Shown here one piece after another: positions 1 through 34,477 of a DNA stretch of 34,477 nt. The stretch is from Lishizhenia sp. GTDB lineage: Bacteria > Bacteroidota > Bacteroidia > Flavobacteriales_D > Crocinitomicaceae. The notes below the pieces were generated by a model. The model made no database searches. It was not told where the DNA came from and worked only from the letters and a program-made list of their open reading frames with translations. The stretch lies in NCBI GenBank assembly GCA_007117355.1, contig SKGS01000145.1, forward strand, positions 1 to 34,477, given 5' to 3'. The position numbers and the translations under genes are program-made. The number at the start of each line of letters is the position of its first letter. Position 1 is the stretch's first letter.

Positions 1-187
1 GGTCAGGGTAAACACGCAATTCACAGTGCTGCCACCGAAATGGATATAGAAACAAATAATTAGAATAATTCATAAAGATAAAAGAACCCCTCCACTACGG
101 TCAGGGTAAACTCGTAATTCACAATGCTGCCACCGAAATGGATATAGCAACAAGTGATAATAAAAAAACATAAAGATAAAAGAACCT
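1..187. repeat. Two tandem copies of a ~98-bp repeat
   Basis: Copy 1 spans 1-98 and copy 2 spans 99-187. Both begin GGTCAGGGTAAAC, share a nearly identical first ~49 bases including TGCTGCCACCGAAATGG, diverge in the middle, and agree again over CATAAAGATAAAAGAACC. Copy 1 begins exactly at the window edge, so more copies may lie to the left. No real gene is visible in it; the weak minus-strand reading frame through both copies looks accidental. It is probably an intergenic repeat family, but its function is unknown. Confidence 0.75.
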
Positions 188-356
188 TTCCCCAAGGAGC
201 ACAAAAAACACAGAATTTAGTTATGAAACTAATAGTTAATTCTCGAAAATTATGAATATACATTAATGCTTTTCATAGTATATTCCTCCAGAACGAGAAA
301 ATATGGAAATTCGATTCCATAAATGGATTTCCAAGATTTTACTCTAACTTTACCAC
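188..356. other. Non-coding stretch between repeat and phnA-like gene
   Basis: I see no gene or clear terminator here. A near-match to the Bacteroidota -7 box (TAACTTTA, 345-352) sits only four bases before the next ATG, which is too close for a normal leader unless the message is leaderless. Confidence 0.4.
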
Positions 357-701
357 ATGGAAAAACAATATACTTGTCCAGCTTGTAATTCTCCCTATGG
401 ATATGAAATGGGAGCTTTAATCTGTTGTCCAGAATGTGGTCATGAATGGTCAATTAATGAAAATTCAGAGTCAGATGAAGATACTTTATTAATAAAAGAC
501 GCTAACGGAAATAAATTAGAAAACGGTGACGATGTAGTTATTGCAAAAGACTTACCTGTTAAAGGCGCTCCAAAACCTATAAAAGCTGGAACCAAAGTCA
601 AAAACATTCGCCTTACGGACGGAGATCATAACATTGATTGCAAAATCCCCGGCTTTGGCGCAATGGCACTCAAGTCTGAGTTTGTGAAGAAAGCGAATTG
701 A
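357..701 (+). CDS. PhnA/YjdM-family zinc-ribbon protein
   Basis: A 114-residue protein of the PhnA (YjdM) family, whose usual length is about 110. The N-terminal zinc ribbon is visible as CPAC (residues 7-10) and CPEC (24-27) followed by GHEW. The C-terminal half is the small beta-rich PhnA domain, with a typical [14 protein letters not shown] segment and a GTKVKNIRL stretch. The old name 'alkylphosphonate utilization protein' comes from its position near phn genes in E. coli; a direct role in phosphonate breakdown is not established and no phosphonate genes are near it here. It is transcribed alone. The ATG at 357 gives the full zinc ribbon, and no upstream start is needed. Confidence 0.9.
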
Positions 702-871
702 TTTTTTAGGAATTTGTTCTTTTAATCGAATTAGCTTGGCATCAGATTACAAGTGCCTGAATTTGTTCTTTGGTTATTACTTTTGGTATAAAAATTACTT
801 AAAAATAGATGCAAAATTGAAGAGTTACTAAAAAGGATGAACCATATTCTTCCTATAATTCAAATAAAAAC

Positions 872-2611
872 ATGAATCACATCCTCAAATATTTTACAAG
901 TATCCTTTCTATTAGTTTTCTGCTTTCAGGGTTTTCACAAGTGGAATTTCCAGAAGAGAAAATAATCGGAAGCAACGAAACACCGACTTACAACCAACTG
1001 GTGAGTTTTTTCAAGAATTTGAGTGTTAAAAACGATGATATTAGCCTTTTTAATTTTGGTAATTCAGATTATGGAGAACCGCTGTATGTTTGTGTTTTAA
1101 ATGCCGTTCAAGATTCTACTGCTACGTTTGAAACTGCTCGCAATGGACTTTCATTATTAGTAAATAATGGTATTCATCCTGGCGAGCCTTGCGGAATTAA
1201 TGCAAGTATGAAGTTAGCAAAGGATTTTACGAAGCTAAACGAACAACAAAAAAAAGCGTTTCCAATTATAGCCATAGTATTAAGTCATAATGTTGGCGGA
1301 ACGTTCAATCGCTCTTCGACGAGTAGGGTGAATCAAGTTGGGCCAGAGGAATATGGTTTTCGAGGAAACGCACGAAACTATGACTTGAATCGAGATTTTA
1401 TAAAAATGGATACCGAGAACGCTTGGGCATTTACACGCTTGTTTCATGCACTTGACCCCGATATTTTTGTTGATACACACACTACTAATGGAGCAGATTA
1501 CAGCTACGTGTTAACATATATTCATCCAATAAAAGAAGTGCTGCCGCCATCTTTAAAGTCATTGACTGTAAACGAATTAATACTTCATTTAACCGATAAA
1601 TTAAAAACCAATTGGCAATACGATTTATTTCCATACGTCGTTTTAAAAGACCGTACCTTAGATAAAGGAATCGTATCGTTTGACTCATCACCACGTTATT
1701 CAATCGGCTACACGCAGTTATTTAACACCATTTCCTTGATAACAGAGTCACACATGTTAAAACCATTTGAGGAGCGGGTAAAAAGTACGTATGCATTTTT
1801 GGTTGAAGTAGTAGAGTGGATGCAAGAACATAATTCGACAATTAAAACAGCACGAAAAGGAGCGTTCGAATATCAAGTAAATAAAGGTAAATGGAAGTAT
1901 AATTTTCAAAGGACAGAAAATGCGGATTCTATTTTTTTCAAAGGCTTTGAATGGAATTTTCAGCCGAGTAAAATCACAGGAAAAGAACGACTAAAGTATC
2001 ATTCTGATAAACCGTGGAATGAACATATTCCATTTTATAATGAATTCACTGCTAAGGACTCTTTGGAAGTTCCTAGCTATTATATTGTTAAAAATTCAGA
2101 GAAGGAGATTTTAAAACGTCTGAAAGTAAATAGGGTTGAAATGAAACAATTACAGCGAGATACAACCATTTTTGTAAAAGCACAATTTGTAGAAGATTTC
2201 TCCACTATAAAACTTCCATTTGAGGGACATTATTTGCATTACGATACAAAAGTACAACTACAACCAAAGCAAGTTGTGTTTAGAAAAGGAGATTGGCTTA
2301 TTTCTGCCAACCAAAGAGCTGCTAACTTTTTACATAACGTATTATTTGCAGAAATGACCGATAGTTATTTTAATTGGAATTTTATGGACAGCTACCTGAA
2401 TCAAAAGGAGTATTTTTCTCCTTATTTATTCGAGGAAACAGCAGAACAATTATTAACCTCGGACAGCGAACTAAAAAAGAATTTCGAACAAAAAAAATTG
2501 GAGGACAAAGAATTTAATGAGAGTGCTATCGAACAACTCCGTTTTATTTACCAAAACTCCAAGTACTTTGAAAAAAGCTATCGAATTCTTCCCGTTTATT
2601 TAGTTTATTAG
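872..2611 (+). CDS. Secreted M14-family zinc carboxypeptidase
   Basis: A 579-residue M14 metallopeptidase. An N-terminal signal peptide is visible (K6 followed by a hydrophobic run to about residue 20, then GFSQ). The zinc-binding HPGE motif is at 102-105, the substrate-binding stretch NYDLNRDF at 169-176, and the third zinc-ligand region DTHTTNG at 201-207 (H203). A likely catalytic glutamate lies in TESH (E292). The remaining ~280 residues form a C-terminal region typical of the longer Bacteroidota members, of unknown role. It is expected to trim C-terminal residues from peptides in the periplasm or outside the cell; the substrate cannot be told. It stands alone, with no visible operon partner. 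Confidence 0.9.
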   Translation: MNHILKYFTSILSISFLLSGFSQVEFPEEKIIGSNETPTYNQLVSFFKNLSVKNDDISLFNFGNSDYGEPLYVCVLNAVQDSTATFETARNGLSLLVNNGIHPGEPCGINASMKLAKDFTKLNEQQKKAFPIIAIVLSHNVGGTFNRSSTSRVNQVGPEEYGFRGNARNYDLNRDFIKMDTENAWAFTRLFHALDPDIFVDTHTTNGADYSYVLTYIHPIKEVLPPSLKSLTVNELILHLTDKLKTNWQYDLFPYVVLKDRTLDKGIVSFDSSPRYSIGYTQLFNTISLITESHMLKPFEERVKSTYAFLVEVVEWMQEHNSTIKTARKGAFEYQVNKGKWKYNFQRTENADSIFFKGFEWNFQPSKITGKERLKYHSDKPWNEHIPFYNEFTAKDSLEVPSYYIVKNSEKEILKRLKVNRVEMKQLQRDTTIFVKAQFVEDFSTIKLPFEGHYLHYDTKVQLQPKQVVFRKGDWLISANQRAANFLHNVLFAEMTDSYFNWNFMDSYLNQKEYFSPYLFEETAEQLLTSDSELKKNFEQKKLEDKEFNESAIEQLRFIYQNSKYFEKSYRILPVYLVY

Positions 2612-2907
2612 AAGGCGAATGGTCAAATAGAAAAAAGAGAAGAGAATTTACAGAAATTTACTCAATTGATTAACAGGAAATTCAAGGCCGGAAAAGCAGA
2701 TTCGATGATTTGAGGAAGAATGGATATTTGAAAAATATGAAGACGACAATACTGTTCAGCGCATAAAAGGTCTTTTGACTTCAGTGAATTGTTCATTTAG
2801 ATTCGAAAATTATGCGTAGATTTGAAGTGATTTGCTTTTAAGGAAGAATAGTAGGGAATTTCTGTTGCACGAAATCAAAAAGCTGTTACTTACTGTAATT
2901 AGATAAT
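2612..2907. other. Non-coding gap after the M14 gene
   Basis: 296 bases without a recognisable gene. The M14 frame stays open for 33 codons past its TAG before meeting TGA, but the M14 protein already ends at a natural-looking LPVYLVY, so I treat this as chance. A perfect -7 box TAGATTTG lies at 2817-2824, without a well-spaced -33 TTG, and could drive the next gene with a leader of about 80 bases. Confidence 0.4.
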
Positions 2908-3672
2908 GTGAAAAGAAGACCTATCATAATTGGAAATAAGAATTTTGGTACTAAAAAGGCGGCCAAAGAATTTTATTCGACAATATTAAACTCATATAAT
3001 TTCGGACAATCTCTTAGTGAAGAACATTATTACGATTTATTGGATTTAGTAGAGTATTATAGGAGTGGAAATAAAGATACCAATGAGCACAAAGTAAAAC
3101 AATTGACAGAAAATGATAAAAATCAAAATCAAGAAGCGATTTTTATAAAAGATATTAGAGTTGCAAGGTATGAATTCAATACTCGTTGTTTCGAACTTGT
3201 TCCATCAATCGGTGAGCCCATAATAATTTCATACAGAGTATTTATTGACAAGCCAAAAGTAAATAATAAAGCAGTTTTTTCTAAAGTTTGTAGAAATACA
3301 ATTCAAGCAGATTTGGTTTCGGTTAAACAAGCTTATTTTAAAGATAAAGCAAAAGACTCAATGGCGCCGTGTCAAGAGTCAAAAAAGTATTTGAAGTATG
3401 AAGACTTAGTAGTTGACCATAGACAACCAAATACTTTATCCGTAATTATTGATAGATTTATAGAATTACATAATATTGATGTTGAAAGAATCGAATATAA
3501 TTCACAACCGAAAAAATTGACCGAGTTTAAGGACCTAAATCTGATTAATAAATTTAGAGAATATCACAAAGAAAAAGCTCTGTTGAGAGTAGTTGAGAAA
3601 AAATTAAATTCATCAAGAAGTGGTTTAGCAAGATTAAAACCAATGAAAGATGATTTAAAAATAAGTAACTAG
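2908..3672 (+). CDS. DUF3223/DCL-like protein with HNH-like C-terminal half
   Basis: A 254-residue protein with a GTG start, directly preceded by GATAAT; an ATG two bases earlier is followed at once by a stop. The N-terminal part (about 10-50: a TKKAAKEF helix, then ILNSYNFGQSLSEEHYYDLL) and the middle segment (VFSKVCRNTIQADLVSVKQAYF, 123-144) resemble the DUF3223/DCL family, named after the plant DCL protein linked to plastid rRNA maturation. The C-terminal half has C155, VDHRQPN (169-175) and FREYHKEKALLRVV (216-229), a spacing that recalls HNH endonucleases. The family call is from memory of motif patterns; the nuclease idea is inference. It is strongly charged, with no signal peptide or membrane segment. 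Neighbours are non-coding DNA and a toxin-antitoxin pair, which suggests an accessory islet. Confidence 0.55.
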   Translation: MKRRPIIIGNKNFGTKKAAKEFYSTILNSYNFGQSLSEEHYYDLLDLVEYYRSGNKDTNEHKVKQLTENDKNQNQEAIFIKDIRVARYEFNTRCFELVPSIGEPIIISYRVFIDKPKVNNKAVFSKVCRNTIQADLVSVKQAYFKDKAKDSMAPCQESKKYLKYEDLVVDHRQPNTLSVIIDRFIELHNIDVERIEYNSQPKKLTEFKDLNLINKFREYHKEKALLRVVEKKLNSSRSGLARLKPMKDDLKISN

Positions 3673-3845
3673 TAATGTAAGCCTTCGAACTCTAGCGAAT
3701 GATACGTCTCCGAATTGAAATTTTTGTGTAAATTTGGAAGTGTTTCGCTTGGAGAGTAGTTCAGTGAGAAATCGCCAAAACCATCTGATAGAGCGCTTCT
3801 TCCACATTAATTCCGATGTTTTGTCTTCAAAAAAAACTAATTAAT

Positions 3846-3876
3846 TTTGGAAATGTTACCTTTTTAGGTAACTTTG
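3846..3876 (+). promoter_or_regulatory. Promoter of the toxin-antitoxin operon
   Basis: TTTG at 3846-3849, a spacer of 19 bases, then TAACTTTG at 3869-3876. This is an exact match to the Bacteroidota -33/-7 consensus with ideal spacing. Transcription should start near 3883, leaving a leader of only about ten bases before the toxin start. Confidence 0.75.
3855..3872. promoter_or_regulatory. Operator palindrome inside the TA promoter
   Basis: GTTACCT-TTTT-AGGTAAC, a perfect inverted repeat with 7-base arms. It fills the spacer between the -33 and -7 boxes and overlaps the first four bases of the -7 box, so a bound antitoxin would block RNA polymerase. Autorepression through such a palindrome is the rule for HigA-type antitoxins. 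Confidence 0.7.
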
Positions 3877-3892
3877 TGTTGTGTCATGAAAA

Positions 3893-4243
3893 TTGAAGTA
3901 TTTGGACGAATTTGAAAGAGAAATAATTCCGTTTGAAAATCATTTTTGGGATTTCTACGAAAAATTAAATCCTAAAGTCCAGAAAAAATTTGATTGGACG
4001 ATTTCCCTAATTGAAAGAAATAGAATTGTTCCGAAGCAATACTTTGATTACATGACAGGAACTAACGGATTATGGGAAATTCGTGTAAAAGTAGGGAGTG
4101 ACATTTATAGAGTGTTTAGCTTTTTTGATAAAGGGAACTTGATAATTTTACTATGTGGCTTTCAGAAAAAAACGCAAAAGACACCAAAAAAAGAAATAAA
4201 GAAAGCTGAAAAGCTCAAAAAAAGATATTATGAAAACAAGTAA
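3893..4243 (+). CDS. HigB/RelE-superfamily toxin (Gp49-like)
   Basis: A 116-residue protein matching the phage-derived Gp49-like/HigB toxin family (PF05973), usually about 100-120 residues. Diagnostic parts are the segment GTNGLWEIRVKVGSDIYRVF (about 54-73), the strand LIILLCGFQKKTQKTPKKEI and a lysine-rich C-terminal helix. Such toxins cleave mRNA on the ribosome. The start is unusual: an in-frame TGA at 3887-3889 rules out anything earlier, so translation must begin at TTG 3893 or TTG 3902. The ATG at 3886 is out of frame and stops after nine codons. The gene overlaps the antitoxin gene by 14 bases, in the toxin-first order typical of higBA. Confidence 0.85.
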   Translation: MKYLDEFEREIIPFENHFWDFYEKLNPKVQKKFDWTISLIERNRIVPKQYFDYMTGTNGLWEIRVKVGSDIYRVFSFFDKGNLIILLCGFQKKTQKTPKKEIKKAEKLKKRYYENK

Positions 4244-4532
4244 TAGTGTAAAAAGTTGGAAAGACCATATTAATCAAAAATATGGAGAAAAAGGAACAGA
4301 ATCCCGTGAAAAGTTTGAAGAAGAATTTGAAACTTTTAAAATTGGAGTGCTCATTCAAGAGGCGCGAAAAAAACAAAAACTGACTCAAGAACAGCTTGCT
4401 CAAAAGGTTGGAACTACCAAAAATTATATATCTCGAATCGAGAATAACGCAAGTGATATTCGACTTTCAACTTTAATGAGAATAATTAAAGAAGGATTAG
4501 GTGGGAATTTAAAATTATCTATTGACATTTAA
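4230..4532 (+). CDS. HigA-type antitoxin, XRE-family HTH protein
   Basis: A 100-residue protein. Residues about 37-90 form an XRE/Cro-type helix-turn-helix with the typical LTQEQLAQKVGTTKNYISRI recognition core, ending in the strand GGNLKLSIDI found in HigA-like antitoxins. The first ~35 residues are charged and helical and may contact the toxin. It should bind and neutralise the toxin encoded just upstream and repress the operon at the palindrome 3855-3872. The ATG at 4230 lies inside the last codons of the toxin gene, which favours coupled translation. No partner other than the toxin is suggested by the neighbourhood. Confidence 0.88.
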   Translation: MKTSNSVKSWKDHINQKYGEKGTESREKFEEEFETFKIGVLIQEARKKQKLTQEQLAQKVGTTKNYISRIENNASDIRLSTLMRIIKEGLGGNLKLSIDI

Positions 4533-4975
4533 CTAATAGCATCAATAATTTACAACAGTATCAAAGTTTCATCCTCAAACGATAGATTCAATCTTATTTA
4601 TTAACCTTTAAAATTGTAGCAAAAGTGAATTGAAAATTTAGGTGCGACTACATCAAATTTCCTAACCCGGTTTATTCATGAATTTAATTTTGAAGCTATT
4701 TTAGGCACTAGCCCCATAGGAATATAAGCATATTTCACGGGGGTTGTAACGACAAATAGGTCAAAATTAAATCAAAATCTGACAAAAAGAAGTGTTCCCA
4801 AAAATGAAGACGTTATAAAATACCATATTTACAATTAAAGTGTTTTATATCAATGTCTTATTTTATTAAAGATGTCAGATTGATGAATAAAGCGGGCTAA
4901 CTCTCCTCATCACCAAACCAAAAAAACTTTCCTCCTCCTTGTCTCACCAAACAAAATAATTTCTATCTTAACCAC
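4533..4975. other. 443-base non-coding stretch with a hairpin
   Basis: No gene is supported in either strand. The clearest structure is an imperfect hairpin at 4712-4742: CCCC (4712-4715) pairs with GGGG (4739-4742), and inside it AATAT (4721-4725) pairs with ATATT (4730-4734) around an AAGC loop. A minus-strand -7-like box (TAATTTTG, 4762-4769) points towards it but lacks a well-spaced -33 element. The stretch before the helicase gene is rich in C and T (CTCCTC repeats near 4903 and 4931). Confidence 0.4.
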
Positions 4976-7900
4976 ATGGAAGAAGTAAAACCTTTATCAA
5001 TATACAGTGCATCGGCAGGAAGTGGTAAAACCTTTCAATTAGTACAAACCTATTTGAAACTAATTTTAGGGGAGGGGGCGACTGTAGTGAATTTTAGTAA
5101 AATTATCGCCATGACCTTCACCAATAAAGCCGCTTGGGAAATGAAGGAAAGAATCGTCCGTGCATTAGATGATTTGGCATTTTATTCTTCTTATTCCATC
5201 GAGGAACAAAACAAGCGAAAAGGTTTTTTCGAGCAAACCCAAAAGAATCTCGAGATTTACGACCCTTTTGAATTAGAACAAAAAGCAAAAAAAGCACTTT
5301 CATTAATCTTACACAATTACGAAGATTTTACCGTTCTTACCATTGATAAATTTAGCCTTCGTTTGATTCGAACTTTTGCACGAGACCTCGATATTAATCA
5401 AGATTTTGAAGTAGTGTTGGATGAGCAAGAACTCATCGAAAATGTTATTGATGAACTTTTATCAAAACTTGGAAACGAAGGGCATGAAGAAATAACCGCT
5501 TTAGCCATCGATTTTGCAAAATCCAATTTGGAAGAAGGTGATAAATGGGACTTTAGAGACAAATTAATTCAATTTGCAGGATTATTAAAAAATGAAAAAG
5601 ACCATGTAATCATTCAAAAAATCATCGAAAAGAATTTCCATAATGAAGATTATCAAATACTTCCAAAAGAAATTAACATTCTCAAGGCTAGTTATTTGGA
5701 AATTCGAAATGAACTATCACACTATTTTCAAAGTCTCGGATTAAACGCTAAAGACTTCCCACAAGGTAAAAGAGGACTTTACGGCTTTTTAGAGGAACGA
5801 TTGCCAAAACAAGAATTAGGAAATACCTACGAAATTACAGCTACGATAAAGAAAACTTTGAGCGGTGAAAACGTAACAGAAAAACACAATGTTCCCCAAG
5901 AATTAATTCTAAAAGTGATTACCTTTTTAAAACAAGAAGCTAGTTTAAAAGAACGGTATTACGTGTTGGAATCATTGCGCAAAAACTTCCATAATTTAGC
6001 TTTGTTAAAGTACATCGCTACAGCACTTCAGGAGATTAAAAATCGAGATAATATTGTCCGAATTTCTGAGTTTAACCGAATGATTTCCGAGTTGTTACAA
6101 GATGAAAACGCGTCTTACATTTATGAAAGATTGGGAACCAGATATCAACATTATTTATTAGATGAATTTCAAGATACAAGCCGACTACAATGGTTGAATT
6201 TATTACCATTATTACATGATTCTATAAGTCAGAATAAAGCCAATTTAATTGTTGGTGACCCAAAACAAGCTATTTACCGTTTTCGAAATGGATTAGTAGA
6301 GCAATTTGTTGCCTTGCCGAGAATTTATAACCCAGAAAACGAGCAATCTATAGAACGAATTTCTAACTATTTTGAATCGATGGGCGAGAAAGTTAGTTTA
6401 GCTGAAAATTGGCGTTCCAAAAATCATATAGTTCATTTTAACAACTTCCTTTTTGACTGGCTTCTCCAACACCCACAAGTACCTGAGTTTTTTAAGAGTT
6501 ATTACCACGATGTAAAGCAATCGCCAAAAAATGAAGATGGCGGTATGGTCGCTATACGAATGGAAGAAATGGACGATGAGGTCGAGTTTCAAGAAGAATA
6601 TATTTTGGAAACGGTACGAAAATGCGAGCAAGACGGATATAAACGTGGCGATATTTGTATTCTAGCACGAAGAAAAAAAGAAGGTGCAAGATGGGCTAAG
6701 TTATTGGTGAATGCGCCAGAGAAATATAAAGTTGTCAGTGCTGACAGTTTACTCGTCTCAACGGATAAGAGCGTTCAATTGTGCATTAATTATTTGCAGT
6801 TGCGCAAAAATTCAGGAAATAAAACACTTCAAATTCAATTTGCTGTAAGTTATTTGCGTCTCAAAAATGAAGAACCGATTATTGCTTTACAAGGTTTTTG
6901 GATTAATGAAAAAGTTGGAAATCTAGATTTTAAAGCTTTCGTTTGTGCATATTTTCAGGATATGACAAATTTCTTTATGGAGTTTGAAAACTTATACGAC
7001 CTTGGACAAAAGTTCTCGCAATTACTTACGCTTTCCGAATTAAAGAACCCTTATTTTCATCATTTAATGGAGATGTTGCAAAATTACGATGTTCAATATG
7101 GTCCAGATATTCGTGGCTTTCTGGAATATTATGCTATGAAAGGCGCAAAGGAAACAGTGCAAATGCCAAAAAATGACGAAGCAATTCAAATAATGACAGC
7201 ACATAAAGCAAAAGGGTTAGAATTCAAAGTTGTTATTATTCCTAGTTTAACCTGGGACTTTAACAAAGTTCGAGATGAACAATTCATTGAACTAGATGAT
7301 GGAGAACTAATCCGTACTAGACTGGCAAAAAACAATGTTCCTGATTTTGTAAGTGATTCGTATCAGGCAGAATACGAGCAGTTGTTTTTAGATGAATTAA
7401 ACCTTTTATACGTTTCTTTAACTAGACCAATTGATCGAATGTATTTGTTAGTTAATTCCAAACTACCTAAAAAAGAAACAACTTTAGCTTCTATAAACCA
7501 ATTAATAACGCAAACGCTAAATGCTGTTAGTCAGGCGAATATCCCTGAAGAAATAAAAGATGTTTTTCAAAAAAATGAAAACGAAATCATTATCGGAACA
7601 GCTGAACCTTTAGTGTTAAAAGATAAAGACAGCGATAAATTACAGCAAGATAAATTGGAAGAACAGCGGTTTAATCCAAAAGACATTTCGGATTATTTAT
7701 GGTTTCCTGAAATTTCCTTGCAGGACGAAGACATCAAAGAAAGTGAAGATTTGAGCGTTGAAATTCGTTTTGGAAACCAACTCCATGTTGCTTTGTCAAA
7801 GATAAATTCCGAAAATGAAATAGATGAAGGATTAACTAATTTACTAAACTCAGGTCAAATAGAACAAGAATTTTTGGAATCAATTAAAGCTTCGTTATAC

Positions 7901-8185
7901 CAAATTTTCTCTTTAAAAGACTTTCAAGAATTAGTTCAAGGAGCAAAACAAATTGTTAACGAACAAGCGATATTAATTGACGAACTTACCGTTAAACGTC
8001 CCGATAAACTCATTCAGCTAAACGATAATTCTTGGGTGGTGCTAGATTATAAAACAGGCGTTGAAAGGAATAAGCATTCCGACCAACTTAAGCAATACAT
8101 TGAGGTGATGGAACAAATGTTTACAGCACCAGTGAAGGGCTATTTATTTTACACCAAAAAAATGCAGCTAGTGGAAGTAGCTTAA
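4976..8185 (+). CDS. AddA/RecB-like UvrD-family helicase-nuclease
   Basis: A 1069-residue superfamily 1A helicase fused to a RecB-type nuclease, the usual length for AddA/RecB-like proteins of Bacteroidota. Visible helicase motifs are Walker A AGSGKT (14-19), a second segment AMTFTNKAAWEMKER, Walker B DEFQDTS (396-402), VGDPKQAIYRFR (about 426-437), ENWRS (about 476), TAHKAKGLEFK (about 740) and LYVSLTRPIDRMYLL (about 811). The C-terminal nuclease keeps its key residues: H937 in GNQLH, D1010 in RPDK, D1024 and K1026 in VVLDYKTG, and the QLKQY segment after it. It should unwind and degrade DNA ends and prepare them for recombination. An AddB-type partner is normally encoded nearby in related genomes, but none is in this window. 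The gene faces the next gene convergently with a 34-base gap. Confidence 0.9.
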   Translation: MEEVKPLSIYSASAGSGKTFQLVQTYLKLILGEGATVVNFSKIIAMTFTNKAAWEMKERIVRALDDLAFYSSYSIEEQNKRKGFFEQTQKNLEIYDPFELEQKAKKALSLILHNYEDFTVLTIDKFSLRLIRTFARDLDINQDFEVVLDEQELIENVIDELLSKLGNEGHEEITALAIDFAKSNLEEGDKWDFRDKLIQFAGLLKNEKDHVIIQKIIEKNFHNEDYQILPKEINILKASYLEIRNELSHYFQSLGLNAKDFPQGKRGLYGFLEERLPKQELGNTYEITATIKKTLSGENVTEKHNVPQELILKVITFLKQEASLKERYYVLESLRKNFHNLALLKYIATALQEIKNRDNIVRISEFNRMISELLQDENASYIYERLGTRYQHYLLDEFQDTSRLQWLNLLPLLHDSISQNKANLIVGDPKQAIYRFRNGLVEQFVALPRIYNPENEQSIERISNYFESMGEKVSLAENWRSKNHIVHFNNFLFDWLLQHPQVPEFFKSYYHDVKQSPKNEDGGMVAIRMEEMDDEVEFQEEYILETVRKCEQDGYKRGDICILARRKKEGARWAKLLVNAPEKYKVVSADSLLVSTDKSVQLCINYLQLRKNSGNKTLQIQFAVSYLRLKNEEPIIALQGFWINEKVGNLDFKAFVCAYFQDMTNFFMEFENLYDLGQKFSQLLTLSELKNPYFHHLMEMLQNYDVQYGPDIRGFLEYYAMKGAKETVQMPKNDEAIQIMTAHKAKGLEFKVVIIPSLTWDFNKVRDEQFIELDDGELIRTRLAKNNVPDFVSDSYQAEYEQLFLDELNLLYVSLTRPIDRMYLLVNSKLPKKETTLASINQLITQTLNAVSQANIPEEIKDVFQKNENEIIIGTAEPLVLKDKDSDKLQQDKLEEQRFNPKDISDYLWFPEISLQDEDIKESEDLSVEIRFGNQLHVALSKINSENEIDEGLTNLLNSGQIEQEFLESIKASLYQIFSLKDFQELVQGAKQIVNEQAILIDELTVKRPDKLIQLNDNSWVVLDYKTGVERNKHSDQLKQYIEVMEQMFTAPVKGYLFYTKKMQLVEVA

Positions 8186-8219
8186 AAAAAGTAAATCTTC
8201 TATATTTTTGACTATCCTA

Positions 8220-8798
8220 TTAATTGGAAGCGTCCGTTTTTTCGTCAAGGACCTCTTCCTCTTGAATAACCTCTGCCTTTGGAGGGCTTGGTACAAAGAA
8301 ATCGTAAAGCATATTTCTATCTAAATTGTATTCGATACTCCAAGAAAGACCACCAGTTTGAGTTGGTCTCACCATTTCGTTGAACCAATTATTTTCGTTG
8401 GAATTTCTGTCTTCCATTCTCCAAAAAGCCTTAATTAAAAGTACTTTTTCACCTGCTTTATTGATGTATCCAAAATATTGACGGTTATACCTTCCCAACC
8501 TTTGGTGAATGATATAATCATCAGTTTGGTTTCTTAACTCTCTATTCAAAGACCTCAAGTCACGTGACAGCGCTCTTTCTGCCAAATCTACTTGGTCTAA
8601 AGTTGGAGTAAAAGATTCAAACCTTGGTATTGCAGGGTATGACTTTGGGAAAATAGCAACATTGTAGCTAGACGTTAGTCTATGTTGTGCAATTGTTTTA
8701 TCCGAATTATCTGATTGCGCAATTAATTGGTTATTTGTTGTTAGGCTGATTCCGATTAGCGAAGCTACTAGGACTATTTTTGTCATTAATTTATTCAT
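8220..8798 (-). CDS. Unknown secreted protein
   Basis: A 192-residue protein I do not recognise. It starts with a clear signal peptide (lysines at 3 and 7, hydrophobic run to about 20, cleavage likely near LIAQS). The mature part is rich in arginine and asparagine between residues 70 and 150, with a central segment YFGYINKAGEKVLLIKAF (about 108-125) that looks like a beta hairpin seen in Bacteroidota secreted proteins. The C-terminus is acidic (EEEVLDEK). No cysteines, lipobox or sorting domain are visible. A perfect -7 box lies just upstream (8803-8810, minus strand), so it is probably transcribed alone. Its position between addA and sucD gives no clue to its role. Confidence 0.7.
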   Translation of the reverse strand: MNKLMTKIVLVASLIGISLTTNNQLIAQSDNSDKTIAQHRLTSSYNVAIFPKSYPAIPRFESFTPTLDQVDLAERALSRDLRSLNRELRNQTDDYIIHQRLGRYNRQYFGYINKAGEKVLLIKAFWRMEDRNSNENNWFNEMVRPTQTGGLSWSIEYNLDRNMLYDFFVPSPPKAEVIQEEEVLDEKTDASN

Positions 8799-8802
8799 AG
8801 TG

Positions 8803-8810
8803 CAAATATA
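8803..8810 (-). promoter_or_regulatory. -7 promoter box for the unknown secreted protein
   Basis: On the minus strand this reads TATATTTG, an exact TAnnTTTG match, four bases upstream of the ATG. No TTG is found at the expected -33 distance, so the promoter call is tentative and the message would be close to leaderless. Confidence 0.4.
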
Positions 8811-8885
8811 GTCATTTTAAAAATGGTGAATTACAGAATTTTGTAGAAACTCATGGTAATCGTATATTTCAAGATTAGTTCAAAC

Positions 8886-8912
8886 AAAAATGGGCTGCAA
8901 AACGCAACCCAT
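8886..8912 (-). terminator. Rho-independent terminator of sucD
   Basis: On the minus strand ATGGGTTGC pairs with GCAGCCCAT (nine pairs, one G-U) around a GTTTT loop, followed by a run of five T. It lies 22 bases past the sucD stop. Confidence 0.8.
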
Positions 8913-8934
8913 TCATATATTCAATAAAAATACC

Positions 8935-9813
8935 TTATGCTGTTACACCTAGTACTTCAGCCATTTTTGCACCAATTTGTGCAGGAGAATCAACCACGTG
9001 AATTCCACATTCTCGCATGATTCGTTTTTTAGCTTCTGCTGTATCATCAGCTCCACCAACAATAGCTCCAGCATGTCCCATTGTTCTACCTTTTGGTGCT
9101 GTTTCACCAGCGATAAACCCAACAACTGGCTTTTTTGAATTGTCCTTGATCCAACGAGCTGCTATTGCTTCTAAGTTACCACCGATTTCTCCAATCATAA
9201 CGATTCCCTCTGTTTCTGGGTCGTTCATTAGCAATTCAACAGCTTCTTTGGTAGTTGTACCAATGATTGGGTCTCCTCCGATACCAATTGCAGTAGTAAT
9301 ACCAAGACCCGCTTTTGCTACTTGGTCAGCTGCTTCATATGTTAACGTACCTGATTTAGAAACAATACCTATTTTTCCTTTCTTGAAAACAAAACCAGGC
9401 ATAATTCCAACTTTTGCTTCTCCTGCTGTGATAACACCTGGACAGTTTGGACCAATCAAAGTACAATCCTTATCTGCTAAATATTTCTTAACAACTGTCA
9501 TATCGTTAACAGGGATACCTTCTGTGATACAAACAATTACTTTGATTCCTGCATTAGCTGCTTCCATAATTGCGTCAGCGGCAAATGCTGGTGGTACGAA
9601 AATGATAGAAACGTTAGCTCCTGCTTTGTCAACAGCTTCCTTTACGGTATTAAATACTGGACGGTCTAAATGTGTTTGACCACCTTTACCTGGAGTAACA
9701 CCTCCAACCACATTGGTTCCATATTCAATCATCTGTCCAGCGTGAAATGTACCTTCACTTCCTGTAAAACCTTGTACGATTACTTTTGAATCTTTATTTA
9801 CTAATACGCTCAT
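8935..9813 (-). CDS. sucD: Succinyl-CoA synthetase (ADP-forming) alpha subunit
   Basis: A 292-residue protein, the normal length for SucD. With SucC it converts succinyl-CoA, phosphate and ADP (or GDP) to succinate, CoA and ATP (or GTP) in the TCA cycle. Visible features are the CoA-binding N-terminal Rossmann segment ([20 protein letters not shown], then GVTPGKGG), [31 protein letters not shown], and the phosphohistidine loop [11 protein letters not shown] with H247, matching His246 of the E. coli enzyme. sucC is not adjacent and not in the window. It has its own promoter (-7 box 9860-9867) and a terminator, so it is a single-gene unit. Confidence 0.97.
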
Positions 9814-9859
9814 TTTTGCGAAATTTATTGCTATTAAAATGCTTTTTTAAAATGTCGCT

Positions 9860-9890
9860 CAAAAATAGAGTTTTGATATCGTAAAGGCAA
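9860..9890 (-). promoter_or_regulatory. sucD promoter
   Basis: On the minus strand, TTG (9888-9890), a 20-base spacer, then TATTTTTG (9860-9867). This matches the Bacteroidota -33/-7 pattern and would give a leader of about 40 bases before the sucD ATG. Confidence 0.6.
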
Positions 9891-10009
9891 GAAAATTTAC
9901 AAAAAGAAATAGTTAAGTTTTTAAAACGAACTGTGCTAGTTTAAGTTTTAATTAATTTTTGATTACAAATAATTTCCTAAACTGTTGTTAAATAGTAGTG
10001 TATAGAATT

Positions 10010-10024
10010 TTGTACGTCGTACAA
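10010..10024. promoter_or_regulatory. 15-bp perfect palindrome upstream of the phosphoesterase gene
   Basis: TTGTACG-T-CGTACAA, perfect over both arms, 46 bases before the ATG at 10070 and in the divergent region shared with sucD. It looks like a binding site for a dimeric regulator, but no cognate regulator is evident nearby. Confidence 0.5.
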
Positions 10025-10069
10025 CGACAGAACTATTATTTTGATTATTTATTTTCTTAATTTTGAACT

Positions 10070-11005
10070 ATGCAAAAAGATTTTTCTAGCGCTCGACGAA
10101 AATTTGTTCAACATTCACTTGTTGTATCGGCAGGATTGGCAATATCACCATCCATATTGGCACATCCAAAACGACCACAAGACCTAGAAAAAATAACCAT
10201 ATTGCATACCAATGACACCCACTCTAATATTGATAGTTTTCCATTAAATCATCCTAAGTTTCCGAATCAAGGCGGAGTAGCAAGAAGAATGACCCTAGTG
10301 AATGACATTCGAGCGCAAGAAGAAAATGTATTACTTTTAGATGCGGGGGATATTTTCCAAGGAACACCTTACTTCAATAAATTTAATGGCACATTGGAAA
10401 TGAAGTTAATGAGTCAATTGAAATACGATGCCGCAACAATGGGAAATCATGATTTTGATGCTGGCCTGGAAGGTTTTCACAACGCTTTAGCTTTTGCAAA
10501 TTTTCCTTTTCTTTGTGCGAACTACGATTTTAAGGATACGATACTGAAAGACAAAACTAAGCCTTTTCATATTTTCCAAAAAGGAAATCGTAGGGTAGGG
10601 GTGTTTGGGCTTGGTATTCAATTGGAAGGACTTGTTTCAAAGAGTTATTATGGAGATACCATTTATAACGACCCTATTGCAATTGCAAATGAAATAGCTC
10701 CTCGCTTACGTTATGATGAAAAGTGTGATTTGGTAATTTGTTTGAGTCATTTAGGTCATTTTAGTAGAACAACAACTATCACAGACCCTGTATTGGCGAA
10801 ATCTTCATCTGATATTGATTTAATCATTGGAGGACATACGCATACGTTTATGGATAAACCTGAAATACATGAAAATGCTTTAGGTCAAAAAGTCCTAATA
10901 AATCAAGTAGGGTGGGGCGGACTAAGATTGGGTAGAGTGGATTTTTTATTTGACGATTCAGGAAAAGCAAAAACTAATGATTGGAAAGTGCTGCCAATTC
11001 ACTAA
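10070..11005 (+). CDS. 5'-nucleotidase/UshA-type metallophosphoesterase, N-terminal domain only
   Basis: A 311-residue calcineurin-like phosphoesterase of the UshA/5'-nucleotidase family. Metal-binding motifs are complete: NDTHSN (48-53; D49, H51), DAGDIFQGT (91-99; D94), GNHDFD (125-130), SHLGH and GGHTHTF (about 254-260). The family's ~200-residue C-terminal substrate-binding domain is absent, as in the split versions of many Bacteroidota, where the C-terminal domain is a separate gene; none is adjacent here. The N-terminus has two arginines before a hydrophobic stretch (SARRKFVQHSLVVSAGLAIS), which looks like a Tat signal. It is probably a periplasmic or surface phosphatase acting on nucleotides or related esters. 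DUF389 follows after 21 bases. A TAATTTTG box at 10058-10065 is too close to the ATG to be its normal promoter. Confidence 0.88.
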   Translation: MQKDFSSARRKFVQHSLVVSAGLAISPSILAHPKRPQDLEKITILHTNDTHSNIDSFPLNHPKFPNQGGVARRMTLVNDIRAQEENVLLLDAGDIFQGTPYFNKFNGTLEMKLMSQLKYDAATMGNHDFDAGLEGFHNALAFANFPFLCANYDFKDTILKDKTKPFHIFQKGNRRVGVFGLGIQLEGLVSKSYYGDTIYNDPIAIANEIAPRLRYDEKCDLVICLSHLGHFSRTTTITDPVLAKSSSDIDLIIGGHTHTFMDKPEIHENALGQKVLINQVGWGGLRLGRVDFLFDDSGKAKTNDWKVLPIH

Positions 11006-11026
11006 TTTTGTCTAAACGGATTATTA

Positions 11027-12394
11027 ATGCCTACAAAAATCAAATTAAAGGAACGCACTGTTAAGGCAGTTCATTTTATTCAGGAGTATTTTGACTTAGA
11101 AAGAGACTTAGATGATTTTGATAAAATTCATGAGTCTATTTCAAAAGATATAGTTTTTAAAGGTACGAATCTCTGGATTTTAATCTTTGCTATTATCGTT
11201 GCATCTGTAGGATTAAACATGAACTCCACAGCTGTAATTATTGGTGCCATGCTTATCTCACCTCTAATGGGACCAATCAATGGTATGGGTTACAGTATTG
11301 CGACCTACAATTTTGATTTGTTCAGAAAGTCCATCAAAAACTTTTCGTTTGCCGTTTTAGCTAGTATTGTTGCATCAACAACTTATTTTGCATTAAGCCC
11401 AATTTCAACAGCATATTCTGAGTTATTAGCAAGGACAAGTCCAACAATTTATGATGTATTGATTGCTTTATTTGGTGGTGCGGCAGGGATTGTAGCCATA
11501 ACGAGTAAGCAAAAAGGAAATGTAATTCCAGGGGTTGCTATTGCCACAGCTTTAATGCCTCCATTATGTACCGCTGGTTATGGTTTGGCGACAGGTAAAC
11601 TTGATTTTTTCTTTGGTGCCTTTTACTTATTTACCATCAACACAGTCTTTATTGCTTTAGCATCATTAATTGTTTCGCAAGTATTAAAATTTCCTATTCG
11701 AACAATTGTTGAACCAGCTCAACGCGTTAAGGTGAATCGTTGGATATGGACAGTTATTTTGATAGTATTTTTACCTAGTATCTACTTTGGTTATCAATTA
11801 GTGCAGGAAGAAAAGTTTACAGAAAATGCTAAAAAGTTCATTTCTAATGTTAGCATTTTTGAAGGAAATTATTTGTTAAACAGCGAAATTAATACAAGCG
11901 AAAAGCATATTCATCTTATTTATGGAGGAATGAACTTAGACTCTTTGCAAAAGAAAAGAATTAAGAGCAAAATTTATGATTTTGGACTTAAAGAAACATC
12001 AATAGAAATTAGTCAAGGACTTTCTTTCGAAAATGATGCGGATGATAAATATGTTGAAATACTCAAGTTAAGAAATGAACTGGAGAGACTTCAACAAAAA
12101 GTTAAATATCGAGACAAGGCTATTGACTCGATTAAAAATATAGGTAAGTTTGGGGAAGTATTATTAGCTGAGCTTCAACCATTATTTCCTTCTGTCAGAG
12201 AATGTATTTATGCCGAAACATTCGTTCATAATGATACCATAGGAGAACCAGTTCCCGCTTCGGTAATTTATTTTTCTTTAAACAAAAAAATGGAAAGCAA
12301 AGAACTCGAAAAGAAGTTAGAAAATTGGTTGAAAAGAAGATTGAAAACGGAGGCCGTAATTCTTAGGCTTCACTATTGGGATGAAAAGAATTAA
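11027..12394 (+). CDS. DUF389 family membrane protein
   Basis: A 455-residue integral membrane protein of the DUF389 (TIGR00341-like) family; biochemical function is not established. A soluble N-terminal stretch (1-45) precedes the core of about six to seven membrane segments between residues 48 and 255, with the conserved region MNSTAVIIGAMLISPLMGPI (about 65-84) and the glycine-rich segment GGAAGIVAITS. After the last membrane helix there is a ~200-residue soluble tail with a probable coiled coil (about 343-370, LRNELERLQQKVKYRDKAID). The tail is longer than in short DUF389 proteins. It follows the phosphoesterase by 21 bases, so the two are probably cotranscribed, ending at the terminator 12480-12508. 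Confidence 0.88.
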   Translation: MPTKIKLKERTVKAVHFIQEYFDLERDLDDFDKIHESISKDIVFKGTNLWILIFAIIVASVGLNMNSTAVIIGAMLISPLMGPINGMGYSIATYNFDLFRKSIKNFSFAVLASIVASTTYFALSPISTAYSELLARTSPTIYDVLIALFGGAAGIVAITSKQKGNVIPGVAIATALMPPLCTAGYGLATGKLDFFFGAFYLFTINTVFIALASLIVSQVLKFPIRTIVEPAQRVKVNRWIWTVILIVFLPSIYFGYQLVQEEKFTENAKKFISNVSIFEGNYLLNSEINTSEKHIHLIYGGMNLDSLQKKRIKSKIYDFGLKETSIEISQGLSFENDADDKYVEILKLRNELERLQQKVKYRDKAIDSIKNIGKFGEVLLAELQPLFPSVRECIYAETFVHNDTIGEPVPASVIYFSLNKKMESKELEKKLENWLKRRLKTEAVILRLHYWDEKN

Positions 12395-12479
12395 ACTTTA
12401 ATTGAAACCTTTTCGATGTATTAACGTTATATGGTCAACGGATCAATTATTAACTTCTACAGGTTAGTAAAATTAAACG

Positions 12480-12508
12480 GGGTTGTCTTTAATTAGGCAG
12501 CCCTTTTT
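12480..12508 (+). terminator. Rho-independent terminator after the DUF389 gene
   Basis: GGGTTGTC (12480-12487) pairs with GGCAGCCC (12496-12503), with two G-U pairs and a TTTAATTA loop, followed by TTTTT. Confidence 0.8.
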
Positions 12509-12564
12509 AGTTCGGCATTCTTTTAGTCGAAATGAATTTTTGAAACAATTGTAATCATTTTATC

Positions 12565-12597
12565 AAAAACAAAAAGAGCGGTCCATTCAGACCCCTC
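12565..12597 (-). terminator. Terminator of the sigma-factor gene
   Basis: On the minus strand GAGGGGTC pairs with GACCGCTC (one mismatch) around TGAATG, followed by TTTTTGTTTTT. It lies 87 bases past the stop of the sigma gene. With 12480-12508 it separates the two convergent genes. Confidence 0.65.
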
Positions 12598-12683
12598 CAT
12601 TTAATATAATATTAAAAAATTCTTTGGGTTAAACTAATCTAATTATAAGTCATATAATTGAAACTGTTTTTAAATCAAAAAAA

Positions 12684-13271
12684 TCACTTTTTATGCCAAC
12701 TTGTTGAAGAAAAGATATTTTTCAATTTTTCAAGCGCTCGAAACGTTCTAACCTTAGCATTGTTTTCTGTTACACCAGTCAATTCACCGATTTCCCGATA
12801 ACTCAAATCTTGAAAAAAACGATATTTGATATAAGCTAAATCTTTTTCTTTGAGTTTAGCTAGTGCATTGTGAAGCCGCTTTTTATTCAATTGATTTTCT
12901 TCTTCCTGAAAAACTTCCATAAAAACACCAACGGTATTTTCTTCTAAAGGGGCTGTTCGCTTCGAGGTTCTATCTCGAAAGGCTTGATTTAGTTCACTTT
13001 TCGCAATTCTGTAAAGCCACGATCCAAAGGGTACACCGCGATACTCGAATCGGTTTAAGTTTTTCATTGCTTTTAAAAATACTTGTGATGTTATATCAAA
13101 AGCTAGCTCATTGTCATCCATGCGCTGACGAATATAGTTGAATATCTGGGCATAATACTTCTCATAAAGAGGATGAAATTTGTTAATATCCTCCTTTGCT
13201 GCATTTATCCAATCTAATTCAGTTAGCAGTTTGGACGTAGAATGATGATAAATTGGGTTTATTCGATTCAT
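12684..13271 (-). CDS. RNA polymerase sigma factor, ECF-type (sigma-70 family)
   Basis: A 195-residue two-domain sigma factor. Region 2 spans about 35-100, with YEKYYAQIFNYIRQR, the DITSQVFLKAM segment and the promoter-melting stretch YRGVPFGSWLYRIAKSEL. Region 4 spans about 135-190, ending in a helix-turn-helix (LSYREIGELTGVTENNAKVR). Regions 1 and 3 are lacking, as in ECF factors. No anti-sigma factor gene is next to it, so its control cannot be read from the context. The first ~30 residues are an N-terminal extension (NPIYHHSTSKLLTELDWINA) beyond the usual ECF start; the next in-frame ATG would be well inside region 2, so I keep this start. The target genes are unknown. Confidence 0.9.
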   Translation of the reverse strand: MNRINPIYHHSTSKLLTELDWINAAKEDINKFHPLYEKYYAQIFNYIRQRMDDNELAFDITSQVFLKAMKNLNRFEYRGVPFGSWLYRIAKSELNQAFRDRTSKRTAPLEENTVGVFMEVFQEEENQLNKKRLHNALAKLKEKDLAYIKYRFFQDLSYREIGELTGVTENNAKVRTFRALEKLKNIFSSTSWHKK

Positions 13272-13499
13272 ACTACTTTGTTTTTGGTTTTCTGTTTCCA
13301 GAAAGGGTTTGTTTTGTTATTAATCTACTACCAATAACGTGCCGAAAATTATCACACACCTTATAAGCGGTCGATTTCTTATGTAAACGAATGATTTTTA
13401 AAAATATTGTTTAATCAGTTCAAAAAGTCCAACTAATCAAAATAAAATGTTGGAGCAAAACACAAAATAGCAACAAATCATGTATTGTATAAATACCAC

Positions 13500-14186
13500 C
13501 TAGTGCTCCACTTTTGATTCAAAGTACTGCCAAAGTTTTTCTTCAGGCACTTTGGCCGTGATGCTAATGTTTTCTTTACTTACTGGATGTTCAAAAGATA
13601 ATTTTCTGGCATGTAAACAAATACTTCCATCTTCATTGGATCTTTTTGCACCGTATTTTAAATCACCTTTAATTATGCATCCTATTGCAGCCAATTGAAC
13701 TCGAATTTGATGGTGACGGCCTGTTTTGGGCAGGACTTCGATTAATGTGTATCTTTCACTTTTAGCAATGACCTTGTAGGTTAATTCTGCCGACTTGGCA
13801 TTTTTAGCATTTTCATGAACGACATAGCTTTTATTTTGTTTGTCATTTTTTTGTAGAAAATTCTTCAATGTACCTTGTTTCTCAGCAGGTGATGATTCCA
13901 CAATTGCCCAATATGTTTTTTGAACCTCACGGGTAGAAAATTTTTTATTCATTCGCGCAAGTGCCTTACTTGTTTTTGCAAATAAAACTAGTCCTGAAGT
14001 TGGTCGATCTAAACGATGTATTACACCGCAAAATACATTACCCGGTTTGTTATATTTTTCCTTAATCCATGCTTTAACCTTATCGGGAAGAGGAATATCT
14101 CCTGTTTTATCACCTTGCGTAATATCGCCTGATTTTTTATTTACTGCAATCAGGTGATTGTCTTCATAAATTATGGATATCTCCAT
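13500..14186 (-). CDS. RluA-family 23S rRNA/tRNA pseudouridine synthase
   Basis: A 228-residue pseudouridine synthase of the RluA family. The catalytic motif HRLDRPTSG is at 57-65 with the nucleophile D60. Other family segments are IYEDNHLIAVNKKSG near the start, KTYWAIVES in the middle and LPKTGRHHQIRVQLA with the conserved RHHQIR. It has no N-terminal S4 RNA-binding domain, as in the shorter RluA-like members. The exact uridine modified cannot be told from sequence alone. It lies 11 bases downstream of panB on the same strand and is probably transcribed with it. The arrangement is a convenience operon; no functional link with pantothenate synthesis is known. Confidence 0.93.
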   Translation of the reverse strand: MEISIIYEDNHLIAVNKKSGDITQGDKTGDIPLPDKVKAWIKEKYNKPGNVFCGVIHRLDRPTSGLVLFAKTSKALARMNKKFSTREVQKTYWAIVESSPAEKQGTLKNFLQKNDKQNKSYVVHENAKNAKSAELTYKVIAKSERYTLIEVLPKTGRHHQIRVQLAAIGCIIKGDLKYGAKRSNEDGSICLHARKLSFEHPVSKENISITAKVPEEKLWQYFESKVEH

Positions 14187-14197
14187 GAAAAGGAAAC

Positions 14198-15013
14198 TTA
14201 GTATTGTTCGTCTTTATTTGGAAAATCATTGCTTTTAACGTCTTCAATGTAGCGCTGAAAAGCTCCAAGCATTTCTTCAAATAAATTATGATATTTCCTC
14301 AAAAAACGCGGATTGAACTCATTGTTTATTCCTAACATATCGTGAACAACAAGAACCTGACCATCAACGCCATTTCCTGCTCCAATTCCAATAATAGGAA
14401 TAGAAACTTCTTGAGCAACTCTCGTTGCTAAATCGGCTGGGATTTTTTCTAAAACTATAGCAAAACAACCAGCTTCTTCCAATGCTTTTGCATCCTCAAT
14501 TAGTCGAGCGGCTTCGTCTTTTTCTTTTGCTCTAACGACGTATGTTCCAAATTTATAAATCGATTGAGGTGTTAAACCTAAATGCCCCATAACGGGGATT
14601 CCTGCAGTTAATATTCTCGAAATAGACTCAAGGATTTCCTTTCCTCCTTCCATTTTTACCGCATGACCTCCTGACTCTTTCATTATGCGAATGGCGTTGG
14701 ATAAAGCTTCTTTGGAATTTCCTTGGTAAGAACCAAACGGCATGTCCACTACAACAAGCGCTCTTTGAACTGCTCTAACCACTGATGACGCATGATAAAT
14801 CATCTGGTCAAGTGTTATTGGAAGTGTGGTTTCATGACCAGCCATTACATTAGAAGCGGAATCACCAACAAGAATAACATCCATACCAGCGGTGTCAATT
14901 ATTCGAGCCATAGAGAAATCGTAACCTGTTAACATGGAAATTTTTTCTCCATTGTTCTTCATTTCTTGAAGCGTGTGAGTTGTCACTCTTTTTACATTGT
15001 TGTGAACAGACAT
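14198..15013 (-). CDS. panB: 3-methyl-2-oxobutanoate hydroxymethyltransferase
   Basis: A 271-residue PanB, the usual length. It transfers a hydroxymethyl group from 5,10-methylene-tetrahydrofolate to 2-oxoisovalerate to give ketopantoate, the first committed step to pantothenate and CoA. Metal and substrate motifs are in place: [20 protein letters not shown] (D51), VDMPFGSYQ (D90), VKMEGG (E122), GHLGLTPQS (143-151), the catalytic glutamate in VLEKIP (E189), and [15 protein letters not shown] (208-222). It is the first gene of a panB-pseudouridine synthase pair. panC and panD are not nearby. A perfect -7 box lies 18 bases upstream (15031-15038). Confidence 0.97.
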
Positions 15014-15030
15014 AATGAAAATCTTTTATG

Positions 15031-15038
15031 CAAAGTTA
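15031..15038 (-). promoter_or_regulatory. -7 promoter box for panB
   Basis: On the minus strand this reads TAACTTTG. The only TTG upstream is at a 16-base spacing (15055-15057), shorter than usual, so the -33 element is weak. Confidence 0.5.
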
Positions 15039-15197
15039 TCCAATTTGATGGAAGCAAAGAAAATCTAGTTCTGTTTTTTGATAAAAAAACGGTTTGAACG
15101 CTTCAAAAATGTAATATTAAATTGTTGGGTTCTTTTGTTAATTTAATGAGGGTTAATCTAAAATTTTAAGTTGTTCACAAAAATCGAATATGTACCA

Positions 15198-15255
15198 TCT
15201 CTCCCTTTGGATGGAGCAGGAGGGAGGAAACCACCGAAGTACCACGAGGGCATTT
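15198..15255 (+). repeat. Intergenic repeat, copy 1
   Basis: Starts TCTCTCCCTTTGGATGGAGC, continues through GGAGGGAGGAAACCACCGAAG and ends near GAGGGCATTT. It differs from the copy at 15443 at about 5 of 58 bases. Confidence 0.8.
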
Positions 15256-15292
15256 CGTAATAGATGAAATAGGAATTATTAAAAGTTTTTTT

Positions 15293-15386
15293 CCTTCGCG
15301 ATGCTCAGGTAGGTTCCTCCCCGTCCTGCACTAACGTTTGGTTATCGAAAGCAATGCTTTCTCTTCCCTCCAAAGGGGGAGTTCTA
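15293..15386 (-). repeat. Intergenic repeat, inverted and interrupted copy
   Basis: Read on the minus strand it gives CTCCCCCTTTGGAGGGAAGAG, then about 33 extra bases, then GGACGGGGAGGAACC and a diverged CTGAGCATCGCGAAGG matching the end of the other copies. The extra bases contain a small hairpin GAAAGC-AAT-GCTTTC (15347-15361). Copy 1 and this copy face each other and could fold into a long imperfect hairpin. Confidence 0.65.
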
Positions 15387-15442
15387 CCGATTGACTTTGG
15401 TCGCTTGTATTTTAATTGTTGGAGAAAATTGAGTTAGTAGCG

Positions 15443-15500
15443 TCTCTCCCTTTGGAGGGAGCAGGAGGGAGGAACCAACCGAAGTAACACGAGGACATTT
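15443..15500 (+). repeat. Intergenic repeat, copy 3
   Basis: Same orientation as copy 1: TCTCTCCCTTTGGAGGGAGC, then GGAGGGAGGAACCAACCGAAG, ending in GAGGACATTT. About 91% identical to copy 1. Confidence 0.8.
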
Positions 15501-15700
15501 TACATTAGAATTACATTGCCCACTAATATAATTATTTAAATTAATATGTTACCTTATAGAAGTTATCAGATTGGTAAAAAATGCGGGTTTAATTATAAAA
15601 TCTTCTTACAATTCTATCTTTTAGTTTTTAACTTTCAAAAAATACTTTCTAAAACTCATTTTTTGAACTCACTTCAGAATGCTTCATGAATTATTTCACA

Positions 15701-15730
15701 TTGTAAAAACAGAAAAATTGTGTAGCTTTG
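15701..15730 (+). promoter_or_regulatory. Promoter of the mutAB operon
   Basis: TTG (15701-15703), a 19-base spacer, then TAGCTTTG (15723-15730): an ideal Bacteroidota promoter. Transcription should begin near 15737, only a few bases before the mutA ATG. The 14-base core GTAGCTTTGTTTCT recurs at the sucA promoter. Confidence 0.75.
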
Positions 15731-15743
15731 TTTCTTGTAAAAA

Positions 15744-17060
15744 ATGAAATTGATGCATAATTTATTTAGTGATTTCTCGGAGTCTTTTAAGGAAGATTGG
15801 ATAGCACAATTAACCAAAGATCTTAAAGGAAAGTCCATAGAAGAAGCCCTTCACATTAAGGATGAAATTGAAGATATTGAATGGTCTGCTTTTCAATATT
15901 CTTCGGATTACAAAGGAGATCAATCTCATCCTGGTAACTTCCCTTTTGAACGCGGTGGAAGTGCTAAAAATAATCATTGGGATACTGTTAGTGTGATTCA
16001 ACAGTCAGACGCTAAAACAATGAAAAAGAACGCCTTGAAAGCACTAATGAATGGCTCAGATAATGTGGATATTGATTTAGTAGGTTTGTCAAATGAAGAA
16101 ATAAAGACAGCGTTAAATGGAATCGAATTTCAATATATTCGCTCCTCTATTACTTACCATAATGACCAACAACTTTCATTCTTGTTGGAATTACTAGAAG
16201 ATGTTCCAGCTGAAAATATATCCTTAATTCCGTCAAATGAAAACTTAAAACGTTCAGTTGCACATCGAAATGTTTTAATAAATGCTTATAAAGTGCATGA
16301 AGCAGGTGGGAATGCGACACAAGAAATTGCATATGCATTACACAAAGGTCATGAAGTCTTGTTTAATATTTTAAAAAATGGAACTGATTTAAAAAATGCT
16401 TTATCGCAATTCAAATTTCGTTTTGGTATTGGTTCAAACTATTTTTTAGAAATATGCAAATTTCGTGTTTTTCGCTCGTTATGGTCGCAAATTGTTTTTG
16501 GGTATGCATCAGACAAAACTGCTATTTCGCCTGTTTTCGTTGAGGCAAGAACGGGAAATATTAATAAATCGCTTCAAGACCCTTACACCAACTTATTGAG
16601 ACAAACGACAGAGGCGATGTCAGCGGTAATCGGTGGAATAGACGAATTAACAATTCTACCTTATTCTTTTCGATCGCAAGGAAGTGATGATAAAAAAGCG
16701 CAGCGTTTGGCAACGAATATTTCGCTCATTTTAAAAGAAGAAGCATTTCTAAGTCATGTGGTGGATGCAACAGGAGGTGCTTATAATCTTGAAAAACTTA
16801 CCAATCGACTAGTGGATAAAAGTTGGGCACTATTTTTATCGCTTGAAAAAGAAGGTTTGAGTTATTTGAAAAAAGTAATTGCCAAGACATCAAAATTACG
16901 CATTCAAAAATTTCAAAATAATGAACTCACACTAATTGGAATCAATAAATATTTTAATCCAGAAAAAGTAGCGATTAATTGGGGTGAAAGAATCGAAAAT
17001 GAGCTAGGTGCTGAATTAATTTTGGAGCGAGATGTACAACTGAAAAGTGCAGAAATTTAG
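15744..17060 (+). CDS. mutA: Methylmalonyl-CoA mutase small subunit
   Basis: A 438-residue MutA. It resembles the TIM-barrel part of the large subunit (for example [20 protein letters not shown] against the matching MutB segment) but stops before any cobalamin-binding domain, so it is shorter than the ~620-residue small subunits of actinobacteria; this short form fits Bacteroidota. The family's small subunit is non-catalytic and stabilises the heterodimer. Conserved pieces include [27 protein letters not shown] and [15 protein letters not shown]. It is the first gene of the operon; mutB starts 13 bases after its stop if the ATG at 17074 is used. The ATG at 15744 sits 13 bases behind a strong promoter box; a second ATG at 15753 is also possible. 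Confidence 0.93.
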
Positions 17061-17073
17061 AATACAAGAAACA

Positions 17074-19203
17074 ATGAAAAAAATAGATTTTTCTCTACAT
17101 AAATGGAATTTACAAACTGAAAAAACAAGCGAAGCCCAAGCTACGATTGAAACAGCAGAAAAAATTCCTTTAAAATCATTTTACACTTTCGAAGACATAA
17201 ATGAACTTCCTTTTGGAAACTTTGTGTCGGGGATAGCACCTTATCTGCGAGGGCCTTACAGTACCATGTACACCGTTCGACCTTGGACTATTCGCCAGTA
17301 TGCTGGTTTTTCTACCGCAGAAGAATCCAATGCTTTTTATAAAAGAAACTTAGCGGCAGGACAAAAAGGATTGTCCGTTGCATTCGATTTGGCTACACAC
17401 AGGGGGTATGATTCTGACCACGAAAGAGTTGTAGGTGACGTAGGGAAAGCAGGGGTTGCTATTGATTCTATTTTGGACATGAAACTGTTGTTCGATGGAA
17501 TCCCTTTAGATAAAATGTCGGTTTCGATGACCATGAATGGTGCTGTAATTCCAATTATGGCCTTTTACATTGTCGCAGCAGAGGAACAAGGAGTGGATAA
17601 AAGTCTATTAGCTGGTACCATTCAAAACGATATTCTAAAGGAATTCATGGTGCGAAACACTTATATTTATCCACCAACTCCATCTATGAAGATAATTTCG
17701 GATATTTTTGAATATACTTCAAAGTACATGCCGAAATTCAATTCTATTTCCATTTCTGGTTACCACATGCAAGAGGCTGGAGCAACGGCTGCAATTGAAT
17801 TGGCTTACACTTTGGCTGATGGTTTGGAGTATTTGCGAGCTGGAATTAATGCGGGTTTAAAAGTAGATGAATTTGCTCCAAGACTTAGTTTCTTTTGGGC
17901 AATTGGCATGAATCATTTTATGGAAATTGCTAAAATGCGAGCAGGAAGATTGTTATGGTCGAAATTAGTAAAGCAATTTAATCCTACGAATCCAAAATCT
18001 ATGGCCTTGCGAACGCATTGTCAAACATCGGGATGGAGTCTTACAGAGCAAGACCCGTTTAATAATGTGGCACGAACATGTATTGAGGCTCTTGCCGCAG
18101 CCCTCGGAGGAACACAATCATTGCACACAAATGCGTTGGATGAAGCGATTGCACTTCCAACTGATTTTTCAGCAAGAATTGCGCGTAATACTCAGATTTA
18201 TTTGCAAGAGGAAACGAAAATCACCTCCTTTATTGATCCTTGGGGTGGAAGTTACTATGTAGAAAGTCTTACCAATTCTTTAGTGGAGGAAGCGTGGAAA
18301 CTAATCCAAGAGGTAGAAGAACTTGGAGGAATGGCAAAAGCAATAGAGACAGGCGTTCCTAAAATGCGAATTGAAGAGGCTGCTGCTCGCAAACAAGCAA
18401 GATTAGACGCTCAAAAAGATATTTTAGTTGGTGTTAATCGTTATCAGCTTGAAAAAGAAGAGGTGATAGACATTCTGGAAGTTGACAATACCAAAGTTCG
18501 AGCTGCACAAATTGAACGCTTGAATAAACTTAGAGCGGAAAGAAATGAGGAGAAGTGTCAAGCAGTTTTAGCCAAATTAGAAGAGGTTGCACGTTCTGGA
18601 AAAGGCAACTTGTTAGAGGCCGCTGTTGAATGTGCTAGAGAAAGGGCTAGTTTAGGAGAAATTTCCTTAGCTTTAGAAAAAGTTTATGGAAGGTACCAAG
18701 CTACTATTCGTTCAATTAGTGGTGTATATTCAGCTGAAGCAATGGAAGATAAAGATTTTGGGCAAGCAAAGGCTAAAGCAGATGAGTTTGCTGAATTGGA
18801 AGGAAGAAGACCTAGAATTATGGTCGCTAAAATGGGGCAAGACGGTCACGATAGAGGAGCGAAAGTAATCGCAACTTCTTTCGCAGATATTGGTTTTGAT
18901 GTGGATATCGGTCCCTTGTTTCAAACCCCAAAAGAAGCAGCCAAGCAAGCGGTAGAAAACGATGTTCACGTTCTTGGTGTATCTTCTTTGGCAGCGGGAC
19001 ACAAAACACTCGTTCCACAAGTTATTGCTGAATTAGAAGAATTAGGAAGGGGAGATATTATGGTTGTTGCAGGTGGTGTGATTCCACAACAAGATTATGA
19101 ATTTTTGTACGAAGCTGGAGTATTTGGTGTTTTCGGACCGGGGACAAAAATTTCCAAAGCTGCAATTTCTATCTTAGATTTACTTATAGAAACAGCCAAA
19201 TAA
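17074..19203 (+). CDS. mutB: Methylmalonyl-CoA mutase large subunit
   Basis: The catalytic, B12-dependent subunit, 709 residues from the ATG at 17074. It interconverts (R)-methylmalonyl-CoA and succinyl-CoA, linking propionate and branched-chain metabolism to the TCA cycle. The substrate-barrel domain is N-terminal, with [18 protein letters not shown] and [20 protein letters not shown]. The cobalamin-binding domain is C-terminal, with DGHDRG (about 590-595; H592 is the lower cobalt ligand), followed by [14 protein letters not shown] and [16 protein letters not shown] at 17047 in the same frame would add nine residues and overlap mutA by 14 bases; I prefer the ATG because family members start near it. 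The chaperone MeaB and the epimerase are not in the window. Confidence 0.97.
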
Positions 19204-19208
19204 ATAAT

Positions 19209-20261
19209 ATGAGAAGCGAGAAACTCGATAGGGCATACAAAAGTTTGATGATTATTGTTATAGTAATCTTAGCAATCCATTTTGCTGGAAACTTGATTAT
19301 GCCTATTTTGTTTTCTGGACTAATCTCCATTATTCTGGTTCCGTTTGCAGATTTTTTAGAAAGCAAAAAACTTCCTCGTGGATTTGCAGCTGTGCTCACT
19401 GTCGGAACTGCAACCACCTTACTTTTTGGGTTAGTGCTTATAATCTCGGTTCAAAGTCAGGAAATCGTCAAAGAAGTTCCAAGATTAATCGAAGATAGAC
19501 TCTCGAAAATAGATGTTCAAGAAATTCAAGTAAAATCTGAGCCTATCCTTACTTATATTAATGAACATGTGACCACAATTGAAGAGAGTATAGAAAGAGC
19601 CAAATCAATTGGAGTGAAATTAGTTAGGACATGGTTAATTGGGATTAAAGATGCTTTTTTATTCCTTATTCTTTGTCCAATTTATGTCTTCTTTATGCTA
19701 TTATGCCGTGAACATATTTTTCGCTTTATAATGGGTTTTCATGTTCAACAAGAGGAGGATGAGCAAAATGCTAAAAAATTAATTTTTGAAGTTAAATCTA
19801 GTATCTTTCATTACTTGAAAGGACTTTTTATCATAATGACTATTTCGGGAACTTGCACTTTTTTAGGATTGTATTTTGTCGGGATAGAATTTGCGCTATT
19901 TTTAGGTGTTTTGACAGCTATTCTCACACCTATTCCATATATTGGTGTTACAATTAGTGCATTAATACCAATATTGTTAGCCTTGTTTACAAAAGATAGC
20001 TTTTGGTATGTGGGAGGAGTTCTTTTAGTTTTTGCAATAGTGCAGTTCAATGAAAATTATGTGCTAATCCCACGAATAATGGGGAAAAGTGTTAATGTCA
20101 ACCCTTTAATTATCGTTTTGAGTTTGATTTTATTCGGCGCACTGACAGGAGTTATAGGAATGATACTAACAGTTCCTTTGCTTGCGGTAACTAAAGTAGT
20201 AATTAGTCATTATCCGCATCTTAAGCCATGGAATTATTTGTTGGAGGATAAACTTTCTTGA
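19209..20261 (+). CDS. AI-2E family transporter
   Basis: A 350-residue membrane protein of the AI-2E/PerM family. Two or three hydrophobic segments lie near the N-terminus (about 13-35 and 58-80), then a soluble, charged stretch (about 85-135), then a block of five or six membrane segments from 140 to 335. Typical segments are IPYIGVTISALIPILLAL and VNVNPLIIVLSLILFGALTG near the end. Family members export varied small molecules or act as sodium/proton antiporters; the AI-2 link is known for few, so the substrate is open. It starts five bases after mutB and is almost certainly in the same operon, though a functional link with methylmalonyl-CoA metabolism is not established. Confidence 0.9.
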   Translation: MRSEKLDRAYKSLMIIVIVILAIHFAGNLIMPILFSGLISIILVPFADFLESKKLPRGFAAVLTVGTATTLLFGLVLIISVQSQEIVKEVPRLIEDRLSKIDVQEIQVKSEPILTYINEHVTTIEESIERAKSIGVKLVRTWLIGIKDAFLFLILCPIYVFFMLLCREHIFRFIMGFHVQQEEDEQNAKKLIFEVKSSIFHYLKGLFIIMTISGTCTFLGLYFVGIEFALFLGVLTAILTPIPYIGVTISALIPILLALFTKDSFWYVGGVLLVFAIVQFNENYVLIPRIMGKSVNVNPLIIVLSLILFGALTGVIGMILTVPLLAVTKVVISHYPHLKPWNYLLEDKLS

Positions 20262-20295
20262 GAAACCAATAAGATAGAATGTTTATTAGTTACTA

Positions 20296-21693
20296 CTAGA
20301 TTAAATAAAGATACTTATCCAATAAATACAATAAAGCGGAAATTGTTGCCGCACCTAGTTCAAGCTCACGTTTATTTACGTTTTCGAACACATCATTAGC
20401 GTTATGATGAAAGTCGAAGTAACGTTGGCTGTCTGGCACAAAACCGATTAAAGCAGCTGAAGGGTAAAATTCTTTCAAAGGTCCAATATCGACCCCGCCA
20501 TATCCTTTAACAAACTTATGTACCTCATAAGGCTCAAATAAACGGGAAAAAGATTCTAGTAAAACGAGTTGTTCATCCATCCCATCTAGTGAAAAACCTC
20601 TTGGAGTAAAACCTCCTCTATCACTTTCTATTGCAGCAACGTGTTCTTCTCCTTTTTCATGCACGAGTTGTGCATAGGTCTTTCCACCCATATTTCCATT
20701 TTCTTCATTCATAAAAAACACCACTCGCAATGTGTAATTAGGACGGTAGTTTAATTCCTTTAATATGCGCAGCGCTTCCATAGTATGAACGATTCCAGCT
20801 CCGTCATCGTGAGCTCCTTCACCTAAATCCCATGAATCCAAATGTCCTCCTATTGTGATTACTTTATTAGGATATTTAGTTCCTCTTAATTCAGCTACAA
20901 CATTATGAGATGGTTTGTCAGGATGAGTTTTACAGTTTAATTCAAGAGAAAAAGTAACTTTCTCATCCGAATTTTTAATCTTGTTATAAAGTAATGTTGC
21001 ATCATTGGTGGATAATGCTGCTGCTGGAATTTTATTTACACCTTCTTCGTAACGTAATGAACCAGTATGCGGATGGTCATGCTCTGCTAAACTCAGTGAT
21101 CGAATAACAAGTGCTTTAGCTCCTAACTTTGCAGCGTCAACCGCTCCGAGACCACGAATAGGGTAGCACCCTCCATAAGCATTGAATGTAGAAATCATTT
21201 TTTCATCCATCGGTTGACTTATAAAAACTATTTTTCCTTCGACCTCTTCACGACTTGCTTTAAGTAGATCATCCCTAGTTTCAAACATGATTAGTTCTCC
21301 ATGCAAGAGGCCATTAGTGGCAATAGAACCACCAAGAGCTATTAAATTTACTTTTTGAATTTTTTCATCTCCTACTCTAAACCAACCTGTTTCTTGAGAA
21401 CCTCTTTCCCAGTGGGGAACCATAATATCTTGCAAGTAAACGGTATCGAAATTGTAACTTTCTAATTTTTCTTTGCCCCAAACTACTGCCATTTCAGCTT
21501 GAGCGGAACCTGAAAGTCTTGAACCGACATCTTTACATAAACTTCTTAAGTCTTCATATGCTTTGCCTTTTGAAAGAGCAATATCATACATTTTACGCAT
21601 CATGATACTGTCTTTTTCAAAATCGATATTTTGACTAAGCCCATTAAACGCTACTATTATTATAAGTATTATAAATTTGAATTGGTTTTGCAT
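20296..21693 (-). CDS. Secreted M28-family zinc peptidase with PA domain
   Basis: A 465-residue peptidase. An N-terminal signal peptide is visible (FKFIILIIIVAFNGLSQ). A protease-associated (PA) domain lies about 120-245. The M28 catalytic domain carries the co-catalytic zinc site: GGHLDSWDLGEGAHDDGAG (H and D ligands), the MNEENG pair (catalytic and bridging glutamates), ESDRGG, and a late histidine in FDFHHNANDVFE. Such enzymes are aminopeptidases or carboxypeptidases acting on peptides outside the cytoplasm; closest type is the PA-containing plasma glutamate carboxypeptidase-like group. No sorting domain is present, so it is probably periplasmic. A perfect -7 box (TAATTTTG) lies at 21744-21751 on its strand. 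It faces the AI-2E gene convergently with only 34 bases between and no evident terminator. Confidence 0.92.
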   Translation of the reverse strand: MQNQFKFIILIIIVAFNGLSQNIDFEKDSIMMRKMYDIALSKGKAYEDLRSLCKDVGSRLSGSAQAEMAVVWGKEKLESYNFDTVYLQDIMVPHWERGSQETGWFRVGDEKIQKVNLIALGGSIATNGLLHGELIMFETRDDLLKASREEVEGKIVFISQPMDEKMISTFNAYGGCYPIRGLGAVDAAKLGAKALVIRSLSLAEHDHPHTGSLRYEEGVNKIPAAALSTNDATLLYNKIKNSDEKVTFSLELNCKTHPDKPSHNVVAELRGTKYPNKVITIGGHLDSWDLGEGAHDDGAGIVHTMEALRILKELNYRPNYTLRVVFFMNEENGNMGGKTYAQLVHEKGEEHVAAIESDRGGFTPRGFSLDGMDEQLVLLESFSRLFEPYEVHKFVKGYGGVDIGPLKEFYPSAALIGFVPDSQRYFDFHHNANDVFENVNKRELELGAATISALLYLLDKYLYLI

Positions 21694-21743
21694 TTTGTAT
21701 AAGCTTGAGATGAGAAAATAAATTAAGCCGTAAAAATACGAAT

Positions 21744-21751
21744 CAAAATTA
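21744..21751 (-). promoter_or_regulatory. -7 promoter box for the M28 peptidase gene
   Basis: TAATTTTG on the minus strand, 50 bases before the ATG. No TTG at the -33 spacing. Confidence 0.45.
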
Positions 21752-21874
21752 CAAGTGCAAAAAGAAGAAAATTTATTTACAGGTAATACAGTTGCGTGAT
21801 TCCTTTGTTGTGAATTTTTCTGTTGCTAGAACCTAAAACTAAATCGAATTGAAATGAGATATAGAAATTCATCT

Positions 21875-21882
21875 TATTTTTG
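21875..21882 (+). promoter_or_regulatory. -7 promoter box for the rhodanese gene
   Basis: TATTTTTG, an exact TAnnTTTG match, 13 bases before the ATG at 21896. The nearest TTG (21849-21851) is 23 bases upstream, slightly longer than usual. Its position downstream of an earlier in-frame ATG (21854) helps decide the gene start. Confidence 0.55.
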
Positions 21883-21895
21883 TGAAAAAAATAAA

Positions 21896-22204
21896 ATGGA
21901 AAACTTAGACCAAACAACTTGGGTGGAAAAATCAAAAAATGACCCAAATGCTGTGATTTTAGATGTGCGAACCCCTAACGAGTGCGCACAAGGAATAATT
22001 GAAGGAGCAAAAATTCATGATTTCTTTGATGCTGAAAAGTTCATAAATGCTATAGATCATATGGATAAATCTAAAAGCTATTACATTTATTGTCGCAGTG
22101 GTAATAGAAGTGGTCAGGCATGCCAAATAATGGAGCAAAAAGGCTTTAAAAACACTTTTAATCTTGTTGGAGGAATTTTAGAATGGCAAGGAGATCTTGT
22201 TTAG
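21896..22204 (+). CDS. Single-domain rhodanese-like sulfurtransferase
   Basis: A 102-residue single rhodanese domain. The segments VILDVRTPNECAQGIIEGA and the active-site loop CRSGNRSG are clear; the catalytic cysteine is C66. The six-residue loop and the arginine after the cysteine fit sulfurtransferases of the GlpE/PspE type acting on thiosulfate or persulfide carriers. I chose the ATG at 21896, not 21854, because a perfect -7 promoter box (21875-21882) lies between them and the protein from 21896 begins right at the domain. No signal peptide is present, so it is cytoplasmic. It is probably a one-gene unit upstream of sucA, which has its own promoter. Confidence 0.85.
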   Translation: MENLDQTTWVEKSKNDPNAVILDVRTPNECAQGIIEGAKIHDFFDAEKFINAIDHMDKSKSYYIYCRSGNRSGQACQIMEQKGFKNTFNLVGGILEWQGDLV

Positions 22205-22358
22205 AATTGTTCATTTAGGGGGAAATAAATTGGTTTTAATTTGGGTTAATTGCAATAAACATCTTAAAAATTAATAAAACATAAATTTATTACACTTTTC
22301 CCACATGCCAAGTAATTAAAAATTGTAGCTTTGTTTCTCCATTAGTGTAATTAAAAAT
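22205..22358. other. Gap between rhodanese gene and sucA
   Basis: 154 bases, very AT-rich, including an inverted repeat TAATAAA-ACATAAA-TTTATTA near 22272. It has no T-run like a terminator and no gene. Confidence 0.35.
22326..22333 (+). promoter_or_regulatory. -7 promoter box of sucAB
   Basis: TAGCTTTG, preceded by AAAAATTG and followed by TTTCT, the same arrangement as at mutA. No TTG exists at the 19-base spacing. The ATG of sucA is 25 bases downstream. Confidence 0.6.
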
Positions 22359-25079
22359 ATGGACAAAATATCATACATCGGCAACGCAGACGTTAATGCA
22401 ATTGAACACCTCTACCAGTCTTACAGAAAAGACCCTGATAGCGTAGATATAGGTTGGCAAAAATTCTTCGAAGGTTTTGAATTTGCGCAGACAAACTATA
22501 ACGAGGGAGAAGGAGTTCCTGAAAATTTTCAAAAAGAATTTAAAGTATTAAACCTCATAGATGGTTATAGATCAAGAGGTCACTTGTTTACTAAGACGAA
22601 CCCAGTTCGAGAGCGAAGAAAGTATTCTCCAACTTTAGATATTGAAAATTTTGGTTTATCAGAAGCTGACCTTGAAATTGAATTTCAAGCAGGAAGTGAA
22701 ATTGGAATTGGTAAAGCGAAGTTAAAAGATATTATAAACCATTTACAAGAAGCTTACTGTCAAAGTATTGGTTTAGAGTTTCATTATATCCGTGATCCTG
22801 AACGTAAAAAATGGTTCATGGATAAACTCGAATTGAACAACCGTCCAAAATTTGACAAAGCAGAAAAAAAGATTATTCACAAGAAACTAAGTGAAGCTAC
22901 TCTTTTTGAGCAGTTTCTTCAGCGTAAATATGTTGGGCAAAAACGCTTTTCCGTTGAAGGTGGAGAGTCGCTCATAACTGGTCTCGATAGACTTGTTAAA
23001 AAAGGGGCAGACCTTGGAGTAGAGGAGTTTGTAATGGGAATGGCGCATAGAGGTCGTTTGAACACACTTGTGAACATCTTTAAAAAGGATATTGAAGAAC
23101 TCTTTGGAGAGTTTGAAGGGAAAAGTTATTATGATGACGACTCTTTCGATGGTGATGTTAAATACCATTTAGGACAAACAAGAACAGTTGAGGTTGGTGA
23201 TAAAAAAGTAAATCTTACCTTAGCACCAAACCCTTCGCATTTAGAAGCTGTTGATCCTGTCGTTGAAGGAATTGTCCGCGCGAAAATTGATAATTACCTT
23301 CACTCTGAGGATAAAATAGTACCTATACTTGTACATGGTGATGCTGCAATTGCAGGACAAGGAGTAGTTTATGAAGTGGTACAAATGGAAAGCCTTGACG
23401 GTTACAGAACAGGTGGAACTATTCATATTGTGGTAAATAATCAGGTTGGATTTACCACAAACTACCTCGATGCCCGCTCAAGTACTTATTGTACCGATGT
23501 TGGTAAAACAACATTAAGTCCTGTTTTCCACGTGAATGGAGATGACATCGAGGCGGTTGCACAAACATTTTTAATTGCTTTAGAGTATAGACAAAAATTC
23601 CACAGAGATATTTTCATTGATATACTTTGTTATAGAAAATATGGACATAATGAAGGGGATGAACCGAAATTCACTCAGCCTAAATTATACAAAGCACTTG
23701 CAAAGCATCCAACACCATTGGAAATTTACACCAAGGAATTAGTTTATCAAGGTGTTATTACAGATGATGAAATAAAGCAACTTAATGATGAACTTACTAA
23801 TCAGTTGGATACTCGTTTTGACGCTTCTAAAAAGAAAGAAAAAGTTAACGTTACAAACTTCCTAGGTGATGCTTGGGAAGGAATAGGATATGCGAAACAG
23901 GCAGATTTCGAGAGTTCTCCAAAAACTGCCGTTTCGAAAGAGAAGCTCGTGGAATTAGGAACAAAACTAGCTACTTTACCAGAGGGTAAAAAGATTTTTA
24001 GAAAAGTCCAGAAGCTTTTCAAAGATCGTCTAACAATGCTTGAAAAAGACCAACTAGATTGGGGAATGGCTGAAATGATGGCTTATGCTTCGCTTTTAGT
24101 AGAAGGTCATCCTGTAAGAATTTCAGGTCAAGATGTTGAAAGAGGAACATTTTCTCACAGACATGCTGTAGTTAAAACCGAGGATGATGAAGAAGAAATC
24201 ATTACGCTAAATCATCTAGAAGATGGACAAGCAAAAATGACAATTTACAATTCTTTATTATCTGAATATGGTGTTCTAGGATTTGATTATGGTTACTCGC
24301 TTGCTACACCAAACGGATTGACTATTTGGGAAGCACAGTTTGGTGACTTTATGAATGGAGCGCAAATCATGATAGACCAATTTATTACGGCTGCCGAAGA
24401 TAAATGGAACGTACAATCTGGTCTTGTAATGCTACTTCCTCATGGATATGAAGGACAAGGAGCTGAACATTCTTCTGCTAGGTTAGAACGTTTTTTACAG
24501 TCTTGTGGTGATTTGAATATTCAAGTTGTAAATTCCACAACACCAGCAAATCATTTTCACGCTTTACGTCGTCAGTTAGCGAGAAATTTCAGAAAACCAA
24601 TGGTTGTTTTCTCTCCAAAATTGTTGTTGCGTTACCCTAAAGCGGTATCTAGCGTAAATGACTTGGCTTCAGAAGGTTTTCAAGAAGTTATAGACGACCC
24701 AAGCAATAAGCATAAAACAGCCAAGACGGTTGTTCTTTGTTCAGGTAAAGTGTATTATGACTTTATTGAAGAGGCTGAACAACGAGGTGTTAATGACATC
24801 GCATTTGTGAGGGTTGAACAACTTTATCCTCTACCGCAAAAACAAATTGATGAAGTTCTAGCAAAATATACCAATGCTGAAAATTTTGTTTGGGGACAAG
24901 AAGAGCCGCAAAACATGGGGGCTTGGACTTATATGGCAATGAATTTACGCCATATCGACTTGAAGGTGGTTGCTCGAGCTGCATCAGCGTCGCCTGCCGC
25001 TGGAGCTAAAGAGATTCATTTGAGAAGATTAAAGAAATTGTACGATAGCTTGTTTGAATTCTCAGCTGTACAAGTGTAA
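22359..25079 (+). CDS. sucA: 2-oxoglutarate dehydrogenase E1 component
   Basis: A 906-residue thiamine-diphosphate enzyme, close to the usual ~900-930. It decarboxylates 2-oxoglutarate and passes the succinyl group to the lipoyl arm of SucB. The N-terminal helix that anchors E1 to the complex is present (NAIEHLYQSYRKDPDSVDIG). Active-site stretches include MGMAHRGRLNTL (about H230), YHLGQTR, LAPNPSHLEAVDP, HGDAAIAGQG, the cofactor-binding region NNQVGFTT to HVNGDDIEAV, and RKYGHNEGDEP. The C-terminal half has the transketolase-like segments GQDVERGTFSHRHAV and LPHGYEGQGAEHSSARLERF. sucB follows after 37 bases; the pair is one operon. The E3 gene is elsewhere. Confidence 0.98.
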   Translation: MDKISYIGNADVNAIEHLYQSYRKDPDSVDIGWQKFFEGFEFAQTNYNEGEGVPENFQKEFKVLNLIDGYRSRGHLFTKTNPVRERRKYSPTLDIENFGLSEADLEIEFQAGSEIGIGKAKLKDIINHLQEAYCQSIGLEFHYIRDPERKKWFMDKLELNNRPKFDKAEKKIIHKKLSEATLFEQFLQRKYVGQKRFSVEGGESLITGLDRLVKKGADLGVEEFVMGMAHRGRLNTLVNIFKKDIEELFGEFEGKSYYDDDSFDGDVKYHLGQTRTVEVGDKKVNLTLAPNPSHLEAVDPVVEGIVRAKIDNYLHSEDKIVPILVHGDAAIAGQGVVYEVVQMESLDGYRTGGTIHIVVNNQVGFTTNYLDARSSTYCTDVGKTTLSPVFHVNGDDIEAVAQTFLIALEYRQKFHRDIFIDILCYRKYGHNEGDEPKFTQPKLYKALAKHPTPLEIYTKELVYQGVITDDEIKQLNDELTNQLDTRFDASKKKEKVNVTNFLGDAWEGIGYAKQADFESSPKTAVSKEKLVELGTKLATLPEGKKIFRKVQKLFKDRLTMLEKDQLDWGMAEMMAYASLLVEGHPVRISGQDVERGTFSHRHAVVKTEDDEEEIITLNHLEDGQAKMTIYNSLLSEYGVLGFDYGYSLATPNGLTIWEAQFGDFMNGAQIMIDQFITAAEDKWNVQSGLVMLLPHGYEGQGAEHSSARLERFLQSCGDLNIQVVNSTTPANHFHALRRQLARNFRKPMVVFSPKLLLRYPKAVSSVNDLASEGFQEVIDDPSNKHKTAKTVVLCSGKVYYDFIEEAEQRGVNDIAFVRVEQLYPLPQKQIDEVLAKYTNAENFVWGQEEPQNMGAWTYMAMNLRHIDLKVVARAASASPAAGAKEIHLRRLKKLYDSLFEFSAVQV

Positions 25080-25116
25080 TGAATAGAAATAAAAACTTTT
25101 AATATAATACAACATC

Positions 25117-26385
25117 ATGTCAGTTTTAGAAATGAAGGTACCAAGCCCAGGAGAATCAATTTCCGAAGTGGAGATTGCACAATGGATGGTATCAGATGGA
25201 GATTACGTAGAAAAAGATCAAACAATAGCTGAGGTTGACTCCGATAAGGCAACATTAGAATTACCAGCGGAAGCAGCTGGGATTATTACCTTAAAAGCGG
25301 AAGAAGGTGATACGGTTGCTGTTGGTCAAGTGGTGTGTTTGATTGACACATCTGCTGAAAGACCAGCAGGAAGTACTGAGCCAAAGCCTGAGGCTAAAAC
25401 AGAAGCGCCTAAAGAAGTAAAAGAGGAAAAATCAGAAACTGAAAAATCTGTTGAGAAAACCTCTTCTCCAGCAAAAAGTGAGAGTTATGCCACTGGTACT
25501 GCTTCCCCTGCTGCTAAAAAAGTCATGGCTGAAAATAATATTCAGTCGAATCAAGTTAAAGGAACTGGTAAAGATGGTAGAATAACAAAACAAGATGTAC
25601 TAGAGGCAATGGCTGCTGGTTTCGACACTAATACTGTTTCTGGTTGGGGTGGAACGAGAGAGAAGCGCGCTGAGAAAATGTCTATGTTAAGACGTAAAGT
25701 TGCTGAGCGATTGGTTTCTGTTAAAAATGATATGGCAATGTTGACCACTTTTAACGAAGTGGATATGAAGCCAATTATGGACTTGCGTGCGAAGTACAAA
25801 AAAATGTTTGCCGAGCATCATGAAATCAACTTAGGTTTTATGTCTTTCTTTACAAAGGCATGTACTGAGGCACTTAATTTATTCCCTGCTGTAAATGCAC
25901 AAATTGATGGAAAAGATATGATTTTTCATGATTACGCAGATGTTGCAATTGCAGTTTCTTCGCCAAAAGGATTAATGGTTCCTGTTATTCGAAATGCGGA
26001 ACAAATGACCCTTGCTGAAATTGAAAGAGAGGTAAAAAGATTAGCGATAAGAGCGCGAGATGGTAAAATTACACCCGATGAAATGACTGGTGGAACTTTC
26101 ACAATTACAAACGGTGGAGTGTTTGGTTCTATGATGTCAACGCCAATAATCAATCCTCCTCAATCTGCAATTTTAGGAATGCACAATATCGTGGAACGTC
26201 CAGTAGCAATTGATGGAAAAGTAGAAATTCGTCCAATGATGTATTTAGCACTTTCTTACGACCATCGTATTATCGATGGAAAAGAATCTGTTAGCTTCTT
26301 AGTTAAAGTTAAAGAAATGCTAGAGAATCCAGAAAGAATGATTTTCGGTGGTAAAGACCCTTATGAGGTGCTTTTAGGACTTTAA
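25117..26385 (+). CDS. sucB: Dihydrolipoyllysine succinyltransferase (E2 of 2-oxoglutarate dehydrogenase)
   Basis: A 422-residue E2 subunit. Domains in order: a single lipoyl domain (1-78) with the lipoylated lysine K44 in [12 protein letters not shown]; a linker rich in Glu, Lys, Pro and Ala (about 85-125); a peripheral E3/E1-binding domain (about 127-168, [20 protein letters not shown]); and the catalytic acyltransferase core (about 190-422) with the active-site [11 protein letters not shown] (H383, D387). It transfers the succinyl group to CoA. The single lipoyl domain and sucA upstream support SucB over the pyruvate dehydrogenase E2. Transcription ends at the strong terminator 26409-26434. 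Confidence 0.98.
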
Positions 26386-26408
26386 TCGCTGAATAATTAA
26401 TTTCATAT

Positions 26409-26434
26409 AAAGGTCGTCTTGAGGCGACCTTTTT
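26409..26434 (+). terminator. Rho-independent terminator of sucAB
   Basis: AAAGGTCGTC pairs with GGCGACCTTT (ten pairs, one G-U) around a TTGA loop; the T-run continues into TTTTT. Confidence 0.88.
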
Positions 26435-26467
26435 AGTTGATTAGTACTCAATTTCTAATTAAAATAT

Positions 26468-26475
26468 TAATTTTG
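26468..26475 (+). promoter_or_regulatory. -7 promoter box for the PAS/HisKA gene
   Basis: TAATTTTG, 19 bases before the ATG. The nearest TTG upstream is too far away (28 bases), so the -33 element is weak. Confidence 0.5.
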
Positions 26476-26494
26476 TATTAACTAAACAAAAAAA

Positions 26495-29137
26495 ATGATT
26501 ATACCTACCAATGATTTGGAGAATTTTCCAAACAAGATTTGGGTGCGCCTTTGCGTTGCTGAAAATTTTGAGTCGCTTAAAATAGAAGCCTTTGAAGGTA
26601 AAATAGACTCTTTAACAACATTATCTTCTTATTTTAAAACTTCTCATTGGGAGAAACTCATTAATCTCATTAAAGAAAATCAAATTTACCCTTTAGAACA
26701 AACGCTACTACTTCATTCGTCAAAACTGAAGAACGAGCGTTTTTTAGCTTATGTTTATTTCGAAACTCGAAAACAAATACAAATTACCATTCGAAATCTC
26801 GAAAATTTTATCACCCCAAAAAGAAGTCCTTATGAATTAACAATAGAAGAAAGTTCTAAACTATGGACCTTTGGGTTTTGGGAGTTTTATCCTACTACAG
26901 GTGAAGCACTTTGGTCTAGTAAAGTATTTGAAATCTTTGGTTACGATTTAGACACGGAACCAAGTTATGAAAATCTATTAAAAATTATTCACCCTGATGA
27001 CCGTGCTGTTTTCGAACATGAGTTTAAAAATCATTTAATAAATAAGGTTCCCTTTGATCTAGAACACCGTATTATTCCTGTAGGAAAAGACCCTATATGG
27101 GTTAGATGTAGATGCACGACCAAGTTTGATGAGACAGGAAAACCAATCAATTCCTTTGGTATCACAGTGGACATTGATCACTACAAAAACACGGAACTTT
27201 CCCTTATTAAAGAGAAATCAGAGTTTGAGTTTTTGTTTAATAATATGAATCAGGGCGTTGTTTATCAAAACAAAGCTGGTGAAATAATACGTGCAAATAA
27301 AGCTGCCGAAAATTTATTAGGTTTAAGTATTGAACAATTACAGGGTAAAAAGTCGATAGACCCTGACTGGTATGCAATGAAAGCAGATGGCAGTCCGTTT
27401 CCAGGTGAAGAACATCCTGCTATGGTTTCTTTAAAAACGGGTGAATCAATTTATAATGTGGAGATGGGCGTGTATCATCCATTAAAAAAAGAGCATGTAT
27501 GGATATTGGTTAGTGCACAACCCGAATTCCTCGGTGATGAGAAAGACCCTTATCGTGTTTTTACTTCATTTACAGACATTACAGAACTTAAAAAAAATCA
27601 AATAGCTTTAAAGCAAACTCAATCTGAATTAGATCAAAAAATCAAGGAACTAGAGACACAAAAGAATTTACAAAATTTACTTCTTTCTATATCTTCCAAT
27701 TACATACTTTTTGACTCGAACGATTTTGAACGAAAAATCAACAATTCCCTCGCAGAATTAGGTGCATTTATAAAAGCCGATCGATTCTATATTTTTGAAT
27801 ATGACTACACCAATAAAGTGTGCAACAACACTTATGAATGGTGCGCTGAAGGTGTTCATCCTGAAATGGATAACTTACAAAATGTACCTTTTGAGTTGTT
27901 CCCCGAATGGCTCGAAAAACATGAAAAAGGTGAGAAATATGAAGTTCAAAATGTGCAATCCTTACCTGAGTCAAGTAATACATTTCAGCTACTGAATCCA
28001 CAAGGAATCAAAAGCATTATTACATTACCCATTCTGCATCATAATAATTGTCTAGGATTTATTGGCTTGGACTTCGTAACTGACTACCATATTCCGGGCA
28101 CAAATGAGAATGTATTACTGGATATATTTGCCAAACTAATTTCGAACGTATTTATTCAATTAGATAATCTAACAAAAGTAGAACGTTACAGTAAAATAGT
28201 AGAAAATAGTAAAAATGAAATTTATATTTTTGACTATCACAACTATAAATTTATCAATGCAAATAATGCTGCATTATCAAATATTGGCTATTCCTTTTCT
28301 GAACTTATAGAATTCACTCCTTGGGACATTAAACCAGAGTTTTCACAACAACAATTTGAGCTATTTATTCAACCATTAAAAAACAACGAGGTTCAGTCAC
28401 TAAATTTTGTAACCTATCATAAACGAAAAGACGGATCCAAGTATCCTGTGAAAATTTCGCTGCGAAAACTTGAAATTGGCAACAAATTCATGTTTGTGGC
28501 CATCATAGAGGATATCACCAACGAATTTTTTGCAAACAAAGCACTAGAGGATAGTGAGAAAAGGTTTAGAAAAATATTTGAAGACAATGCCACTCCAATG
28601 CTACTTTATAGGCTAGATAGCTTAGAAATTCTTGATATGAATAAAGCTGCGTTGGAATTTTATGGAGTTCAAAAGAGTAACCTTGGAAATCTCCGTGTTT
28701 CTTCATTGACCTGTAATCAGGACGATTTGACCAAGAAAGTAATTCAGCTTAAAGAATTTGAACACTCAAAAATTGAAACTAAGCACAAAACGTTGGATAA
28801 CCAAATTATTGATGTTGAAGTGTTTTCAACTTCTATCAATTATAATTATGGAGCTGTTGTACATGAAATCATTTTTGATATTTCACGAAGAAATAAATAT
28901 TTTCAAACAATCGAAAGTCAAAATAAGCGTTTTAGAGAAATTGCTTGGATGCAATCACATGTTTTAAGGGCACCTATTGCACGAATTTTGGGGCTCATTA
29001 TGTTATTAAAAGAAAACGGACTAAACAAAGATGAGTCAGATATGGCATTTCGTGAAATCGAAAATTCAGCAAAAGAGCTTGATCAAATCGTACATGAAAT
29101 GAGCGCCATAACACAAAATAAAAAAGAAGATAATTAA
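26495..29137 (+). CDS. Multi-PAS/GAF sensor protein with HisKA box but no ATPase domain
   Basis: An 880-residue cytoplasmic sensor. Domains in order: an N-terminal region of unknown type (1-110); PAS 1 with its PAC (about 120-235, ending FGITVDIDHYKNTE); PAS 2 (about 243-368, ending TSFTDITELKKNQ); a coiled coil (about 368-395); GAF (about 395-550, with FIKADRFYIFEYDY); PAS 3 (about 562-690, ending IIEDITNEFFANK); PAS 4 (about 700-805); then a HisKA-like helix pair with the phospho-acceptor H822 in QSHVLRAPIARILGL. The protein stops about 55 residues later, with no N, G1 or G2 box, so the ATP-binding catalytic domain is missing. It has no membrane segments. It could serve as a dimerising phosphotransfer sensor for a kinase encoded elsewhere. 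The receiver gene follows after one base. Confidence 0.9.
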   Translation: MIIPTNDLENFPNKIWVRLCVAENFESLKIEAFEGKIDSLTTLSSYFKTSHWEKLINLIKENQIYPLEQTLLLHSSKLKNERFLAYVYFETRKQIQITIRNLENFITPKRSPYELTIEESSKLWTFGFWEFYPTTGEALWSSKVFEIFGYDLDTEPSYENLLKIIHPDDRAVFEHEFKNHLINKVPFDLEHRIIPVGKDPIWVRCRCTTKFDETGKPINSFGITVDIDHYKNTELSLIKEKSEFEFLFNNMNQGVVYQNKAGEIIRANKAAENLLGLSIEQLQGKKSIDPDWYAMKADGSPFPGEEHPAMVSLKTGESIYNVEMGVYHPLKKEHVWILVSAQPEFLGDEKDPYRVFTSFTDITELKKNQIALKQTQSELDQKIKELETQKNLQNLLLSISSNYILFDSNDFERKINNSLAELGAFIKADRFYIFEYDYTNKVCNNTYEWCAEGVHPEMDNLQNVPFELFPEWLEKHEKGEKYEVQNVQSLPESSNTFQLLNPQGIKSIITLPILHHNNCLGFIGLDFVTDYHIPGTNENVLLDIFAKLISNVFIQLDNLTKVERYSKIVENSKNEIYIFDYHNYKFINANNAALSNIGYSFSELIEFTPWDIKPEFSQQQFELFIQPLKNNEVQSLNFVTYHKRKDGSKYPVKISLRKLEIGNKFMFVAIIEDITNEFFANKALEDSEKRFRKIFEDNATPMLLYRLDSLEILDMNKAALEFYGVQKSNLGNLRVSSLTCNQDDLTKKVIQLKEFEHSKIETKHKTLDNQIIDVEVFSTSINYNYGAVVHEIIFDISRRNKYFQTIESQNKRFREIAWMQSHVLRAPIARILGLIMLLKENGLNKDESDMAFREIENSAKELDQIVHEMSAITQNKKEDN

Positions 29138-29138
29138 G

Positions 29139-29537
29139 ATGGAAAATACAAAAGTTCTACTCGCAGACGATGATAAGTTGATTCATTTTTTATTCAAAAA
29201 AATGACTAGCACCATTTCCTTTTACAGTCCTCTTTCTGTATTCAATGACGGAAAAGAGCTTTTAGATTATTTGGAAGACAAGGCAGAATCCGATGTCCGT
29301 TACCTCATCTTTTTAGATATCAATATGCCTGTTATGACTGGGTGGGAATTTCTGGAAAGCATTAAGAATAAACCAAAATTCTCCAATTTATCCATTGTCA
29401 TGTTTTCTTCGTCTATAGACCAAGAAGACGTGAATAAGGCCTTTAGTTTTGACCATGTTTTTCACTTTGAATCGAAACCGATTAATCGAGAAAAATTGTT
29501 GGTCATTTGGGACAAATATCATGCTACTGTCAAATAA
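29139..29537 (+). CDS. Single-domain response regulator (CheY-like receiver)
   Basis: A 132-residue stand-alone receiver domain. All key residues are present: the acidic pair in LADDDK (D11, D12), the phospho-acceptor D60 in FLDINMP, S90 in MFSSS, and K113 in ESKP. There is no DNA-binding or enzymatic output domain, so it acts through protein contacts. It starts one base after the PAS/HisKA gene, so the two are translationally linked and the receiver is the obvious partner for H822. As the sensor lacks its own ATPase domain, phosphate must come from another kinase, from the receiver itself as a shuttle, or from a small donor such as acetyl phosphate. Confidence 0.93.
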   Translation: MENTKVLLADDDKLIHFLFKKMTSTISFYSPLSVFNDGKELLDYLEDKAESDVRYLIFLDINMPVMTGWEFLESIKNKPKFSNLSIVMFSSSIDQEDVNKAFSFDHVFHFESKPINREKLLVIWDKYHATVK

Positions 29538-29651
29538 GCCTTTATTCTTATTATAAACTTTACTTTGGCAAAACTGACATTCTGACTTATTTGCTTCCTT
29601 CGGTTTTTGGTTCAGTTCTGATTTATAATTCACCGAACCGAAATACTAGGG

Positions 29652-32207
29652 TTATTGCTGCTTGATAAAATGCTTAGTTATAATACCGTCTGTTTTCTTG
29701 AAGCGCACATAATACATACCAGGCGCAAAATCCCTTACAGAAACAACAAATTGATTAGAGAAAATACGATTTTGATGAACAAGTTTTCCCTCAGCACTGT
29801 AAATTGCAATTTCCTCTAACTGTAAATTTTCAGTTGTTACATAAAGTTGATCATCTACAGGATTAGGAAACAAGGAAATACTGTTCGCTTCGTTTTCCGC
29901 TGTATTTAAAGGGAAACCAATCGCATTTGAAAAGTTAGAGCAACCATTTTCACCTGTAAATGAAACACTGTAAAAACCTGACATTGTAGGATAATATACT
30001 TGTTCCGTTGCCCCTGGAATAAGCACGTCGTTTCTATACCATTGTATTGAAGGTCCTGCTGTTGTTACCAAACTATTATTTACACGTGTAACAACTGGTT
30101 TTGGAGGCGATTCTCCTTCAATAACTAATAATGTATCAGAGAAAACACGACAGCCCTGTTCATCAATTCCCAGAACGAAATACGCCCCTGTATCTGCAAT
30201 AGTAATGGTCGGTGTGGTTGCATCGTTTGACCATTGATGTGATGTTAGTGTTAAAGAAGGCCATAAAGTCGTAACACCTTGACATATATATGGATTGCCT
30301 AAAATATCAGGGTGTTTATTTGTATGAGCCAATAAATCAAATGAATTCAACCTTCCAAATCCGTAAGTGAAGTTTGGAACATTTCCAGTTAAATCATCAA
30401 CTACCGATGTTTCTTTTAAACTCGTTTTAAAATCTTCCCAGTTGCTATTACGACATTTTTCAAGATAAAGAGCCGCAGATCCAGCAACGACAGGGGAAGC
30501 CATTGAAGTTCCTCCGTTTCGAATATGAAAACCACCAATTTCCGTATTATTGTTGCTTGCAGAATTATTAATCATTGCAAGTGGTCCAGCTGCAAGGGAA
30601 AGTTCACCTGTTGCAGTAACGTCAGGTTTTACAACACCCCTTCTTGTTGGTCCGCGACTCGAACCAGGGTTGATTTGACCTCTCGCTATTGCAGGATTAC
30701 CAACTACTTCGTCTCCGTTCATATTTGTATAAGAAAGTCTATTTCGAACATTTCCAACAGAAACCACTTTCTCAGAACAATTCCAAGAAGAAACAATACT
30801 TTGCAACGAATCGGGGCGAGCATAATTTACAATAGGTGGGAACTCTTCAGGAGTTGGAATATCATCTACTATTTCGTTGTAGTTTAAAAACATGCCGCTC
30901 CAAAAGTCATAACTTCCTTGTCCAAAAGTGGAAAAACGATATAAATATTCAGTTGAATCAACTTTACTCAGATAAAGTTGAAGTTGAAAATTTGGTCCAA
31001 CTATATTTCTGTATATTTCAATTGTGGCTAGTTGATTTCCAGAATGTCCATAAAGTGTATCTCTAAGCACGCCTCCCATATTTTGTAAAGGCTTTCTGAA
31101 AATGGTACTTCCTCTATCAGCATAAGAACCATCAGGTAGGTTTGCGCCAATGGAATATTCAAATTTTGCTTCAGATGTATCAGTCCATAAATCAAAAAAA
31201 ACAGTGTTTGCCCCTAAATTACTATTCGGATTGTTTCGAAGCCAAACAAATGAAGTGTCCACAGGAGATACTTGATTATGCACGTGGTATTTATCCGCAG
31301 TTCCAGAGTTTCCAGCGGCACAAACTACAATTCTTCCATTTTTTTCAGATAAAAGTTGGTCAATGTACACACCCGCAGGGTCTTTAGCATCGTGACTACC
31401 TAGATATGCTCCTAAACTCAGATTGACTACCGCTGGCATGTTAAGACTGTCAGCGATTCTGAAAATAAAATCACAAGCATCTGCAATGGTTAACGTCCAA
31501 TTGGGAAGACTAAAATTAGTTTTGACTGCAACAATACTCGCTTCGGGAGCAAAACCTTTGTTTTGTCCGTTTGCCAACCCATTACCAACAGCAATACCAG
31601 AAACAGTTGAGCCGTGACCCGGACTACCTTCGTTGCTTGTTATTGTTCCATCAATTATGTCTTGCCTTGTCCAAAGTTGTCCATAATTATAAGGCGAGGG
31701 CGAATTCGTTGGATTACCGATAGAGTGATCCCAATAAGTCAACAATCGTTTGCTGCCACTTGGTGAAATAAAGTCCGGATGATCGTGATCAATACCCGTA
31801 TCTACTATACCAACTAAAATATTTCTTCCAGTATAGCTATCGGGGAGAGGTTGTTGTCCTTGGTGAACAGCATCAACGAAATGTAAGGCTCTAGAAGAAT
31901 CGTCTAATAAATGTGGAGGAGCGTATTCGAAATAAAAATCATCTATTTGACCACCTCTAACAGACTCCATCATCCAGTTTGGATGAGCTTGAAAGAAAAT
32001 CCATTCATCTGAAGAATATTTTATTTTAATTCCTTGGCTTTTTAATGTCTCTCGGTGCTGTTCAGTATTAGGTACTGCCATTGGAATAGTAGTGTGTTCT
32101 GGATTTTCAAGCACTTTTTGAAAACCAAATTTTTCTACCTGCGAAATACTAATTTCACTAAATAAGAAACATAAAAGGAATAGTGTAAGAAATTTTTGGT
32201 ATGCCAT
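29652..32207 (-). CDS. Secreted S8 subtilase with T9SS C-terminal sorting domain
   Basis: An 851-residue subtilisin-family protease. Signal peptide 1-22 (FLTLFLLCFLFSEISIS); propeptide-like region to about 115; catalytic domain with D136 (IVDTGID), H198 (PGHGSTVSG), N300 (CAAGNSG) and S568 (GGTSMASP). Between N300 and S568 is a long insert (about 310-475), probably a beta-rich domain. After the protease come two Ig-like modules (about 635-697 and 703-766, the second with WYRNDVLIPGATEQVYYPT) and a type A sorting domain (about 778-851: LFPNPVDDQLYV to YYVRFKKTDGIITKHFIKQ). It should cross the outer membrane by type IX secretion and be released or anchored at the surface. It is divergent from the second subtilase. 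Confidence 0.95.
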   Translation of the reverse strand: MAYQKFLTLFLLCFLFSEISISQVEKFGFQKVLENPEHTTIPMAVPNTEQHRETLKSQGIKIKYSSDEWIFFQAHPNWMMESVRGGQIDDFYFEYAPPHLLDDSSRALHFVDAVHQGQQPLPDSYTGRNILVGIVDTGIDHDHPDFISPSGSKRLLTYWDHSIGNPTNSPSPYNYGQLWTRQDIIDGTITSNEGSPGHGSTVSGIAVGNGLANGQNKGFAPEASIVAVKTNFSLPNWTLTIADACDFIFRIADSLNMPAVVNLSLGAYLGSHDAKDPAGVYIDQLLSEKNGRIVVCAAGNSGTADKYHVHNQVSPVDTSFVWLRNNPNSNLGANTVFFDLWTDTSEAKFEYSIGANLPDGSYADRGSTIFRKPLQNMGGVLRDTLYGHSGNQLATIEIYRNIVGPNFQLQLYLSKVDSTEYLYRFSTFGQGSYDFWSGMFLNYNEIVDDIPTPEEFPPIVNYARPDSLQSIVSSWNCSEKVVSVGNVRNRLSYTNMNGDEVVGNPAIARGQINPGSSRGPTRRGVVKPDVTATGELSLAAGPLAMINNSASNNNTEIGGFHIRNGGTSMASPVVAGSAALYLEKCRNSNWEDFKTSLKETSVVDDLTGNVPNFTYGFGRLNSFDLLAHTNKHPDILGNPYICQGVTTLWPSLTLTSHQWSNDATTPTITIADTGAYFVLGIDEQGCRVFSDTLLVIEGESPPKPVVTRVNNSLVTTAGPSIQWYRNDVLIPGATEQVYYPTMSGFYSVSFTGENGCSNFSNAIGFPLNTAENEANSISLFPNPVDDQLYVTTENLQLEEIAIYSAEGKLVHQNRIFSNQFVVSVRDFAPGMYYVRFKKTDGIITKHFIKQQ

Positions 32208-32324
32208 TTGTAATTACAATTAACCTATAAAAAACATATTTACGTAAAACATGTACTAAAATTAGTTTAATTTGTCAAATTAACCAACTTTTGTGGTTTG
32301 TAAAAAGACATTTACTTAAAAATT
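32208..32324. promoter_or_regulatory. Divergent control region between two subtilase genes
   Basis: 117 bases. It holds a 17-bp perfect palindrome TTAATTTGTCAAATTAA (32267-32283) and a 12-bp one TTGTAATTACAA (32208-32219) directly before the minus-strand ATG. The first contains TTTG and its mirror CAAA, so it could supply a -33-type box to both directions, but no exact TAnnTTTG box is found for either gene. Confidence 0.5.
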
Positions 32325-33911
32325 ATGAGAAAATTTATTTTAAAATTAATTCTACCAGCCCTTATCGGGGGTTATTTCAGTGGTGCAACCGCTCAGGTAG
32401 ATAAAAACATTCTGAATTGGTATAATAACCATAAACAAGGAATGGGAACAGATAAGGCATTAAAGTCTTTGAAAAAGAAAAATCCAGAAACGGTAATCGT
32501 TGCGGTTATTGATTCAGGAATAGATGTTGAACACGAAGATTTACAAGGGAAAATCTGGGTAAATACTAAAGAAATTCCTGGCAACGGAATTGATGATGAC
32601 GGAAATGGATATGTTGATGATATTCACGGATGGAACTTCCTCGGAAATTCAAACGGAGAAAACCAAGGTCCAGCGCGTTTAGAGGTAACTCGAATTTATG
32701 CTAATCTGAGAACAAAATTTGCAGATGTTGCTGAAGAAGATGTTGCAGATGCTGATAGAAAAGATTTTGAACTTTATTTAGAAGTTAAAGAAGAAGTCGA
32801 GAGTAACAGAAAGCAATACGAACAAATTATTGAGCAAACTAAGCAGTTCAAAACGCAAATGTTACCAATGTTACCTAAAATGATTGGTAATATTATCGGA
32901 AAAGAAGATTTTACAGAAAAAGACCTTCGTAAATGGAAACCAGAAGATGCACAAGGAAAGCAAATGAAGCAAATTGCTAAAGCTTTATTATCTGGTGAAT
33001 TAACAGAAGAGGCTATTGATAGACAAATAGATCAAATTCAGTCTATGATAGACCATCATTACAATCCTGATTACGATGATAGAAGTCTTATCGGTGACGA
33101 CTACCTAGATATGACTCAAGTTAATTATGGTAACAACGATGTGACAGGACCTGATGCGATGCATGGAACACATGTTGGAGGAATTATTGGAGCAATCCGT
33201 GGTAACAAATTAGGTGGAGACGGTGTTGCTGATAATGTTTTATTAATGTCACTTCGTGCAGTGCCAGATGGAGATGAATTTGATAAAGATATTGCATTAG
33301 CAATTCGTTATGCAGTAGATAATGGCGCGAAAATCATCAATGCTTCATTTGGTAAAGCATATTCGCAATTGCCTCAAGAATTATATGATGCATTGAGATA
33401 TGCAGAGGAGAATGACGTGTTATTTGTTCATGCAGCTGGAAACTCTGCGTTAGATTTGCACGAAAACCCTAATTATCCGGTAAACATGTTCTCGTTCCAA
33501 GATAAACCATTTACTAATTATTTATCAATCGGTGCATCTACAAGAGTTCATGAAGAAGAACTGCCTGCTTCTTTCTCTAATTATGGTCAAACGAAAGTAG
33601 ATGTTTTTGCTCCAGGTTTTGAGATATATAGCACTGTTCCAGGAAATAAATACGAAAAACAACAAGGAACTTCTATGGCTGCACCAATGGTTTCTGGTGT
33701 TGCTGCAATATTAAAAGGATACTTCCCTGAGTTTACAATGGCTGAAATTCGTCAAATAATCTTAGACTCTGTTACGGATTTTTCTGAAACAGATCAAACT
33801 AAACCAGGAACTGAAGAATTAGTGAAGTTTGGTATTCTTTCAGCAACCGGTGGAGTTGTGAATGTTCGTCAAGCAGTAAAACTTGCTCAAGAACGAAGCA
33901 AAGCAAATTAG
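32325..33911 (+). CDS. Secreted S8 subtilase with a large insert in the catalytic domain
   Basis: A 528-residue subtilisin-family protease. A signal peptide ends near ATAQ (residues 21-24). The catalytic triad is D63 (VIDSGID), H283 (MHGTHVGG) and S450 (GTSMAAP), with the oxyanion N373 (HAAGNSA). The stretch between D63 and H283 is 220 residues, against about 35-40 in ordinary subtilisins. It begins with NGIDDDGNGYVDDIHGWNF, a calcium-binding-like segment seen in Bacteroidota subtilases, and includes about 150 highly charged, mostly helical residues (117-260). No Ig-like or T9SS sorting domain follows, so this protein is probably periplasmic. It ends at a strong terminator. Confidence 0.93.
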   Translation: MRKFILKLILPALIGGYFSGATAQVDKNILNWYNNHKQGMGTDKALKSLKKKNPETVIVAVIDSGIDVEHEDLQGKIWVNTKEIPGNGIDDDGNGYVDDIHGWNFLGNSNGENQGPARLEVTRIYANLRTKFADVAEEDVADADRKDFELYLEVKEEVESNRKQYEQIIEQTKQFKTQMLPMLPKMIGNIIGKEDFTEKDLRKWKPEDAQGKQMKQIAKALLSGELTEEAIDRQIDQIQSMIDHHYNPDYDDRSLIGDDYLDMTQVNYGNNDVTGPDAMHGTHVGGIIGAIRGNKLGGDGVADNVLLMSLRAVPDGDEFDKDIALAIRYAVDNGAKIINASFGKAYSQLPQELYDALRYAEENDVLFVHAAGNSALDLHENPNYPVNMFSFQDKPFTNYLSIGASTRVHEEELPASFSNYGQTKVDVFAPGFEIYSTVPGNKYEKQQGTSMAAPMVSGVAAILKGYFPEFTMAEIRQIILDSVTDFSETDQTKPGTEELVKFGILSATGGVVNVRQAVKLAQERSKAN

Positions 33912-33985
33912 TTGTTGTAAATCTTTTAGATGATAGAATTCTATTGAGTTCACTTAAAGAATGCAATATACACAATAGTCAAAAG

Positions 33986-34017
33986 GGTGGGTTTGTTAAT
34001 TCAAATCCGCCTTTTTT
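33986..34017 (+). terminator. Rho-independent terminator after the second subtilase
   Basis: GGTGGGTTTG (33986-33995) pairs with CAAATCCGCC (34002-34011), with two G-U pairs, around TTAATT, followed by six T. Confidence 0.85.
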
Positions 34018-34127
34018 AGTTTGTATTATTTATCTAGGTTACCGTTCTAAGTTGCAAAACTGTCCAAAAATCCGAGATTTTCCGTCAAGCAGGGGAAGTA
34101 TTTCCATTTGCGCAACTAAAATTTGAA

Positions 34128-34160
34128 CACAAAAAAACCACTCCGTTTCCGAAGTGGTTT
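34128..34160 (-). terminator. Minus-strand terminator at the right end
   Basis: On the minus strand AAACCACT pairs with AGTGGTTT, an inner CG pair closes the loop, and seven T follow. It has no T-run on the plus strand, so it serves leftward transcription. Confidence 0.75.
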
Positions 34161-34221
34161 AAAACTTATAATAACCTGATTTAAGTGGGGTATTATAATT
34201 TTCTTTCTTATCTAACTATGA
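34128..34221 (-). ncRNA. Candidate small RNA, ~94 bases
   Basis: On the minus strand a perfect -7 box TATCTTTG (34228-34235) is followed by a gene-free stretch that ends in a terminator. The predicted RNA has two hairpins: TTATAATA...TATTATAA (34166-34198, with CC-GG extending the stem) and the terminator AAACCACT...AGTGGTTT (34135-34160) with a T-run. No open reading frame fits inside. No -33 TTG is seen at 19 bases. I do not recognise a known family. Confidence 0.4.
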
Positions 34222-34227
34222 ATGGTT

Positions 34228-34235
34228 CAAAGATA
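34228..34235 (-). promoter_or_regulatory. -7 promoter box for the candidate small RNA
   Basis: TATCTTTG on the minus strand, an exact TAnnTTTG match, with no gene downstream before the terminator. Confidence 0.45.
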
Positions 34236-34447
34236 TGTCAATCAAAAGAAACTTTTTTTGAATTTTCACGAAACCATCAATTTATTACATGAAACTACAG
34301 TTTTTTTTCATGAAGCATTTTCCTAAGAAAATTTAACATTGGATAATAGTAGTAGAAAGAATGTTAAATCCTATCAAAAAAGTAATTTGGTTAAGGGATG
34401 CGCCTTTATATTTTTTTGAAGATGGAGTGAACTGAAATTCGCTAATA
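34236..34447. other. Non-coding right-end region
   Basis: AT-rich, without a supported gene in either strand. It contains near-symmetrical CATGAA/TTCATG elements around 34287-34316 (ATGAAACTACAG then TTTTCATGAAGC). Confidence 0.35.
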
Positions 34448-34477
34448 ATGGCAAGAAAAAGCACCGCTTTTGATAAC
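34448..34477 (+). CDS. Possible start of a gene cut by the window edge
   Basis: An ATG at 34448 opens ten codons (MARKSTAFDN) that run off the window without a stop. The lysine/arginine-rich start looks like a real N-terminus, but ten residues do not allow a family call, and no convincing promoter box precedes it. Confidence 0.25.
   Translation, partial: MARKSTAFDN

Follow-up and report, generated by a model that had tools for sequence, protein, structure and literature searches.

A HisKA-type sensor lacking an ATPase domain and its lone receiver belong to a large Bacteroidota family and may form the back half of a phosphorelay

The sensor gene and its receiver partner

What can a sensor protein do if it carries the phospho-acceptor histidine of a kinase and ends before any ATP-binding domain? 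The question is raised by a gene pair on a contig of Lishizhenia sp. (GCA_007117355.1, SKGS01000145.1; C216 in our numbering), whose 34,477 nucleotides are the stretch of DNA analyzed here (the window). The first gene (26495–29137, + strand) encodes an 880-aa protein in which a sequence-only reading had recognized four PAS domains, a GAF domain, and a HisKA box with H822. Pfam bore this out, placing on the + strand PAS domain 1 (PAS_3) at residues 139–220 (26909–27154), PAS domain 2 at 243–366 (27221–27592), PAS domain 3 (PAS_9) at 575–675 (28217–28519), and PAS domain 4, a third PAS_9/PAS_8 stretch with approximate boundaries taken from the sequence, at about 690–796 (28562–28882). The GAF-like domain (residues 415–550; 27737–28144, + strand) is a weak match, below the curated cut-off at E = 0.0088, and is resembled by the GAF region of a kinase on contig C275 of the same genome.

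A DHp hairpin with the signature IAWxQSHxxRAP...SAxELDxII (28853–29134, + strand) forms the end of the protein and contributes the one HisKA kinase feature present, a DHp with its phospho-acceptor histidine, as identified by Pfam, family alignment, and AlphaFold2. The HisKA match at residues 821–870 scored 24.9 bits in the Pfam protein scan, below the cut-off of 26.9, and 29.3 bits in the genome scan, above it. H822 (codon 28958–28960, + strand, read from the sequence) is the H-box histidine and lies in IAWMQSH-VLRAP (IAWMQSHVLRAP), with V823 at H+1 and A826 at H+4; the H-E/D-x-x-T/N motif of HisKA kinases is absent, the window protein having H-V-L-R-A.

The protein stops 58 residues past H822, close to the 55 or so first estimated, and Pfam found neither a HATPase_c (CA) domain behind HisKA nor an Hpt (PF01627) match within the 880 residues. 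A whole-genome search for HATPase_c, which covered the downstream frames in which a detached domain might have been sought, gave 33 matches. The window's contig has none of them, which excludes an ATPase domain in another frame downstream. The AlphaFold2 monomer model of the C-terminus, computed with 53 relatives, shows the DHp helical hairpin in full (helices 2–37/39–54 and 59–88 of the 94-residue fragment; mean pLDDT 93), from which the C-terminal domain appears whole, with the protein stopping where the DHp ends. A fold search with the DHp returned weak, generic helical-hairpin and kinase matches, led by LvrB (E = 0.14), and a plasmid search returned partial matches only, none covering 80% of the query.

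One base separates the sensor ORF from that of P0002, a lone receiver of 132 aa (Response_reg by Pfam; 29139–29537, + strand). As originally read, it keeps all phosphorylation residues, namely the acid pocket D10/D11, the phospho-acceptor D60 (codon 29316–29318, + strand), S90, and K113, and it qualifies as a single-domain response regulator. The pair is adjoined by genes for two large subtilisin-like (S8) proteases, recognized by eye from their translations (29652–32207, − strand; 32325–33911, + strand), with no evident tie to the signaling genes.

An ATPase-less DHp family and its receivers

In the second genome sampled from the genus (G001, locus L059), a 745-aa counterpart with 31% identity occupies the same place after odhB (25117–26385 in the window), has the same short end, and is followed directly by the start of a receiver gene. 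A profile of the DHps of the window, the sister, and one more protein (A2) found relatives in many Bacteroidota. The wider profile A3, applied at E 1e-12 (ordinary kinases of the window's genome reach 1.4e-9 at best), matched 125 of the 396 genomes sampled from the class and 69 of 199 genera; these are profile matches, with ATPase absence checked for part of them. The 115 distinct family members end 51–86 residues past the histidine, and none of the 81 family ORFs in named loci carries HATPase in the same ORF. Those 81 comprise 77 from Bacteroidota, 3 from Balneolota, and 1 from Spirochaetota, proportions that are not unbiased, since the profile used to collect members was itself built from ATPase-less DHps. 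The gene pair is a member of a large, old Bacteroidota family with an ATPase-less DHp. The survey of homologues proposed in the sequence-only reading, which had named full-length close relatives and a truncated copy here as the outcome that would overturn it, found instead that the sister copy and the family are short; as judged from these comparisons, the 880-aa protein is not a broken kinase.

Two further protein types came to light in the surveyed loci. A 288-aa protein of genome G039 (L066, 1468–2334, − strand) combines hydrophobic membrane segments with an ATPase-less DHp and has no adjoining receiver gene; one stretch resembles what we take to be a NarX/PilJ nitrate-sensor motif. A second ATPase-less DHp type (FNSHQLREPLTR), about 277 aa long, is encoded on the minus strand of Cyclobacterium loci (L137, L139, L146, L147, L150, L164, L165), where a receiver ORF of that strand adjoins the REC-PAS-DHp gene.

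A tree of 198 DHps places the 115 ATPase-less domains and 83 ATPase-bearing ones on either side of a single branch, with a support of 93 that lies below our starred level in an alignment of only 71 columns. With one locus-edge artefact left out of the ATPase-less set, SHN-type kinases included, and residues counted by alignment, the position after the histidine (H+1) is acidic (D/E) in 79 of 83 full kinases versus 10 of 115 ATPase-less members, which usually have V, I, L, K, Q, or R (V in the window); given that the tree implies one origin, the Fisher p value for this contrast is not an independent test. H+4 is Ala in 99 of the 115, the window protein included, and the histidine is invariant in family alignment A3, as are N24, W32, S35, R39, P41, and D77. 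Willett and Kirby (PMC3510030) showed that CrdS, HK853, and other HisKA kinases need an acidic H+1 for autokinase activity and that several HisKA kinases need T/N at H+4 to act as phosphatases. Loss of the ATP-serving H+1 residue with retention of the histidine agrees with a protein whose sole task is to relay phosphate. By tree and alignment, the ATPase-less DHps are one old clade in which the autokinase residue was lost together with the ATPase domain.

Receivers accompany these DHps in a patterned way. A receiver gene lies directly downstream on the same strand in 41 of the 81 named-locus members, an N-terminal receiver domain is present in 40 of the 81, and some receiver link occurs in 26 of 37 genus-level groups; L190 is a natural DHp–receiver fusion, in which the receiver behind the DHp has the same LDINMPVMNGWEF motif. 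In a tree of 105 receivers, sequences sort by operon position, with 8 changes for seven labels versus 51 in shuffles. The upstream lone receivers group together (18/18), the N-terminal ones come close to a single group, and the downstream ones make up one starred set of 46. P0002, the L190 fusion, and the two lone receivers encoded next to ordinary kinases in the window's own genome belong to this set. Every group retains the phospho-acceptor Asp (downstream 53/53, N-terminal 55/55, upstream 19/19, and a further group 7/7). On the evidence of these trees, the family's DHps are coupled to one clade of receivers.

Relay-like clusters and candidate donors

Several relatives lie in clusters whose gene order, with domains assigned by Pfam for L126, resembles a relay: kinase, receiver, REC-PAS-DHp, receiver in Marivirga (L126) and Cellulophaga (L166), and kinase, REC-DHp, receiver in L171 and L181. 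These four are apparent complete relay operons, as read from their genes. In L191 and L201 (Dyadobacter), the order is DHp, receiver, hybrid kinase. An ATPase-bearing gene occurs within 1 kb on the same strand in 30 of 40 members with an N-terminal receiver versus 4 of 41 without one. The window protein is of the latter type, with sensors on the DHp protein, no N-terminal receiver, and no local kinase, so its donor must come from elsewhere; with no kinase at hand and one so rarely within 1 kb of relatives of this type, naming that donor is a guess.

The window's genome offers candidates, chosen here from domain content and likeness: ORFs with HisKA, HATPase, and REC (hybrid kinases) on contigs C178, C132, and C163, and two kinase–receiver pairs. 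In the latter, a PAS-GAF-PAS kinase with an ATPase domain precedes a lone receiver, at about 19306–21922 on C43 (L025, L204) and about 19179–22082 on C275 (L030); both kinases have an SHN-type H-box with Asn at H+1. Their receivers are the closest to P0002 in the genome (C275, 40%; C43, 32%), and we regard these pairs as full-kinase counterparts since their GAF regions and receivers resemble those of the window pair. A whole-genome search for Hpt (PF01627) gave no match. Elsewhere, a protein at L120 (1–2856) fuses a family DHp (H+1 Met) upstream of PAS and a complete HisKA-HATPase, with a receiver gene behind; it is possibly a one-chain relay or an in-cis split kinase.

A proposed phosphorelay step and its alternatives

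From this anatomy we infer phosphotransfer, its direction, its donor, and its gating. The pair probably supplies the second His and Asp of a His-Asp-His-Asp phosphorelay, with the sensor protein a gated histidine phosphotransferase that passes phosphate from kinases elsewhere to its receiver. In a DHp dimer incapable of self-phosphorylation, H822 would be charged by a phosphorylated receiver or hybrid kinase encoded elsewhere and would in turn charge D60 of the adjacent receiver, giving the full order kinase or hybrid kinase (His, Asp) to H822 to D60, and the PAS/GAF domains would gate the hand-off. The family-wide short layout and the conserved acceptors make such a transfer module, dependent on a kinase from elsewhere, the best supported of the readings proposed from the sequence. 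A point against it is that 10 of the 115 members retain an acidic H+1.

An unlikely alternative is that the DHp, under sensor control, acts as a receiver phosphatase or phosphate sink, stripping a receiver charged by another kinase. DHp domains can have phosphatase activity, a role proposed by Galperin et al. for archaeal HisKA-without-HATPase proteins (PMC5847659), and, judged by position, the genome's receivers closest to P0002 are charged by ordinary kinases; draining through back-transfer to the histidine is possible. The T/N at H+4 needed by HisKA phosphatases (PMC3510030), however, is Ala in 99 of the 115 members, the window protein among them. Less probable still is a two-part histidine kinase serving the receiver, in which a separate protein supplies the CA domain that phosphorylates H822 in trans. 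Split CheA-type kinases exist, such as Hik36-Hik43 of Synechocystis (PMC7656254), the genome's 33 HATPase matches against 20 HisKA matches imply ATPases without a HisKA match, and the L120 fusion joins a family DHp to a complete kinase; yet no CA-only gene is a regular partner in the examined loci, and the acidic H+1 used in ATP-dependent histidine phosphorylation is gone. We give little credence to a docking partner whose conformation alone sequesters or positions the receiver. Degenerate kinases can act through binding, and PhyT sequesters PhyR as well as passing phosphate to it (PMC5898713), but binding alone would not require the conservation seen, with the histidine in essentially all members and the receiver's Asp, acid pocket, T/S, and Lys kept. 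The same conservation of the histidine and of every receiver Asp makes signaling without phosphorylation, the other option raised at the outset, the less likely of the two. A recently truncated, decaying kinase gene, suggested by the lack of a domain common to most HisKA proteins, is scarcely credible and was rejected, as the layout recurs at the sister locus despite 31% identity, the clade is phylum-wide, and no ATPase remnant occurs in any frame of the contig.

Proteins of this kind are already known, having been described in three settings. In P2CS, a HisKA protein that has neither HATPase nor a receiver is classed as a phosphotransfer protein, and there is also an "incomplete HK" class (PMC2716373); with HisKA, a conserved histidine, sensors, and no HATPase, the window protein falls within this "HisKA, no HATPase" description. 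Galperin et al. reported archaeal "HisKA, no HATPase" ("nonenzymatic HK-like") proteins with PAS/GAF domains, suggesting phospho-acceptor, phosphotransfer, or phosphatase roles, and some of these proteins, AF_1472 among them, have a REC-PAS/GAF-HisKA architecture (PMC5847659). Shared with both sets are PAS/GAF sensors and a C-terminal HisKA with a conserved histidine and no HATPase. Those proteins were described as scattered architectures with no activity assigned, whereas the Bacteroidota family is one clade, distinguished by loss of the H+1 acid, a dedicated downstream receiver clade, and relay-like operons.

Third are the proven dimeric DHp-type phosphotransferases Spo0B (Bacillus), ChpT (Caulobacter), and PhyT (Sphingomonas), in which a DHp hairpin with a histidine and no autokinase activity serves the middle step of a receiver-to-receiver relay (SdrG to PhyR for PhyT); the window protein's likeness is in the hairpin, by monomer model. 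In ChpT the ATPase-fold domain is altered and binds no ATP, and in PhyT the ATPase domain is degenerated, whereas the window protein, ending so soon after H822, lacks any such vestigial CA-like C-terminal domain, and it bears four PAS domains and a GAF in place of PhyT's periplasmic sensor. Among classical kinases, those on C43 and C275 share the PAS-GAF-PAS input, the DHp, and an adjacent lone receiver of P0002's clade, and differ in their full HATPase domain. LvrB (Leptospira), a Rec-controlled histidine kinase and the downstream element of a two-kinase relay, has a REC-DHp architecture resembling the REC-PAS-DHp relatives; unlike the window protein, it autophosphorylates and its CA domain is functional (PMC13269768). 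Hpt domains (PF01627) are alike in proposed biochemical role and belong to a different family. In the literature outside subscription journals, we found the architecture in archaea and in P2CS and no description of this Bacteroidota family or of its single branch, H+1 loss, receiver clade, and relay operons; the family itself is apparently undescribed.

Beyond the sequence-only reading, the alignments, trees, and gene orders indicate a widespread single-clade family, loss of H+1 along with the ATPase domain, and kinase–receiver–DHp–receiver clusters. We lean toward a broader view, in which Bacteroidota possess a large class of histidine phosphotransferases that bear sensors, share a single origin, and derive from HisKA DHps through loss of both the ATPase domain and the autokinase residue. 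These proteins may take the place of Hpt in widespread His-Asp-His-Asp relays, where each would respond to a signal of its own in mid-relay and charge lone receivers of a clade inherited along with it. Family relatives match HisKA profiles, yet are predicted to be unable to autophosphorylate. The receiver clade and operon set named here are where the mid-relay reading is testable. If it is true, these proteins would suggest what fills the Hpt step where Bacteroidota encode hybrid kinases and lack an Hpt protein, and would constitute a mid-relay sensory checkpoint at which phosphate passes only if the PAS/GAF sensors allow.
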